Source: Yoonia sp. I 8.24 (lineage in GTDB: Bacteria > Pseudomonadota > Alphaproteobacteria > Rhodobacterales > Rhodobacteraceae). From it: a stretch of 64,000 nucleotides of DNA. The notes under the pieces were generated by a model that worked only from the letters and a program-made list of their open reading frames with translations, ran no database searches and had not been told where the DNA came from. A program made the translations under genes and the position numbers. Shown here one piece after another: positions 1 through 64,000 of this stretch. How positions within the stretch are numbered: position 1 is the first letter of the stretch; every line of letters starts with the position of its first letter. The stretch is taken from positions 124,001-188,000 of the forward strand of contig NZ_JACXGQ010000001.1 of the NCBI RefSeq assembly GCF_022096995.1, given 5' to 3'.

Positions 1-646
1 CCTCTTGCATATGACGTCCAAAGGCAGCTGCAAAGCGCCTGATCACATCTGCAACTGCCGAAAACTCTGTACCATTGCGCGTATTTACGCCCTCGCCACC
101 GTTAAACGGCACGTTCTGATCCGCCGTGCCATGGATCACAAGCAACGGCACGGCGTCGCGCAAACGCGCTGTGGCGTCAAAACTGCCTGCAACGCCGACC
201 ACTGCTGCAACCCGTTGAGAACGACGCGCGGCATAGTATTCTGCCATCATGCTGCCATTGGACATGCCTGTCATATAAACGCGTTCAGCATTAAGCCCAA
301 AACGGGCGCCAGCGTCATCGATCACACGGTCTAAAAAGGCCAAATCATCAACGTTATTACGTGCCGCAGCCCCACAGCAGTAACCAACATTCCATGTGTT
401 GATCGCACCGGTCCCCGCAGGGTAGATCACAGCATAACCCAGTCGCAGCGCGGCATCACTCAACCGGGTACTGCGCGCAAATTGATGCGGACCGCCGCCG
501 CCGCCATGCAAACCAACAATCACACGCGGGGCCGTGACATCATCGGGCAAATCGATCCGGTAATATCGGCCATCTGAAAATCGGACAGTCTCAGCGACGA
601 CCTGAAATGGGATCAATAGCAGAAGTAAAACAGAAAACAGGCGCAT
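1..646 (-). CDS. PHB depolymerase-like secreted esterase (3' end outside window)
   Basis: The frame is open from an ATG at 646 to the window edge, so the C-terminus is missing. The N-terminus is a signal peptide (MRLFSVLLLLLIPFQVVAE). A glycine-rich oxyanion loop follows (LHGGGGGPHQF), then a nucleophile elbow GMSNGSM and a C-terminal HGTADQNVPF segment that carries the acid residue. This order is typical of the LpqC/poly(3-hydroxybutyrate) depolymerase esterase family of alpha/beta hydrolases. It is probably a periplasmic or secreted carboxylesterase. The true substrate (PHB, feruloyl or acetyl esters) cannot be told from sequence. The paired cysteines in GYCCG are also common in the family. 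The catalytic histidine lies beyond the edge. Confidence 0.8.
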   Translation of the reverse strand, partial: MRLFSVLLLLLIPFQVVAETVRFSDGRYYRIDLPDDVTAPRVIVGLHGGGGGPHQFARSTRLSDAALRLGYAVIYPAGTGAINTWNVGYCCGAAARNNVDDLAFLDRVIDDAGARFGLNAERVYMTGMSNGSMMAEYYAARRSQRVAAVVGVAGSFDATARLRDAVPLLVIHGTADQNVPFNGGEGVNTRNGTEFSAVADVIRRFAAAFGRHMQE

Positions 647-707
647 AGAAATATCCGGATATAGACTAACTCACAGTTAAACGCGCGTGCCCCATATTTC
701 CGTCGTT

Positions 708-1163
708 TTAACCAGTTTGCGGCCCGTACAAATCGGCGGCACGGTGTTCAAATGCACGTACAACACGCTGCATGGCCTCATTAAAAAACATGCCAGCCGC
801 GCCTTGCAGCAGGCGGTTTTTGAACTCGAAATCCACTTCAAACGATACTTCACAGCCCCCGTCGACATCGCGAAATACCCATTGGCTTTCGAGGTGTTTG
901 AACGGGCCATCCAAATAGGCCGTGTCGATTTTCTGCGCCTCTGGCCAAAGTGTGACCTGACTCAAAAAAGTTTCGCGAAACACTTTGAACGAAATCACCA
1001 AATCCGCCAGCATCACCTGCTTTTCGCCGTGGTCATCGATGCTGCGCACCCGCGCGGCAGCCGTCCACGGCAGGAATTTCGAATAGTTCGCGACATCCGC
1101 AACCAGATCATACATCTGCTTGGCCGTGTACGGCAGTGTCTTTGTTTCTGAATGGCTCGGCAT
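708..1163 (-). CDS. Coq10/RatA-type START domain protein
   Basis: The 151-residue protein is a single START/polyketide-cyclase domain. It begins PSHSETKTLPYTAKQMYDLVADV and continues through YSKFLPWTAA, the usual opening of the Coq10/RatA family. Such proteins bind ubiquinone and help its use or synthesis in respiration; in Escherichia coli the RatA homologue was also reported to affect ribosome subunit joining. In a ubiquinone-using alphaproteobacterium the Coq10 role is the more likely one. Length and start are normal for the family. Its neighbour hpt is divergent, so it is probably a single-gene unit. Confidence 0.85.
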   Translation of the reverse strand: MPSHSETKTLPYTAKQMYDLVADVANYSKFLPWTAAARVRSIDDHGEKQVMLADLVISFKVFRETFLSQVTLWPEAQKIDTAYLDGPFKHLESQWVFRDVDGGCEVSFEVDFEFKNRLLQGAAGMFFNEAMQRVVRAFEHRAADLYGPQTG

Positions 1164-1247
1164 GAGGCGTCTTTCGCAGGTGACTTCGCGCTCTGATGTC
1201 GTAAACTAGCGCCGAAATTGCAACCCTTGTCTAAGTCAGAGTCCCCT

Positions 1248-1793
1248 ATGCCGCACCGCCCCTACGAAATCGACGTGATGATCAGTGCCAAAGCCATCGC
1301 CGCGCGCATCGAAGACCTCGCCCGCGAGATTGGCCGCGAATTTGCCGATACCGACAAATTGGTCGTGGTCGGGCTGCTGCGTGGGTCATTTGTATTTATC
1401 GCCGATCTTGTGCGCGAGCTTGATATGCCTGTTGAGGTCGATTTTCTTGAGGCCTCATCCTATGGTGATGGGATGGAAAGCAGCCGCGAAGTGCGTATCT
1501 TGAAAGATCTGCGCGGCCAGATCGAAGGCCGCGATGTGCTGGTTGTCGAAGATATCGTCGATACGGGCCATACGCTGAAACATGTGACCGAATTTCTGCA
1601 AACGCGGAACCCTGCTAAAATGCGCTGCATCGCCCTGCTTGATAAACCCGCGCGGCGCGAAGTTGACTTTAAGGCCGACCTCATCGGCTTTGAAATCCCA
1701 GATGAATTTGTTGTCGGCTACGGCATTGATTTTGCGCAACGCAATCGCAATCTGCCATTCATCGGCAAGGTGCGATTCACCGATCCCGCATGA
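1248..1793 (+). CDS. hpt: hypoxanthine phosphoribosyltransferase
   Basis: This enzyme makes IMP (and usually GMP) from hypoxanthine or guanine and PRPP in purine salvage in the cytoplasm. The PRPP-binding signature is clear ([14 protein letters not shown]), and [11 protein letters not shown] and [10 protein letters not shown] match the flexible-loop region of bacterial HPRTs. I start at the ATG at 1248 ([11 protein letters not shown]), giving 181 residues, the family norm; the upstream in-frame start at 1218 adds ten residues without homology. The 3' end overlaps the next small gene by four bases (ATGA), so the two are translationally coupled. Confidence 0.95.
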
Positions 1794-1978
1794 ATATCCG
1801 CTGGCTTATACGCGCGAAACGCATGGCCGAACGGCCCCCATCAGAGACAAAATTCTGGCTCGTCGTCGGCATTATTGTGTTTTGCGCCCTGCTCTACGGG
1901 ATCGAGCAATTCTTTGGCTGGCCAGAATGGCTCACCCCGAATGAAGGCCACCAGAGGCGCGCGATTCCGACGCTCTAG
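1790..1978 (+). CDS. small single-pass membrane protein
   Basis: This 62-residue protein has a basic N-terminus ([19 protein letters not shown]) followed by one hydrophobic helix ([21 protein letters not shown]), so it is probably an inner-membrane protein with its N-terminus inside. The start codon overlaps the hpt stop as ATGA, the strongest evidence that it is a real gene. I do not recognise a family. Its TAG stop shares the sequence CTAG with the stop of the convergent lipA gene. Confidence 0.6.
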
Positions 1979-2931
1979 GCCCCGAATTTTGCCAGTCGTG
2001 CAGCCCGCAATTGCGCAAAATCATCGCCCGCATGGTAGGATGACCGTGTGAGTGGGGTCGCAGAGACCATCAAGAAGCCTTTGCCGTAGGCCGCCTTTTC
2101 ATAGGATTCGAATTCCTCGGGCGTGACAAAGCGGTCCACCGCATGGTGCTTTGGTGTTGGTTGCAGATATTGGCCGATTGTCAGAAAATCGATGTCGGCC
2201 GCGCGCATATCTTCCATGACCTGCACGACGGCTTGGCGGTCTTCGCCCAGACCAACCATGATACCCGACTTGGTGAACATCGTCGGGTCCAGCTCCTTCA
2301 CCCGCTGCAACAGACGCAATGAATGGAAATAACGCGCGCCGGGGCGCACTTCGGGATAGAGGCCCGGAACCGTTTCAAGATTGTGATTAAACACGTCAGG
2401 GCGCGCTTTGACTACAATTTCAAGAACTTCTGGGGCGCAGCGAATAAAGTCGGGCGTCAGAATTTCGATTGTCGTGTTCGGCGACTGGCGGCGCACCGCG
2501 CGGATGGTCTGCGCAAAATGCTCTGCACCGCCGTCTTCGACATCATCGCGGTCCACCGATGTGATCACAACGTGTTTCAGGCCCAGCTTTTTGACAGCAT
2601 CCGCAACGCGACCCGGTTCAAACACGTCCAAAGCTTCAGGCGGTTTCCCCGTCGCGATATTGCAGAATGTGCAGGCGCGCGTACAGACCTCGCCCATGAT
2701 CATCATTGTGGCATGGCCCTGCGACCAGCATTCACCAACATTGGGACAGCCCGCCTCTTCGCAGACAGTGACCAACTTATTTTCACGCATGATATCACGG
2801 GTTTGTTTGTACCCGTCAGACGTTGGCGCTTTCACCCTGATCCAGTTTGGTTTTTTCGGCTGCGCGGAATCCGGGCGGCGCTGCTTTTCGGGGTGGCGCT
2901 GCGCTGGGATTTTCAGATCACGAGTGGTCAT
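1975..2931 (-). CDS. lipA: lipoyl synthase (radical SAM)
   Basis: Lipoyl synthase inserts two sulfurs into octanoyl groups on the E2 and GcvH proteins. Both iron-sulfur cluster sets are present: the LipA-specific [12 protein letters not shown] near residue 57 and the radical-SAM CX3CX2C motif as CTRACTFC. The conserved RSSYHAG serine that ligates the auxiliary cluster lies near the C-terminus. The length, 318 residues, is normal. A GGAGA ribosome site precedes the ATG at 2931. The gene converges on the small hpt-linked gene with overlapping stops. Confidence 0.97.
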
Positions 2932-3031
2932 GGCGGTCTCCGCTTATTTGACTGATTATTTAGCGATGACTGCCATGATTGTCCAACGCTGAAAGGCAAG
3001 ACATGCCGGGCCTGCATCTGGCGCATAGTGG

Positions 3032-4126
3032 CTAGCCAATCAGCGGTCCGAATTTTCCACCCGTTGTTTCATAATGGCGCTGCAACCTTTCAAGTGCGAT
3101 ACGCAGGACAATCTTACCAGAACGGGCCGACCAACCCATTGACTTTTCTGTCTGTTCTAAGCCCTCAAGAAAACAGCAACATTGCAAAACGATATCACCA
3201 AGGCCCGGCCCAAGATCACCCAAAGCGGCGCGGACGCGTTTGCGCGCATCATCAACGGGTTCCGATTCCCCCATAATATCCTCCCATTTTGTGATCGGCT
3301 CACCAGAAAGCTGCGCAAGTTCAAAATCCTCGCGTAACCGCTCCCCGACAACGACCAACGCGCGGTCCAAAAACGGGCTGCCGGCGCGATCTTTGCGACG
3401 CGCAAGGCCGACCAGCGGGCTTTCCGTCCCGTGATAGCGACGGGTGCGGCGCGATCCGCCATCAATTGCATCCAAATCCCAAGCGGCTTCGGCCTCTGGA
3501 TCACCACGGCTGTGGCCCAGACCATGCGCGCGGTTTTCATCCTCGGCGGTCAGGCGACGCAGGGCGGCGCGCCCGGTATTGGTGATGAAATACCGCGCGA
3601 CCCGATTGTCCGGGTCCGGGCAGGTGATCCAATCCTTGAGCGCCATCGCCTGCGCAATTTCGCGGTCCACGACGGCTGTACGCAATTGGTCGTCATGCCC
3701 TGCAGCCCGCACAACCACAGCGGTCTCCATTTCACGCGCCACTGCCAAGACGGCACCCGGTTCGCACAGGCGTCGCAAAATGCGTTTGGCCTCTTGGTCA
3801 ATGCGCCGCTGCGTTAGCTCTTCGTTTGGATCCGGGCGGTCTTGTTTTCGATGTGTTATCATTTCCTTACTTCCCCAGTTTTTTGTGTTTTTTTCCGTTC
3901 CAACCTGATCAGAAAGCGCATCAAGTGCCGCATCGATCAGCGGATCATCGCGGCGCCCTTCAAAACGGCGCACCTGCCGCAAAACAGTTGACGGGTGACA
4001 TGCACTTTCACGCGCAACCGCCCGTATCGACAAACCTTTTTGAGTATGAGCTAAATAATTGCGTGCCGCATTCGGCACCCAAACCGGGAACCTCTCGGAC
4101 CGCAGCGGTCCCTTTTGAGCAGTCAT
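3032..4126 (-). CDS. DUF6456 helix-turn-helix protein
   Basis: This is a predicted DNA-binding protein of the DUF6456 family, common in Rhodobacterales. An N-terminal helix-turn-helix is visible (LSIRAVARESACHPSTVLRQVRRFE). The middle is charged and linker-like, and the C-terminal DUF6456 region contains SPLVGLARRKDRAGSPFLD and ends WSARSGKIVLRIALERLQRHY. I start at 4126 (MTAQKGPLRSER) because AGAGGA stands at proper spacing there; 14 more codons are open upstream but have no ribosome site. Its target genes are unknown. It is divergent from the DUF6477 gene, a common pairing in this order, and the shared 250-bp spacer probably holds both promoters. Confidence 0.75.
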   Translation of the reverse strand: MTAQKGPLRSERFPVWVPNAARNYLAHTQKGLSIRAVARESACHPSTVLRQVRRFEGRRDDPLIDAALDALSDQVGTEKNTKNWGSKEMITHRKQDRPDPNEELTQRRIDQEAKRILRRLCEPGAVLAVAREMETAVVVRAAGHDDQLRTAVVDREIAQAMALKDWITCPDPDNRVARYFITNTGRAALRRLTAEDENRAHGLGHSRGDPEAEAAWDLDAIDGGSRRTRRYHGTESPLVGLARRKDRAGSPFLDRALVVVGERLREDFELAQLSGEPITKWEDIMGESEPVDDARKRVRAALGDLGPGLGDIVLQCCCFLEGLEQTEKSMGWSARSGKIVLRIALERLQRHYETTGGKFGPLIG

Positions 4127-4376
4127 CTTCACGCGTCCTCTTTCGCAGGTTTCAATGCACCAGCACAAAGCCCAGACACCCTACAAGCACATTGAGAAAT
4201 CAACCTATGAGTGCTTGGTTACCTAAGTGTTAACGGCCCTGTTGGCCCGTCAACTATTCTTGCCAAAAGATAAACAAACCTGACCCAAGCGTTCTTAACT
4301 AACCAGCTTCCCGCAACACCCGGTCCAGCCGTGCCATGGTTGGGCGACTCGACACGAAGCGTTGAAAGGGAAAAAT

Positions 4377-4679
4377 ATGCTGGATTTGGACACACGGATC
4401 GCAGGGCTCAAACGGCCAACACTGCTTGCACGGGCGGCACGCTTTGGCGTGGATGACTACCGGCGCGATGTGCATTTGCACCGTATTTTGGGGGCGGGCC
4501 ACCTGCCCCGACACGCCGAAGCAATTATGCGCTTGCTCGATATCGAGGCAGGCTTCAATACCCAACGTGTTGCGCGAGATGGCGATTACCGCATTGCGCA
4601 ACATGTCGATGTGTTAATTGCTATCGCGGGTGAAGCGCAACTGATGCGCGCCACCCGCCTGCGGCTTGTCACGCCCTAG
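4377..4679 (+). CDS. DUF6477 family protein
   Basis: The 100-residue protein (MLDLDTRIAGLKRPTLLARA) matches the DUF6477 family found in roseobacters and relatives; no function is established. It is rich in arginine, histidine and alanine and has no signal peptide or membrane segment, so it is probably cytoplasmic. The ATG at 4377 is preceded by GAAAGGGA, which favours it over a TTG at 4362. The TAG stop overlaps the stop of the convergent mttB-like gene in a shared CTAG. Confidence 0.7.
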   Translation: MLDLDTRIAGLKRPTLLARAARFGVDDYRRDVHLHRILGAGHLPRHAEAIMRLLDIEAGFNTQRVARDGDYRIAQHVDVLIAIAGEAQLMRATRLRLVTP

Positions 4680-6226
4680 CCAAAGGCGTCGGGCATGCTG
4701 GCTTTTTTATCGGCCACATAGGTACGTAGCTTGGCCTCGATTTCAGGATCAAGCGCGGGTTGTTGATAGGTATCAATCATCTTCTTGACCCGCGCCGAGG
4801 CAAGCGTTTGCGTGTCGCGCGCGCCTTCTTCGTCCCAGGTCTCAAATGGTTTATAATCAAGCAGATCGGTCCGCCAGAAGGCATCCTTAAAATTGGCTTG
4901 CGTATGCGCACATCCCAAATAGTGACCGCCCGGCCCAACCTCTGCGATCGCGTCCATCGCTTGGCCGTTCTCGGACATATCCACGCCTTTTGCAAAATGA
5001 TGCAAAGTGCCTAGCTGATCCGCATCCATCACGAATTTCTCAAAAGAGGCCACCATGCCCCCTTCGAGCCAACCGCATGCGTGCAACATGAAGTTAACAC
5101 CAGACAAAAGCCCCATTTTCAAGCTGCTTGCGGTTTCATAGCCTGCTTGCGCGTCGGGGAGCTTGGATCCGCAGAATGACCCGGCTGACCGATACGGCAG
5201 CCCCATACGGCGGGCCAATTGCCCGGCCCCATAGGTGATATGTTCGGCCTCCGGCGTGCCGAATGTCGGCGCACCAGAGTTCATGTCGATAGATGTCACC
5301 ATCGTGCCGAAAATCACCGGCGCACCGGGACGAACCAACTGCGAATAGGCAACGCCAGCAAGCACTTCGGCCAGGGTTTGCGTCAACGTACCCGCGACAG
5401 AAACCGGGGCCATCGCACCACCCACAATGAAGGGGCTGATGATCGCGGCCTGATTGTTGGCGGCGTAAATCTCAAGCGCGCCCATCATCGTGCTGTCAAA
5501 TGTCAGTGGCGAGTTGATATTGATCAGCGAGGTCATCACTGTGTTTTCTTGGACGAATTCTTTACCGAATAGGATTTCGCACATTTCAACGGAATCTTGC
5601 GCGCGCACAGGTTCGGTCACGGCCCCCATGAACGGCTTATCGCTATAGACCATATGCGCCAGCAACATATCAAGATGCCGCTTATTCACTGCAATATCAG
5701 TCGGTTCGCACACCGTACCGCCAGAATGATGTAGCCATTTCGACATATAGCCAAGCTTCACGAACTTTTCAAAATCAGCAATCGTCGCATAGCGCCGTCC
5801 GCCTTCAGCGTCCCGCACAAATGGTGGGCCATAAACTGGGGCAAGTACAAGATTGTCACCACCAACAACAACATTGCGTTCAGGGTTGCGGGCGTGTTGA
5901 GTGAATTTTGATGGCGCCGTCGCACATAGCTTGCGGGCCAGCCCACGCGGGATTCGCACACGTTCGCCATCTATTTGTGCACCCGCGGCCCTCCAGCGTT
6001 CCAGCGCAGCGGGGTTATCGACAAAGTTCACCCCGATTTCGGCCAAGACGGTTTCGGCATTCGCCTCAATGACTTGCAGTGCCTCTTCGGTCAGCACTTC
6101 GTAGTTGGGGACATTGCGTTCGATATACTTCGCGGTCTCAATGCTGACGGCCGTACGTTCGGCCCGGCGCGCAGCCCCGCCACCACCGCGCGCGCGGCGT
6201 CCTGATTTGACTGGTGCATCTGACAT
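4676..6226 (-). CDS. MttB-family methyltransferase homologue without pyrrolysine
   Basis: This 516-residue protein spans the whole trimethylamine:corrinoid methyltransferase (MttB) family fold and includes the family segments GTMVTSIDMNSGAPTFGTPE and LPDAQAGYETA. The reading frame has no internal amber codon, so it is a non-pyrrolysine member. The characterised relatives of this kind (for example MtgB of Desulfitobacterium) demethylate glycine betaine or other quaternary amines onto a corrinoid protein. No corrinoid protein or methyltransferase partner gene is adjacent, so the substrate is open. Many roseobacters encode such proteins. The N-terminal 20 residues are basic and glycine-rich. Confidence 0.85.
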   Translation of the reverse strand: MSDAPVKSGRRARGGGGAARRAERTAVSIETAKYIERNVPNYEVLTEEALQVIEANAETVLAEIGVNFVDNPAALERWRAAGAQIDGERVRIPRGLARKLCATAPSKFTQHARNPERNVVVGGDNLVLAPVYGPPFVRDAEGGRRYATIADFEKFVKLGYMSKWLHHSGGTVCEPTDIAVNKRHLDMLLAHMVYSDKPFMGAVTEPVRAQDSVEMCEILFGKEFVQENTVMTSLININSPLTFDSTMMGALEIYAANNQAAIISPFIVGGAMAPVSVAGTLTQTLAEVLAGVAYSQLVRPGAPVIFGTMVTSIDMNSGAPTFGTPEAEHITYGAGQLARRMGLPYRSAGSFCGSKLPDAQAGYETASSLKMGLLSGVNFMLHACGWLEGGMVASFEKFVMDADQLGTLHHFAKGVDMSENGQAMDAIAEVGPGGHYLGCAHTQANFKDAFWRTDLLDYKPFETWDEEGARDTQTLASARVKKMIDTYQQPALDPEIEAKLRTYVADKKASMPDAFG

Positions 6227-6401
6227 GACGGTGTCCCCTTTGACATTGTTCCGTCCGTTTTATCGCTCCGCGCACCTGCACCTTGCAATTTTTGCGCCGT
6301 TTTTGACCTGAAAACGACATCGACGAATGAATCCCATTTTACAAAGCCCAGAATGCCCGCGCCCTCTTGCACAAATTCCAGACTGGCATTACCGAAGCGC
6401 C

Positions 6402-7961
6402 ATGGAAAACAGCACCCACGAACGCCTTCTCATCATTGATTTTGGCAGCCAGGTAACGCAGCTGATTGCGCGTCGCCTGCGCGAATTGAGCGTCTATTGT
6501 GAAATTCACCCTTACCAATTGGTGACGGACGCATTCTTGGCCGAGTTCGCGCCAAAGGCGGTGATCTTGTCAGGTGGCCCCGACAGCGTAACTCGCGAAG
6601 GATCGCCCCGCGCACCGCAGTCTGTCTTTGATCTGGGCGTGCCGATCCTTGGCATTTGCTACGGCCAGCAAACAATGATGACCCAATTGGGCGGCAAGGT
6701 CGAAAGCGGCCATGGTACCGCGGAATTTGGCCGTGCTTTTGTAACGCCAAAAGAACCGCTCGATTTATTGCAAGGTTGGTTCGCCACTGACAAAGAACAA
6801 GTCTGGATGAGCCACGGCGACCACGTGTCTGAAATCGCACCGGGTTTTGACGTTTACGGGACATCGCCTAACGCCCCATTCGCGGTGACCGCCGATGTGT
6901 CACGCCATTTCTATGCAGTGCAGTTCCACCCCGAGGTCCACCACACCCCCAACGGCGCAAAACTGTACGAAAACTTTGTACGGATCGCAAGGTTTAGCGG
7001 TGACTGGACGATGGGCGCCTACCGCGAACAAGCGATTGCGGCAATCAAAGAACAAGTCGGCGACAAAAATGTTATCTGCGCGCTTTCGGGTGGCGTTGAT
7101 AGTTCGGTTGCTGCGGCGCTACTGCACGAAGCCATCGGCGATCAGCTCACTTGTGTATTTGTTGACCACGGTTTGCTGCGCCTGAATGAGGCCGAAGAAG
7201 TCGTCAGCATGTTCCGTGATCACATGAACCTCAAGGTTATTCACGCGGATGAAACTGAGCTTTTCTTAGGCGAACTTGATGGGCAATCTGACCCAGAAAC
7301 CAAACGCAAGATCATCGGCAAGCTGTTCATTGATGTGTTTCAGAAATACGCCAATGAAATCGAAGGGGCAGAATTCTTGGCTCAAGGGACGCTTTACCCT
7401 GATGTCATTGAATCTGTGTCCTTTTCTGGCGGCCCTTCGGTCACAATCAAATCGCACCACAATGTCGGCGGCCTACCCGAGAAAATGGGCTTGAAACTGG
7501 TCGAACCTCTACGTGAGTTGTTCAAAGACGAGGTACGCGCGCTTGGTGTCGAACTTGGGCTACCACCAAGCTTTATCGGGCGGCACCCCTTCCCTGGTCC
7601 GGGTCTTGCGATCCGCTGCCCCGGCGAGATCACGCGCGAAAAACTGGAAATCCTACGCAAAGCCGACGCTGTCTATATCGACCAAATCCGCAAACACGGG
7701 CTTTACGACGATATTTGGCAGGCGTTTGTGGCGATCTTGCCGGTGCGCACCGTGGGTGTGATGGGTGATGGCCGGACGTATGATTTCGCTTGTGCGCTGC
7801 GCGCAGTGACATCGGTAGATGGGATGACGGCAGACTATTACCCGTTCACCCATGAATTCCTTGGTGAAACCGCGACGCGGATCATCAATGAAGTCCAAGG
7901 CATCAACCGCGTGACCTATGACATCACGTCAAAACCCCCCGGTACAATCGAATGGGAATAA
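6402..7961 (+). CDS. guaA: GMP synthase (glutamine-hydrolysing)
   Basis: This enzyme converts XMP to GMP using glutamine and ATP. The class-I amidotransferase domain is N-terminal, with the nucleophile in GICYGQQ and the His-Glu pair in HPEVHHT. The ATP-pyrophosphatase domain follows with P-loop [10 protein letters not shown], and the dimerisation domain ends PPGTIEWE, the invariant GuaA C-terminus. I start at ATG 6402 ([17 protein letters not shown]), giving 519 residues as in other GuaA proteins; a 25-codon extension to 6327 is open but not conserved. The 3' end overlaps the next gene by ten bases. Confidence 0.97.
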
Positions 7962-8248
7962 CGGGCAAAGCAGGTAACGTTCGTCTGACGGGCACGATTG
8001 CTATTCCGGCGGACCAACTTGAACAGTTGGTCCCGCTTTTGGAGCAGCACATCGCATTAACCCGCGCAGAACCAGGCTGCCTGCATTTCGAGGTCATCCA
8101 AGACGCCGAAACACCCGAATTATTCCATGTCAGCGAATTATTCACCGATGAAGCGGCCTTTGCGGCCCATCAGGCGAATGGTGCAGCGCGCCCATGGGGT
8201 CCGGCCAGCAAAGACCTCGTCCGTGATTTTCACAAAGAAACGCTTTAG
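7952..8248 (+). CDS. antibiotic biosynthesis monooxygenase (ABM/YgiN-like) protein
   Basis: This 98-residue ferredoxin-like ABM domain carries the typical central segment [17 protein letters not shown] followed by [17 protein letters not shown]. Members such as YgiN act on quinols, but many are of unknown activity. The start lies inside the guaA coding end, which suggests translational coupling. It has no signal peptide and is probably cytoplasmic. The alternative label putative quinol monooxygenase is equally acceptable. Confidence 0.8.
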
Positions 8249-8288
8249 ACGGCTTGCAATTTCGACAAGACCCGGCGCAACTGGCGGC

Positions 8289-9164
8289 ATGAACAACACC
8301 CTCAAAGCTGGGCTGTGGATGCTTGCCGCCATTGGCTCTTTTACCAGCATGGCGGTCGCGGGCCGTGCGGTCAGCGGCGATCTTGATACCTTTGAAATCA
8401 TGCTGTTTCGGAGCGTGACCGGCATTATTTTGGTGCTACTGGTCGCTGGCTTTTCCGGAAATTTGGGTCAAATCACGCGCAATCGGTTCGGCCTGCATCT
8501 TGTACGGAACCTGTGCCATTTCACAGGGCAGAACCTTTGGTTTTTTGCGATTGCAACCATTCCATTGGCGCAAGTGTTCGCGCTTGAATTCACGACCCCT
8601 ATCTGGGTTATTTTGCTGTCACCGCTTGTCTTGCGCGATAAGCTGACCCCGATTGGCCTGCTGAGCGCATTCATTGGCTTTCTTGGCGTGTTGATCGTCA
8701 CGCGTCCCGACACGGCCACGCTTAGCCCTGGTTTGATTGCTGCCGCAATCTGCGCGATCTTCTTTGCGCTGACTGCGATTTTCACGCGCAAACTAACAAT
8801 GACCGAACCAATTACCGCCATCATGTTTTACCTGACAATAAGCCAAGCGGTATTCGGTTTGCTTTGCGCGGGGTATGACGGCGACATCACCCTGCCCTCC
8901 GGGGCCGGCATTCCACTTGTTATCGTGATTGGGTTTACCGGGCTCTTTGCGCATTTCTGTCTGACCACCGCGCTTAGTCTTGCGCCGCCCAGTATCGTGA
9001 TGCCGTTTGATTTTATCAGGCTTCCGACAATCGCAATTGTGGGCATGATCCTATATGGTGAGCCATTGGAATTGCTGGTTTTTGTCGGGGCTGTGCTCAT
9101 CTTTGGCGCCAATTATCTGAACATCAACTACGGCACACGTACAGTTGATTGCGACCAAAAATAA
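8289..9164 (+). CDS. EamA/DMT-superfamily transporter
   Basis: The 291-residue protein shows about ten hydrophobic helices arranged as two EamA repeats, beginning MNNTLKAGLWMLAAIGSFTS and ending in AVLIFGANYLNINY. This is the usual layout of drug/metabolite exporters of the RhaT/YdcZ type; the substrate is unknown. ATG 8289 is chosen because upstream codons in the same frame read through the antisense of the ABM gene end and lack homology. It follows the ABM gene by 40 bases and may be cotranscribed with guaA. Confidence 0.85.
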   Translation: MNNTLKAGLWMLAAIGSFTSMAVAGRAVSGDLDTFEIMLFRSVTGIILVLLVAGFSGNLGQITRNRFGLHLVRNLCHFTGQNLWFFAIATIPLAQVFALEFTTPIWVILLSPLVLRDKLTPIGLLSAFIGFLGVLIVTRPDTATLSPGLIAAAICAIFFALTAIFTRKLTMTEPITAIMFYLTISQAVFGLLCAGYDGDITLPSGAGIPLVIVIGFTGLFAHFCLTTALSLAPPSIVMPFDFIRLPTIAIVGMILYGEPLELLVFVGAVLIFGANYLNINYGTRTVDCDQK

Positions 9165-9193
9165 CTAAACCGTTCAGTTTATTGCAATTTTAT

Positions 9194-9243
9194 GACGTCA
9201 CGTATAGAAGTAGAACGTGACGTTGCGTCAAGAATTGACGCAA
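9194..9243 (+). promoter_or_regulatory. two tandem perfect inverted repeats upstream of fadL-like gene
   Basis: The first repeat has arms ACGTCACGT (9195-9203) and ACGTGACGT (9215-9223). The second has arms TTGCGTCA (9223-9230) and TGACGCAA (9236-9243), five bases apart. Both share the core TGACG/CGTCA. They lie 57-106 bases before the porin start, where operators are expected. A weak promoter (TTGCAA at 9182, TATAGA at 9203) may overlap the first repeat. They could also form RNA hairpins in a 5' leader. Confidence 0.55.
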
Positions 9244-9299
9244 ACGTTACCCACTCCTTAGGGTCGATCCACGAGGAGATTCATGACAGGGATGAGGAC

Positions 9300-10388
9300 A
9301 TGAAAAACGCTATTACAGCAAGCGCAACGCTGCTGCTGACAACGACAATCGCAAACGCCGGTGGGATTGATCGCACCGGAAATCCGTATTCGGTTTTATT
9401 TGAGGAAGGGAACTACGTGCAGCTTTCGTTTAGCGCTGCCATGCCCGATGTATCAGGTGATTACCCAGCCGTCCCTTTTGGCGGTGGCTCAACGGAAAAC
9501 ATGGCTGAAAGCTATTTCAGTGCTGGTGTCGCGCTCAAATACGAGATCAATGATCAAATCGATTTGGCTGTAATGCTCAACCAACCTTACGGTGCTGACG
9601 CCAATTATACGGGCGGCGCATATACTGGGCTGGCTGCCGAATGGAATAGTACGCAGCTTTCCGTTCTTGCGAAATATCAAGCATCTGACGCTATATCTGT
9701 CTATGGCGGATTGCGCGCAGTTCAGTCAGAGGCGACAATCACCATTCCAGCGGCACTATTTGGCGGGAACGTTTACACAGCGGAAACCGAAAGCAATACG
9801 CAGGTCGGGTACATCGTCGGTGCCGCCTTTGAGAAACCAGAAATCGCCCTACGCGTTGGTCTGACCTACGAAAGCGGCATGACACATGATTTCGCAACTG
9901 AGGAAGCCGTTAACGGCACGACGGTTCTTGAAAGCACAACAGACATCGAGCTGCCGCAGTCCGTCACGCTGGATTTCCAATCAGGTGTTGCTGAAGATAC
10001 GCTGGTATTCGGATCTATTCGCTGGTCTGAATGGTCCGTCTGGGAAGTACGGCCTGCCTATTACGAAGGCGCGACTGGTGACCGTGTTACGGGGATCGAT
10101 GATGATGTGATTACTTATCGTCTTGGTGTTGGCCGTCGGATTAACGAAGACCTGTCAGTCTTTGGTCGCGTCACGTATGAGGCAGGTAACGGCGCCGAAG
10201 CATCGCGCCTGTCTCCAACAGATGGATCAACAAGCATCGGTATCGGTGGCAGCTACACAATGAATGGCGTCGAATTCACTGGTGGCATCGAATACGCAAT
10301 GTTGGGTGATGCAACGGACGCATCCGGTGTTGAATTTGAAGATAACTCAGCGGTCGGGTTTGGTCTGTCTATTGGATACGCATTCTAA
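9300..10388 (+). CDS. OmpP1/FadL-family outer-membrane transporter
   Basis: This 362-residue protein has a signal peptide (MKNAITASATLLLTTTIANA) followed by the FadL-like opening GGIDRTGNPYSVLFEEGNYVQ and repeated beta-strand patterns, ending in LSIGYAF with a C-terminal phenylalanine for barrel assembly. FadL relatives carry long-chain fatty acids or other hydrophobic compounds across the outer membrane. The start at 9300 has GATGAGGA before it; the open frame to 9192 runs through the inverted repeats and is rejected. A six-codon reading frame (9283-9303, preceded by GAGGAG) overlaps this start as ATGA and might couple translation. Confidence 0.85.
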   Translation: MKNAITASATLLLTTTIANAGGIDRTGNPYSVLFEEGNYVQLSFSAAMPDVSGDYPAVPFGGGSTENMAESYFSAGVALKYEINDQIDLAVMLNQPYGADANYTGGAYTGLAAEWNSTQLSVLAKYQASDAISVYGGLRAVQSEATITIPAALFGGNVYTAETESNTQVGYIVGAAFEKPEIALRVGLTYESGMTHDFATEEAVNGTTVLESTTDIELPQSVTLDFQSGVAEDTLVFGSIRWSEWSVWEVRPAYYEGATGDRVTGIDDDVITYRLGVGRRINEDLSVFGRVTYEAGNGAEASRLSPTDGSTSIGIGGSYTMNGVEFTGGIEYAMLGDATDASGVEFEDNSAVGFGLSIGYAF

Positions 10389-10411
10389 ACATCGCAATCC
10401 AAGAATTAAAA

Positions 10412-10445
10412 AACAGCCCCGCCAAGAAATTGGTGGGGCTGTTTT
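10412..10445. terminator. bidirectional rho-independent terminator between fadL-like gene and lpxB
   Basis: A 14-bp stem starting AACAGCCCCGCCAA with a GAAA loop is preceded by an A-run and followed by TTTTATTT, so it can stop transcripts from both sides. The last bases of the stem touch the lpxB TAA stop. One G-U pair is present in the stem. Confidence 0.88.
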
Positions 10446-11562
10446 ATTTGGGAAGCCGGCCTAGAACAGCTTTCGCGGCGCGCAGTCCAGGTGCTTCGCC
10501 ACCCTGCCCGAGCCGTTTCATTGTCTCGCCCATCGCCTCTGCCTGCGCATTTGGATGTTCCAGCGTTGCGATCACCGCTTCTGCAATGGGCGCGGGTAGA
10601 CAGTTTTTTCCAATAAATTCAGGCACCACCCGTGTTTCTGAGACGAGATTCACCAACGTCACCGTATCTACGCGCAACATGCGCGAAATAATGATCCGGC
10701 TTAACCATGCCATGTCATAGGCGATCACCATCGGCGTGGCGTTGGCTGCCAATTCAAGCGAAACTGTCCCCGATGCGGCCAAGGCCACATCAGCGCGCCG
10801 GAACCATGCGGCCTTTTCCGGTGATCCCGGCGGCACGATCGCAACGGGTACATCCCACTGTGCCGTCTTTTCGCGCACCAAATCCACCACACCCGCCGTT
10901 GTTGGGATGACAAACATCGCATCAGGGATTTTGGTCGCGATCTGCGCTACGGCAACGCCAAAGCGATCCGCAAGCCGCCCGACCTCACCCTTGCGGCTGC
11001 CCGGCAGCACGAGCACCACTGTGCCCTGCCCAACCGCATCGGCCTGTTCTTGTGTCGCGATTGGATCGGTCACGACCGGATGCCCAACAAAATCGCAGTC
11101 CATGCCCGCGGCCTGCATCAACGGTGGCTCAAACGGGAAAAGCGCCAGCACATGATCAATATGCGCCGCCATTTTCTGCGCGCGCCCCGGTCGCCATGCC
11201 CAGACCGTCGGGGCCACATAATGCACCGTGCGGATATCGCTTTGCGCTTTGACCAACTTTGCGACGCGCAGGCAAAAATCAGGGCTGTCGATGGTAATCA
11301 AAACGTCAGGTTTAGTCTCAATAATCGCATCCGCCATTTCGCGGATACGCGCCTTAAGCGCCCGGTATTTGGGAAGAATTTCAGCAAGGCCCATCACGCT
11401 CAGCTCATCCATGGGAAAACGGCTGACCAGCCCGTGCGATTGCATCAACGGCCCGCCGACCCCGTCAAATGTCACCTCTGAGCGCAATTGCTTGAGCCCA
11501 TCCATCAGCGCCGCACCCAGCTTATCCCCCGATGCTTCGCCTGCGATCACAAAGACCTTCAT
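10444..11562 (-). CDS. lpxB: lipid-A-disaccharide synthase
   Basis: LpxB joins UDP-2,3-diacylglucosamine and lipid X in lipid A synthesis on the inner face of the inner membrane. The N-terminus MKVFVIAGEASGDKLGAAL and the segments HYVAPTVWAWRPGR and VLPGSRKGEV are diagnostic of this GT-B family 19 enzyme. I start at 11562, which overlaps the lpxI stop by four bases (ATGA); eight more codons upstream are open but not conserved. It is the last gene of the pyrH-to-lpxB cluster and ends at a bidirectional terminator. Confidence 0.96.
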   Translation of the reverse strand: MKVFVIAGEASGDKLGAALMDGLKQLRSEVTFDGVGGPLMQSHGLVSRFPMDELSVMGLAEILPKYRALKARIREMADAIIETKPDVLITIDSPDFCLRVAKLVKAQSDIRTVHYVAPTVWAWRPGRAQKMAAHIDHVLALFPFEPPLMQAAGMDCDFVGHPVVTDPIATQEQADAVGQGTVVLVLPGSRKGEVGRLADRFGVAVAQIATKIPDAMFVIPTTAGVVDLVREKTAQWDVPVAIVPPGSPEKAAWFRRADVALAASGTVSLELAANATPMVIAYDMAWLSRIIISRMLRVDTVTLVNLVSETRVVPEFIGKNCLPAPIAEAVIATLEHPNAQAEAMGETMKRLGQGGEAPGLRAAKAVLGRLPK

Positions 11563-12452
11563 GCCCCACCTCTGGGGCGCACCCATAAAAACATCCCTTG
11601 CGCGTCTAATACTTTGCGGACCGTTGGCAGGTCCAAAACCATCACGCCGCCTGCCTCGATCACGATACCGTCCAGCCCGGCCTCAGCGGCCATCATCACG
11701 GTACGCAACCCGATCAGCGGCAGGTCAGCGCGTTGGTCTTGTTTTGGTTTTGGGGCTTTGAACAAAATGCCGCCCGTCGCATCTATTGTGGTGTCTGGCT
11801 TATCTACGAGCCAACTTTTAACCATTTTGCGTAGATCCGTCGATAAGTCTGTGGCCCAGTCAAATGACTTTGAATTTTCGTCGTAAGGCGCGCACAGCTT
11901 TTGCAGCATGGCATCTGTGCCTTGTGCGTCTTCGCGCACGACCACGTCTCCGTTCAGTACAACGCAAGCCTGCCCAGTGTCCGCTAATCCCATCGCAACT
12001 ACACAGGATTCGCCAGCAAATGCGTCGTTGGTATGATCCGAAGCCGGTCCAAGTTTTGTGCGCACCCCGGGTTGCGGCAAAAGATCGGGCGCAATTTCAT
12101 GCGCTGCCATCACGCGAAACCCGTGTTCTTCCATGATTGCAATGATAATACGCAACGCGCCATCGTCGCCTTGGGTTAAGGCAGCTTGGACCTTTGGTAC
12201 CAAAGGCATGGTCGCGGCGTCAATCTGGGCGGGGTCAATTTGCGGACGACGGACAGCCCCTGCCATGCAAATCTGTGTCACACCACGCGCGCGCAAATCT
12301 GCAAGAAAGCTGCCAAGATGCTCCATCCGGAATGTGATGTCGGGTTTCAGACTAGGTTCAAATCCGCGCATCGCACAAATCAGCGGCGGCTCAGTCAGGC
12401 GCGCAACCAATGCGGGGGGCAAATCCCCCGTCCCTGCAATTAGCGCCAGCAT
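11559..12452 (-). CDS. lpxI: UDP-2,3-diacylglucosamine pyrophosphatase LpxI
   Basis: LpxI (DUF1009 family) hydrolyses UDP-2,3-diacylglucosamine to lipid X and UMP, replacing the unrelated LpxH in most alphaproteobacteria. The protein opens LALIAGTGDLPPALVARL and contains VRRPQIDPAQID and LPLIGLRTVMMAAEAGLDG, all typical of the family. The length, 297 residues, is slightly above the usual 270-285. The gene sits between lpxA and lpxB with overlapping start and stop codons on both sides, as expected for the enzyme acting between them in the pathway. Confidence 0.93.
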   Translation of the reverse strand: MLALIAGTGDLPPALVARLTEPPLICAMRGFEPSLKPDITFRMEHLGSFLADLRARGVTQICMAGAVRRPQIDPAQIDAATMPLVPKVQAALTQGDDGALRIIIAIMEEHGFRVMAAHEIAPDLLPQPGVRTKLGPASDHTNDAFAGESCVVAMGLADTGQACVVLNGDVVVREDAQGTDAMLQKLCAPYDENSKSFDWATDLSTDLRKMVKSWLVDKPDTTIDATGGILFKAPKPKQDQRADLPLIGLRTVMMAAEAGLDGIVIEAGGVMVLDLPTVRKVLDAQGMFLWVRPRGGA

Positions 12453-13234
12453 CAGCCCGGCGTCAGGAAATTGCGATCAGTATCGCCAAGGATAAAGGCA
12501 ACCATTTGCTGCACGTAGTCGCTATCGCTTTCTTCGCCAAGACGGCGGGCGCGGTCTTGGAAATTGCCTTCGCCATCGCGCAGCATCTGAAACGCGGCCC
12601 GTAGCGCGGTGATATCAGCACGCGCGACGCCTTTGCGTTTCAGCCCGACAAGGTTCAGCCCATCAAGAACGCCGCGTGGCCCTTGGACCAGCCCATGCGG
12701 GACGACATCATTGGTGACCATGGTGACGGCCCCGATAATCGCACCTTTTCCGATCCGCACCCATTGATGCACACCGCACAGACCTCCGATGATCACATCA
12801 TCTTCGATCACGCAGTGCCCCGCAATCGCCGAGGAATTCACTACAATAACCCGGTCGCCAATCGCAGCGTCATGCGCGATATGACAGCCTGCCATAAACA
12901 GCCCATCATCGCCAACGCGGGTTTCGCCGCCGCCTTGCACGGTGCCAGTATTCATCGTCACATGTTCACGGATTCGGTTGCGCGCGCCAATACGCAGGCG
13001 CGTTTGTTCACCGTCAAATTTCAGATCCTGTGGGATTTCGCCAATTACGGCGAAGGAAAACACCAGCGTATCGTCACCAATATGCGTATCGCCATCGACA
13101 ACCACGTGGCTTTTAAGAACCACCCGATCACCCAAAACCACATTTGCACCGACCACACAAAACGGCCCAATGGTGCAATCGGCACCGATAACAGCACCCT
13201 GCGCAATCACGGACGATGGGTGGATATTGCTCAT
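12452..13234 (-). CDS. lpxA: UDP-N-acetylglucosamine acyltransferase
   Basis: LpxA starts lipid A synthesis by moving a 3-hydroxyacyl chain from ACP to UDP-GlcNAc. The 260 residues show the left-handed beta-helix hexapeptide pattern ([22 protein letters not shown]) and the catalytic histidine region [20 protein letters not shown] followed by [11 protein letters not shown]. The C-terminal helical domain ends in NFLTPG. Its start overlaps the fabZ stop by four bases. Confidence 0.96.
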
Positions 13235-13695
13235 GCTTTGGGGATGTCCATCATGGCGGTGAATTCAGCCTCTGCGGCCATTTCGCCATCAACCGTTGCA
13301 ACGCCCTTGAAACGCCAAACCTTACCGCCGGGTTTGCCGCGCGTGGTTTCGACATGCATTTCAAGCACATCACCCGGCACAACCTTGCGGCGGAATTTGC
13401 AGCCATCAATCGCCATGAAATAGACAAGCAAATTACCCTCTGTCAAGCCAAGCGTCGCGCCGACCATCACGGCAGTGGTTTGGGCCATCGCCTCTACGAT
13501 TGTAACGCCCGGCATAATCGGGTTGCCCGGGAAATGCCCCTGAAAATGCGGCTCGTTCATCGTGACGTTCTTAATGCCGACAGCGGATTTTGTCCCATCA
13601 ATGCTGTGGACCTTATCGACCAACAAAAACGGATAGCGGTGCGGTAAGATTTTTTGGATCAGCAGAATGTCGGCTTCGGTGACAGGATCGGACAT
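13231..13695 (-). CDS. fabZ: 3-hydroxyacyl-[ACP] dehydratase FabZ
   Basis: FabZ is a hot-dog fold dehydratase of fatty-acid elongation that also draws on the 3-hydroxyacyl-ACP pool used by LpxA and LpxD. Residues [19 protein letters not shown] and [19 protein letters not shown] (active-site His and Glu) are clear. I start at 13695 ([11 protein letters not shown]), 154 residues; the 20-codon extension upstream is not conserved. No lpxD lies between ompH and fabZ here, unlike in gammaproteobacteria; lpxD is at 35,797. Confidence 0.96.
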
Positions 13696-13763
13696 TGGTG
13701 GGGTATTCCTTGTATTTCGCTTATGCTGAGTAGCAATTCCACAGACTGCGGGCAAGCATGAGG

Positions 13764-14285
13764 CTACTGGGTTCCATCGCCCAACTCGGCATCGACCCGC
13801 ACAATCACGTCATCCGTGATATTGGCCGCTCGTACTGACATAACGACGCTGCGTTGCTCGAGTACGATTACCGCACCGCGTTCGAGCATCACATTGGCAA
13901 TAATGCCCTGCACACGGTCTTCGAAGGTCGCACGCTGTTCAGCGTCCGCCGCTTGCAATTCGACGTTTTTGGCATCGCGGACCCGGCGCACCTCTTGGAC
14001 TTTCGCGTCAAAGGCATCCGCTTCGGCACGAAAGTCTTCTGGCGTCATCTCTGGGCGGCGCAGGGTCAGGCTGCGTTCTTCTTCTGTCAGGGTTGCGACG
14101 ATTTGTTCGTTTTCTTCCTGCACAGCTGCGGCTGCTTGGTTGAGATCCTCGGCAATCCGGCGACCGTATAGGGTTTCAAAGTAGATCCGGTTCATATCGA
14201 AAACCAAAATCTGCGGCGTGACCTCTTGGCCGCGCGCGGGCAATGCCGCGCACAGACAAATCAAAAGGACACGCCAGAAGCTCAT
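13764..14285 (-). CDS. OmpH/Skp-family periplasmic chaperone
   Basis: This 173-residue protein has a signal peptide ([21 protein letters not shown]) followed by a start strand ([11 protein letters not shown]) and a long charged helical coiled coil ending near [18 protein letters not shown], then a short strand ([15 protein letters not shown]). This is the Skp jellyfish layout. Skp carries unfolded outer-membrane proteins across the periplasm to the Bam complex. The ATG overlaps the bamA stop by one base (TGATG), supporting 14285 as start and a functional link with bamA. Confidence 0.88.
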
Positions 14286-16591
14286 CAAAAGCTCGTTGAG
14301 ATGGTGACGTCAAAAGCCTTAGTCTCGTCGCGGTCTTGCGCGTCCAGTGCTTCGGTAAAGTTAAACCGTAGCGGGCCAATAGGCGTGGTCCAGAACAGTG
14401 ACAGACCTGCAACCGCGCGCGGTGTGAATTCGTCGTAGATCACGTCTTCGCCGTAGGTTTCACCTACATTCCATACCGAACCGTAATCAATGAACGCACC
14501 ACCAGTCAGCCCATATTCCGTAGGCAGCCCCAGCGGGAATTCAGTTTCAAGACGCAGCACCGCATAGGCGTTACCCCCAAGCGCGTCATCGGTATCGTCA
14601 TCACGTGGCCCAATCCCGCCGGATTCAAACCCGCGCATCACACTGCTGCCCATAAAGAAACGATCAGTTACGCGGCTGGATCCCTCTTGATAATCAAGAT
14701 AACCGCCTTCAAGGGTCGCACGCAGGGTGACTTCTTCGTTCAAAACCTTGGCTTCGGCCCCAAGCAACGCAGTGGATTTAATAAACTGCGCATCGCCAAA
14801 TCCGAATTCTTGACCAAAGCGCAGAACAACACCTGCGGTTGGGTTCAACCCAGACCGGCGCGTGTCATAGCTATAGGTATAGCCAAGCGAATGGGTAGCG
14901 ACCCCGCCTTCATCAGCCTCATTGTGAATAATCTGGCTGGCGCTGCTGTCGACATCAGAAATATCACTGTAATCGAATGCGTAAAGCACAGTCAGGCGTC
15001 CATTTTCACTCACGGGGAATGTCAATCGAGGGCTAATACGCAGGCTTTCGGTATCATAAAGTGCGCTTTCATTATCCGTGGTGGCATAAGAAAGGTTCAC
15101 CCCAAGACGCAGATCACGCCCCAACAAACGTGGCTCAGCAAAGCTAAACGCCAGGTTTCGGTTGGTTTCGGCCGTCGAAAGGTTGAAACTTAGGCTTTGG
15201 CCACGCCCTTGAAAGTTTGACTGCTTATAAGATGCAACCAGACCAATACCCGTATCCGTATTGTAGTTCGCACCAAAGCTAAGACTACCAGTTGGGCCTT
15301 CGACCACATCAACGTCAACGATCCGTTGGTTTTCGCTGCTTCCCTGCCGCGTGTTCACTGAAACATCTTGGAAGAAACCCAATGCGCGGATGCGGCTCGC
15401 TGAATCGCGAATTTCACGGGGGTTAAACGGGTCGCCTTCGACCACATCCACGCGGTTGCGGATCACGCGGTCCAATGTGGTGCTGTTGCCTTCGATATCG
15501 ATACGTTCCACGAAAATACGTGGGCCGGGCACCAAGACGTAAGTCAAATCAAGCGTCAAATCGCGCGGATTGCGGGTAATGCGCGTATCGACCTGCACAA
15601 AATTCACCCCCCGGCTGACCGCAAGACGTTCAAGCCGCACAATATCCGTTTCGATCGGCACGGGTGAATAGGTCACGCCTTGGCGCACACGAATAGCGTC
15701 TTGGAAAGGCGCGGGGTCAAGCCCGTCGATCTCGCTGGCGACAGTTACAGTGCCAAATTCAAACTTTTGGCCTTCGCGCAGATTGTAGGTAATCAGGTAT
15801 GCATCGCGTTCACGCGTCAGCGCGACATCCACGTTTTGCACGACAAAATCAGGGTAGCCACGTGAGTGGTAGAAATCTGTCAGCAATTGGCGATCCGCGG
15901 CTAAGCGCTCTGACGAATAGGTGTCACGGCGGATCAATGCACGCAGTGCTCCTGCTTGTTTTGTGTCGAGCACACGCTGAAGGCGCGATTCAGAATAGGT
16001 CCGGTTGCCAAGGAAGGAAATGCGCTCAACCTCTGTGACGGCAGATTCCGTCACCACAAACACCAGATCAACCCGGTTATCAGACAACGGAATAATGCTT
16101 GGCGTGACCGTCGCATTGATCCGGCCCTGCTCGGCATAGGCGGCGGTAATTGCGGCAGTATCAGATTCGGCCTGTGTCGGGTTATAGGCACGGCGGGGTT
16201 GTGATTGCACAAATGGCAGCAATTCAGAATCGCTAAGACGCGCGTTACCTTCGACATTGATCCGGTTAATCGTCGGGTATTCGACAACGCGGATAATCAG
16301 CGTGCTTCCACTTGGAATAACGTCAACGCTTTCAAAAAGCCCCGATCCGCGAATGGCCTGTGCCGCGTCGTTCAGCTCAGCGGTGCTCAACGCCTCGCCT
16401 TGGGAAATACCCGCATATGTGAGGATTGTACCATCGGCGACGCGCTGGTTGCCTTCGATTGATACGCTATTGAAAACAAAGCTTTGCGCAAATACGGCAC
16501 CCGCTGTGAATGTTGCAATCATCGCGATGGTCGCAATCCGGCGCATATTCGCCCCGCCCTGCGCCAAAAGACGCCCCACAAATCTATGCAT
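14285..16591 (-). CDS. bamA: outer-membrane protein assembly factor BamA
   Basis: BamA is the Omp85 core of the machine that inserts beta-barrel proteins in the outer membrane. A signal peptide is followed by five POTRA repeats (the first is FVFNSVSIEGNQRVADGTI) and a C-terminal barrel with the lid motif VMRGFESGGIGPRD and a terminal phenylalanine. The length, 768 residues, is normal. The ATG at 16591 has an AGG at about nine bases; an internal ATG at 16546 (MRRIATIAMIA) would give a more compact signal peptide and is an alternative start. Confidence 0.96.
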   Translation of the reverse strand: MHRFVGRLLAQGGANMRRIATIAMIATFTAGAVFAQSFVFNSVSIEGNQRVADGTILTYAGISQGEALSTAELNDAAQAIRGSGLFESVDVIPSGSTLIIRVVEYPTINRINVEGNARLSDSELLPFVQSQPRRAYNPTQAESDTAAITAAYAEQGRINATVTPSIIPLSDNRVDLVFVVTESAVTEVERISFLGNRTYSESRLQRVLDTKQAGALRALIRRDTYSSERLAADRQLLTDFYHSRGYPDFVVQNVDVALTRERDAYLITYNLREGQKFEFGTVTVASEIDGLDPAPFQDAIRVRQGVTYSPVPIETDIVRLERLAVSRGVNFVQVDTRITRNPRDLTLDLTYVLVPGPRIFVERIDIEGNSTTLDRVIRNRVDVVEGDPFNPREIRDSASRIRALGFFQDVSVNTRQGSSENQRIVDVDVVEGPTGSLSFGANYNTDTGIGLVASYKQSNFQGRGQSLSFNLSTAETNRNLAFSFAEPRLLGRDLRLGVNLSYATTDNESALYDTESLRISPRLTFPVSENGRLTVLYAFDYSDISDVDSSASQIIHNEADEGGVATHSLGYTYSYDTRRSGLNPTAGVVLRFGQEFGFGDAQFIKSTALLGAEAKVLNEEVTLRATLEGGYLDYQEGSSRVTDRFFMGSSVMRGFESGGIGPRDDDTDDALGGNAYAVLRLETEFPLGLPTEYGLTGGAFIDYGSVWNVGETYGEDVIYDEFTPRAVAGLSLFWTTPIGPLRFNFTEALDAQDRDETKAFDVTISTSF

Positions 16592-16679
16592 ATTGTTCGC
16601 CTGTTTTCGTTATTCAGTTCCCACCGAATTAGCCCGATTAAGGGGCAATGTCAAAACGGCAAACACGCAAACAGGGTGT

Positions 16680-18017
16680 TTATGGACACAGAATGGTATC
16701 GTTCAGCAAAGTGAACAGCATCAGGGTCAATATCAGCGTCAGGCCAATCGACATAAACACTTGAATCGCTTTTTCTGAGGGCTTGCGGCGGGCCACCGCC
16801 TCATATCCGTAAAAGACCAGATGCCCCCCATCCAAGACAGGAATCGGCAGCAAATTCATAATCCCAACAGCCGCCGACAACATGCCGATTAACCAGATAA
16901 AACTCTGCGTACCTTGGCGCGCCATTGATGCACTGGTTTCAGCGATTCCCACAGGGCCGGACATATTGCAGGTCGATATATTCCCCAAAATCATGTGTTT
17001 GACAGCAGAAAACGTTGTTGTGGCTGTGTTCCAAACACCGTTTACGCCAAAAGTTAGCGCATCTCTGACAGAGATATTTTCGACCATTGCATCAAAGAAG
17101 AAATCACTGCTAACACCGATTAAATAGCGGGTTTGAAAGCCACCTTCGGGAAGCGGTGTATCAGTTTGGCGCGCCGTTAAGTTTACTGTCCGCGTCACGC
17201 CATCATTCCAAAGGTCGAGCACAACAGGCGCACCCGCAGCGGCAAAGACTTTGTCCTGCACCTGTAAAAACGAATAGACCGGCGCACCGTCAATTGCGGT
17301 GATCACATCCCCCTTGGCCAATCCGGCCTCATCGGCGGCGGAACGCGGCGACACACTGCCAATGAGCGAAGGCATCACAAATGGGCCGGTGACGGTCATC
17401 TCAACCCCGTCACGCAGGATGGTATAGTCAAGCTGAGGCGCACTCTGCACGAGATCTAGAATGTTTTCAGTGCGATCTGGGTCGTCGAACAGAACACCGT
17501 CCACGGCGATCAAGACATCGCCCTGTTCGAGCTGGTTCACAATCCCATCTGGCAATGGTTTTGCACTGTCATAGGTCAGCGGATCGACCGCCTGCCCTTG
17601 CACCATCACCGACCCAGCAAAGACCAAAATTGCAAGGACGAAGTTAAATACAGGCCCCGCAACAACCGTCGCCGCACGCGCCCATAGCGGCGCACCTTCC
17701 ATCGTGCGGCGTGGGTCGATATCGGATGCGACCTCTTCGGAACCGACGCTGGCGGCATTCGCATCGCCCAAGAATTTCACATAGCCGCCCAATGGCACCG
17801 CCGCGACCTGCCAGCGCGTGCCGCGTTTATCAACCCAGCCAAACAAGCGCGGACCAAAGCCCAGTGAAAACACTTCAGCATCAATCCCGCACCAGCGCCC
17901 AACGATGTAATGCCCATATTCATGGACCGCGACGATAACGGATAACGCCACGACAAAAGCCGCAATCGCAAAGGCCAGGTTCCCGAACATCGGTACGATT
18001 TGGTTTAAAAGGTCCAA
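16680..18017 (-). CDS. rseP: site-2 protease RseP (PDZ-containing zinc metalloprotease)
   Basis: RseP cuts transmembrane segments, including anti-sigma factors and leftover signal peptides. The zinc site HEYGH is in the first membrane helix, the second metal ligand lies in NLLPIPVLDGGHL near the C-terminus, and PDZ-like segments lie between (IGSVSPRSAADEAGLAKGDVI). Four hydrophobic helices are visible. The length, 445 residues, is typical. It sits 4 bases after dxr and before bamA, the conserved order in Proteobacteria. Confidence 0.95.
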   Translation of the reverse strand: MDLLNQIVPMFGNLAFAIAAFVVALSVIVAVHEYGHYIVGRWCGIDAEVFSLGFGPRLFGWVDKRGTRWQVAAVPLGGYVKFLGDANAASVGSEEVASDIDPRRTMEGAPLWARAATVVAGPVFNFVLAILVFAGSVMVQGQAVDPLTYDSAKPLPDGIVNQLEQGDVLIAVDGVLFDDPDRTENILDLVQSAPQLDYTILRDGVEMTVTGPFVMPSLIGSVSPRSAADEAGLAKGDVITAIDGAPVYSFLQVQDKVFAAAGAPVVLDLWNDGVTRTVNLTARQTDTPLPEGGFQTRYLIGVSSDFFFDAMVENISVRDALTFGVNGVWNTATTTFSAVKHMILGNISTCNMSGPVGIAETSASMARQGTQSFIWLIGMLSAAVGIMNLLPIPVLDGGHLVFYGYEAVARRKPSEKAIQVFMSIGLTLILTLMLFTLLNDTILCP

Positions 18018-18021
18018 GAGT

Positions 18022-19191
18022 CTATCCTAGCGTTGTAATGGCTTCGCCCGCGTGGATACGGGCCAGTCGGTCTGTCTCTAAAACATTATCAAGCGTAATG
18101 GCACCCGCCGTGACAGATTGGTCGGATGACATTTTGCTCAAGGTTATGTCAACGACCTTTGCCATATCTAAAAATCCGATCTGACCGGTGATAAACCCAT
18201 CCAATGCACGTTCTTTGGCCGCGTTGAACACCGCCCCCGTCAGTCCGCCAGTTTCCATCACCTGATGCGCAATTTCGAGCGCCGGGTAGCGTTGCATATC
18301 TGGCGCCGCGAACGAAAGCTGGCCAATTTGGGCGAGATCAAGCCGCTCCACAGGCAGTTTGCGCCGTTCTGGCCAGTGCAGCGCATAGCCGATGGCATGC
18401 CGCATATCCGGCGGGCCGACATGGGCCATCAACGCCCCATCGTTAAAACCAACAAGCGCGTGTACCATGCTTTCGCGGTGAACTAGCACCTCGATCATCT
18501 CATGAGGGACGCCAAAGAACTCTTTAGTTTCAATAAGCTCCATCGCTTTATTGAACATCGACGCGCTATCAATGGTGATCCGTTGCCCCATATCCCAATT
18601 GGGATGGTTTGAAGCCTCTGCCAATGTCGCGCCTGCGAGCTTTTCCATCGGCCAGTCGCGAAATGCGCCGCCGCTGGCGGTGATGATAATGCGTTCAACC
18701 GACGCCATATGTTCGCCTACCAGAGCCTGAAAAACGGCGGAATGTTCACTATCGACAGGCAGAACGGTTGCCCCATGTGCCTTTGCGCGACCCAACAAAA
18801 GCGGCCCTGCGGTGACCAGAGATTCCTTATTAGCCAGCGCAAGCGTCGTGCCATGGGCCAATGCGGTCAGCCCCGGCACCAACCCGGCGGCCCCCACGAT
18901 AGCAGAAAGCGCCCAATCAACCGGGCGCGCAGCGGCCTCTGCGATTGCAGCGTCGCCTGCGGCAACAGCGATCCCAGTGCCTGCCAATAAATCCTTCAGT
19001 TCTGTATAGCAATCTTCATAGCAGGTGACCGCAACATCGGCATTCAGCGCAATCGCATCGGCGGCCAATTGCGTGACGTTGCGCCCGCCTGTCAGCGCAA
19101 CGACGTCATACGCATCCATGTCGCGCTTGATCAGATCAATGGTACTTTGTCCGATTGATCCCGTTGCGCCGAACAGCGTGATTTGCCTCAA
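18022..19191 (-). CDS. dxr: 1-deoxy-D-xylulose-5-phosphate reductoisomerase
   Basis: Dxr makes 2-C-methylerythritol 4-phosphate, the committed step of the non-mevalonate isoprenoid pathway that feeds UppS. The NADPH fold starts ITLFGATGSIGQSTIDLI. The substrate and metal residues lie in ALANKESLVTAG, LPVDSEHSAVFQAL and the SGGAFRDWP loop. The length, 389 residues, is normal. The start overlaps the cdsA stop by four bases. Confidence 0.96.
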   Translation of the reverse strand: MRQITLFGATGSIGQSTIDLIKRDMDAYDVVALTGGRNVTQLAADAIALNADVAVTCYEDCYTELKDLLAGTGIAVAAGDAAIAEAAARPVDWALSAIVGAAGLVPGLTALAHGTTLALANKESLVTAGPLLLGRAKAHGATVLPVDSEHSAVFQALVGEHMASVERIIITASGGAFRDWPMEKLAGATLAEASNHPNWDMGQRITIDSASMFNKAMELIETKEFFGVPHEMIEVLVHRESMVHALVGFNDGALMAHVGPPDMRHAIGYALHWPERRKLPVERLDLAQIGQLSFAAPDMQRYPALEIAHQVMETGGLTGAVFNAAKERALDGFITGQIGFLDMAKVVDITLSKMSSDQSVTAGAITLDNVLETDRLARIHAGEAITTLG

Positions 19192-19970
19192 GAGGCTCCT
19201 CCTACGGCATAGCTCACAAATGTAAAGAGCAGCAAAAACAGCGTCGCCCCCAGCACCGCGTCAAAACGGTCAAACAAACCGCCGTGGCCTGGGATCAGGT
19301 CTGAACTGTCTTTCACGCCCATGCGCCGTTTCACAGCACTTTGCGCGATATCGCCCATCTGTCCGGCAAAGCTGACCGCCACAGAGATTGCAATAATCGA
19401 CAGCCCTGCATCGGTGAACATGCTAAATACAAAACCGACAAACCCTGCGCCGACCCATCCCGCGATTGTCCCGCTCCAAGTCTTTTTGGGACTGATTTTT
19501 GGCCAAAACTTGGGGCCGCCCAGCATACGCCCAGCGAAGTAGCCACTGATATCAGTCACAACGACGACCAATAGCATCCACACAACCCACGACACCCCGT
19601 TGCCCATACGGAATTGCACAAGCCCCCAGCCCGCGCCAAGAATCGCATACGCATAGATAAAGAATGTCCCGCGCTCTTTGGGTAGCTGGGTTGCGCCAAT
19701 CAACGGCACGACGGCCAACAGCAACAACCCAATCATGGAGTTATCCGTGACTGCCCCTGACAGCACGGCGGCGCTCAGCGCGGCAAGCAACATGCCTTTG
19801 GTCGGTTCATCATGGATCATCGTCCAGAGTTCCCAAACCATCACTGCGGTGACAAATATGACCAACATCTGAAACCAGATGCCGCCCATGACCACGCTCG
19901 CAGCGCCGACAATCGTCATAGCAATGGCCGACAGCACACGCGGTTTCAGGTCATCCCAATTGCTTGCCAT
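19188..19970 (-). CDS. cdsA: phosphatidate cytidylyltransferase
   Basis: CdsA makes CDP-diacylglycerol, the precursor of all phospholipids, in the inner membrane. Multiple hydrophobic helices are visible, and the family signature region occurs as KKTWSGTIAGWVGAGF followed by GQMGDIAQSAVKRRMGVKDSSDLIPGHGGLFDRFD, seen across several short segments. The length, 260 residues, is on the short side but normal for roseobacters. Its ATG abuts the uppS stop (TAGATG). Confidence 0.95.
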   Translation of the reverse strand: MASNWDDLKPRVLSAIAMTIVGAASVVMGGIWFQMLVIFVTAVMVWELWTMIHDEPTKGMLLAALSAAVLSGAVTDNSMIGLLLLAVVPLIGATQLPKERGTFFIYAYAILGAGWGLVQFRMGNGVSWVVWMLLVVVVTDISGYFAGRMLGGPKFWPKISPKKTWSGTIAGWVGAGFVGFVFSMFTDAGLSIIAISVAVSFAGQMGDIAQSAVKRRMGVKDSSDLIPGHGGLFDRFDAVLGATLFLLLFTFVSYAVGGAS

Positions 19971-20699
19971 CTAAGCGTTTACCCCGCCAAAGCGCCGTTC
20001 GCGATTGCCATAATTGGCCAGCACATTGGCAAATTCTTTGGCCGTGAAATCGGGCCACAAAGTATCAATGAATTCATATTCCGCATAGGCCGACTGCCAG
20101 AGCAAAAAATTCGAAATCCGTGCTTCGCCGCTGGTGCGGATCACCAGATCGGGGTCGGGCAGAACGTGCGTATCCAAAAAGCCAGACAAAGTTTCAGCAT
20201 CGACGTCTTTGTACGACAGCCGTCCTTGTTCCACCTCAAGTGCCAATCGCTGCGCGGCGCGCGTAACTTCATCGCGGCCACCATAGTTAATCGCAACAGT
20301 AAGGTGGACCAAATCATTATCCGCTGTCAGCAATTCCAACTCATCCATCAGACTGACAAGTTTATCATCAAGCCTGATCCGGTCGCCGATAAACCGCACC
20401 CGTACGCCGTTTTTCAACAGCGCCTTCGCCTCGTTCTCAATATACTTGCGGAACAGGGTCATGAGGCCCGATACTTCGTTCTGGGTGCGTTTCCAATTTT
20501 CCGTAGAAAAGGCAAAGATCGTCAGATATTTCACACCCTGATCGGGGCAAGCTGCCACGATTTCACGCACACGGCGTGCACCCGCATGATGCCCAAACAA
20601 GCGCGGTCGTCCGCGCTGTTGCGCCCAACGGCCGTTGCCATCCATGATAATTGCCACATGGTCGGGCCCTGTCTTGGAGTCGTTTTGATCCTCGGGCAT
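19971..20699 (-). CDS. uppS: undecaprenyl (isoprenyl) diphosphate synthase
   Basis: UppS builds the C55 lipid carrier used for peptidoglycan and polysaccharide export. The catalytic loop IIMDGNGRWAQQRGRPRLFG and the C-terminal RTSGEARISNFLLWQ match cis-prenyltransferases exactly. I start at 20699 (MPEDQNDSKTG), giving 242 residues; 22 extra codons upstream run into the intergenic space before frr and are not conserved. It is 22 bases downstream of frr. Confidence 0.95.
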   Translation of the reverse strand: MPEDQNDSKTGPDHVAIIMDGNGRWAQQRGRPRLFGHHAGARRVREIVAACPDQGVKYLTIFAFSTENWKRTQNEVSGLMTLFRKYIENEAKALLKNGVRVRFIGDRIRLDDKLVSLMDELELLTADNDLVHLTVAINYGGRDEVTRAAQRLALEVEQGRLSYKDVDAETLSGFLDTHVLPDPDLVIRTSGEARISNFLLWQSAYAEYEFIDTLWPDFTAKEFANVLANYGNRERRFGGVNA

Positions 20700-20721
20700 C
20701 ACAGGCCTCCTGACGTGGCGA

Positions 20722-21285
20722 TTAGACCTGCATGATCTCTTCTTGCTTGCTTTCAAGCGTTTCATCGACCTTTTTGATATGCGCGTCGGTCATATCTTGA
20801 ACTTCGGCTTCCCAAAATTTCTGGTCATCCTCGGACAGCCCGTCGTTCTTGGCCTTTTTGATCTGATCCATACCATCTCGGCGCAGGTTGCGGATCGAAA
20901 CCCGCGCGTTTTCGGCGTAGCTTCCGGCAACCTTGGTCAGCTCGCGGCGGCGTTCTTCGTTCAATTCGGGGATCGGCAGCATGATGATCGTGCCGTTCAA
21001 TTGTGGGTTAATCCCAAGACCGCTTTCGCGGATCGCTTTTTCGACTTTTCCCACAAGACCCTTATCCCAAACGTTGATCGTCACCATCCGTGGTTCAGGT
21101 ACGTTCACCGTGCCCACTTGGTTGATTGGCGTCATGGACCCGTAAGCGTCAACCATCACCGGCTCTAGCATCGAACCAGAGGCACGGCCTGTGCGCAGTG
21201 ACGCAAATTCTGTGCGCAGGTTGGCAATCGCGCCATCCATACGGCGGCCCAGATCATCGGTATCAAGTTCAAAATCGTCTGACAT
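20722..21285 (-). CDS. frr: ribosome recycling factor
   Basis: RRF splits post-termination ribosomes together with EF-G. The 187 residues start [20 protein letters not shown] and include the conserved [24 protein letters not shown] and the C-terminal helical ending in [19 protein letters not shown] ribosome site sits before ATG 21285; the open frame continues 54 codons upstream over the end of the neighbouring gene but has no homology. The gene belongs to the pyrH-frr-uppS order common to bacteria. Confidence 0.97.
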
Positions 21286-21397
21286 TTTTTGCTGCTCTTC
21301 CTTGGCGGGCATCGCCCGGCTTTTGATTGTTTTAAGTGAAACGCCCGAGATTGTATAGCTCGGCATATGCGCACGGCTTATGCATTTTTTGCACAGC

Positions 21398-22039
21398 TCA
21401 CCCCGTTGCACGTCTGGCCCGGCGCTTACGGCGCGCCCGTAGCGCAATCATTCCTGGCGCAAAGGCGAGCCCCAATAGTAGCACAGTCGCAGGAACGGTA
21501 TAGATGAGCGCCTTCAAATAGACCCATAAAGGGCCCGCACTGCATCCCGGCTTAAACGGGCCGCATGGGCGCACCGCCCACCAAAGCGGACCAATAATCA
21601 ACAAAACCACCACAATCCCCAGCGTCCAAGATATGACATATCTCTTGCTCCGCGCAGGGAAAATGGGATCAAAGTACAGCCCCGACGCGACATATTCACC
21701 CCGCGCAAAGCTATCTGCAATGCTACCCAATGTCTCTTTGTCTGTGCGCACATCGCAGCTTTCAAGGTACTGCTTAGCATCGGAGTTAAACGGTGCAAGG
21801 TTGCGCAAGCTTCCCATAACCGTTTCACTTTCGTCGATCGAATAAAGCGGCATCGAATGCACAACGGCATTGAGATCCACTCCGGTGGCCTCGGCCATCT
21901 GCTCATAAAGACGGTGATATTCTTCCTGATCAAGCTGGAGCGAAATCAGCTCTGTCTTCGGCGTAAGCCGTGAGGAATCCGCGCCAAATTCATCAGCGAG
22001 GATTTTGCAGAGGAGATCGAATACATCCGGATCATCCAT
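21398..22039 (-). CDS. ACP-like domain protein with two membrane helices, unknown function
   Basis: This 213-residue protein is inserted between pyrH and frr. Residues 1-60 ([26 protein letters not shown]) resemble the helix pattern of acyl-carrier-protein-like DUF1493 proteins, but I see no DSL-type phosphopantetheine serine. Two strong membrane helices follow ([21 protein letters not shown] and [20 protein letters not shown]), with a polyarginine tail. It starts 9 bases after pyrH, so it is surely cotranscribed. No function can be assigned; a role in envelope lipid handling is only suggested by context. Confidence 0.65.
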
Positions 22040-22048
22040 CGGCTTTAC

Positions 22049-22774
22049 CTATTCATGCACAATTGTATGGGTGCCTTCGCCAGCCAAAATACCCTGGAAA
22101 CCGCCTGGTTCATCAAGTGAAAACACGATGATCGGCAGGTTATTGTCGCGCGCGAGCGCGATGGCGCTGGCGTCCATCACCCCGAGATGCTTTTGCAGCA
22201 CTTCGTCGTAGGTCACTTCTGAATAGCGCACTGCATCTGCATGTTTTGCCGGATCTTTATCGTAGACACCGTCGACCTTGGTGCCTTTAAAGATCGCCTC
22301 ACAATTCATCTCATTTGCGCGCAGGGTCGCGGCGGTATCGGTTGTAAAATATGGGTTTCCGGTGCCCGCAGCAAAGATGCAAACCCGTTTCTTTTCAAGG
22401 TGTCGTACGGCGCGGCGGCGGATGTAAGGTTCTGCGACTTCATTCATGGTGATGGCGGAAATGACACGGGTATGGATGCCTAATTCTTCAAGCGCAGACT
22501 GCATCGCCAGCGCGTTCATCACGGTCGCAAGCATCCCCATATAGTCAGCCGTTGTGCGCTCCATCCCTTGGGCAGAGCCTTGCAACCCACGAAAAATATT
22601 GCCGCCCCCGATGACCATGCAAATTTCGACACCCATGTCGTGCACAGATTTCACTTCTTTTGCGACCCGCTGCACCGTCGGCGGGTGCAGGCCAAAGGTC
22701 GTATCGCCCATCAGCGCCTCTCCCGAGATCTTTAACATGACCCGCTTATAAGTCGTGTTCTCAGTGTTGCCCAT
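22049..22774 (-). CDS. pyrH: UMP kinase
   Basis: PyrH phosphorylates UMP to UDP and is the first gene of the minus-strand cluster. The amino-acid-kinase fold begins [20 protein letters not shown] and shows GGGNIFRGL and the uridine-binding [13 protein letters not shown] use ATG 22774 ([12 protein letters not shown]), 241 residues; the frame is open to 22972 across the divergent miaA start but that part is not protein-like. The 105-bp gap to miaA should carry promoters for both genes. Confidence 0.96.
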
Positions 22775-22879
22775 GATAGCCCCCAAGCTGTCTATTGTTG
22801 TGAGGCGCAAAATGTCGCAAAACGGCGCTGAATTCAATGGCACCTTGCCGACAAAACGCAAAGCTGCGCAAATAGAGCG

Positions 22880-23770
22880 ATGATCACGATCTCCCCTCAT
22901 AAACCTGTGTTGATCGCGGGGCCGACGGCGTCCGGAAAATCCGCGCTCGCGCTGCATATCGCGCGCACCCAAGGTGGCGTGATCGTGAATGCAGACGCGC
23001 TACAAGTCTTTGACGGCTGGCGCATTATTACTGCGCGCCCTGATGATGCTGATCTGGGGCTGGCGGATCACGTGCTTTATGGGCACGTCCCCTATGACGC
23101 CGACTATTCAGTTGGACACTGGCTGCGGGATGTGGCCCCATATCTACAAGGCGATGCGCGGCCAATCATCATCGGCGGCACCGGCTTGAATTTCGCGGCA
23201 CTTACGCAGGGATTGGCAGAAATCCCCGCCACACCAGATTCATTAAGAAGGCAGGGCAATGCCTTATCAATAAATGATTTATTACTTGAACTTGATCCAA
23301 GAACATCGGCCCGCATTGATATACAAAACCGGATGCGAGTGCAGCGTGCTTGGGAGGTCCTTAAAGCTACGGGGCGTCCTCTGGCAGATTGGCAAGACGA
23401 AACGCCGCCGCCGTTATTACCTGAAAATTGTGCCGTTTGCCTGAACCTGAATGCCGACCCGACCTGGCTTAATGAACGGATTACGCGCCGCTTTGACCAA
23501 ATGCTTGATCAAGGTGTGCTGGATGAGGCCCGCGCGATGCTTCCGACTTGGGACCCCACGCATGCGTCCTCAAAGGCTATCGGCGCGCCTGAATTAATTG
23601 CCCATCTAAACGGCACTTTAAACACTGAACAAACCCGCGACGCGGTGATTATTGGTTCCAGACAATACGCAAAACGCCAACGCACATGGTTTCGTTCGCG
23701 GCACAGAAACTGGCATCAACTCAAGGTTGATCAGCTCGACATATCCGCAACACTCAATCTACCAAAGTGA
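22880..23770 (+). CDS. miaA: tRNA dimethylallyltransferase
   Basis: MiaA adds a dimethylallyl group to A37 of tRNAs reading codons that start with U. The P-loop is [19 protein letters not shown], followed by the substrate segment [19 protein letters not shown] and the DMAPP/tRNA region [14 protein letters not shown]. The length, 296 residues, is normal. It is divergent from pyrH. A cluster of more AT-rich codons around 23,240-23,300 suggests some sequence drift but the frame is intact. Confidence 0.95.
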
Positions 23771-23836
23771 CTGACACGTTGATTTGAAACACTTTTCGGT
23801 CAAACTTATAAAAACAGTCAGCATTGGGACGATGTA

Positions 23837-24649
23837 ATGACGCTCATGACCGAAATAAAAGCAGCGGTAACGCTTGCACCGATAAAACACGCCGGCCCTC
23901 AAAGCCGTTGGCGCACCGAAGCCATGCGCAGCCACGCCACACCACGCCTGATCCATATCACTAAAGGTCAAGGGCGGATCACCGTCGCGGGTCTGACAAA
24001 TGGCTATGGCCCCAATAATCTGATCTATATCCCCCCACATACAATGTATGGGATGGAGGTTGGCCCAACCGTTTTTGCACAAATCATGACCCTGCCCGAC
24101 ACCGCCGGCATGCCGACGGCGCCGTTTCACCTGCGGCTCTTGGATGTTGGCCCGCAAAAGGAACTGTTGGGGCTGTTCGAAGCCATCGAACAAGAACTGC
24201 AGCCCACGGGTGATCCACGTGCCGTGTCCTGTCATCATGTCTTGCTGACGATTTTCATTGAACGACAACTGCGCGAACGCGATGAATCCGCCATCGATCC
24301 GCGCCGCAATTCGGCTGCGGCCAAACTTGTCGCCCGTTATACCACCTTGATCGCACAAGGCTTTCAATTGGATCGGACGGTCACAGATTATGCGGATACG
24401 CTTGGTGTGACGCCAACACATTTGACACGCTGTTGTCAGCAAACCTGTAATAGGTCGGCATTGAAGCTGCTGAATGAGCGGATTCACTTTGAGGCCTGCA
24501 CGCTTTTGCGTGAAACCCGGCAATCTGTGCAGGATATCGCGCAAAACCTTGGGTTCCAATCAGCGGCCTATTTCACCCGCACCTTCAAAGACCGGACTGG
24601 CGAAACCCCAACCCATTTTCGCAATGCCGGGCTTACTGCCCTAAAATAA
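23837..24649 (+). CDS. AraC-family transcriptional regulator
   Basis: This 270-residue protein has an N-terminal cupin-like sensing half ([16 protein letters not shown], then [12 protein letters not shown]) and a C-terminal double helix-turn-helix ([21 protein letters not shown] and [33 protein letters not shown]), the AraC signature. The inducer and targets are unknown. The next divergent or downstream genes give no clue. It is convergent with the lytic transglycosylase gene, overlapping it by 17 bases, so the two probably interfere at the transcription level. Confidence 0.9.
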
Positions 24650-25214
24650 CCTGCACGTAGTTTTGGGTTTCCGCATAGGGCGGAACATCGCCGTAGCGCT
24701 CGACCGCCCCCGGCCCTGCGTTATATGCTGCAAGCGCCAGCCGCCAGTTGCCGAAAGTATTGTATTGTTGGCGCAAATACCGCGCACCACCTTGCAGGTT
24801 TTGCGTTGGGTCCGTCGGGTCAACCCCCAAGACGGCCGCCGTTTGCGGCATCAGTTGTGCCAGCCCGAGCGCACCTTTGGACGATACCGCCTGCGCATTC
24901 CAGCCGCTTTCTTGCTGCACAAGCCGCAAAAACAGATCAACCGGGATGTTGTTGTTTTGGGCCGCAGCCCGCGCAATGGGCAAATAGGGGCCAGAATAGC
25001 TGCCTTGATAAGGGGAGACAAACGCCGCCAAATCCGCGCGCGGCGGCAAAAGCCGTTCAGACCCCGCATATTGCGTTGCGGCCCGGTCGTCCAAAATCGA
25101 AATCTGGTTTTGCAAAAGCTGGGTCCGCGTCCGGGTCGACACTTGTTCTTGCGCCCAAAGCGGCGCAACGCTCGCGCATAAAATCGCCCCGATCACCCCT
25201 GTTTGAAACCGCAT
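24633..25214 (-). CDS. lytic transglycosylase domain protein
   Basis: The 193-residue secreted protein has a signal peptide ([23 protein letters not shown]) and a C-terminal SLT/GEWL domain. The catalytic glutamate is in [28 protein letters not shown], with the typical [19 protein letters not shown] and [17 protein letters not shown] motifs. It cleaves peptidoglycan glycan chains in the periplasm. ATG 25214 has an AGGA ribosome site; a start five codons earlier does not. It is divergent from ssb. Confidence 0.92.
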
Positions 25215-25362
25215 GAAACTATCCTGCATTCGTTGCTTAGGTGCCTATGTAGGGATTCTTGTGCATTTAGCCAAGCCATCTGGCCGCAACAATTCCTTAA
25301 CCTTGTTAGCGCATCCCCAGTCTGTCACAAAAGCGCAAATAAGAATCGTGGGAGATACTGCA

Positions 25363-25875
25363 ATGGCCGGATCAGTGAACAAAGTCATCCTTATCGGTAA
25401 TCTGGGTGCTGACCCAGAGGTCCGCAATTTTCAGAACGGCGGCAAAGTGTGCAACCTGCGCATTGCGACCTCTGACACCTGGAAAGACAAAAACACCGGC
25501 GAACGCCGTGAGCGGACAGAATGGCATTCCGTTGCGATCTTTCAAGAAGGTCTGGTGCGCATCGCAGAGCAATATCTGCGCAAAGGTTCAAAAGTTTATG
25601 TCGAAGGCAAATTGCAGACCCGCAAATGGCAGGATCAATCTGGCGCTGACCGCTATTCAACCGAAGTTGTTCTGCAAGGGTTTGACGGCACATTGACCAT
25701 GCTTGATGGGCGCGGCGAAGGCGGCGGCCAAGGTGGCGGAGGCGGCAACTATGGCGGTGGTCAATCTGGCGGCGGCTACGGTGGTGGCAGCTCTGGCGGT
25801 TACGGCGGCGGCAGTTCCGGTGGCGGTGCCCCTGCTGGCGGCGGCAGCGATATGGACGATGAAATTCCGTTCTAA
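25363..25875 (+). CDS. ssb: single-stranded DNA-binding protein
   Basis: The 170-residue protein opens with the OB fold ([21 protein letters not shown]), followed by a glycine-rich flexible tail (residues about 122-162) and the acidic tip DMDDEIPF that docks repair proteins. GGAG stands before ATG 25363; the upstream open frame to 25213 is rejected. I saw no convincing alphaproteobacterial LexA box in the 150-bp divergent spacer with the transglycosylase gene. Confidence 0.97.
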
Positions 25876-25901
25876 AGCCTTTATTTCCACAGTTAACTGA
25901 T

Positions 25902-25932
25902 AAAAAGTCCCGATTAGCCTCGGGACTTTTTG
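25902..25932. terminator. bidirectional terminator between ssb and aroB
   Basis: Arms AAAAAGTCCCGA and TCGGGACTTTTT form a perfect 12-bp stem around TTAGCC. The A- and T-runs on the two sides let it stop both ssb (plus) and aroB (minus). The aroB stop codon lies in the loop, so the stem arm upstream of it encodes the last residues of AroB. Confidence 0.9.
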
Positions 25933-27038
25933 AGTGCTAATGCATCGTCGAGCACTGACAGCACGACATCTGACGGCACATCTGACGTCATAAACGCATC
26001 GCCAATGCCGCGCGCCAAGACAAAGCGCAGCTTGCCATCAAGCACTTTCTTGTCTTGCCCCATCAGCGCCAATAGCCCTGCGGCATCTGGCAAATCGCCT
26101 GCAATATCGGCCATATCGACCTTCATCCCCATGTCACGCAGATGCGCACGTACGCGGCTGGGGTCTTCTTGGCTGCACAGACCCAAACGCGCGGAAAGTT
26201 CAAACGCGAGTGCGCAGCCGATTGCCACGCCTTCGCCATGCAACAGACGGTCAGAATAGCCAGTCGCGGCCTCAAGCGCGTGCCCAAACGTATGCCCAAG
26301 GTTCAATAACGCACGGTCGCCATTTTCCTTTTCATCACGGCGCACGATGTCGGCCTTCATTTCACATGATCGGGTGACGGCGCGAATACGAGCGTCCATG
26401 TCACCAGCCGCAAGCGCGGGCCCTTGGGTTTCAAGCCAGTCAAAAAATGCGGCATCGCCCAGCATGCCGTATTTGACGACCTCGCCATATCCCGCGAGAA
26501 AATCGCGCGCGGTTAATGTCCCCAAAAGGGCCGTATCTGCGAGCACCAGACTTGGCTGATGAAACGCCCCAATCAGGTTTTTTCCCATGGGCGAATTAAT
26601 CCCAGTCTTGCCCCCAACGGAGCTGTCGACCTGTGCAAGCAAGGTTGTCGGAATTTGCACAAACCGCACGCCCCGGCGCATGATCGCTGCTGCAAACCCG
26701 GCCAAATCACCGATCACACCACCGCCAAATGCGATCACGACGTCGCCGCGTTCAACCTTTTGAGAAAGCAACCATTCGACGCTTTTTTCGAGTTGCGCCC
26801 AACATTTCGTGGCCTCGCCCGCAGGCAGTGCCAGCGCCTCTGACGTCAGCCCAGCGGCGGTCAGCCCCGCCTGCAACTGCGCCAAATGCAACACGGCGAC
26901 CGTTTCATCGGTGATGATACAGATATGTTTGCGCCCACCGAACGCCGCGACATAGGGCCCTGCCTGATCCAACAATCCGGGGCCGATATGTATGTCATAT
27001 TCGCGACCGGGCAGGTCAACATGCACCGTGGCAGTCAT
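25914..27038 (-). CDS. aroB: 3-dehydroquinate synthase
   Basis: AroB closes DAHP to 3-dehydroquinate, step two of the shikimate pathway, using NAD and a metal. The segments GGGVIGDLAGFAAAIMRRGV, IPTTLLAQVDSSVGGKTGIN and LNLGHTFGHALEAATGY are diagnostic; the last carries zinc-ligand histidines. The length, 374 residues, is normal. The ATG directly abuts the aroK stop (TAGATG), so the two form an operon. The last codons (KKSRG) are encoded by the terminator stem. Confidence 0.97.
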   Translation of the reverse strand: MTATVHVDLPGREYDIHIGPGLLDQAGPYVAAFGGRKHICIITDETVAVLHLAQLQAGLTAAGLTSEALALPAGEATKCWAQLEKSVEWLLSQKVERGDVVIAFGGGVIGDLAGFAAAIMRRGVRFVQIPTTLLAQVDSSVGGKTGINSPMGKNLIGAFHQPSLVLADTALLGTLTARDFLAGYGEVVKYGMLGDAAFFDWLETQGPALAAGDMDARIRAVTRSCEMKADIVRRDEKENGDRALLNLGHTFGHALEAATGYSDRLLHGEGVAIGCALAFELSARLGLCSQEDPSRVRAHLRDMGMKVDMADIAGDLPDAAGLLALMGQDKKVLDGKLRFVLARGIGDAFMTSDVPSDVVLSVLDDALALKKSRG

Positions 27039-27596
27039 CTAGTTTCTCTCCAGTATAGTTGGGTCGGCAGCAAGCGCGTCAATCGCGGCTTGCGTGGTAT
27101 CGTCGATGGTTGCATCCGCACCAATTGCAAGCTGCAAACCGGCTTGCGCATAGATGGGACGGCGCGTGTGAAAAATTTCGGTCAAGGTCGCCTTTGGATC
27201 AGCGGTGCGTAGCAAAGGACGGGTGTCTTTGAGGCGCACCCGTTCCCAAAGCGTTTCGATATCCGCATCAAGCCAAAGCGCCACGCCCATTTCGGCGATT
27301 GATACGCGATTGCGCGCGGCCATAAACGCCCCGCCGCCCGTAGATACGATCCCCGGAGGGCCAGATAGGATACGTCGCAGCACTTCGGCTTCGCGTTCAC
27401 GAAAAAAGGCCTCGCCATCGCGGGCAAAAATCTCTGCGATTGAAAGGGCAGCGGCCGCTTCAATTGCGGCGTCACTATCGACAAAGGGCACGTCCAATTG
27501 CTCTGCCAGATTGCGCCCAATCGCAGACTTCCCACAGCCCATCATCCCCACCAACACAACGGTGCGGTGCAAGTGAAACCCCTGCCCCTGCGTCAT
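27039..27596 (-). CDS. aroK: shikimate kinase
   Basis: AroK phosphorylates shikimate. The P-loop LVGMMGCGKSAIGRNLAEQL, the substrate aspartates in FVDSDAAIE, and the STGGGAF and RPLLR motifs are all in place. I start at 27596 (MTQGQGFHLHR), 185 residues; 13 additional upstream codons are open but unlike the family. It lies immediately upstream of aroB, the standard pair. Confidence 0.95.
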   Translation of the reverse strand: MTQGQGFHLHRTVVLVGMMGCGKSAIGRNLAEQLDVPFVDSDAAIEAAAALSIAEIFARDGEAFFREREAEVLRRILSGPPGIVSTGGGAFMAARNRVSIAEMGVALWLDADIETLWERVRLKDTRPLLRTADPKATLTEIFHTRRPIYAQAGLQLAIGADATIDDTTQAAIDALAADPTILERN

Positions 27597-27747
27597 TACT
27601 TTTGCCCCCCGGCCTTTGGCATTTTGCCGCCTCACGTAAATTTAATGAATGAATGCCGTGATATTGCGCAAAAGGCCAGTTATAATGACTTCAAATGTTG
27701 GCATTAAGACCACATATTGAGGCAAATCAGTAGGAACGGGGCAGATA

Positions 27748-27900
27748 ATGTTGCGGCTCATCAAGGTACTTTTATTTTTGGTTGCCCTCGCGGGCATCGG
27801 TTTGGTTGCATTTGCCTACGTCGGGCCGATTTTCTTTCCGAACGATTTTGCAGCCCCGATAAGCGAGGTAACACACCCTGTTACGCTTGACACAGATTAG
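27748..27900 (+). CDS. small membrane protein (50 aa)
   Basis: An ATG at 27748 opens a 50-codon frame ending TAG at 27900: MLRLIKVLLFLVALAGIGLV continues through a single hydrophobic helix and then a short periplasmic tail. AACGGGG stands just upstream as a ribosome site. Its 3' end overlaps the TTG start of the next gene by 14 bases, the main argument that both are real. No family is recognised. Confidence 0.6.
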   Translation: MLRLIKVLLFLVALAGIGLVAFAYVGPIFFPNDFAAPISEVTHPVTLDTD

Positions 27901-29407
27901 CGCATTTGCGCTGGCGTGCAGTCTGTTTGCCACGCCGCTTACCGCACAACAGCAAGAACCGCTTTCTGCGATTGATTGGCTCTCGCGCAGCGTCGAACCC
28001 AATGTGCGCGTCTTTGAACCCCCTGTCAGCGATAGCGCAATCGCACCGCAAATCACAGTTACACCGCTAGACCGCCCATCAAAGGACTTGTTTGGCCTGC
28101 TCCCGCAATCGGTGACCGGCCTGCCCCGCACGCTTTGGGCAGGCAGCGATGAAGAAATGTTAGTGACGTTATTGCAGGCCGAGCGGGTCGAAACCCTGCC
28201 TGCAATCCAAGACTTTCTTAAGGTCATGATCCTTGCCGAAACCGACCCGCCACGCAACGCCAGCCCCAGCGGCACATTATTCTTGGCACGGGTTGATAAG
28301 CTTTTGGATCTTGGCGCGATTGAACCCGCACAAGCGCTGATCGAGCAAGCCGATCCCGATACCGCCGCGCTATTTCGGCGCTGGTTTGACGTCGCATTGC
28401 TGACAGGGACCGAAAACCCCGCCTGCGAAGTGATGGGGCAAAAACCATCCATTGCGCCAACCTATGCGGCGCGTATTTTCTGTCTCGCACGTAATGGCGA
28501 CTGGGCCACAGCAGCGTTGACCTTAAACACGCACCGCGTTTTGGGCGATGTGACTGAAGCAGAAGAGCTGTTGATGACCCGTTTCTTGGACCCTGAGATT
28601 TTTGAGGGCGCGCCACCGCTCGCGGCGCCTGACCGGATCAGCCCGCTAATGTTTCGGATGCATGAAGCCATTGGCGAAGGGCTGATCACCGCTAATTTGC
28701 CACTCGCTTTTTCTCACGCTGACCTGCGACCAACTGTCGGCTGGAAATCACAGCTTGAAGCGGCCGAACGGCTGGCCCGGTATGGCGCGGTGTCTGAAAA
28801 TATCTTGCAAGATTTTTATACCGCTCACACCCCCGCCGCATCGGGTGGCGTTTGGGATCGCGCGCGGGCTGTACAACGGTTTGACCAAGCGATTTCTGCA
28901 AAAGATACTGAAGCGATTGCGGCGACCCTGCCCGCAGCTTGGGACGCCATGCAACAAGCGCGCACCGAAGTGCAATTTGCAAAGCTTTACGGACCAACAC
29001 TGCTTGAAACCCCTCTGACGGGAGATGCGCAAAACCTAAAAATCACGATCGGCCTGCTCTCACCGGATTACGAAACATTTGCGCTGAACGCGCTGGACAC
29101 ACCCTATGATCCGTTTTTGATCGCGCTTGCACGCGGTCTGCCACAAGAGGTGCCCGCAACATCGCCCAAAGCATTGGCCATCCAAGCTGCGTTTAACGGC
29201 GCGCAGCCGCCAGCAGTGCTACAAGCATTGGTCCAAGACGGCAAACTGGGCGAGGCATTATTGCGTGCAACCGCCCTGTTCAACGAAGGGTTTGTTGGCG
29301 ATTACCGATTGGTCACTGATGCGCTCGCACTGATGCGCTCTGTCGGGTTAGAAGATGTATCGCGGCGCGCGGCCTTGCAACTGATGCTATTGGAACGGGC
29401 GACGTGA
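27887..29407 (+). CDS. exported protein of unknown function, alpha-helical
   Basis: This 506-residue protein starts at a TTG with a clear signal peptide (MTQISAFALACSLFATPLTAQ). The mature part is rich in alanine and leucine helices, resembling tandem helical-repeat (TPR-like) proteins, without a catalytic motif. Related proteins stand upstream of xerD in other roseobacters, but no function is known to me. The stop overlaps the GTG start of xerD by four bases, so the genes are coupled. It is probably periplasmic. Confidence 0.7.
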   Translation: MTQISAFALACSLFATPLTAQQQEPLSAIDWLSRSVEPNVRVFEPPVSDSAIAPQITVTPLDRPSKDLFGLLPQSVTGLPRTLWAGSDEEMLVTLLQAERVETLPAIQDFLKVMILAETDPPRNASPSGTLFLARVDKLLDLGAIEPAQALIEQADPDTAALFRRWFDVALLTGTENPACEVMGQKPSIAPTYAARIFCLARNGDWATAALTLNTHRVLGDVTEAEELLMTRFLDPEIFEGAPPLAAPDRISPLMFRMHEAIGEGLITANLPLAFSHADLRPTVGWKSQLEAAERLARYGAVSENILQDFYTAHTPAASGGVWDRARAVQRFDQAISAKDTEAIAATLPAAWDAMQQARTEVQFAKLYGPTLLETPLTGDAQNLKITIGLLSPDYETFALNALDTPYDPFLIALARGLPQEVPATSPKALAIQAAFNGAQPPAVLQALVQDGKLGEALLRATALFNEGFVGDYRLVTDALALMRSVGLEDVSRRAALQLMLLERAT

Positions 29408-30339
29408 CCGCACAATCCCCCCCTATGGCACGCTGGATTCAAGTGTTTCTTGAAGCCCAAGCCGCCGAACTTGACGCTGCGACAAACACGCAATTGGCCT
29501 ATGCGCGCGATCTGACAAAATTTGCAGAGTGGCTTTCCGACCGTGGCTTGCATTTTGCCACCACAAACCGCGACCACGTAGAAAGCTATCTGATTGATTG
29601 CGAAAACGAAGGGCTGTCAAAGGCCACGCGCGCGCGCAGGCTTTCCGCGATTAAACAGCTCTACCGATTTGCCTTTGAAGAAGGCTGGCGTGCGGATAAC
29701 CCCGCCATTCAAATCAAAGGGCCGGGGCGCGCCAAACGGCTGCCCAAAACCCTAGATATTACCGAAGTCGATCGTCTGCTGGAGGCTGCGCGCAATACCA
29801 AGCGCGACAGACGCCGCAATGCCTGCCTGATGGAATTGCTTTATGCGACAGGCATGCGCGTGACTGAACTCCTTAGCCTGCCCGTTTCTGCCGCACGCGG
29901 CGATCCGCGCATGCTGCTTGTGCGCGGGAAAGGCGGTAAAGAACGTCTCGTACCGCTGTCACCCCCTGCCCGCGAAGCGCTGGCTGCCTATCTTGAAGAA
30001 CGTGACGCGAATGAAGATGCCGTACGAAAATCCGGCGTGCCCGCATCCGCGTTCCTATTTCCATCGCGCGGCAAATTAGGGCATTTGACGCGACACCGGT
30101 TCTTTGGGCTGATCAAAGAGTTTGCCGTTGCAGGCGGCGTAAGCCCCGCCAAGGTGACCCCGCATACGCTGCGACACGCCTTTGCCACACATCTATTGGC
30201 AGGTGGTGCAGATTTGCGGTCAATTCAAACAATGTTGGGCCACGCAGATGTTGCCACAACAGAAATCTATACACATGTGCTGGACGAGCGGCTAAAAGAG
30301 CTGGTGCTAGAACATCATCCGCTTGCCAAAAATAAATAA
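29404..30339 (+). CDS. xerD: XerD-type tyrosine recombinase
   Basis: This 311-residue phage-integrase family protein has all catalytic residues: R152 (YATGMRVTELLSL), K176 (VRGKGGKERLVPL), H254 and R257 (PHTLRHAFATHL), H280 (MLGHADVATTE) and Y289. It resolves chromosome dimers at dif with its XerC partner. The GTG start overlaps the preceding stop; an ATG seven codons on is also possible. XerD rather than XerC is inferred from the neighbouring CorC gene and the aroK-aroB linkage common in alphaproteobacteria. Confidence 0.85.
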   Translation: MTAQSPPMARWIQVFLEAQAAELDAATNTQLAYARDLTKFAEWLSDRGLHFATTNRDHVESYLIDCENEGLSKATRARRLSAIKQLYRFAFEEGWRADNPAIQIKGPGRAKRLPKTLDITEVDRLLEAARNTKRDRRRNACLMELLYATGMRVTELLSLPVSAARGDPRMLLVRGKGGKERLVPLSPPAREALAAYLEERDANEDAVRKSGVPASAFLFPSRGKLGHLTRHRFFGLIKEFAVAGGVSPAKVTPHTLRHAFATHLLAGGADLRSIQTMLGHADVATTEIYTHVLDERLKELVLEHHPLAKNK

Positions 30340-30353
30340 ACCGAAAGAGAGTA

Positions 30354-31649
30354 ATGGACACCCTGACTTCTGACGCTGCATTTTGGATCACGGCGGGCGC
30401 AATTTTGATCCTTTTGATCTTGTCCGGCTTTTTCTCTGGCTCGGAAACGGCGTTGACCGCCGCTTCGCGCGGGAAGTTACGCACCGCCGCTGACAAAGGA
30501 TCGAAAGGCGCGCAAGCCGCGCTGGATGTGACCGAAGACAGCGAACGGCTGATCGGCTCTGTTTTGTTGGGCAATAACGTCGTGAACATTCTTGCGACAT
30601 CATTGGCTACCGCGCTTTTGACCAAAGTGTTTGGACAAAACGGGGTCGCCGTTGCCACTTTGGTGATGACGCTTTTGGTGCTGATCTTTGCCGAGGTGCT
30701 GCCGAAAACCTTTGCCATCACCCACCCCGAAGCATTCGCAGCCAAGGTTGCGCGCCCGATCGCGTTAATCGTGCTTGTGTTTTCACCGATGGTGTCCGCC
30801 GTGCGCTATTTGGTGCGCGGTGTGTTGTATCTCTTTGGTGTCAGGACTGACCCCGATAGCAATATTTTGGCGGTGCGCGAAGAAATCGCGGGTGCCTTGC
30901 AAATCGGCCATTCCGAAGGGATCGTCGAAAAAGAAGATCGCGACCGGATTTTGGGCGCACTTGACCTCAATGAACGTGCCGTCGAAGAAATCATGCTGCA
31001 CCGTTCGTCCATTCAGATGGTCGATGCGGACCAATCGCCACAAGATATGCTGGCGCAAATTCTTGATAGCCCACATACACGGCTGCCGCTTTTTCGCGGC
31101 GACCAAGAAAACATCATCGGCGTGATCCACGCCAAAGACTTGCTACGTGCCATGCATAAATTGCTGGCCGGATCAGATGCCAAAGGCTTGGCGGCGTTTG
31201 ACGTGATGAAGGTCGCGATGCCCCCTTATTTTGTGCCCGAAACCACAACGCTTGATGACCAGATGCGCAACTTTCTTAAGCGGCAAACGCATTTTGCGCT
31301 GGTCGTTGATGAATACGGCGGGCTGCAAGGGCTGATTACGCTTGAGGATATTCTGGAAGAAATCGTCGGTGAAATTGCTGATGAATTTGACGACCACGAA
31401 GAGGATCAAATCGAAGCCATGGCCGACGGCGCCTATATGGTTGATGGTGGCATGACCATCCGCGATTTGAACCGTGCGCATGATTGGAACCTGCCCGACG
31501 ATGAGGCCAATACCGTCGCTGGCTTGGTGATCCATGAGGCGCAAATGATCCCGGTTGAGGGCCAGGTGTTTTCATTTCACGGATTCCGCTTTGAAGTGCT
31601 GCAGAAATCGGAAAACCGGATCGCAACACTCAAAATTCGTCAGCTTTGA
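30354..31649 (+). CDS. CNNM/CorC-type HlyC family protein
   Basis: This 431-residue membrane protein has an N-terminal DUF21 transmembrane domain (FWITAGAILILLILSGFFSGSETALTAAS), then a pair of CBS domains (LHRSSIQMVDADQSPQDML and FALVVDEYGGLQGLITLEDILEEIVGEI), then the CorC_HlyC domain ending RIATLKIRQL. Relatives take part in magnesium or cobalt efflux and are often mislabelled hemolysins. The start lies 15 bases after xerD behind AAAGAGAG, so it is likely in the same operon. Confidence 0.9.
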   Translation: MDTLTSDAAFWITAGAILILLILSGFFSGSETALTAASRGKLRTAADKGSKGAQAALDVTEDSERLIGSVLLGNNVVNILATSLATALLTKVFGQNGVAVATLVMTLLVLIFAEVLPKTFAITHPEAFAAKVARPIALIVLVFSPMVSAVRYLVRGVLYLFGVRTDPDSNILAVREEIAGALQIGHSEGIVEKEDRDRILGALDLNERAVEEIMLHRSSIQMVDADQSPQDMLAQILDSPHTRLPLFRGDQENIIGVIHAKDLLRAMHKLLAGSDAKGLAAFDVMKVAMPPYFVPETTTLDDQMRNFLKRQTHFALVVDEYGGLQGLITLEDILEEIVGEIADEFDDHEEDQIEAMADGAYMVDGGMTIRDLNRAHDWNLPDDEANTVAGLVIHEAQMIPVEGQVFSFHGFRFEVLQKSENRIATLKIRQL

Positions 31650-31655
31650 CAAGAC

Positions 31656-31713
31656 GGTGGATCGAGATCCACCCTACGAAAATGTCTAAATGTAGGGTGG
31701 ATCTTGATCCACC
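31656..31713. repeat. 22-bp-arm inverted repeat, terminator-like or REP-like element
   Basis: Arms at 31656-31677 and 31692-31713 are complementary with a single G-U pair around a 14-base loop. Each arm itself contains a short palindrome of the form GGTGGATC-nn-GATCCACC, and the outer core GTAGGGTGGATC is of a type I know from dispersed bacterial repeats. It lies exactly between two convergent genes, so it may end both transcripts, though no clear U-run follows. Confidence 0.7.
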
Positions 31714-31718
31714 TTCGC

Positions 31719-33245
31719 TTAGCGCCCCTTGAACAAGCCGCCAAAAATGCCACGCACGATCCGGCGTCCGGTTGTGCCTTTCAACTCTTTCACCACGGCA
31801 CTTGCAAAAGCGTCTTTGATATCGCCGCCAGTGGTTTTGCTTGAAAGCCGCTGGCTACGCCCCGTCCGCGCGCCACCGTCGTAGCGCCGCGCGTGGTTTA
31901 ACCCATCATCTTTGCTGGTCTCTTCGGCCTCTGCCGCGCCTTTGGCTGCGGTTTCCGCCTTCTTTGACAGCATTTCATAGGCACTCTCGCGGTCTACGGG
32001 TGTCGCATATTTCGTTGCCATATCAGAGGCATCCATAATCGCCTTGCGTGCCGCGTCATCTAGCGGGCCAAGCTGTGAAGACGGCGGCCGGATCAATGTC
32101 CTTTCGACAATTTGCGGGCTGCCTTTACGGTCAAGGAACGATGTCACCGCCTCGCCCGTACCGACCTCTTGGATCGCTTGGGCGGTATCAAACGCCGGGT
32201 TGTCACGATAGGTTTCGGCGGCGGTTTTCAGCTCTTTACGGTCTTTGGCTGTAAAGGCGCGTAGCGCGTGTTGCACCCGGTTGCCAAGCTGGCCCAGCAC
32301 ATCATCGGGAATATCGCCGGGGTTTTGCGTCACGAAGTAGACGCCAACACCCTTTGAACGGATCAACCGCGCCACCTGTTCGACCTTATCAACAAGCGCT
32401 TTGGGTGCATCATCAAACAGCAAATGCGCCTCGTCGAAAAAGAACACAAGCTTGGGTTTGTCAGGGTTCCCCACTTCTGGCAGTTCTTCAAACAGTTCCG
32501 ACAAAAGCCACAAAAGGAACGTCGCATAAAGCCGCGGGCTGCCCATTAGCTGGTCCGCCGCCAAGATATTAATCTCGCCCCGCCCATCGCGCGTCCGCAT
32601 CATATCGGCCAGATCAAGGGCCGGTTCACCAAACAGCGCGGCCCCCCCTTGGTTTTCGAGCACCAAAAGTGCGCGTTGAATTGCGCCAACAGATGAGGCC
32701 CCGACATTCCCATAGCGCAACGAAAGGTCCTTGGCGTTTTGGCCAACCCAGACAAGCAGGGCTTGCAGGTCTTTGAGATCAAGCAGCGCAAGCCCATCTT
32801 CATCGGCAACCCGAAACGCGACATTCAGCACGCCTTCTTGCACATCGGTCAAATCCAGCAGCCGTGCGAGCAATAGCGGCCCCATTTCGGCGACTGTGGC
32901 CCGCACCGGGTGGCCCTTTTGGCCGAACAGATCCCAAAACGTGACCGGAAAACTGTCGTAGGTCAGATCAAGCCCGATCGTCTGCGCGCGCGCCATAAAC
33001 GCATCATGCAATTTAAAATCGGCGCGGCCCGTCGCTGCAAGCCCGGAGAGATCACCTTTTACATCAGATAGAAAAACCGGCACACCTGCGGCTGAGAAGG
33101 CTTCAGCCATGATTTGCAACGTGACCGTTTTGCCGGTGCCCGTGGCCCCTGCGATCAACCCGTGCCGATTGGCCATATCGAGCCGCATTTCTTGTGCGAC
33201 GCCGTAATCTTGTGCCCCACCACCAATAAAAATGTGATCTCTCAT
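31719..33245 (-). CDS. HerA/DUF853-type ATPase (YjgR-like)
   Basis: This 508-residue protein has a HerA-like P-loop (LIAGATGTGKTVTLQIMAEAF) at residues 31-52, a Walker B (KLVFFFDEAHLLFDDAPKAL) and YFVTQNPGDIPDDVLGQLGNRVQHALRAFT downstream, the layout of the DUF853/YjgR family related to the archaeal DNA-translocating helicase HerA. The C-terminal 70 residues are low-complexity and basic. The cellular role of the family is unknown. It is transcribed toward the convergent inverted repeat. Confidence 0.88.
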   Translation of the reverse strand: MRDHIFIGGGAQDYGVAQEMRLDMANRHGLIAGATGTGKTVTLQIMAEAFSAAGVPVFLSDVKGDLSGLAATGRADFKLHDAFMARAQTIGLDLTYDSFPVTFWDLFGQKGHPVRATVAEMGPLLLARLLDLTDVQEGVLNVAFRVADEDGLALLDLKDLQALLVWVGQNAKDLSLRYGNVGASSVGAIQRALLVLENQGGAALFGEPALDLADMMRTRDGRGEINILAADQLMGSPRLYATFLLWLLSELFEELPEVGNPDKPKLVFFFDEAHLLFDDAPKALVDKVEQVARLIRSKGVGVYFVTQNPGDIPDDVLGQLGNRVQHALRAFTAKDRKELKTAAETYRDNPAFDTAQAIQEVGTGEAVTSFLDRKGSPQIVERTLIRPPSSQLGPLDDAARKAIMDASDMATKYATPVDRESAYEMLSKKAETAAKGAAEAEETSKDDGLNHARRYDGGARTGRSQRLSSKTTGGDIKDAFASAVVKELKGTTGRRIVRGIFGGLFKGR

Positions 33246-33360
33246 ATGCGTGCCCTTCGTTTCCTATCGCTCTCAAAATACATTCTTAACCATTTGATGC
33301 CAGCTTAAAGCATGTTCGGTGGCACCTACGTCACTGACTAACTTTCCTCCCTGTTTGACT

Positions 33361-33388
33361 TGCCGTGCCCCCGGGTACGGCATTTTTT
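33361..33388 (+). terminator. rho-independent terminator
   Basis: The hairpin TGCCGT / ACGGCA encloses a CCC-GGG inner pairing and is followed by seven T residues. It has a T-run only on the plus side. No plus-strand gene precedes it (the HerA-like gene runs the other way), so it should end a short unannotated RNA. Confidence 0.65.
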
Positions 33389-33417
33389 TGTGCCAAATAT
33401 TTTTACATGATTTCCTG

Positions 33418-33446
33418 TTGACGGCTTTCCAAGCTTTGCGTAACTT
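33418..33446 (+). promoter_or_regulatory. putative sigma-70-like promoter of a small RNA
   Basis: TTGACG at 33418-33423 and TAACTT at 33441-33446 are separated by exactly 17 bases. TTGACG is a good -35 for alphaproteobacteria, while the -10 is only moderate. The predicted start is near 33452. Confidence 0.45.
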
Positions 33447-33451
33447 TCGTG

Positions 33452-33513
33452 ACAAATAGTCGGCCAAGTTCGACAGGGAGAAAGAAAAGGGTTCCTTCGG
33501 GGGCCCTTTTTTA
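33452..33513 (+). ncRNA. candidate small RNA of about 62 nt
   Basis: A promoter-like pair lies just upstream, and the 3' end is a strong hairpin (AAAGGGTTCC, loop TTCG, GGGGCCCTTT with two G-U pairs) followed by a run of six T. The UUCG tetraloop with U-run is a classic intrinsic terminator. The unit ends about 110 bases before the ialB-like ATG, so it is either an independent sRNA or an attenuated leader. No family is recognised. Confidence 0.4.
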
Positions 33514-33621
33514 ATGTCCCGCGCAAATGTGATCATATCTCTGCCGACGCGACGCATTCCCCGCTGACAGCCTGTGCAGCCCATGATAAGCAATGAAAAA
33601 ATTCGAAAAAGGAGCAGGCAT

Positions 33622-34224
33622 ATGCGCCGTGCAGTCACATCCATTTTTATCGCCGCCATGTTGATGCAAGGCAGCGCAGTTCTTGCCCAAGACGCCGAAG
33701 AGCCCCCCGCAGCAGAAAGCGCAGACGCGGTAACTGATCTTGACCTTGGTCAACCCGCTGGCCCTGTTGTTGGGCAACCTTATATTCTTGAAGAGTTTGG
33801 CGATTGGGCAATGCGCTGTGTCCGTGCCCCCGAAGGTGAATCTGACCCCTGCAATCTCTATCAACTGCTTAGCGATGATCACGGGAATGCGATTGCAGAG
33901 TTCAACTTCTTTCGCCTGCCCGAAGGGGCCAACGCCGCTGCAGGCGCGACTGTTGTTGTCCCGCTTGAGACGTTGTTGACCCAACAGCTGACCATTGCGG
34001 TTGATGGCCAAAACGCACGTAGCTACCCATTCCGGTTCTGTAACGCCGGCGGCTGTGTTGCCCGGCTTGGCTTTACCGCGCCAGAGGTCGAGCAGTTCAA
34101 GCGCGGCGCAGCTGCGACCGTCCGTTTGGTACATGCGGCCAATCCCGGCCAAGAAATCACCCTTGATCTGTCGCTGAACGGCTTCACCGCAGGGTACGAA
34201 GGCACGGTAACCCCCGGCGAATGA
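33622..34224 (+). CDS. invasion-associated locus B (IalB) family protein
   Basis: The 200-residue exported protein has a signal peptide (MRRAVTSIFIAAMLMQGSAVLAQ), an acidic alanine-rich spacer and an IalB-type domain with the typical FGDWAMRCVRAPEG and CNAGGCVARLGFTAPEV segments; the conserved cysteine pairs are present. Bartonella IalB aids erythrocyte invasion, but in free-living alphaproteobacteria the role is unknown. GGAG precedes the ATG at 33622; an upstream start at 33574 is rejected. Confidence 0.85.
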   Translation: MRRAVTSIFIAAMLMQGSAVLAQDAEEPPAAESADAVTDLDLGQPAGPVVGQPYILEEFGDWAMRCVRAPEGESDPCNLYQLLSDDHGNAIAEFNFFRLPEGANAAAGATVVVPLETLLTQQLTIAVDGQNARSYPFRFCNAGGCVARLGFTAPEVEQFKRGAAATVRLVHAANPGQEITLDLSLNGFTAGYEGTVTPGE

Positions 34225-34260
34225 TCCCTGTGCGCCCGGTCATGTGATCGGGCGCAAAAA

Positions 34261-35472
34261 CTAGCTGTATTTGCGCAGCGCAATCACGGCATTTAGCCCG
34301 CCAAAGGCAAACGCATTCGACAAGACCACATCCACATCTGCGCCGCGCGCCTCATTTGGCACCACATCCAATGCACATTCCGGGTCGGCCTCTTGATAAC
34401 CGATTGTAGGCGCGATCACCCCATCACGCAGCGCCATTACGCAGGCCAGCAGTTCGACTGCGCCGGTCCCGCCGATCAAATGCCCATGCATGGATTTCGT
34501 CGAAGAGATCATCAACCGATCTGCATGGTGCCCAAAGACATCAGCGACGGCCGCGCATTCTGTTTTGTCGTTCGCCGCCGTGCCCGTGCCATGCGCATTA
34601 ATATAACCAACGCTGTCCACAGGGATCTTCGCATCACGGACCGCCCCGGCGATTGCACGCGCGGCCCCTTGTTTCGAAGGGGTGACAATATCAGAGGCAT
34701 CCGACGACATCGCAAATCCCGCAACCTCGCACAAGATTTCGGCACCGCGCGCTTTGGCGTGTTCATAGTCTTCAAACACATAGACCGCCGCACCTTCGCC
34801 TTGGACCATACCGTTACGGGTGGCCGAAAACGGGCGGCATGCGTCTTTGGACATCACGCGCAGCCCTTCCCAGGCTTTGATGCCGCCAAAACATAGCATC
34901 GCCTCGGACCCGCCGGTGATCATCACCTTTGACATGCCCGAACGCACCATATTAAACGCCTGCCCCATCGCGTGATTGGATGACGCGCAGGCAGTGGCCA
35001 CCGTAAATGTCGGCCCGCGCAAATTCCATTCAATCGACACATGACTTGCGGCTGCGTTGTTCATCAACCGTGGGACAATGAACGGATGCACCCGGTTTTT
35101 GCCTTCTTCATAGACCGCGCGGTAGTTTTCATCTTGGGTGGTCAGCCCGCCACCAGAAGTGCCTAAGACGACACCGGATTGATCCGCCAATTCACCCGAA
35201 AATGTCAGCCCCGATTGCGCAATCGCCTGACGCGCAGAGAGCAGTGCAAATTGCGTAAAGCGATCATACAGGGCCAATTGTTGGCGGTTGAAATGGTCCG
35301 CTTCGGCATAGCCCTTGATCTGTCCGCCAATCTGGATCGACAGCCGATCAACATCGCGAATTTCAAGCGGGCCGATGCCGCAACGCCCTTCGCGTAGGGC
35401 CGCAAACGTTGTGGCAACATCATCACCCAGCGGGTTGACCGTCCCCGCGCCCGTGATCACGACGCGGCGCAT
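34261..35472 (-). CDS. beta-ketoacyl-ACP synthase (FabF/NodE-like)
   Basis: This 403-residue condensing enzyme has the Cys-His-His triad: cysteine in FTVATACASSNHAMGQA, and histidines in INAHGTGTAANDKTE and KSMHGHLIGGTGAVELL. It extends acyl chains on an ACP. The start overlaps the stop of the adjacent ACP gene by one base (TAATG), so it probably works with that dedicated ACP rather than with the housekeeping one. In rhizobia, similar ACP-KAS sets make very long acyl chains for lipid A; the nearby lpxD is consistent with that, but this is inference. Confidence 0.9.
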   Translation of the reverse strand: MRRVVITGAGTVNPLGDDVATTFAALREGRCGIGPLEIRDVDRLSIQIGGQIKGYAEADHFNRQQLALYDRFTQFALLSARQAIAQSGLTFSGELADQSGVVLGTSGGGLTTQDENYRAVYEEGKNRVHPFIVPRLMNNAAASHVSIEWNLRGPTFTVATACASSNHAMGQAFNMVRSGMSKVMITGGSEAMLCFGGIKAWEGLRVMSKDACRPFSATRNGMVQGEGAAVYVFEDYEHAKARGAEILCEVAGFAMSSDASDIVTPSKQGAARAIAGAVRDAKIPVDSVGYINAHGTGTAANDKTECAAVADVFGHHADRLMISSTKSMHGHLIGGTGAVELLACVMALRDGVIAPTIGYQEADPECALDVVPNEARGADVDVVLSNAFAFGGLNAVIALRKYS

Positions 35473-35732
35473 TATTTACTTTGCTCTTGTTTCAGTTTCT
35501 CAACAGCAGTGATGATCGCAGCAACGGAGGAAATGTCGAAATCGCTCTCGGAGGGGTCATTCGCATTAAACGGGACAGTGATGTCAAAGGATTCTTCGAT
35601 CGCGAAAATGCTTTCTACCAGCCCAAGGCTATCAATCCCCAAATCCGCCAGCGTATGATCCAATTTCACATCTGTTGGATCGACCATTGCCTGATCTGCA
35701 ATTATCGCAATTACCTGTTCTTTGATGCTCAT
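35472..35732 (-). CDS. acyl carrier protein, specialised (AcpXL-like)
   Basis: This 86-residue protein contains the phosphopantetheine site LADLGIDSLGLVESIFAIEE with the acceptor serine in DSL. It carries an extra acidic loop (NANDPSESDFD) typical of specialised ACPs such as AcpXL rather than of AcpP. It is coupled to the ketoacyl synthase gene and follows lpxD, which supports a role in acyl supply for lipid A. Confidence 0.88.
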   Translation of the reverse strand: MSIKEQVIAIIADQAMVDPTDVKLDHTLADLGIDSLGLVESIFAIEESFDITVPFNANDPSESDFDISSVAAIITAVEKLKQEQSK

Positions 35733-35749
35733 CTCTTGAGACCTATTAT

Positions 35750-35791
35750 TGTTTCATCGGGACTTAGGTCGTTTTGCCTAAGAATGAAACA
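35750..35791 (-). promoter_or_regulatory. long interrupted hairpin between lpxD and the acp gene
   Basis: Arms TGTTTCAT (35750-35757) and ATGAAACA (35784-35791) flank an inner stem CTTAGG / CCTAAG. The structure begins five bases after the lpxD stop and ends 18 bases before the acp ATG on the minus strand, without a U-run. It may be an RNA stability or partial termination element that sets the lpxD:acp expression ratio. Confidence 0.55.
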
Positions 35792-35796
35792 GTTTC

Positions 35797-36858
35797 TTAA
35801 CGCTTCGCAAGCTTGTTCAACAATCGTGGCAGCCGACGCAGGGCTTTGTAGCTTTCTAGATGTGTTGTCATCTTGGTGGCCGGGTAGCCCATCATCACGC
35901 GCCCGGCAGGCACATTTGACAAGACTACAGATCCGCCGCCCATGACCACATCAGCCCCAATCGTCAGATTATCGGCGACCCCGGCCTTGCCCCCCACAAC
36001 AACCCGGTCACCCAGTTGTGTGGAGCCCGCAACGCCCGCTTGCGCGCATAAAAGACAATGTTCTCCGACAATCACGTTATGGCCGACCTGCACCAGATTA
36101 TCGATTTTGGTGCCTTTGCCCACGCGCGTGGAGCGGATTGTGCCCGCATCAACGGTCGAGCCTGCCCCGACCTCGACATCATCGCCGATTTCAACACCGC
36201 CAAGCGAATGAATACGGTGCCAGGTCGGGTCTTCTGGCGCGGTCATGGGATCAACACCCAAGGTTTCGCGTGCACGTTCCACATTCGATGGCTCAAGGCT
36301 CACAAATGAAAACCCGTCGCCGCCAATCACCACATTGGGCTGCAGGATCACCCGCGCGCCAAGCGTGACACCGCGTTGCAAGCGTACGCCTGCGTGAATT
36401 TGACATTGGTTGCCAATTTGAACGCCCGTTGCGATGCTCACGTGATCTGCAATCCAGCACCCGTCACCGATCACAGCGCCTGCACCGACAACTGTAAAAG
36501 CACCGATCACCACATCGGTCCCGATCTGTGCGGTCGGGTCGATCACCGCGTGGGGGCTAATGCCTGCGCCGGGCAACGCAGCGTCCAGCATCTGCGTCAG
36601 CCCCGCCATCGCCAACCGTGCGCGCGGTGCATAAATCGCTGCATCGAGCCCCAGCGCCTGCCAATCCGCACCTGGCCAAACAACGGCGACACGCGCTTGT
36701 CCGTCGGTCAAAGCATCGCCATAGGCGGGCGTCATTGCAAGTGCCAAATCACGCGGCCCTGCGGTACCCGGCTCTGCCGCGCTGTCCACCAAAAGGTCAA
36801 CGGCGCCAAAGGACTGAGCCCCAAGCGCCGTTGCGATATCTTTGATTGAATGTGCCAT
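35797..36858 (-). CDS. lpxD: UDP-3-O-acylglucosamine N-acyltransferase
   Basis: LpxD adds the N-linked 3-hydroxyacyl chain in lipid A synthesis. The N-terminal uridine-binding domain (MAHSIKDIATALGAQSFGAV) precedes a hexapeptide left-handed helix (IGTDVVIGAFTVVGAGAVIG) with the catalytic histidine region NLVQVGHNVIVGEHCLL. I start at 36858, 353 residues; a 44-codon upstream extension is open but not conserved. Its position away from the bamA-lpxA cluster, next to an ACP and a KAS, is notable. Confidence 0.93.
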   Translation of the reverse strand: MAHSIKDIATALGAQSFGAVDLLVDSAAEPGTAGPRDLALAMTPAYGDALTDGQARVAVVWPGADWQALGLDAAIYAPRARLAMAGLTQMLDAALPGAGISPHAVIDPTAQIGTDVVIGAFTVVGAGAVIGDGCWIADHVSIATGVQIGNQCQIHAGVRLQRGVTLGARVILQPNVVIGGDGFSFVSLEPSNVERARETLGVDPMTAPEDPTWHRIHSLGGVEIGDDVEVGAGSTVDAGTIRSTRVGKGTKIDNLVQVGHNVIVGEHCLLCAQAGVAGSTQLGDRVVVGGKAGVADNLTIGADVVMGGGSVVLSNVPAGRVMMGYPATKMTTHLESYKALRRLPRLLNKLAKR

Positions 36859-36861
36859 GCG

Positions 36862-36885
36862 AACCCTCGGAAATATCCCGAGGTT
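36862..36885 (-). promoter_or_regulatory. hairpin between L,D-transpeptidase and lpxD genes
   Basis: AACCCTCGG and CCGAGGTT pair with one bulged base around a short AT-rich loop, in the 31 bases between the transpeptidase stop and the lpxD start. There is no U-run, so a full terminator is unlikely; the stem could hide the lpxD ribosome site. Confidence 0.4.
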
Positions 36886-36889
36886 AGAT

Positions 36890-38503
36890 TTACCCGCGAA
36901 CGGCGCGGATCGCCACCCCTTCGCGTGCAAGCGCATTCCAAATCCGCGCATCACGCCCATAAACGTCGCGGCGGAATTGCATCCGCCCATCCGCTTGAGT
37001 GAAAGCAGTGCGGTATATCAAGTGGACTGGTACCGGATCATCCAAGTCAACACGCTGTTCACGCCCTGTTGCAAGTTGGCTTTGAAAGAACTCTTCTGGG
37101 TTCCCGATCTGACGCGCAAGCAATGCGTAAGCAAAATCAAACGGATCCGCGAGCCGGATACAGCCATGGCTAAACGCACGGGTTTCGCGGCCAAAGAGGC
37201 TCTTGGCAGGTGTATCGTGCAGATAGATATTGTGGCGGTTCGGGAACATAAACTTGACCAAGCCCAACGCATTACCGCGGCTTGGCGGTTGGCGCATCGA
37301 AAACGGAAAGTTATTCGCCGAATATTGCGTAAAATCGACATTAGACCGGTTGACCGCACGACCACTCGCGTCAGTGATGATCAGTTGGCTCACCGAATTT
37401 GGGTTTGCCTGAAGCTGCGGCAGGTATTCTTTCGTGATGATTGAACGCGGGACATACCAACTTGGGTTAATGACCATAAATTCCATTACGTCTGAAAATT
37501 CCGGGCTGACGCGGTCATGGCGGTTGGCCCCAATCACAGAGCGCGTTTCAAAAGTGACCACATCATTATCGACGATCTTTGCCGTAAAATCAGTAAGGTT
37601 CACCCAGATATGCCGCGTGCCACGTGGACGGTTGTTCCAGCGTTCACGCTCCATCGCGACGATAATTGATTGCAGGCGACTTTCGGGGGCGACATTGATT
37701 TCGCGCAAAGTGCCCTGCCCGGCGGTGCCGTCAATCGCCAACCCGTGCGCCTGCTGAAAACGCTGCACCGCATTCACAATTGCCGAATCATAGGTCTGTG
37801 TATTTGTCCGCTCAAGGAACCCCATCGCGATCAAGCGGTTGCGCAGCGCAACAACGCGGTTGCCGCTATCGCCTGCTTCAAGCTTGCCACCCGGCACCGT
37901 TGGGCCCCAGCCCCCATCTGCGAGCAGCCGTTCCATCGTCAGCTTTTCGCGCATCAGCCGCGTATATTCTGGCGAGCTTGGCGGAAGCGCACGTAGGAAA
38001 GATTCTGGGTTTGACTGCACAAAGGCACGCACGGTCGAAAGCCGCGAGCGGTACGGCACCTGCCGGTGAATATTACTGTCAACGCGCGACGGCACCAACA
38101 TGCCTGTTTGCACATCACGGGCATACTGCATGAACAACCGGGTCAATTCGACCTCTATTGCGGCCTGATCAGTGGCTGTTGTCGCCGCCTGCATCCGCGC
38201 CATCAAAGGCGCTGGATCATAACGCGACATCGACAACCCATGATCACCAGCAGACGCAAAGGCCGCCATCAACGCGTTGCGGCGGCGGCGATCTGCGCTC
38301 GCGCTCCAGATCCCCTCGTAATTGCGTTCACGGTAAAATGCCGCGATATCGTCGTCAGCCGCAGCCGCTTGGGCGACGGCCTGACGGAAATCAGTGACCT
38401 GTGCTTGGGCGGCAGGTGCGACCAATAGCAGCGGCGTCACTGCCGCACATCCAAGCCAAACGCGCACCATCGTCGCCCGTAGTGCAGTACTCATGATCAT
38501 CAT
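36890..38503 (-). CDS. L,D-transpeptidase, YcbB/LdtD type
   Basis: This 537-residue exported protein has a signal sequence ending VAPAAQAQ, an N-terminal scaffold region, a peptidoglycan-binding domain (VVALRNRLIAMGFL, then VNAVQRFQQAHGLAIDGTAGQGT) and a C-terminal YkuD domain with the active-site motif FSHGCIRLADP. It makes 3-3 cross-links in peptidoglycan or anchors lipoproteins to it. I use ATG 38503 because GGGGGA stands before it; ten more codons upstream lack a ribosome site. Confidence 0.92.
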   Translation of the reverse strand: MMIMSTALRATMVRVWLGCAAVTPLLLVAPAAQAQVTDFRQAVAQAAAADDDIAAFYRERNYEGIWSASADRRRRNALMAAFASAGDHGLSMSRYDPAPLMARMQAATTATDQAAIEVELTRLFMQYARDVQTGMLVPSRVDSNIHRQVPYRSRLSTVRAFVQSNPESFLRALPPSSPEYTRLMREKLTMERLLADGGWGPTVPGGKLEAGDSGNRVVALRNRLIAMGFLERTNTQTYDSAIVNAVQRFQQAHGLAIDGTAGQGTLREINVAPESRLQSIIVAMERERWNNRPRGTRHIWVNLTDFTAKIVDNDVVTFETRSVIGANRHDRVSPEFSDVMEFMVINPSWYVPRSIITKEYLPQLQANPNSVSQLIITDASGRAVNRSNVDFTQYSANNFPFSMRQPPSRGNALGLVKFMFPNRHNIYLHDTPAKSLFGRETRAFSHGCIRLADPFDFAYALLARQIGNPEEFFQSQLATGREQRVDLDDPVPVHLIYRTAFTQADGRMQFRRDVYGRDARIWNALAREGVAIRAVRG

Positions 38504-38843
38504 AACTGATCCCCCGAAATTCTTTAGTCGCATTTAGTATAGTAGGCACAAAACATAATGAAGAGTATGAATATCCTTACTTTGCCCATGTCCATTCATA
38601 TTCCCGCGAGCCGCAAAACCGCCTTCAGAAGTGTTGCTGCGATGCCGATGCACCGGTAGGCACCGGCCTTCAAAACTGCACAATTTCTGCGCAAGAGTCT
38701 GCCGACTTACACATTAATTAATAAAAACTGTGTAATCAGGCCTTGGTGTGCGAATCAAAATGTGCCATAAAATAGGCACATCTGGGGACAAGGTGTAACT
38801 GCCGCAACGCGGCAAATTCGAGCGACGGGACAGGCGCAACAAT
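38504..38843. other. 340-bp divergent spacer with two inverted repeats
   Basis: No coding frame is supported. TTACACA (38707-38713) pairs with TGTGTAA (38729-38735), and ATGTGCC (38760-38766) pairs with GGCACAT (38775-38781). Both repeats lie 62-137 bases before the DUF882 gene and could be operators or leader hairpins. The promoters for that gene and the L,D-transpeptidase are expected here, but I see no strong match. Confidence 0.5.
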
Positions 38844-39413
38844 ATGAGCAATAAAAACTCCTCTGGGATTACACGTCGCGGCTTGCTTGGTGCTTTCGCA
38901 GCAACAGCCGTAACAGCCGCACCAAGCTATGCAAACGCTGCAGGTTTCCTGCGTGGCGCTGGCGATATTCGTCGCATTGCGATGCATTCGGGCCGGACTG
39001 GTGAACGCATTGACACGATTTACTGGATTGAGGGTGAATATATCGCCGAAGCTGTCCGCGAAATTAACATCCACATGCGCGACTGGCGCACGGGCGAAGC
39101 GGTGCAGATGGACCTGCGGACGATCGATATCATGGCCGCTGCCGCAAACCTGATGGATGCAAACGAACCTTACATGCTGCTGTCAGGCTACCGGTCTCCC
39201 CAAACAAACAACATGCTGCGCAGCCAATCTTCCGCCGTCGCACGCAACTCTCTGCATATGCGGGGTCAAGCCGCCGATTTGCGTCTGCAAAGCCGTTCAC
39301 CCGGACAAATGGCAAGTGCCGCTGTCGCCTGTCATGCCGGTGGCGTTGGTCGCTACAACGGATCAAATTTTGTCCATATGGATTGCGGCCCAATCCGAAC
39401 TTGGCGCGGCTAA
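38844..39413 (+). CDS. DUF882 / peptidase M15-like protein, Tat-exported
   Basis: The 189-residue protein starts with a twin-arginine signal (SGITRRGLLGAFAATAVTAA). The mature part has the zinc peptidase M15-type motifs SGYRSPQTNN, SLHMRGQAADLR and NFVHMDCGPIRTW, typical of DUF882/YcbK. Such proteins resemble D,D- or L,D-carboxypeptidases of cell-wall turnover, although activity has rarely been shown. Being divergent from an L,D-transpeptidase gene fits a wall role. A strong terminator follows. Confidence 0.88.
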   Translation: MSNKNSSGITRRGLLGAFAATAVTAAPSYANAAGFLRGAGDIRRIAMHSGRTGERIDTIYWIEGEYIAEAVREINIHMRDWRTGEAVQMDLRTIDIMAAAANLMDANEPYMLLSGYRSPQTNNMLRSQSSAVARNSLHMRGQAADLRLQSRSPGQMASAAVACHAGGVGRYNGSNFVHMDCGPIRTWRG

Positions 39414-39433
39414 CTCCCCTGTTTGACCTGTCT

Positions 39434-39470
39434 AAAAAGCGTGCTGACCTGTTGGGCCGCACGCTTTTTT
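39434..39470. terminator. rho-independent terminator after the DUF882 gene
   Basis: AAAAAGCGTGC and GCACGCTTTTTT form an 11-bp stem with a 14-base loop and a T-run. The symmetric A/T runs make it potentially bidirectional. Confidence 0.9.
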
Positions 39471-39575
39471 ATGCGAAGTTCAATTAGTTTTCTGTAATCT
39501 GACCCAGTTTAAGCGGATTTTAATAGCCCTCGTCCAAAAGACATCGTGAACCGATGAATCTGCGCGAGGCAATGC

Positions 39576-41933
39576 ATGAACTTCTTGAACGCGATCCGTA
39601 TCTCGACCAAGCTACCAATGCTTGTCGCAACTTTGTGCCTCTTGGCCTCTGCTTCCGTCGCCCTGCTTGGCTACTATGATTTGCAACGCAATATTCTAAA
39701 AAACCAACGTGAAACCTATGAACTGCTTTCCGCAGAACGTATTGCCGCGCTTGACACCTGGTTGGGTAAGGTCACTGACGATGTCGCCAATTTAGGCAAT
39801 GATCCAACGGTTGTCGCTGCCGTTAGCGCCTTTGGTGCCTCTCACAATCTGATGATCGACTCGGCGGGATTGCAAGCGGCTTACATTACTGACAACCCAC
39901 ATCCAGTTGGAGAAAAGGAAGTGCTTGATCAGGCAGCTGAATCGCTTCCCTATCATTTTCAGCACGGCAGCTTTCATCCGTTTTTCCGGCAAACCAAGAA
40001 TGTGGATGGCTACTATGACATCTCACTTTTTAACCTCGACGGGGACATGCTGTACTCGGTGATCAAGGAAACCGGCTTCGCGACAAATTTTGAAAACGGC
40101 CCCTATCGCAATAGTGGTCTCGCTGACGTCTTTCGGGCTGCACGCGATGGCGCGGTCGGTGATGTCCACTTTGCCGATTTCACATCCTATAGCCCAAGCG
40201 GCGGTGCGGCCGCTCTGTTTCTCGCAACGCCGGTTGTCGATACGCAAGGTGCGGTTATTGGAGTGGTCGCAGCGCAACTCCCCCCTCACCGCATCGACAA
40301 TATTATCAATAATCCAATTGGGCTTGGTGAAACGGGCGAGCTATACGCGGTAGGTCAAGATGGGCGCGCCAGGAGTGACTCGCGGTTCGCGGGCGGGTTT
40401 AGCGCATTGTCGACACTTACAAATATTGCGCACCTCATGGGCGATACCGGCAGCTATCACATCAATGTGCCTGGCGTTGCAGAAAATCAAGTTGTGGCTG
40501 TTGTTTCAAAACTCGATGTATTTGACGGCCATTGGGACATCATTGCCGAAATGGATATGGCTGAAGTATTGGCACCTGTGGTGGTGGCGCGCAATAAAAT
40601 GCTCTTTGTCAGCGCCGTTATCGCCGCAGGTGCCGCCGTGCTGGGCTGGCTTACCGCACGATCAGTCGTCGTTCCGCTCAATAGGCTGAAAAAATCGATG
40701 CATGCCGTGGCTGACCACAAGTATGACGACCCGGTTGATGATCAATACCGCGAAGACGAAATTGGTCAGCTCAGTAAATCACTTGTTGCACTGCGAGACA
40801 AACTTTGTGCCGCCGAAGCTGTAGATCAGGCACAAAAAGAAATTCAACAAGAACAAACATTGGTGGTCAACCGGCTCAGCACCGCGCTCACAAATCTTGC
40901 GGATGGTGATCTGACCCAAGCGATCAATACGCCGTTCACGCAGGCCTACGATAAACTGCGCGTGGACTATAATCGGACACTCGAAACCCTCCATGCGACT
41001 ATCAGCTCCGTCGTGCAAGGCACGCGAGGCATTCAAACCCGATCAGATGACATGAGCAAATCATCCGACGAATTGTCACGCCGTACAGAAAATCAAGCCG
41101 CGACACTTGAAGAAACCGCCGCCGCATTAGACGAACTCACAGCCAGTGTCAGCGCCGCTGCAAGTGGTGCCAAGGAGGTTGAAAGCATTGTTGCTGACGC
41201 GCAAGCCGACGCCGACGCCAGCGAAACCGTAGTCCATAACGCGGTCACGGCGATGACTGAAATCTCAGGCTCTTCGACGGAAATCTCACAAATTATCGGG
41301 GTCATCGATGACATCGCGTTCCAAACCAACTTACTCGCACTAAATGCAGGTGTTGAAGCCGCGCGTGCGGGAGACGCCGGGCGCGGGTTTGCGGTCGTCG
41401 CCTCCGAGGTACGTGCGCTCGCGCAGCGTTCATCAGAAGCCGCACGTCAAATCAAAGAATTGATCAGCGGGAGCAGTGAACAGGTCGACCGTGGTGTGAC
41501 ACTTGTTGGGCAGGCCGGCGATGTATTGACCCGCATCGCAAATCATATTGGCCATATTTCAAGTCTGATGAGCGATATCGCTGCAGGTGCGGCAGAACAG
41601 TCAACAGGATTGGGCGAAATCAATATAGGTGTCACGCAATTGGACCAGGTCACCCAGCAGAACGCAGCAATGGTCGAAGAAGCGACAGCAAGCAGCCACG
41701 CACTAACGACACAGGCAACACAGCTTGCTGCGCTCGTCGAAAAGTTTAAAATTGGCACGGAGAACGCTGTTAGGAAGCGCCCTAAGTCTCCCGCGGCGAA
41801 CAACGTCACAGCCTTCGCATCAAGACGCAAACCCACGCCCACGCCAGCTCTCACCCCAACACCAAAACGGGCGGTCAATGCAACAAATACTCCTGTTCCA
41901 AACGATCCAGACGTCGGATGGGAAGATTTCTGA
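39576..41933 (+). CDS. methyl-accepting chemotaxis protein with periplasmic Cache-like sensor
   Basis: The 785-residue receptor has an N-terminal membrane helix (LVATLCLLASASVALLGYY), a periplasmic sensor of about 300 residues of Cache type, and a second helix (MLFVSAVIAAGAAVLGWLTA near 343). A HAMP domain follows, then the signalling hairpin with its tip (IIGVIDDIAFQTNLLALNAG) around residues 575-595. The last five residues, GWEDF, fit the xWxxF pentapeptide that tethers the CheR methyltransferase in some receptors. The ligand is unknown. It is the last intact core gene before the accessory region. Confidence 0.92.
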   Translation: MNFLNAIRISTKLPMLVATLCLLASASVALLGYYDLQRNILKNQRETYELLSAERIAALDTWLGKVTDDVANLGNDPTVVAAVSAFGASHNLMIDSAGLQAAYITDNPHPVGEKEVLDQAAESLPYHFQHGSFHPFFRQTKNVDGYYDISLFNLDGDMLYSVIKETGFATNFENGPYRNSGLADVFRAARDGAVGDVHFADFTSYSPSGGAAALFLATPVVDTQGAVIGVVAAQLPPHRIDNIINNPIGLGETGELYAVGQDGRARSDSRFAGGFSALSTLTNIAHLMGDTGSYHINVPGVAENQVVAVVSKLDVFDGHWDIIAEMDMAEVLAPVVVARNKMLFVSAVIAAGAAVLGWLTARSVVVPLNRLKKSMHAVADHKYDDPVDDQYREDEIGQLSKSLVALRDKLCAAEAVDQAQKEIQQEQTLVVNRLSTALTNLADGDLTQAINTPFTQAYDKLRVDYNRTLETLHATISSVVQGTRGIQTRSDDMSKSSDELSRRTENQAATLEETAAALDELTASVSAAASGAKEVESIVADAQADADASETVVHNAVTAMTEISGSSTEISQIIGVIDDIAFQTNLLALNAGVEAARAGDAGRGFAVVASEVRALAQRSSEAARQIKELISGSSEQVDRGVTLVGQAGDVLTRIANHIGHISSLMSDIAAGAAEQSTGLGEINIGVTQLDQVTQQNAAMVEEATASSHALTTQATQLAALVEKFKIGTENAVRKRPKSPAANNVTAFASRRKPTPTPALTPTPKRAVNATNTPVPNDPDVGWEDF

Positions 41934-42113
41934 AAACAATTGATAATGAGCCAACAATATGAGGGTGGCGCAATATAGGCAGCCATTTTTAGTTTCTTAA
42001 GGCTTTCGACAAATTCCAATATCTTTAATTTAATAATATTTATCATGCACTTATATTCACATATCGCCTAAGGCTGTTTTATGTCGTCCGCAACATTGTG
42101 GGGGAAATAGTTT

Positions 42114-42553
42114 ATGGCGTACAAAAGACTCCCAAGTAGTCTGACAGCCGCCGTGGTAAGGTCGGTCAAGACGCCGGGCAAGTACCACGACGGTAAGGGT
42201 ACTGGCCTGTATCTGCGGGTTGAATCCAATGGTTCTCGATTTTGGGCGCGACGTACCACCGTGAATGGCAAGCGCCGTGAAATTGGTTTGGGCAGCCCAC
42301 CTATCGTGTCTCTTGTTTCGGCGCGCGAAGAGGCCGAAGCAAACAAACGATTAATCCGGCGCCGTGAAGACCCGCTTGCCAAGAAGCGCAAAGAGCGTCG
42401 CCAAAAGACATTGAAGAGGCTGCGCTTGTTGAACTCTCCCCGACTTAGAAAAACCCAAAAGACCGCGCGGCGTTTCTTACTACATTAAATACCTACATTT
42501 TTTCGCATTTCGGGAATGTGCCTTTGGCCGAGGTCACCTCGGCAGATACCCTA
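42114..42553 (+). pseudogene. broken P4-type tyrosine integrase (N-terminal half)
   Basis: The first 100 codons (MAYKRLPSSLTAAVVRSVKT, then GLYLRVESNGSRFWARR) are the DUF4102 arm-binding domain of P4-like integrases. The frame then shifts near 42,395: from 42401 another frame reads DIEEAALVELSPT, then TAG (42446), then KNPKDRAAFLTTLNTYIF and VPLAEVTSADTL, the core-binding domain. The family normally has Trp after Pro-Thr, so the TAG looks like a TGG-to-TAG mutation. The catalytic domain is absent; at about 42,553 the reading passes directly into a Toprim fragment. Confidence 0.85.
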
Positions 42554-42727
42554 CCCCGTCTACCGGGGCATCTGATCATCGCAGCCGATAGCGACACCGC
42601 CGGGCAGCAGGCGGCGCGCAAGCTAAGCATACGCGCGGACCGTTTGGGCTGGCTCATCTCACATCTGACACCGCCACCCGTCCGAGATTGGAATGACGTT
42701 ATAGTGCAGCAACGGGGGTTAAAATGA
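42554..42727 (+). pseudogene. Toprim domain fragment of a phage-type primase
   Basis: HLIIAADSDTAGQQAARKL and PVRDWNDVI match the end of a Toprim domain as found in P4/DUF7146-like primases, with the DxD metal site. Its N-terminal zinc-binding and catalytic parts are missing, and its frame is fused upstream to the integrase remnant. It ends by overlapping the DUF3987 gene start (ATGA). It is a deletion remnant, not an active gene. Confidence 0.75.
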
Positions 42728-44200
42728 ACGTAGTCCAGCCCATCCCCCTTATCTCAGAAGGGCCGCAGCCACTTGTTCAAGAAACGCCGGAAGGCGTACC
42801 CTACCCCGTCCACGCATTAGGGCCACTACGCGACGCGGTTGAGGCGGTCCATGCTGTGACACAAGCACCCGTCGCGATACCCGCGCAATCTGCGCTCGCA
42901 ATAGCATCTCTGGCCGTGCAAGGTTTTGCCAATGTCGAGGCCTTGGGCGGATCAAGCCCGCTCTCGCTCTACTGCCTGACGATTGCACGTTCGGGCGAAC
43001 GCAAATCAAGCTGCGACGCCAAGCTTATGGCGGCCCTACGTACGTACGAGAGAGCAAGTCACAGCCCTGCGGCTCGAAACGGAAAGCTGGCAGAACCAAC
43101 GCGCCTTATGGCGCGGAGAACGCGAAAGCATTTTGAACGAGGCCAAAAAATCAAAGGGCGAAAAACGGGTTGCGGCAAAAGCTGATCTAAGTGCCTTGGG
43201 AGCTGAACCCGCAGCCCCGCCATTGCCGGACTGCACAGTCTCGGAACCGACGTTTGAGGGTCTCACCCGAAAATACACCGAAGGGATGCCGTCGCTTGGC
43301 ATTTTCTCGGACGAAGGCGGGCAATTCTTGGGCGGCTACGCGATGAGCGCAGACAACCGCCAAAAGACCTTGGCCGCGCTCAACGATCTCTGCAACCCGA
43401 TCCGGCGCACCCGTCAGGGTGATGGGTCGCTGACGCTTTACGATAGGCGCTCGGCAATTCACCTCATGGCGCAACCCGGCGTCGCACGTCCGTTTCTCTC
43501 GGATGACACCGCACTTGGCACCGGGTTTTTGGCACGGTTCTTGATTGCTGAGCCAACCAGCACAATCGGTAGCCGTACCCACTCGGCTACCCTACCTTAC
43601 CCTATCGGAATCACAGCGTTCGAAACCCGCCTATGTGACATAATGCAAACGCCCCTACCGATGCATCCAGAAACCCGCGAACTCAAAACGCGCGATCTTC
43701 CACTTACAGAGGATGCCCGCGCGCATTTGATCGACTTCGCAAATGACACAGAACGCAAGCAAGGGTACGGCCAGCCCTATGCAGAAATTACAGGAACCGC
43801 GTCCAAAGCCGCGGAACAAGCAGCGCGCATCGCCGGAGTACTGGCACTATTCCGGGACTTAAACGCCCCCTGCGTGACGCTGGAAGACGTCGCCAACGCA
43901 GTTGGGTTGATGGGGTACTACCTGAGTGAAGCACTGCGCCTATCACAAGCGGCGACGCTTTCAGGTGACTTGAAACGTGCCGAAAAACTAAGGCGCTGGA
44001 TCATCGACAAATGGGAGCACGAAGAGATCTTGCCACGCGACATTCAGAAAAACGGCCCCACCACGGCACTGCGCCAAGCACCAAAAGTGCGATCAGCAAT
44101 CGCCACCCTTGAAAAATACGGCTGGCTAATCGCCCTACCACCCAGCGAAATTATCCGAGGTGTCGCACGCCGCGAAGCATGGCGGGTCGTGCGGGAATAG
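42724..44200 (+). pseudogene. frameshifted DUF3987 helicase/primase
   Basis: Two overlapping frames cover one protein. 42724 to about 43,050 encodes the N-terminus (AIASLAVQGFANVEALGGSS and LTIARSGERKSSCDAKLMAALRTYER), then the frame moves to the one reading REQVTALRLETESW to 44200. The shift falls in a slippery stretch with ACGTACGTACG and GAGAGAG, consistent with loss of two bases or gain of four. DUF3987 proteins are replication helicase/primases of phages and integrated elements. It probably makes no full-length product. Confidence 0.85.
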
Positions 44201-44335
44201 CGCGCCACGTCGCAGAAGTCGCAGGGAGTATGGGCGGAAAGCGGACATTCGCTGCATCGCGTACAAATATATGTTTAGCAAAAGCCTGTCTTTTGGGCAC
44301 TGGAAGTGAAGCTAAGAGTATCGAATCCGCAGGCG

Positions 44336-44740
44336 TCAGCGGTCGGTGACCCTTGTTGCAACCTTCAATAACTTCAGGAAACGAGCACAGTCGAAATGGT
44401 TTTCGTGGGGGCAGTTCGAGACATGGCGCAACATACGTGCCAGATTGACAAGACGCTCTGCTTGCCTCTCGAGGCTATCAGCCCTGTCGAGCAATGTATT
44501 ACGCGGGATGATAGGTGCTCCTGGCCGTCGAAGTACCGCCCCCACCTCATCGAGCGCAAAACCAGCTGATTTCGCCAAAGTGATCAGTGCAAGCTCTTGC
44601 AGCACGTCCGGTTCATACTGGCGGCGCAACCCATTGCGGGCGACCGATTCAATAAGCTTTCTTTTCTCGTAATACCGCAAGCCCGATGCGCTGACACCTG
44701 AGCGCTCTGCAACCTCGCCTATATCCAGAAGTTTTTCCAC
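44336..44740 (-). CDS. MerR-family regulator of the adjacent MFS pump
   Basis: From GTG 44740 the protein has 134 residues: a MerR winged helix (LLDIGEVAERSGVSASGLRYYEKRKLI), then a dimer helix and a C-terminal effector region with only two cysteines (C110, C118). It therefore lacks the four-cysteine SoxR cluster site. The frame is open upstream (ATG at 44785), but that would place the target promoter inside the gene; AAGG at eight bases supports 44740. It is divergent from the MFS gene and should control it by the usual DNA-twisting mechanism. The inducer is unknown. Confidence 0.8.
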   Translation of the reverse strand: MEKLLDIGEVAERSGVSASGLRYYEKRKLIESVARNGLRRQYEPDVLQELALITLAKSAGFALDEVGAVLRRPGAPIIPRNTLLDRADSLERQAERLVNLARMLRHVSNCPHENHFDCARFLKLLKVATRVTDR

Positions 44741-44751
44741 GCGCGACACCC

Positions 44752-44782
44752 TTGACTTAAACTTGGGTTGAAGTTGTAGACT
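44752..44782 (+). promoter_or_regulatory. MerR-type promoter with 19-bp spacer
   Basis: TTGACT (44752-44757) and TAGACT (44777-44782) are separated by 19 bases instead of 17. The spacer contains the dyad AACTT...AAGTT centred between them. This overlong spacing with an internal operator is the hallmark of MerR-activated promoters. It reads toward the MFS gene, whose GTG lies about 26 bases after the predicted transcript start. Confidence 0.8.
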
Positions 44783-44814
44783 CATTGTTCGCTTCATGCA
44801 ACGGAGAAGAACGC

Positions 44815-46221
44815 GTGACCATTCGCACAACGACAGACAAACGAAACAACACAAAAACGGACCTGCTTGGCCCCAGTTTTTCGATTATCCTCGCCTCCTT
44901 GGGTACCAGCGCGGCGGCCGTCACGCTGCCGGAGTTACCGGGTGAATTCCAAGGGGTCAGCCTCGACACGACATTCGTTGTATCGGCCTATATTCTCGCT
45001 ACGACTGCGCTCATCGTACCTGTCGGTCGTGCGGGGGATCTATTTGGCAAACGCACCGTTCTTATTGTTGGGCTATCCCTTTTCATCTTGGGGGCGTTTC
45101 TCGCGTTCCATGCGCCGACCCTACCAATTCTTGTTGCCAGCCGTTTCATCCAAGGGGCAGGCGCAGCGGCAATGATGGCGATGCCTCTGGCACAGGTGCG
45201 CGATGTCGTAACGAGCAATCAAATCGGACGCTGGATGGGAGCGATGGGAACGATGTCGGCGATTGGCACAGCCTCGGGTCCGGCCTTGGGCGGAGCGATT
45301 ATCGCCGGCTTTGGCTGGCGCGCGGTCTACCTGCTGCAGATCCCTGCCGCAGTAATTGCCCTTGGATTATGCCTATTCTATGTCACAGACAACAAACGCA
45401 CCGATACCCGCGCCAAAATCGATGTTGCCGGAGCGGGGGCACTGGCCGTGTTCATCGCTTCATTCACCGTCTTTATTTCCGATTTGGCCAGCGGCTTTGG
45501 TGCCTTGACCGCCGTTTTTTTGGCGGTCGCAATTATCGCTGTCGCGGGGTTTTGGGTGATTGAACATCGGACTACCGTGCCAATCCTACCGCTTGAGTTG
45601 CTGCGTTCGCCGCGTCTGCGCCTTAGCCTTGCGATGAACGCAATCGTATCTTTGGTTATGATGGGCATCCTTGTCGTTGGGCCATTCTTTTTGACTGGCG
45701 GGCTTGGGCTGACGACGGCCCAAATGGGGTTGGCAATGTCCGTAGGTCCAATCGCCTCTGCCCTTAGCGGCATACCGGCGGGCCGCCTGACCGAGAGAAT
45801 TGGATCGGGTCGCGCAGTCATTGTTGGAGGGCTTGCTGTGACGATGGCGACGGCGGGAATGGCGGGGCTTCCTTATGTGTTTGGGGTTGGTGGGTTCATT
45901 GCGGCCTTTATGCTTCTGTCGCCCAGCTATCAGGTTTTTCTAGCCGCATTGAACACCTCAGTGATGGAAGGCGCGCCCAACAAAGACCGAGGGGTGACCT
46001 CAGGCATACTCAATCTAAGCCGTAACTTTGGCTTTATTCTGGGTGCCAGCGCCATCAGCGGCGTCTTCTGGTCGCTGGTGAACTTTGGAACTGGAGACGA
46101 AACTGAGGCGGTCAGTTTGGCAATGGCCGGAACATTCGCCCTTTGCTCTGCCTTGGCGTTGTGTGTCGTGCTTCTTGCGATGCTCGCCAAGCGCCACCCT
46201 GATATCGAGGACGTGCTATGA
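44815..46221 (+). CDS. MFS drug-efflux transporter (DHA2-like)
   Basis: The 468-residue protein shows about 14 hydrophobic helices and the multidrug motifs A (GRAGDLFGKRTVLIVG) and C-like region (IGTASGPALGGAIIAGFGWR). It resembles EmrB/LfrA-type proton-coupled exporters of cations or quinolones, but the substrate is open. The GTG at 44815 has GGAGAAG just upstream. Expression is predicted to depend on the MerR protein and promoter next to it. It overlaps the DUF2938 gene by four bases. Confidence 0.9.
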   Translation: MTIRTTTDKRNNTKTDLLGPSFSIILASLGTSAAAVTLPELPGEFQGVSLDTTFVVSAYILATTALIVPVGRAGDLFGKRTVLIVGLSLFILGAFLAFHAPTLPILVASRFIQGAGAAAMMAMPLAQVRDVVTSNQIGRWMGAMGTMSAIGTASGPALGGAIIAGFGWRAVYLLQIPAAVIALGLCLFYVTDNKRTDTRAKIDVAGAGALAVFIASFTVFISDLASGFGALTAVFLAVAIIAVAGFWVIEHRTTVPILPLELLRSPRLRLSLAMNAIVSLVMMGILVVGPFFLTGGLGLTTAQMGLAMSVGPIASALSGIPAGRLTERIGSGRAVIVGGLAVTMATAGMAGLPYVFGVGGFIAAFMLLSPSYQVFLAALNTSVMEGAPNKDRGVTSGILNLSRNFGFILGASAISGVFWSLVNFGTGDETEAVSLAMAGTFALCSALALCVVLLAMLAKRHPDIEDVL

Positions 46222-46721
46222 ATTTTATAGATGCAACGATTGCTGCGGTTGTTATTGGCATTGGGGCAACCGCATTCATGGATGCCTTTGCATGGCTTCA
46301 AGGGAGTTTGTTCAAGATACCCAGCCTTAACTACGCATTGGTTGGAAGATGGATCATTGGGCTGTCAAAGGGGCGGTTTTTTCATAACACTATCATGCAA
46401 GCGCCCCCACAGCGACATGAACGCACAATTGGCTGGCTATTCCACTACGGGATTGGCGTTTTCTTTGTTTTGCTGATGCAGTTTGTCGTGGGGACAGATT
46501 GGTATTTCGCTCCCAATTTACTGGCCCCGCTTTTGATTGGATTGCTAAGCCTGTGCGCACCTTTCTTGGTGATGCAGCCTGCGTTTGGATTTGGCATCGC
46601 CGCCTCAAAAACACCATCTCCATGGACTGCACGGCAACGCAGCCTGATCGCTCATTTGTCCTTTGGTTTCGGGATTTACTTCGCCGGGATGCTTTGGTTG
46701 CATTTCATAAAGTGGTTTTGA
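46218..46721 (+). CDS. DUF2938 membrane protein
   Basis: The 167-residue protein has about four membrane helices and the family pattern IGIGATAFMDAFAWLQG, GRWIIGLSKGRFFHN and HYGIGVFFVLLMQF, which I recognise as DUF2938. No function is known. It is translationally coupled to the MFS pump (ATGA), so it probably belongs to the same resistance operon. Confidence 0.8.
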   Translation: MNFIDATIAAVVIGIGATAFMDAFAWLQGSLFKIPSLNYALVGRWIIGLSKGRFFHNTIMQAPPQRHERTIGWLFHYGIGVFFVLLMQFVVGTDWYFAPNLLAPLLIGLLSLCAPFLVMQPAFGFGIAASKTPSPWTARQRSLIAHLSFGFGIYFAGMLWLHFIKWF

Positions 46722-46980
46722 GTAGCTAAATTCCACCAAAAGCGACGATAGGTGCGGCCACAGTAAAAAGGCGCTGTGTCCTGCAAGTTGTGAACCCGAA
46801 CCGCCTTAACTTCACGTTTGCAGCGACTGTCGCCATTACAGGCTGCGACCGCAGCATTGGCAATGCGATAAGAAGGGCAGCTTTGGGCCGTTATACCAAT
46901 AATGCCTCAAATCATATCCCGAACAATTGGTACCAATTCGGCTTCCTTCCAGTGGGAAGAAATGGGGGGGAATCCACAAT
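46722..46980. other. 259-bp spacer with a 14-bp perfect palindrome
   Basis: No gene is supported. AATTGGTACCAATT at 46925-46938 is a perfect palindrome lying 43 bases before the first mobilization gene; it could be an operator of the mob operon. The stretch 46,810-46,900 (AGCGACTGTCGCC, GACCGCAGCATTGGCAATGCG) resembles sequence I have seen at the ends of accessory genes in roseobacters. The left end of the mobilizable element should lie in or near this spacer, but I found no copy of the tRNA end here. Confidence 0.45.
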
Positions 46981-47166
46981 ATGGAAATAAACAAATTAAA
47001 ATCAACAATATACAAGAATGAAGTGGCGCGCTCAGAAGGAGGTTATTCGAACTCTTCTGACAGTGTTTCAAATCCAGATTTTGAAGAGATATTTGAGGAA
47101 CTTGAGCGTTGGAATGACGTTCTCAAGGATCACAAAACCACGATCCTGCGAGGGCCCCGCCCATGA
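46981..47166 (+). CDS. small acidic protein at head of mob operon
   Basis: This 61-residue protein starts MEINKLKSTIYKNEVARSEG and is acidic in the second half (NPDFEEIFEELERWNDVL). It overlaps the mobC start by four bases (ATGA), so it is the first gene of the mobilization operon. No family is recognised; an accessory relaxosome or regulatory role is plausible from position only. A start at 46927 is possible but would run through the palindrome. Confidence 0.5.
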   Translation: MEINKLKSTIYKNEVARSEGGYSNSSDSVSNPDFEEIFEELERWNDVLKDHKTTILRGPRP

Positions 47167-47519
47167 GCCGCCTCGCACCGTTTTCATTAAGATTGACCCC
47201 AGCAGAACGATCTCAGCTTGAAGCACAGGCTGGGGCGATGCCGCTGTCCTCGTATATAAAGTCCGTGGTTTTTGCCGCTGAAGCTCCCAAATATCGAAAG
47301 CGGCGCAAACCACCTGTTGCGGAGCAACAGCTTTTGGCTGAGGTTCTCGCCCGTCTTGCCCAAACGCGGCAAGCCAACAATCTCAATCAGATTGCCAAAC
47401 ACCTGAACCAAGGAACGTTGATCCTCGATCCTGAATTGGAACAGGATTTGAAATGCGCCGTGGCTGAAGTGGCTTGGATGCGGACAACTTTAATGCAGGC
47501 TTTGGGGGTGAAATCATGA
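47163..47519 (+). CDS. mobC: MobC-like relaxosome accessory protein
   Basis: The 118-residue protein starts LAPFSLRLTPAERSQLEAQA, with the ribbon-helix-helix-like opening of MobC proteins, and has the typical LAQTRQANNLNQIAKHLNQG segment. MobC helps the relaxase open oriT. It is coupled at both ends (ATGA overlaps) to the small leader gene and to the relaxase gene. Confidence 0.85.
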   Translation: MSRLAPFSLRLTPAERSQLEAQAGAMPLSSYIKSVVFAAEAPKYRKRRKPPVAEQQLLAEVLARLAQTRQANNLNQIAKHLNQGTLILDPELEQDLKCAVAEVAWMRTTLMQALGVKS

Positions 47520-48784
47520 TCCTCAAAGGTTCGCAACGTGCGGGTGCAACGGCGCTCGCGGATCACCTTATGAATGATCGTGACAATGATCACGTGTTCT
47601 TGCTAGAGTTGAATGGATTTATTTCAGACGACTTAAACGGAGCGTTATTAGAAACACATGCCATTTCAAAGGCAACTCAGTGCAAACAGTTCATGTTTTC
47701 TCTGAGTTTAAACCCACCCAAAGATCATATTGCCACCGAAGAAGAATTTCTTGATGCCGCAGATCGCGCCGAAAAACTGCTAGGACTGGACGGCCAGCCC
47801 CGTGCTATTGTCGTGCATGAAAAGGAAGGTCGTCGCCATGCGCATGCCGTGTGGTCACGCATTGATGCCGATGAAATGAAGGCGATCAATCTGCCCCATT
47901 TCGAAAACAAGCTGCGGGATTTGTCGCGTGATCTGTTTCTAGATCATGGTTGGGTGCTGCCTGACGGCTTAGCAACCTATGGCAATAAGTCACCTCTGAA
48001 TTTTACTCTCGAAGAGTGGCAACAAGCCAAACGCCAAGGTCTTGACCCACGCGAGATCAAGCAGGCGTTTCAACAGGCATGGGAGCGGTGCGATAATCAG
48101 ATAGGCTTCAAGAACGCCCTTGAAGATCGCGGCTATTTCCTCGCTCGTGGTGATCGTCGTGGATTTGTCGCCTTGGATGTCGATGGCAATGTTCATTCCA
48201 TTGCTAAATGGGCGGGCCTCAAAGCCAAAGATGTGAATGCCAAACTTGGCTCGCCGGAAAACCTACCGTCGGTTGATGTCACCCAATCCAACATTCGATC
48301 CAAGGTGTCGCATCAAATGCGCGACTATATCGGTCAGATCAAAGACCGCCAAAACGGTGATCTTGATCCGCTGCGAGATCAGTTGTCCGACATGAACAAT
48401 GCCCACCGCAGCGAGCGCAATAAGTTGAATGACGGCCAATCAAACCGCTGGACTGAGGAAACCAAGGTGCGCTCAGACCGCCTCAATAAAGGTTTACGTG
48501 GTTTGTTTGATCGCCTGACAGGAACCCACAGAGGTATTCAAAATAGCAATGCCAAAGAGGCATTGGCTTGCAGCAAGCGCGATCAAAAACAGCGTGACTT
48601 TATGGTCTTAGAGCAAATGAAAGAACGCCGTGCCTTGCAACGAGAGTTCCAGAAGCTCCGTCGGAAACACATGAAAGACCGTGAAGTGATAGCCCAGAAA
48701 GTCAAGCAGGCGCTCAAGGTCAATCAGTCACAATCACATCAATTCGTACGGTCCCGCAATCGCGGGCCTGATCTTTCAATTTAG
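47516..48784 (+). CDS. relaxase (mobilization nuclease)
   Basis: The 422-residue protein starts MILKGSQRAGATALADHLMN, a common opening of alphaproteobacterial plasmid relaxases, and has the metal-binding histidines in VVHEKEGRRHAHAVWSRID (H101, H108, H110). The C-terminal half is a charged helical region. It should nick oriT and carry the strand into the recipient. The start at 47516 overlaps the mobC stop; an upstream frame to 47474 is rejected. Confidence 0.85.
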   Translation: MILKGSQRAGATALADHLMNDRDNDHVFLLELNGFISDDLNGALLETHAISKATQCKQFMFSLSLNPPKDHIATEEEFLDAADRAEKLLGLDGQPRAIVVHEKEGRRHAHAVWSRIDADEMKAINLPHFENKLRDLSRDLFLDHGWVLPDGLATYGNKSPLNFTLEEWQQAKRQGLDPREIKQAFQQAWERCDNQIGFKNALEDRGYFLARGDRRGFVALDVDGNVHSIAKWAGLKAKDVNAKLGSPENLPSVDVTQSNIRSKVSHQMRDYIGQIKDRQNGDLDPLRDQLSDMNNAHRSERNKLNDGQSNRWTEETKVRSDRLNKGLRGLFDRLTGTHRGIQNSNAKEALACSKRDQKQRDFMVLEQMKERRALQREFQKLRRKHMKDREVIAQKVKQALKVNQSQSHQFVRSRNRGPDLSI

Positions 48785-48801
48785 GCATTTCGGGGGAACT
48801 T

Positions 48802-50652
48802 ATGTCTCGTCAATATCAAGTATTCTTCGCATGCGTCGCACTGACGTTTGCGCTTTTTCTCATAGCTGATCAGGCGTCGGCACAAAGCTATTTCGGGAAT
48901 AGTGGTCGTGTGCGGCAACAAGCCCTAGCACTTACTATGATCAAAGTGGTTTTGGTGGCCATCGTGGTTGGCATTGGCTTTGGGCTGGGTTGGATCATGT
49001 CGCCTCAAGGTCGTGCGTTTCGACGCATCGGCCTGTTGATCCTAGCTGGTTTGCTTGGTCTCGTTGCCATCCTCAACAGTGGGTATCTGGGGTGGATTGC
49101 GGCGTTCACGTTCGCTGTATGTGGATTTTTTGTCGGCATTTTCTTTTGGTTGCGGTCGTCGATTTCTTCGATGATGGACATGCCCGATACTTTTGGGTCC
49201 AGCCGTTGGGCGACTGAGCAGGACATTGAGGAAGCGGGCTTTTTCGAAAACGAAGGCCTCTATATCGGTGAATGCCTGAAAGATGGAGAACTTACTCCAA
49301 TTGAATACAACGGTGATCGGCACTTAATGACCGTTGCGCCGACTCGGTCTGGCAAGGGAACCAGTCAGATCATTCCAAACCTTCTTTCCTATCGTGGTTC
49401 TGTCGTTGTCATCGACCCCAAAGGGGAAAACGCGATGATCACAGCCAAAGCTAGGAAGGATGCAGGATTTGAAGTCCACATAGTTGATCCATGGGGAATT
49501 GTTGAAGCAGAGGGTATTGAGACTTCAACGCTGAATCCTCTAGATTGGCTTGACCCAATGGATAACGAGATCACTGAAAATTCAATGATTTTGGCCGATG
49601 CCCTCGTGATGGCTGAAAACCACAATGACAGCTTTTGGAACGAAGAAGCAAAGGCACTTCTGCAAGGCCTGTTATTACACGTGGCATCCGATGCCGCCGA
49701 AGATGGCTATAGGCACCTCGGGCGTGTCAGGGAAATCTTGGTCTCTGGTAAAGATGAGCTGACTAAGGTCTTCACCAAGATGGCGGAATCCGATCATCAC
49801 ATGATTGCCAGCACGGGTAACCGCTGTTTGCAAAAAGAAGATAAACTTCTTTCGAATGTTCTGGCCTCGGCTCAGGCGCAGACCCACTTTTTAGACAGTG
49901 AATATCTACGTGAAAACATGAAGACCTCTAGCTTCAAGTTTGAGGATTTGAAAACCAAACCCATGACAATCTATTTGGTTCTTCCAGCGGATCGTTTGAA
50001 CACCTTTAGCCGTTGGCTTCGCCTTCTCGTCCAGCAAGCCATCACAGTCAATGCGAGGAACATTCAGACAAAACCTGTGAAGCCAGTGCTGTTCATCTTG
50101 GACGAATTCGCAGCGCTCGGTCGTCTGAGCATGGTCGAACAGGCCTATGGTCTCATGGCGGGATTTGGGATGCAACTTTGGGCCATCGTACAAGATGTGA
50201 GCCAGTTGGAACGCATCTACGACAAAGGTTGGCAATCGTTCGTCGCCAACGCTGGCATGGTGAATTACTTTGGGTCATCTGATCAACGAACCGCAGAGTA
50301 TTTTTCGGCTCTGTGCGGGGAGCAGACGGTTTGGAATTTCAGTTCCGCCGTATCACATGCCTTTAGCAATTCCGTTGGGCAGCAAGGGGGCGGCTCTTCC
50401 AATACCAGTACAAATTCTTCCAACGCGGCCCTGTCACAGCGAAAATTGGCGTTCCCAGATGAATTGATGCGGATGAACAACCGCACACAGATCATCTTGA
50501 TGGAGAACGTACATCCAATCTTAGCCAGCAAGCAGTTCTGGTTTGAAAACGACCGCCTCAAAGAACTCGGCGTCAATTTGCATGATCAAGAAACTGTCGC
50601 TGAACCTGCGCCTGCAGAAGAAATTTTGAACGAGGAACAAAACCATGAGTGA
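48802..50652 (+). CDS. VirD4/TraG-type coupling protein
   Basis: The 616-residue ATPase has N-terminal membrane helices (to about residue 118), Walker A in APTRSGKGTS (179-188) and Walker B in FILDEFAALGRL (431-442), with the VirD4 segment GLMAGFGMQLWAIVQDVSQL. It links the relaxosome to a type IV secretion channel. No VirB-type channel genes occur in the window, so transfer would need a helper element. It overlaps the next gene by eight bases. Confidence 0.92.
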   Translation: MSRQYQVFFACVALTFALFLIADQASAQSYFGNSGRVRQQALALTMIKVVLVAIVVGIGFGLGWIMSPQGRAFRRIGLLILAGLLGLVAILNSGYLGWIAAFTFAVCGFFVGIFFWLRSSISSMMDMPDTFGSSRWATEQDIEEAGFFENEGLYIGECLKDGELTPIEYNGDRHLMTVAPTRSGKGTSQIIPNLLSYRGSVVVIDPKGENAMITAKARKDAGFEVHIVDPWGIVEAEGIETSTLNPLDWLDPMDNEITENSMILADALVMAENHNDSFWNEEAKALLQGLLLHVASDAAEDGYRHLGRVREILVSGKDELTKVFTKMAESDHHMIASTGNRCLQKEDKLLSNVLASAQAQTHFLDSEYLRENMKTSSFKFEDLKTKPMTIYLVLPADRLNTFSRWLRLLVQQAITVNARNIQTKPVKPVLFILDEFAALGRLSMVEQAYGLMAGFGMQLWAIVQDVSQLERIYDKGWQSFVANAGMVNYFGSSDQRTAEYFSALCGEQTVWNFSSAVSHAFSNSVGQQGGGSSNTSTNSSNAALSQRKLAFPDELMRMNNRTQIILMENVHPILASKQFWFENDRLKELGVNLHDQETVAEPAPAEEILNEEQNHE

Positions 50653-51172
50653 TGATCCTAAAAACAAAATTCTAAGCACCGAGTTTAACCAAGAAGTGTT
50701 TGACGAAGAAAAAGTCGTTGCTGAAAAAGATAGTGTTGGGCGAAAGTTGACGCCCAAAGAGTACCTAATTCTTTTTGAGCCTGAATATGCGCCGACGGGG
50801 CATATCGGCGTGCAAAGGGATTTACCCTCAAATCCCGAACACCTAGTCGAAGAACCCGAGATCGATGTCTACGCCGATGACATCTCGGTTGAAGAAATAG
50901 AACATGGTTACATCATCCAAACACGGATTGATGATGAACCAAGTGAAAATGGTTTGGAGGGCGGGCGCATTTCGCGCCTGACCCTTATCGAAGGGGAGCG
51001 CTCTCCAGAAAATGTAAAAGTACATTTTGAAAATGGTGAGTGGAAAAAACCGCCTTCATCATTTCTCGAAAAACAGATTTCCATGGAGAAACGAGATCAA
51101 CACAACGGGACCTCACACGAGGCCGAAAGGCGCGATAAAGGACAATCGCCCGACAACGATATTGACCTATAA
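50645..51172 (+). CDS. acidic hydrophilic protein of unknown function
   Basis: This 175-residue protein (MSDDPKNKILSTEFNQEVFD) is rich in Asp and Glu, has no signal peptide or membrane segment and looks partly disordered in its C-terminal third. It starts inside the end of the coupling-protein gene, so it belongs to the mob operon. No family is recognised. A role as accessory to the coupling protein is only positional. Confidence 0.55.
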   Translation: MSDDPKNKILSTEFNQEVFDEEKVVAEKDSVGRKLTPKEYLILFEPEYAPTGHIGVQRDLPSNPEHLVEEPEIDVYADDISVEEIEHGYIIQTRIDDEPSENGLEGGRISRLTLIEGERSPENVKVHFENGEWKKPPSSFLEKQISMEKRDQHNGTSHEAERRDKGQSPDNDIDL

Positions 51173-51211
51173 ATATTTGCAAATAAACAGTAAAAATGGT
51201 ATTCTACTGGT

Positions 51212-51547
51212 GTGAAACATCAAAATGTAAGACTGACCCACGGAAGCGAATTAATCGGACGCAAACTCAAGAACTGCTTCGGCGTTGAAGAGATTGCAAT
51301 CATACCTCGCTATAGCTGGAGATATTACGATTGGTGCGTAGAACAAGGCTTCGACATGGTAGCTTGGATTAAAGGTGCTGACGAGGTGCGTGCCCCTCAA
51401 TTAAATTTCAGCGAAAATATTGAAGTTGTTCTTTGGGCAGACGAATGCAAGCGGTTCCATCGGGGCGAGCTCGTACCGCCATGGAATGAGCCAGAGGGTT
51501 GCGTGGATTATATCGAAGATCGCATAAAGAAAGGGAAACCTATTTAG
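51212..51547 (+). CDS. small protein of unknown function
   Basis: The frame opens with GTG at 51212 and gives 111 residues (MKHQNVRLTHGSELIGRKLK). It is a mixed alpha/beta protein with several Trp and Tyr (WRYYDWCVEQGFD). I do not recognise a family. It converges on the serine recombinase gene with a four-base overlap at the 3' ends. The gap of 39 bases after the mob operon leaves open whether it is cotranscribed. Confidence 0.5.
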   Translation: MKHQNVRLTHGSELIGRKLKNCFGVEEIAIIPRYSWRYYDWCVEQGFDMVAWIKGADEVRAPQLNFSENIEVVLWADECKRFHRGELVPPWNEPEGCVDYIEDRIKKGKPI

Positions 51548-52095
51548 TGAACTTCAAATTTCTCTAGTTCATCCAACGCTTTATCCATGGTTCTTGACAA
51601 TCGAGGTCTGCCCACATGAACGCCCCGTGCCTTCGCTGCGGCCATCCCTGCCTTGGTTCGTTCGGATATCAATGAACGCTCATATTCCGCAAAAACGGCC
51701 AACTGCCCGTATAGCATTCGCCCAACGGCGGTGGTTGTGTCGATGCCTTGTGTAATGGCTTGAAAATCCACACCGCGATCTCTCAGATCACTGAGCAATT
51801 GTAGCAGGTGGATCGTTGAGCGTCCTAGTCGATCCAACTTCCACACCGCCAGCGTGTCACCAGACTTTAGGGAGTTAAGCATGTTATCAAGGCCGACGCG
51901 CTTTTTGATTTTCCCAGACACGCCATGATCGCCATAGATCACATTGCAACCTGCGGCTTTCAACGCGTCAATTTGCAAAGCCTCACTTTGGTCCTTGTCA
52001 GACACGCGGACATATCCAACTTTGCGGCCCTTTGATTTGTCATCATCCATGTTGGAATAGTAGCACTTAAAATCGTTCTTTTGAGCGGTTTTCAT
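51544..52095 (-). CDS. small serine recombinase (invertase/resolvase type), short C-terminus
   Basis: The 183-residue protein has a complete resolvase catalytic domain: S32 in VGYVRVSDKDQ, then LAVWKLDRLGRSTIHLL and AVFAEYERSLISERTKAGMAAAK. After GRPRLS only about 17 residues remain, so the C-terminal helix-turn-helix of Hin/Pin relatives appears to be missing. I use ATG 52095 because AGAGGA precedes it; the frame is open to 52272 across the two crossover-like sites. It is divergent from the membrane-protein gene at 52273. Confidence 0.85.
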   Translation of the reverse strand: MKTAQKNDFKCYYSNMDDDKSKGRKVGYVRVSDKDQSEALQIDALKAAGCNVIYGDHGVSGKIKKRVGLDNMLNSLKSGDTLAVWKLDRLGRSTIHLLQLLSDLRDRGVDFQAITQGIDTTTAVGRMLYGQLAVFAEYERSLISERTKAGMAAAKARGVHVGRPRLSRTMDKALDELEKFEVH

Positions 52096-52107
52096 GGTGT
52101 TTTCCTC

Positions 52108-52133
52108 TTGAAAAAAGGGTTCCCTTTCTAAGC
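52108..52133. repeat. candidate DNA-invertase crossover site 1
   Basis: The core AAAGGG-TT-CCCTTT is flanked by TTGAAA on the left and TAAG on the right. The outline CTTGAAAA-core resembles the Hin hixL site. The central dinucleotide is TT on the plus strand. It lies just upstream of the recombinase ribosome site. Confidence 0.5.
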
Positions 52134-52203
52134 CCGCATGGATGAACGGTTTCAGCGTAATCAGCCTTAGAAATTTCCTGTGGAAAACAAGGGCTAGGTG
52201 ACT

Positions 52204-52232
52204 TTGCTGGCGTGATGTGGCATCTCTATCAA
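52204..52232 (+). promoter_or_regulatory. putative promoter inside the candidate invertible segment
   Basis: TTGCTG (52204-52209) and TATCAA (52227-52232) are 17 bases apart and read toward the membrane-protein gene at 52273. The -10 lies in the inner half of crossover site 2, so the whole promoter would flip with the segment. Confidence 0.4.
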
Positions 52233-52251
52233 AAGGGAACCCTTTTGACGC
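52226..52251. repeat. candidate DNA-invertase crossover site 2
   Basis: CAAAAGGG-AA-CCCTTTTG is a perfect dyad around a central AA, with TATCAAAA on the left as in Hin/Gin sites. The central AA is the complement of the TT of site 1, so the two sites are in inverted orientation with centres 118 bases apart. Confidence 0.5.
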
Positions 52252-52272
52252 TCGCGCAAAATTGAGTGTCAC

Positions 52273-52887
52273 ATGTCCAAAACTCCATGGCCTTCGGCAA
52301 CTTCACAAACGCCCTCTCGTCAGGGCGCTCGTTCAACAATCAACCGCACGGCCTTTACCATCACCGCGCAAGTGTTGATGGCCTGTTTCTGCGGGTGGAT
52401 TTTGGTTCATGGTGATTTTCTAATTCTGATCTTTTTGATCCTACCTGCGGCATTGGTTTCGATGACTTTGGCATTGCCAACGCTGGGCTTTGAGGGGAAC
52501 AAAGCGCTGATCGCGGGGGCAGTCATTACACTCATTGCCAATCTGGCGATTGCCTTTGCCGAGGATTTGGACAGTGCAGGAAGATCAATGGTGCCTGCCA
52601 TGACTTCAATGCGGGACACTTTCCTTGTGCCAACGCATTATGTCGCGACATCATCTGCATCCGTCGAATGGTGGCCCAAAGATTCCAATGGGCGCACTTC
52701 GGAAAGGCTATCTCGGGGCATGTGTCTAAAGGTCGTTGAACTTTACGCAGACGGCGAAACCGTCACTGACTATTCGCGGGTTGTTGTTCCTGCCCTTGAC
52801 GGGACACGTTACATTTTGCGCAGTGACATTACATGGCTTGGCAGCGTCCAGCGTTGCGATGAGCACAACCGCTTTGACGGCCAATAA
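52273..52887 (+). CDS. membrane protein of unknown function
   Basis: This 204-residue protein has three hydrophobic helices (ITAQVLMACFCGWILVHGDF, LIFLILPAALVSMTLALPTL and ALIAGAVITLIANLAIAFAE) and then a soluble part with SH3-like beta segments (CLKVVELYADGETVTDYSRV). No family is recognised. It is divergent from the serine recombinase and is placed just beyond the candidate invertible promoter, so its expression may be phase-variable. Its 3' end lies three bases from the convergent ardA stop. Confidence 0.6.
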   Translation: MSKTPWPSATSQTPSRQGARSTINRTAFTITAQVLMACFCGWILVHGDFLILIFLILPAALVSMTLALPTLGFEGNKALIAGAVITLIANLAIAFAEDLDSAGRSMVPAMTSMRDTFLVPTHYVATSSASVEWWPKDSNGRTSERLSRGMCLKVVELYADGETVTDYSRVVVPALDGTRYILRSDITWLGSVQRCDEHNRFDGQ

Positions 52888-52889
52888 TA

Positions 52890-53396
52890 TTACGCGGCCC
52901 GATAAATCAGCCGTTCCCCTGCAACTTCGGTTTCGGTGTAATCCATCGCCAGATCATAAGCGATTGCGCCCATGTCGATGTAGTTGGCCAGATGTTCGGG
53001 AATGTTGCCGAACAGGCCTTCTTCAACAAACTGCTCGGCGAGTTCTTTCATGCTATCGGCGTGATAGATATCAACATCAAAATCTGATGGTGAAACGCTG
53101 TCGGGATCAAAGCTGTATCCGACCTCGCCAACGGCGATGATAAACATGGTTTTGTCGTGATCGTCCCAGCTTTCACAGGCTTCGAAATAATGCCCGATAT
53201 TAGCTTGGTTGATCCCCCAAGCCTTGGCCAGATCACAGTCGATATGGTCACCATCAATGAACTGGATTTCGTATTCTTCGACGGGGTCGCCGTAGTCGTT
53301 TTTGTTTGTAGCGGCCTTGGTTTTGTAGCCTTCTAAATCTTCAAAATAAAATCCATTGGCTGAAATGTCGTACGGTTGTGCGTGTAATGTTGTCAT
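52890..53396 (-). CDS. ardA: anti-restriction protein ArdA
   Basis: ArdA mimics B-form DNA and blocks type I restriction enzymes during conjugative entry. The 168-residue protein is strongly acidic, as required for the mimic, and has family segments such as GFYFEDLEGYK, DCDLAKAWGINQANIGHYFEACE and GNIPEHLANYIDMGAIAYDLA. I start at 53396; 25 upstream codons are open but arginine-rich and unlike ArdA. Its presence fits a transferable element. Confidence 0.9.
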   Translation of the reverse strand: MTTLHAQPYDISANGFYFEDLEGYKTKAATNKNDYGDPVEEYEIQFIDGDHIDCDLAKAWGINQANIGHYFEACESWDDHDKTMFIIAVGEVGYSFDPDSVSPSDFDVDIYHADSMKELAEQFVEEGLFGNIPEHLANYIDMGAIAYDLAMDYTETEVAGERLIYRAA

Positions 53397-54042
53397 CGGT
53401 TTTGTCCTCTTTTTTGATCTGACGGGTTGCGCATGCAACCGTCTGGCTTCCGCCGAGGAGCGGGGGTGCAAGGATCAAAAGTGCCGCAGGCAGGACCAGA
53501 GCCACGCGCAGGTGCAGCGCAGCGAACCGAGCATGGCGAGGACCCACCCTTTGATCCGCGTGGGGGCAGCCGCCCTAGTTGTCATGGGGGTATTGGGGGA
53601 GAAGACAGTCTCCCCTAATTGGCGATCAATCACCACAGGATTGACGAGGGTTTCAAGGGGCTGAGCATCGCCCATTGATCAGGTTCAGCTTTGACAAGCT
53701 GACGGCATACAATCCGCGCAGGGTTGGAATATGGGGTGTTGGGGAGAGATGAAATTTCCCCGACGAGGGATCAAACACAGATATGTTTGCATGGTCATAG
53801 AAAGGCTCAACGCCGCCTATGATCATTAGCTTTGGGGGATACAACGGGGGAGCGCAGCAGCCCCCTTGTCAAGACGTGTGGTACTACCACACACATCTTG
53901 CATCATCACTTATGATGGAAGATGGCCTGAAAGGATCGCAGCGCATGGTATCATCTGACACACAGCTCGCGCGCGCCCTTAACCGTTCCAGATTACCATT
54001 GGATTAGAGGTCGTGACGAGCTTGAGAACAGCTTTCGCACTT
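53397..54042. other. 646-bp gene-free region rich in short hairpins
   Basis: No frame looks protein-coding. Hairpins are seen at about 53,596-53,616 (GGGGAGA / TCTCCCC), about 53,735-53,757 (TTGGGGA / TTTCCCC), 53,841-53,870 and 53,876-53,892. The last two form the oriT-like site listed separately. The first two have similar surroundings (GGGGTRTTGGGG), suggesting degenerate repeats. Confidence 0.5.
53841..53898. other. candidate origin of transfer or other recognition site
   Basis: ACAAC-GGGGG, AGCGCAGCAG and CCCCC-TTGT make one hairpin. Directly after it, GTGTGGTA-C-TACCACAC (53876-53892) is a perfect inverted repeat, embedded in a longer imperfect dyad CAAGA...TCTTG. GC-box plus adjacent dyad is the usual plan of mobilization oriT sites. 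It lies 5 kb from the relaxase gene, so the assignment is tentative. Confidence 0.35.
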
Positions 54043-54888
54043 TCAACGACCTAACTTCTGTTTAATTCCAAAGCCAGTTGCTTCATCATTGAATTTTGGA
54101 GAAAAACGCACTTCGAACTCGTCCTCAAGAACATAATAGAGCATGTTTAGCTTTTTTACGAACAAGAGGCTGAACTTTTTGAAATCACGTTGTAGGTTCA
54201 CAAGCCCCTCGCGAAAGAATTTTTCTTGGTCAATAGGACGGCCAAACTGATCGTGTCCTGTCATGAGCATTCCTCGATGTTCATGAGCGGTCGAAGATTT
54301 GAATGAGAGATCATCGGTAGTGTATTCTCGCTCCCAACCTCGGTGAAAACGTTCATTTCTTTCGTTTCTCAATTCAGAAATCGCGCTGTCCATTTCCTTG
54401 AGAACCGCTACAACAGCTTCAGATACACCTATCTTTTTCAGGTTTTTTATCGAACAAATTTGAGGCCGAATGTTAGCTTCAAAAACCTCGTTGACGAGTA
54501 ATAGTGCGCAGTCAAACAGCGACACATACCGCATCAAAAAAGTATCTGCGCATATGTTCAGCCACTCATACCTAGTTACTGGGAGGTTTGGCTCAACAAC
54601 AAACCGATCTTCCAACCATAGCGTATCGGCGACATGGTTCAGAGATTCCATTCTTCTAGTCAAAGCAGACAGGACATTGTTAACGTTCAGTGCGTACAGA
54701 CAATCGGGGTACTGGGCCATCTCTTCGTATGTTTCGAAACTATATGCGACTATGCTTAGGTCATATATCCGTCCAACGAAGCGATGCTCGTCAGATGGCA
54801 GAACGATCTCTTTAAGATATGCTGTGCGACGACGCGGTGCTTTTTGAGATGAATTTCTTGGTGATGAATGATCAATCTTGTTTGACAT
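54043..54888 (-). CDS. HEPN-like protein of a candidate defence module
   Basis: This 281-residue protein has a basic N-terminus and a mainly helical body. Residues 174-182 (RNERNERFH) give an R-x4-H motif (R177, H182), the active-site pattern of HEPN ribonucleases; the surroundings recall Cthe_2314-type HEPN proteins. It is AT-rich in codon use compared with the core genome. It is divergent from the ParB-like/ATPase pair, with the two starts about 50 bases apart. RNase or toxin activity is inference. Confidence 0.6.
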   Translation of the reverse strand: MSNKIDHSSPRNSSQKAPRRRTAYLKEIVLPSDEHRFVGRIYDLSIVAYSFETYEEMAQYPDCLYALNVNNVLSALTRRMESLNHVADTLWLEDRFVVEPNLPVTRYEWLNICADTFLMRYVSLFDCALLLVNEVFEANIRPQICSIKNLKKIGVSEAVVAVLKEMDSAISELRNERNERFHRGWEREYTTDDLSFKSSTAHEHRGMLMTGHDQFGRPIDQEKFFREGLVNLQRDFKKFSLLFVKKLNMLYYVLEDEFEVRFSPKFNDEATGFGIKQKLGR

Positions 54889-54937
54889 GTCGCAACTATT
54901 ACACGAAAATATAGACTTTAAAACAACCGAGTATATT

Positions 54938-56242
54938 ATGAAGCTTCAAAACATTTCACTAGATCAATTGGAAATTAATCGCGCCAACGACAGACATGGA
55001 GAACTCGAAAACGAAGCCTCCGCGATTGCTTGGTTGTTTAACACCCGCGAAGTTCACATGAAGAATCTCGCGCGAGATATTGTTGCTACGGGCAAAGTAT
55101 ATGAGCCTCCCTTGGTTTCAGCAGAAAATGGAAATTATCTTATCTTTGATGGGAATAGGCGAACTACTTGCCTAAAGTTGCTAAACAACCCATCAAAGGC
55201 ACCCACTACGCAACTTCAGGATTTTTTTAGAAATCTAAAGGAAGAGTGGGACGGGATTTTTCCGACTGAAGTGTTGTGTCAAGTTGAAAATGATCGAGAC
55301 GATATAGATGAAATTCTGTTCCGTCGTCATACGGGCACGCAAAATGGTGTAGGTCAGTCCACATGGGATGACCGAATGAAAGACAACTTTGTAGCAAGAT
55401 CAGGAAAAAAGACTGGTTTCAATATTGCGGATGAAATTGAGCAACGATTGGGCGCTGCGGGAATGCTGCCCGCTACCAAAATCCCTAGATCAAACTTAAA
55501 TAGGCTGCTGTCCTCCGAAGCGATTAGAAACCGTTTCGGTTTCTCAGGTCAAAACAAAGAGTTCAAGTTCACACATGAACCTGAAGTAGCCTTAAAGACG
55601 CTCTCACGGTTGGCAGAAGATTTTTCCAGTGGAAAGGTTGTTTTAGGGGACATTTGGGATAACGAAAGCAAACTTCGCTACGTAGAAAAACTCGATAGGC
55701 AGAAGGTTCTTCCGTCAGGCGATGACCTTCTTTCTGACGCAGGTAACGGCTCGAACCCAAAACCGAAACAAAAGAAACCGAAACCTACGCCAAAACCTCA
55801 ACCTTCCAAGCGAACGACACTCATACCGCAGAAGGACTTCGGGATATTGTGGACGGGAAAACAACATCGAATCCAAAATATTTGGGAAGAGCTACAGTTC
55901 CACTTAAATACTGAGAAACACACGAATGCTGTCTCAGTGCTTTTTCGTGTGCTTTTGGAGCTTTCTGTCGAAAACTATATCAGCGAAAACTCAGTATCCG
56001 TAAATGACAACGATAAGCTCGCAAGAAAGATCGAAAAGATCGGCGATGCATTATTTAGCCAAGGCAAAATCGATCAAAAGCAACGGTCCGCAACAAAGAA
56101 ATTTAGCCAATTAGACCAGCTTGTGTCCGCTGACACACTAAACAGATACGTGCATTCCCCAAATTTTTCCCCATCCGCAAAACACCTTGAATCTGTATGG
56201 GATACTATGGCCGACTTAATTGTCGCGTGTTTGAAAGGGTAA
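54938..56242 (+). CDS. ParB-like domain protein with HEPN-like C-terminus
   Basis: The 434-residue protein has an N-terminal ParB/Srx fold with the signature LIFDGNRRTTCLKLL (residues 68-82) and EILFRRHTGTQNG (125-137). A Lys/Pro-rich linker (about 273-292) follows, then a helical domain (VSVLFRVLLELSVENYI and LNRYVHSPNFSPSAKHLESVW) resembling HEPN-type domains. ParB-like folds bind CTP/ATP and DNA or act as nucleases in defence proteins. ATG 54938 is used; starts at 54887 or 54878 would overlap the divergent gene. It is three bases upstream of the ATPase gene. Confidence 0.7.
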   Translation: MKLQNISLDQLEINRANDRHGELENEASAIAWLFNTREVHMKNLARDIVATGKVYEPPLVSAENGNYLIFDGNRRTTCLKLLNNPSKAPTTQLQDFFRNLKEEWDGIFPTEVLCQVENDRDDIDEILFRRHTGTQNGVGQSTWDDRMKDNFVARSGKKTGFNIADEIEQRLGAAGMLPATKIPRSNLNRLLSSEAIRNRFGFSGQNKEFKFTHEPEVALKTLSRLAEDFSSGKVVLGDIWDNESKLRYVEKLDRQKVLPSGDDLLSDAGNGSNPKPKQKKPKPTPKPQPSKRTTLIPQKDFGILWTGKQHRIQNIWEELQFHLNTEKHTNAVSVLFRVLLELSVENYISENSVSVNDNDKLARKIEKIGDALFSQGKIDQKQRSATKKFSQLDQLVSADTLNRYVHSPNFSPSAKHLESVWDTMADLIVACLKG

Positions 56243-56245
56243 CCA

Positions 56246-58450
56246 ATGGCAGACAAACTTTCTTTCGATCTCGAGTATTGTTATGGGATCCCTCAGTTTT
56301 CAGAAGAGCTTGAATTTACTCATAAGGGATATGCAATTTACGCGCCTAATGGCGTGATGAAAACGTCGTTGACCAAAACACTTCTTGATGTCCAAAACGG
56401 CAATGAACCAAAAGATTTGGCATTCCCCGATAGGGATAGCAAATGCATTATTACTCTGAATGGAGATGCTCTAAAAGGTGAGGAGGTGCTTGTCGTTCGA
56501 TCTTACGATGAGACTTACTCGTCTGGCGAAGTCTCGACGTTACTTGCGAATTCTGAATTGAAAGCTAAGTACGAAGCGGTCCACAAGAAAATTGGCGATG
56601 CAAAGAAAAACCTCGACAAAAAATTGCGAAAACTTTCTGGATTTGGTGTGCGAGAAAACATTGATCCAATAATTGAAGGCTTGTTTTCCAAAAATTACTA
56701 TGAGGCACTTTTAAGTGTCGAAGGTGAGTTGAATAGCCTATATAAATCTGGTTTTTCGGATGCGATCTACAAAGTAATTTTTGATCCAAAGGTCGTCAAC
56801 CTTCTTCAAGAACAAGGCGTTGAGACGTCTGTCGAAGAGTTCGCAGAAAAATATGATAGCTTGACCGAGCAATCGCCAATTCTTCGTCAAGAATTTCAGT
56901 ATCACAACATTAGTCAGGTACAACAACAACTTAAAACCAACAATTTTTTTGATGCTGGTCACAGCATCAATTTGACTGACAAAGGAACCGACGAAAAAAT
57001 TGAGTATGGCACTGACGATGAACTAAATGAGAAGATTACGTCGGAAAAACTTCGAATTTTGGGTGATGAAGAGCTGAATAAACGATTTGATAATTTTAAT
57101 AAAAAATTCAAAAATAAAGAACTGCAAGAATTTCGAGACTACATAACTCAGAACCGTCATTTGCTTATTGAGCTAAAAGACCTAAGCCAATTCAAGCGAA
57201 AGCTGTGGCTTCAATATTTTCTTGCGGCGAAAAAGGAATTTGACGAACTTATCTCAGAATACAAAGTTGGCCAACTTGAGCTGACGGACATCATTCGAAG
57301 CGCAGAAGCTGACGTGAATGATTGGGATGCGGTGATTACCCAATTCAATCAGCGTTTCCTCCACCTCCCATTTAAGCTTAAGGTCGCAAACAAATCCGAT
57401 GTGATTTTGAAGGACCTAGCACCATCAATAAATTTTGTATTCGAAGATAATGGCGAAGAGAGAGTCTATAAATCAACAGAAAGAAGTGAGCTAATCCGTG
57501 TGCTAAGCACAGGTGAAGCTAGAGCTTTGTACATTTTGAACATAATGTTTGAGGTGCACACCAGATGGAAGTTTCGCACAAAGACACTGTTTGTTTTCGA
57601 CGACATTGCAGATTCATTCGATTACAAGAATAAGTTTGCGATTATCGACTATCTTGAATTCATTATTAGCGCCGAGGATGTTAGCTTTCTCGTTATAGTT
57701 CTGACGCATAACTTTGACTTTCTTCGTGTTATTGAAAGTCGAGGAATTTGTAAAACTAGTCAGTGCCGTATGGCATTTAGAAACGAAAACAAAGTCGAGT
57801 TAGAGGTATTCAAAAGATCCGACATCGGAAATCCATTCAATAAGTGGAAAACAAGGTTGGGCGAAATTATTATCCTTGTCGCCTACATTCCGTTCCTACG
57901 AAATGTCATCGAGTATACTAAGGGTAAAAAAAATGGCGACGGAAGCCATAATGAGGACTACCAATCTTTAACTAATATGCTGCATTTCAAAGATGATGTG
58001 GAAGCTTTGACTGTCGGAGACTATCGGAGTGTTTTTGAACGAACACTTCCAGACACCACGTTTCCAATCAGGGATAACAGCGAAACTGTTATCGATTTGA
58101 TTTTGGATGCTGCCGATGAGTGCTTGGGAAAACCTGACGGCATTAATCTTGAGCAGAAAATTGTACTATCGATGGCGATTAGACTGAAAGCTGATAAATT
58201 TACAATCGAAAAAATACGTTCAGAAGATGCGGAGTATGTCCTACCCTCTAGCAACCAAACACCGAAGCTAATTCGAGATTATTGTAAACTTTTCAACAAT
58301 CAACACGATGAAATCGCAATTCTGCGAAGGGTTTCTCTTCTCACGCCATCGAACATTCACCTTAATGCTTTCATGTACGAACCGATACTCGACATGGGAT
58401 ATGGCGAACTAAAACAACTCTACCAAGACGCAACAAATAAGCTAACTTGA
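56246..58450 (+). CDS. SMC/Rad50-like AAA ATPase with degenerate P-loop
   Basis: The 734-residue protein has a split ABC-type ATPase: N-terminal P-loop region YAPNGVMKTSLTKTL (residues 32-46), a long helical middle (about 105-375), the signature LSTGEARAL (420-428), Walker B TLFVFDDIADSF (447-458) and H-loop LTHNFDF (486-492). A C-terminal domain of 240 residues follows. The P-loop lacks the usual GxGK spacing glycine (GVMKT instead of GSGKS). Such ATPases power nuclease effectors in PrrC-, RloC- and Old-like defence. It is AT-rich and forms an operon with the ParB-like gene. Confidence 0.8.
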   Translation: MADKLSFDLEYCYGIPQFSEELEFTHKGYAIYAPNGVMKTSLTKTLLDVQNGNEPKDLAFPDRDSKCIITLNGDALKGEEVLVVRSYDETYSSGEVSTLLANSELKAKYEAVHKKIGDAKKNLDKKLRKLSGFGVRENIDPIIEGLFSKNYYEALLSVEGELNSLYKSGFSDAIYKVIFDPKVVNLLQEQGVETSVEEFAEKYDSLTEQSPILRQEFQYHNISQVQQQLKTNNFFDAGHSINLTDKGTDEKIEYGTDDELNEKITSEKLRILGDEELNKRFDNFNKKFKNKELQEFRDYITQNRHLLIELKDLSQFKRKLWLQYFLAAKKEFDELISEYKVGQLELTDIIRSAEADVNDWDAVITQFNQRFLHLPFKLKVANKSDVILKDLAPSINFVFEDNGEERVYKSTERSELIRVLSTGEARALYILNIMFEVHTRWKFRTKTLFVFDDIADSFDYKNKFAIIDYLEFIISAEDVSFLVIVLTHNFDFLRVIESRGICKTSQCRMAFRNENKVELEVFKRSDIGNPFNKWKTRLGEIIILVAYIPFLRNVIEYTKGKKNGDGSHNEDYQSLTNMLHFKDDVEALTVGDYRSVFERTLPDTTFPIRDNSETVIDLILDAADECLGKPDGINLEQKIVLSMAIRLKADKFTIEKIRSEDAEYVLPSSNQTPKLIRDYCKLFNNQHDEIAILRRVSLLTPSNIHLNAFMYEPILDMGYGELKQLYQDATNKLT

Positions 58451-59231
58451 GGTATTGGCGACAAGTGGGGGAATTTACGACGCGCACTCACTTGCCTTGG
58501 AAACCTGCGTTTGGCAGATAACTATGCGGGGAAACGAAATCAAAACATCTTTGAGGTGGATCACTCTCCACGAGCGTGCCCACATCGAGCTTGGGCATTT
58601 CGCGATCCTCAAAGGCGTTCCAACGTTCAATTTGATATCGAAGTCTGGCAAGTCGCAGGTTCATGAATCTGATCTGCCCCGCGCGCTTTGGGGTAAGGTG
58701 GAGCGCTGCCTGGAGTTGCAGGCTGATCATGAGGCCTTGGAAGAGATGCTAGGCACTATAGATGAGATTGATTGGTCTGAGCTGCGCATCACCGTCGCTA
58801 GCATCGCCGCTGTGATGGTCTTGATTGAGAAGGCTGATGCAGACAACCCAAATCCAAGTGAGACACATCCCAAGGCGGCGACGCGGATATTTCAGTTGCT
58901 TGGGCATGTGAATGATGTGTGGTCGATTGGTGCATCGTTGAACGCTGATGATTTACCAGATGCAGAGCGTATTCAGGCGTTTGCAAAGGAAGTCATTTTG
59001 CCTGCCTATTTTGACACGGTTGAGATGGCCAAGTCTGCTGACGCCACAAGCTTTGTTGATGATCTTGGTGATCCTGAAGTTTTCTTTGCCGATATTACCC
59101 ACGCCAAGCTTGGTCATTGGGATCAGTTGCAAACCGTTGGCGCAAAGGAATGGGCGGAATTAAAAGATGCCAACGAACAGATTTTGCCATTGGTGTATAA
59201 ATTTCAGGCAGAGAACAACACGTCGATATAA
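58446..59231 (+). pseudogene. 5'-truncated Lit-type (peptidase U49) metalloprotease
   Basis: The frame contains a zinc protease motif WITLHERAHIELGH (H39, E40, H43 counted from a TTG at 58455) and a third-ligand region CLELQADHEALEEML (E87, D91). This fits the Lit phage-exclusion peptidase family, whose E. coli member cuts EF-Tu. Lit proteins have well over 100 residues before the HExxH; here only 38 are left and there is no ribosome site. The break coincides with the end of the ATPase gene, so the 5' part was probably lost when the module was inserted. Confidence 0.65.
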
Positions 59232-59944
59232 TGCAGCTCTGCATCTTGGCCAATGTCCTTGATGTCGGACTTGCGAGGTAAGTCATTTGCACTTTGCGCG
59301 ATGACGAAGGCAAAGCGGTGCAAATCCAAATCGCTTTCTTCAGTTAGCCGTTCAATTACGCCGCTCGCATCAATTGGAAAATGCAGTTCGTCGCTCTGTA
59401 GCTGGAACGTAAGCGATCCATTCACGCCCAACGGCATCACGTGCCATTTCGCTTTATAACGTTCAAACCCTATTGCGTGGACATTGGCGTCGGCTCTCAA
59501 AAAGAAACAAAATTCTTCGCCCAGTTTGAGTGTCGCATCTGGCGCAGCACGATCTTTGACCTTTTTGATGAGGTTCAATTCGTCTTTGGTGAAGCGCTTG
59601 ATCTGTAATTGTCCGCGAATGCCGTGTTCTTCAACATAATGATCCCATGCATCTGTATTCGATTGAAGGAACCAGCGTTCCTCATGCTTACGACCAAGAT
59701 CGGCGTGTTGTTCTGCAATCCATTCATAGATTAGCTTGGCAAAGCTACGCCGTATTTTGCCTTTGCGGAAATTTGCAACGTAGTCTGTGCCTATTGGCGC
59801 TGTTCGCCCAAGGGCAGCATCCATCACTTGCTCCACGCTCATGTTGACGACTTTGCCAACGTCGCGTGTCACGGTATAAAGCCGTTTACGTTCTTCTTCG
59901 CTCGCTGTCAGCCAATCAATATCCACAAAAATATTCCCACTCAA
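59204..59944 (-). CDS. protein of unknown function, convergent with lit remnant
   Basis: This 246-residue protein (MSGNIFVDIDWLTASEEERK) has no signal peptide or membrane helix. The N-terminal half is helical (TRDVGKVVNMSVEQVMDAAL), the C-terminal half beta-rich (HVMPLGVNGSLTFQLQSDELHF). I do not recognise a family. Its 3' end overlaps the lit-like gene by 28 bases, convergent. By position it is cargo of the mobilizable element and a possible partner or antidote of the metalloprotease, but nothing shows this. Confidence 0.65.
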   Translation of the reverse strand: MSGNIFVDIDWLTASEEERKRLYTVTRDVGKVVNMSVEQVMDAALGRTAPIGTDYVANFRKGKIRRSFAKLIYEWIAEQHADLGRKHEERWFLQSNTDAWDHYVEEHGIRGQLQIKRFTKDELNLIKKVKDRAAPDATLKLGEEFCFFLRADANVHAIGFERYKAKWHVMPLGVNGSLTFQLQSDELHFPIDASGVIERLTEESDLDLHRFAFVIAQSANDLPRKSDIKDIGQDAELHYIDVLFSA

Positions 59945-60037
59945 AATACCCGAATATACCCGCGCTCTACCTCGTGTTGCGGGGGTAATGTCAGTCTATC
60001 TTGCTCTCATACAGACACAAGCGCGGCAAATACTGCT

Positions 60038-60065
60038 TTGTAAAATAGGACTTTTATCCTATAAT
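60038..60065 (+). promoter_or_regulatory. promoter with overlapping dyad upstream of integrase operon
   Basis: TTGTAA (60038-60043) and a consensus TATAAT (60060-60065) are 16 bases apart. The inverted repeat ATAGGA / TCCTAT (60045-60062) covers the spacer and the first bases of the -10, where a repressor could block it. It lies 94 bases before the first gene of the pair. Confidence 0.65.
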
Positions 60066-60158
60066 GTTCCACTTACGTTCTCATGATTGTCGTGAGGAAA
60101 GGAGGAACAACAAAGCAAGCCGCGCCCGCAAATGAGCAGCGGTAGAAAGGAAACGGCA

Positions 60159-60476
60159 ATGACCGACAAAACACCCCCAGAGTTTAACCCCGAGACAGCC
60201 CCACCAAGCCTAACGATTGATTGGGACGCGTATCTGCCGTTCTTTGAGGACGAAGATATTTCAGAAGATGACAAGCGCCAGATGATTGAAGCTCTATGGT
60301 CGATCATGGTCAGTTTCGTCGATCTTGGCTTTGGCGTGCACCCCGTGCAGCAAGCTTGTGGAAAAGACATTTCTTTGGCTGAATTGCCTGCCTCTGATGT
60401 GGTAAACTTAAACAATACCAAAACTGATTTTAATAATGAATCCGCCCCAAAAGGTGGACAGACAGGGAGTCGTTAA
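60159..60476 (+). CDS. small acidic protein paired with serine integrase
   Basis: This 105-residue protein (MTDKTPPEFNPETAPPSLTI) is acidic and short-helical, with LPFFEDEDISEDDKRQMIEALW and FVDLGFGVHPVQQACG. Similar small genes stand right before large serine integrases in alphaproteobacterial elements; the function is not known to me. An excisionase-like (recombination directionality) role is possible from position. AAAGGA precedes ATG 60159. It directly abuts the integrase ATG. Confidence 0.7.
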   Translation: MTDKTPPEFNPETAPPSLTIDWDAYLPFFEDEDISEDDKRQMIEALWSIMVSFVDLGFGVHPVQQACGKDISLAELPASDVVNLNNTKTDFNNESAPKGGQTGSR

Positions 60477-62083
<1,607 letters not shown>

Positions 62084-62090
<7 letters not shown>

Positions 62091-62112
62091 CCCGGCTATC
62101 ACGCCCCTGCAA
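62084..62112 (-). promoter_or_regulatory. promoter of tRNA-Arg
   Basis: On the minus strand TTGCAG (62112-62107) and TATAGG (62089-62084) are separated by exactly 17 bases, and the tRNA begins nine bases after the -10. No other promoter is visible in the 182-bp gap to sufS. Confidence 0.65.
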
Positions 62113-62257
62113 CGGGCAATCATCACGAACTTGACTGGGTGGCGTCGGAATTGAGCCGCGCACTGTATTAGATACCTAGATGTCCTTTGTCGATTTGGGC
62201 AACATCGTCAGCGATTTCCGCGTTTTGGCCCTAAGAAAACCGCCAACGTCCGCGTCG

Positions 62258-63481
62258 TCAGGCAAAAAGATCGTGACAAAGCTCAAGCGCTTCAACCAGC
62301 GCGTCGACCTCTTGTGGCGTGTTATACATCCCAAATGAGGCCCGGCATGTGGCCCCGACGCCCATATGTTCCATCAGTGGCATGGCGCAATGGGTCCCGG
62401 CCCGTACGGCCACGCCTTTTTTGTCCAACACGGTTGAGATGTCATGCGCATGGGCCGCGCCTTCAATTGTGAACGAAAAAATCGCCCCTTTTGTCGCGGA
62501 TTGGCCCTGAATATTGAGCCAATTCAGCCCGTCTAGCCGCTTGCGGGCATAGGTGCATAGCTGCGCTTCATGCGATGCAATCTGCGCCATCCCAACACCT
62601 GTCATATAGTCAAGCGCAGCCCCAAAGCCGATGGTTTGCACGATGCCCGGTGTGCCCGCTTCGAACATCATCGGCGGATCATTATAAACAACCGCATCGC
62701 GCGATACTTCGCGGATCATGTCCCCGCCGCCCATAAAGGGCTGCATTTCGGTCATCCGCTCTGGCGTGACATAGATCGCCCCGGACCCCGAGGGGCCATA
62801 TAGTTTGTGGCCTGTGATAGCATAAAAATCGCAACCGATATCGGACACATCGACGGGCATATGCACGGCCGCTTGCGACCCATCGACCAAGACGGGCACA
62901 CCTTTGGCGTGGGCACCGGCGGTAATCGTTTTCACATCAACCACTGTCCCTAAGACATTCGACATATGGGTTACGGCGGCCAATTTTGTTTTGGGGCCAA
63001 TCGCATCGATGAATTTTTGCGGATCAAGATCCCCATTGGCATCCACATCAACCCATTTAATGGACACACCCAAACGTTCGCGCAAAAAGTGCCAGGGCAC
63101 GATATTTGCGTGATGCTCCATGATCGACAGCACGATCTCGTCGCCTGGCTGCATCCGTGGCATTGCCCAGGCATAGGCCACCATATTGATGCCCTCTGTC
63201 GTGCCCGAATTAAAGATGATGCTATCCTCGGACGGCGCATTCAAGAATTTTGCGACCTTGCCGCGCACGGCTTCGTAGCGATCCGTCGCCAAATTGCTGA
63301 GATAATGCAGCCCGCGATGCACATTGGCGTATTCTTCGGCGTAGCCACGCGTGATCGCATCGATCACGACCTGCGGCTTTTGCGCTGAGGCCCCGTTATC
63401 CAGATAAACCAAGGACTTACCATTGACCTCGCGCGATAGAATTGGAAAATCTGCGCGTATCTTTTGGACATCAAAGCTCAT
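62258..63481 (-). CDS. sufS: SufS-type cysteine desulfurase
   Basis: This PLP enzyme takes sulfur from cysteine for iron-sulfur cluster assembly. The 407-residue protein opens FDVQKIRADFPILSREVNGK and has the PLP lysine in FYAITGHKLYGPSGSGAIYV, the cysteine-loop region AVRAGTHCAMPLMEHMG and a normal C-terminus. These are SufS (group II) features rather than IscS. Its ATG overlaps the YIP1-family gene stop by four bases, so it is in an operon extending beyond the right edge, probably the suf operon. Confidence 0.93.
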   Translation of the reverse strand: MSFDVQKIRADFPILSREVNGKSLVYLDNGASAQKPQVVIDAITRGYAEEYANVHRGLHYLSNLATDRYEAVRGKVAKFLNAPSEDSIIFNSGTTEGINMVAYAWAMPRMQPGDEIVLSIMEHHANIVPWHFLRERLGVSIKWVDVDANGDLDPQKFIDAIGPKTKLAAVTHMSNVLGTVVDVKTITAGAHAKGVPVLVDGSQAAVHMPVDVSDIGCDFYAITGHKLYGPSGSGAIYVTPERMTEMQPFMGGGDMIREVSRDAVVYNDPPMMFEAGTPGIVQTIGFGAALDYMTGVGMAQIASHEAQLCTYARKRLDGLNWLNIQGQSATKGAIFSFTIEGAAHAHDISTVLDKKGVAVRAGTHCAMPLMEHMGVGATCRASFGMYNTPQEVDALVEALELCHDLFA

Positions 63482-64000
63482 GTCATATCTCCGGAAGGGG
63501 TTATGCCCAACAGCGCCATCATCACGACGACTGCAATAATTGTACCGATCATCGCAATGATCAGCGTGATCGTCGCTTTGCCCAGCGACGCAAACCCATG
63601 TAAAACATTAACAAAGTTAACTGTGCACCAGAACAGCGCAACCAACGCGCCAATTCCTAACAAAACCGCAAGCGTCGGACTGATCAGCATCAAAAAAATC
63701 TGGGCGACGTCGATTGTCAGACCTACGGCCTGCAACCAAATCACAGCAGTGAGAGCCCCGTCGAAATCGCCAGCACCGCCGAGCATTCGCCCCGCACGCG
63801 CAATCGCAAATGCCATTGCAAACATACTGCCCGCGATCAAAATCGTCAGGGTAATGGGCGTCACATAAACGGCATCCTCGATCGGTGGCGGCGACAGCAT
63901 ACTCACGATGGCGAGCAACATCAAATTGATGATCGCGACGACAATCACCCCCTGCACTAGGGTCGGCCGCGCAAAGCGTTCAGACAACACCCGTTCCGCC
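63478..64000 (-). CDS. YIP1-family membrane protein (5' end outside window)
   Basis: The frame is open through the right window edge, so the start is missing. About five membrane helices are visible (VVAIINLMLLAIVSML, LTILIAGSMFAMAFAIARAG, TIDVAQIFLMLISPTLAVLL), the pattern of YIP1-domain proteins, with the preceding AERVLSERFARPTLVQG matching the usual pre-helix part. The role is unknown; in this order such genes often sit inside suf operons. Confidence 0.75.
   Translation of the reverse strand, partial: AERVLSERFARPTLVQGVIVVAIINLMLLAIVSMLSPPPIEDAVYVTPITLTILIAGSMFAMAFAIARAGRMLGGAGDFDGALTAVIWLQAVGLTIDVAQIFLMLISPTLAVLLGIGALVALFWCTVNFVNVLHGFASLGKATITLIIAMIGTIIAVVVMMALLGITPSGDMT

Follow-up and report, generated by a model that had tools for sequence, protein, structure and literature searches.

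A pair of near-perfect palindromes standing in opposite orientation between a small serine recombinase gene and a membrane-protein gene raises the question of whether the DNA between them inverts, and whether it turns the neighbouring gene on and off in doing so. The locus lies in a 64,000-nucleotide stretch of the Yoonia sp. I 8.24 genome, here called the window, and coordinates are those of the window unless another locus is named. Its features are as follows.

51544 to 52095, minus strand: small serine recombinase of 183 aa, without a C-terminal helix-turn-helix (HTH), its catalytic domain closest to DNA invertases
52108 to 52133, plus strand: predicted recombination site on the recombinase side, with core AAAGGG-TT-CCCTTT at 52114-52127 and exchange expected at TT 52120-52121
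52122 to 52237, no strand: predicted invertible segment in orientation A, from comparison of its interior with relatives
52179 to 52187, minus strand: DnaA-box-like motif TTTTCCACA, 3.5 bp from the segment midpoint
52198 to 52226, plus strand: candidate promoter GTGACT (52198-52203), 17 bp, CATCTC (52221-52226), with TGG before, named from consensus and RTGAC conservation
52226 to 52251, minus strand: predicted recombination site on the membrane-gene side, an inverted copy, with core AAAGGG-AA-CCCTTT at 52232-52245 and exchange expected at AA 52238-52239
52273 to 52887, plus strand: 204-aa protein with 3 predicted membrane stretches, the presumed switched gene, with no Pfam, NCBIfam or PHROG match

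The two 26-bp dyads of the original prediction, inverted with TT and AA at their centres, are borne out by their letters, which when read directly are AAAGGGTTCCCTTT at 52114-52127 and AAAGGGAACCCTTT at 52232-52245. Their centres fall at 52120.5 and 52238.5, 118 bp apart, and a repeat search of the window recovered the two dyads as an inverted pair of 15 nt with 100% complementarity. Perfect copies of AAAGGGNNCCCTTT occur in the window at the two dyads only. With up to two mismatches there are 5 copies in the window against 2.4 expected, and a third dyad-like match at 51530-51543, with 2 mismatches and at chance level, was dropped.

The arrangement recurs in related bacteria. Searches of plasmids with blastn and tblastn found three Roseobacter-group plasmids with a 71% identical recombinase, and all three carry the same dyad pair, 117-118 bp apart. 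The pattern AAGGGTTCCCTT-N90-118-AAGGGAANCCTT occurs in 4 of 394 genomes of the family (6 loci, each spanning 130 bp) against 0 matches for the reversed control pattern, which argues that the pair is not a product of chance. A relaxed pattern, present in 6 of the 394 genomes, adds four loci with other centres, GT in L044 and AT in L045, L046 and L048; the AT centre is self-complementary and so would not by itself fix the orientation of the sites in synapsis. A similar pattern was found in 24 stretches of the genome_contigs collection and in none of the viral contigs. By title, 15 of these 24 are Rhodobacterales, and the remainder are Hyphomicrobiales, Cohaesibacter, Nitratireductor, Novosphingobium, an alphaproteobacterium and one MAG labelled Cellvibrionaceae. 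Centre spacing across the 24 is 115-119 bp and a recombinase starts 64-102 bp from the dyad pair in 20 of them; the exceptions are L027, where a transposase gene lies in between, L013 and L017, where only the start of the recombinase is present (the L013 frame is broken and L017 is at the edge of the data), and L019, where no recombinase was found beside the pair. With duplicate copies of the same contig removed, dyad pairs 115-119 bp apart are present at 33 distinct loci, window included, and at 29 of these the start of a same-subfamily recombinase is no more than about 125 bp away (that of L024 is truncated). In the recombinase tree the subfamily, 28 rows, forms one clade (support 98/97). 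Eight outgroup plasmid loci lack the pair, and L002, L004, L013 and L017, tested alongside, have it. The window's own genome holds a second such locus (L002/L047, C2:500011-500141), with dyads of centre GT/AC 119 bp apart, a recombinase without the HTH and a divergent gene whose product, judged by eye, resembles an exported protein; as its centre differs from the TT/AA of the window, the two switches of this genome should stay independent.

The genes around the window locus are those of a mobile element:

47163 to 47519, plus strand: MobC-like protein
47474 to 48784, plus strand: MobA/VirD2-type relaxase
48802 to 50652, plus strand: TraG/VirD4-type coupling protein
47163 to 50652, plus strand: mobilization module formed by the MobC-like protein, relaxase and coupling protein
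52890 to 53471, minus strand: ArdA-like antirestriction protein
60477 to 61985, plus strand: large serine recombinase, its frame open past 61985, the probable integrase of the element
61999 to 62075, minus strand: tRNA-Arg (ccg)

Gene order runs from MobC, relaxase and TraG through two small genes to the recombinase, the switch, the membrane gene and the ArdA-like gene. Further right, the open frame of the large serine recombinase runs towards the adjacent tRNA-Arg (ccg), which is likely the attachment site of the element. Among the other 32 loci relatives of the window's TraG-like gene are present in 22, of its relaxase in 9 and of its ArdA-like gene in 14, with at least one of the three in 28 of the 32, many of which have short flanks. 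Between the ArdA-like gene and the large recombinase, at 54043-58450, the window also encodes a HEPN-domain protein (PF18730), a 454-aa protein without a Pfam match and a 734-aa protein that by eye resembles an ATPase; together they may be a defence set carried by the element.

Both orientations of the segment exist among homologues, as the original prediction would have it. Of 26 alignable interiors, 22 have the window's orientation (A) and 4 (L003, L005, L022 and L027) are inverted (B) between unchanged flanks. Compared with L004 and the window, L003 and L005 have the segment the other way round, with interior alignment scores, same orientation versus inverted, of 27 versus 142 for L003-L004, 31 versus 149 for L004-L005, 21 versus 86 for window-L003 and 11 versus 71 for window-L005, the top score of any single shuffle being 48; L022 and L027 are inverted relative to L006 (27 versus 112 and 22 versus 115). 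Scored against 7 reference segments, the four B loci do better inverted with every one of them, and the A loci do better direct, 19 of the 22 with all 7 references and L019, L023 and L029 with 6 of 7; the motif mask in this alignment was still scored as a match, alike in both orientations. L002, L044, L045, L046 and L048 were oriented from the midpoint motif and then checked by alignment, L019, which has no recombinase, was oriented by its flank, and L046 and L048 were both kept among the 26 although they are 90% identical paralogues. Seven diverged loci (L012, L013, L017, L021, L028, L031 and L034) stand outside the count; L028 and L031 lean to A, scoring higher direct against 7 of 7 references (best 61 versus 34 and 53 versus 28), and the other five are mixed, with direct higher against 3 to 6 of the 7.

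The point of exchange can be read from the arms of the sites. In the inverted loci the outer flanks and the direction of the recombinase are constant and the inner half-sites are exchanged: the inner arms of L004 are CCCTTTCGCATCC on the left and TTATCAAAAGGG on the right, and their counterparts have traded places in L005, whose left outer arm is unmoved, as is the odd GCC in its right one. Since this GCC stays with its flank in L003-L005, the exchange maps to the dyad centre. Both orientations between unchanged flanks, with half-sites swapped, point to a DNA-inversion switch, and comparison across relatives shows that the dyad-flanked segment inverts in this family. The excess of A has a binomial probability of 0.0005, kinship ignored, and mapping orientation onto the recombinase tree (23 rows, L027 not among them) takes 2 changes or more.

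The window recombinase itself combines an intact catalytic domain with a missing DNA-binding domain. It matches PF00239 (1.8e-43), its catalytic serine S32 and the conserved arginines R30, R89, R92, R140 and R146 are invariant in 19 rows, and among solved structures it comes closest to 4m6f (E 4.5e-37) and 3uj3 (1.6e-36), both entries for the DNA invertase Gin. A Hin-type identity agrees with these nearest structures and falls short at the C-terminus, where the HTH of Hin and Gin is absent and 19 residues follow the GRP motif. With HTH presence called by reading the tails, plus a tblastn check, 16 of 29 readable subfamily members are HTH-less, with tails of 3 to 48 residues (the window, L002, L012, L014, L015, L016, L021, L022, L025, L026, L027, L030, L033, L044, L045 and L046), and 13 bear the domain (L003, L004, L005, L018, L020, L023, L028, L029, L031, L032, L034, L035 and L048). 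A tblastn search with seven HTH tails found no HTH remnant beside the HTH-less genes, with weak matches elsewhere and the controls L003, L018 and L048 recovered. An AlphaFold model of the window recombinase, of medium confidence (mean pLDDT 70, pTM 0.56), has the catalytic fold, one long helix at 123-156 and one weak helix at 168-178.

An enzyme without its HTH might be dead, the window switch frozen and its orientation a relic, a reading that we consider unlikely while giving it real weight. A search of the window's genome turned up no HTH-bearing enzyme among small serine recombinases: the three further PF00239 genes recovered comprise another HTH-less copy and two with open frames of 546 and 537 codons. 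Broken copies also exist: L027 has a transposase gene (IS110-like by eye) at 5731-6927 between recombinase body and switch, L024 has at about 2191-2388 a truncated recombinase with an in-frame fusion to an apparent tyrosine recombinase end (by eye), and both are probably locked. What speaks for living enzymes is the pattern of descent and constraint. In one clade of the recombinase tree (96/94) 13 of 14 rows are without the HTH, the exception being L048; L012 and L021 lack it separately from that clade, and the tree needs 3 changes of HTH state. Between the window and L026 recombinases dN is 0.035 against a dS of 1.15, and dN/dS is 0.015-0.096 in the six HTH-less pairs with a defined ratio, from 18 pairs run, of which 10 gave no ratio owing to saturated dS; HTH-less recombinases thus look constrained. 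The catalytic residues are invariant, and HTH-less L022 is inverted where its nearest HTH-less rows are not. The tails of the window, L014, L015, L027, L030 and L033 share the motif (L/M)S(K/R)xMxKALxxLE, which also speaks against decay. A separate observation concerns one genome (G221), whose paralogous switches L046 and L048 share 90% identity along some 2 kb and diverge near the recombinase C-terminus, L046 without and L048 with the HTH, as if the domain had been exchanged.

The gene on the right was predicted to encode a membrane protein, and 3 membrane stretches are indeed predicted in its product. A plasmid search with the 204-aa protein gave no match, and of the other switch loci just L026 and L015 have a gene that matches its own. 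By eye, most right-hand genes show no sequence relationship across loci; they usually start within about 60 bp of the site. A membrane-like stretch is present in 24 of 27 of them versus 48 of 173 control ORFs, a comparison in which the controls partly overlap with the right-hand genes and the 27 contain near-copies; L013 was left out of the set, its right side being that of the recombinase. Those of L004 and L031 are lipoprotein-like (L004 by eye), and that of L034 has no such feature. As for the promoter, the letters of the TTGCTG-17-TATCAA element first proposed are present, but it was set aside because TTGCTG, the supposed -35, is unconserved in relatives and TATCAA belongs to the conserved half-site. 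The better-conserved GTGACT-17-CATCTC, starting 6 bp upstream, is our best promoter candidate, its function a guess from consensus. It faces the membrane gene as sequenced and would face the recombinase if flipped. In 21 of 26 aligned segments RTGAC precedes the right dyad by 35-36 bp; the five without it at that place are L002, L044, L045, L046 and L048. From this arrangement we infer that flipping would switch transcription of the neighbour gene.

A segment inverted in evolution need not be a promoter switch. It could regulate the recombinase alone or be a by-product, for example of multimer resolution of the element, and the consensus basis of the promoter, the resolvases within the superfamily and the presence of the module on plasmids among mobilization genes all lend themselves to such an account. 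It is nonetheless improbable in our judgement given inverted sites at a fixed spacing of 115-119 bp, a right-hand slot so often membrane-like and close to the site, and RTGAC at a fixed distance from it. That the dyads are only repressor operators or autoregulatory binding sites of the recombinase, as near-perfect palindromes at the edge of a candidate promoter might suggest, is hardly credible, and this reading and that of a res site are rejected on the inversion evidence, since an operator does not account for the four relatives, of 26, whose interiors are inverted and whose half-sites are exchanged.

The middle of the segment carries a further conserved element. The midpoint motif of the window, also written TGTGGAAAA, takes the form TGTGGAWAA and stands 2-4 bp off the midpoint in each of the 26 aligned segments, of which 21 were partly defined by possession of the motif and the other five were found via the dyads alone; it is absent from the seven diverged segments (0 of 7). 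The DnaA-box consensus is TTWTNCACA. On the opposite strand the motif reads TTWTCCACA and matches that consensus, which suggests a role for DnaA. In L012 and L021 (two contigs, one MAG) a match to the IHF consensus lies 1.5 bp off the midpoint. IHF at the centre was discarded as a general feature, as a midpoint match occurs in these two loci alone and the matches in L004, L005 and L028 are more than 30 bp off centre. A second conserved stretch, approximately AACGRTTT, is seen about 20 bp inside the recombinase-side site, in the left half of the aligned segments.

Taken together, the window locus is very probably a self-contained DNA-inversion (phase-variation) switch, and one that may be active in this strain. 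The recombinase at 51544-52095, or one of its relatives, would exchange strands at the centres of the two inverted AAAGGG-NN-CCCTTT sites and so flip the 118 bp between them, a segment that would hold one outward promoter. In the present orientation this promoter would point at the membrane gene, with the target on and the recombinase off; when flipped it would point at the recombinase, with the target off and the recombinase on, a state that should favour flipping back. Making recombinase, the inverted state would not last long, in keeping with the excess of A. A protein on the DnaA-box-like motif probably bends the very short loop, activates the promoter, or both. Copies of the switch recur among mobilization genes on mobile elements of Alphaproteobacteria, chiefly Rhodobacterales, and the gene that they face usually encodes a membrane or exported protein differing between elements, perhaps an exclusion or surface protein, a guess made from its place in the transfer module and its diversity.

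A bolder proposal, which we regard as doubtful, is that these are natural DNA invertases without a C-terminal DNA-binding domain, in which the catalytic domain and arm would read the longer AAASSSNNSSSTTT core, DnaA (or IHF in some lineages) near the midpoint would fold the 118-bp loop and tie flipping of the membrane gene to replication initiation, and paralogous switches would be kept independent via TT, GT and AT centres. An open-access literature search found no report of this switch in Roseobacter-group mobile elements, to whose biology it would add a compact, probably self-regulating inversion switch. Should the HTH-less enzymes be active, they would run contrary to the common assumption that small serine recombinases find their sites by means of an HTH or a grafted DNA-binding domain, and would be of use as minimal recombinases. 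Through the midpoint motif a link between DnaA and site-specific recombination becomes testable.

Among known systems, Tn3-type res sites are multi-subsite, with deletion between two copies. Tn3 and gamma-delta resolvases share with the window enzyme their superfamily and a plasmid setting, with a weaker structure match (2.6e-24); unlike res, the locus here has two inverted sites whose interior inverts. Several thousand invertons are reported in a review of phase variation (PMC11868660). Invertons such as those of Bacteroides resemble the present locus in placing a short segment between inverted sites before a surface or membrane gene. They differ in that here the switch has its own recombinase adjacent and probably inside the circuit, sits in a mobilization module and has a fixed midpoint motif. 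The Hin and Gin invertases resemble the present system in that the recombinase has DNA invertases as its nearest solved structures and acts, by prediction, at inverted dyads with 2 bp at their centre. According to PMC5175349 the catalytic core of Gin requires AAASSWWSSTTT, and the catalytic domain has been retargeted by adding other DNA-binding domains; the core here, AAASSSWWSSSTTT, carries an additional S on either side of its centre. PMC3798978 shows that Fis contacts the Hin DNA-binding domain. Whereas Hin and Gin bind via their HTH, the window protein and 15 other readable members are without one and 13 have it, and compared with Hin and Gin the segment here is just 118 bp.
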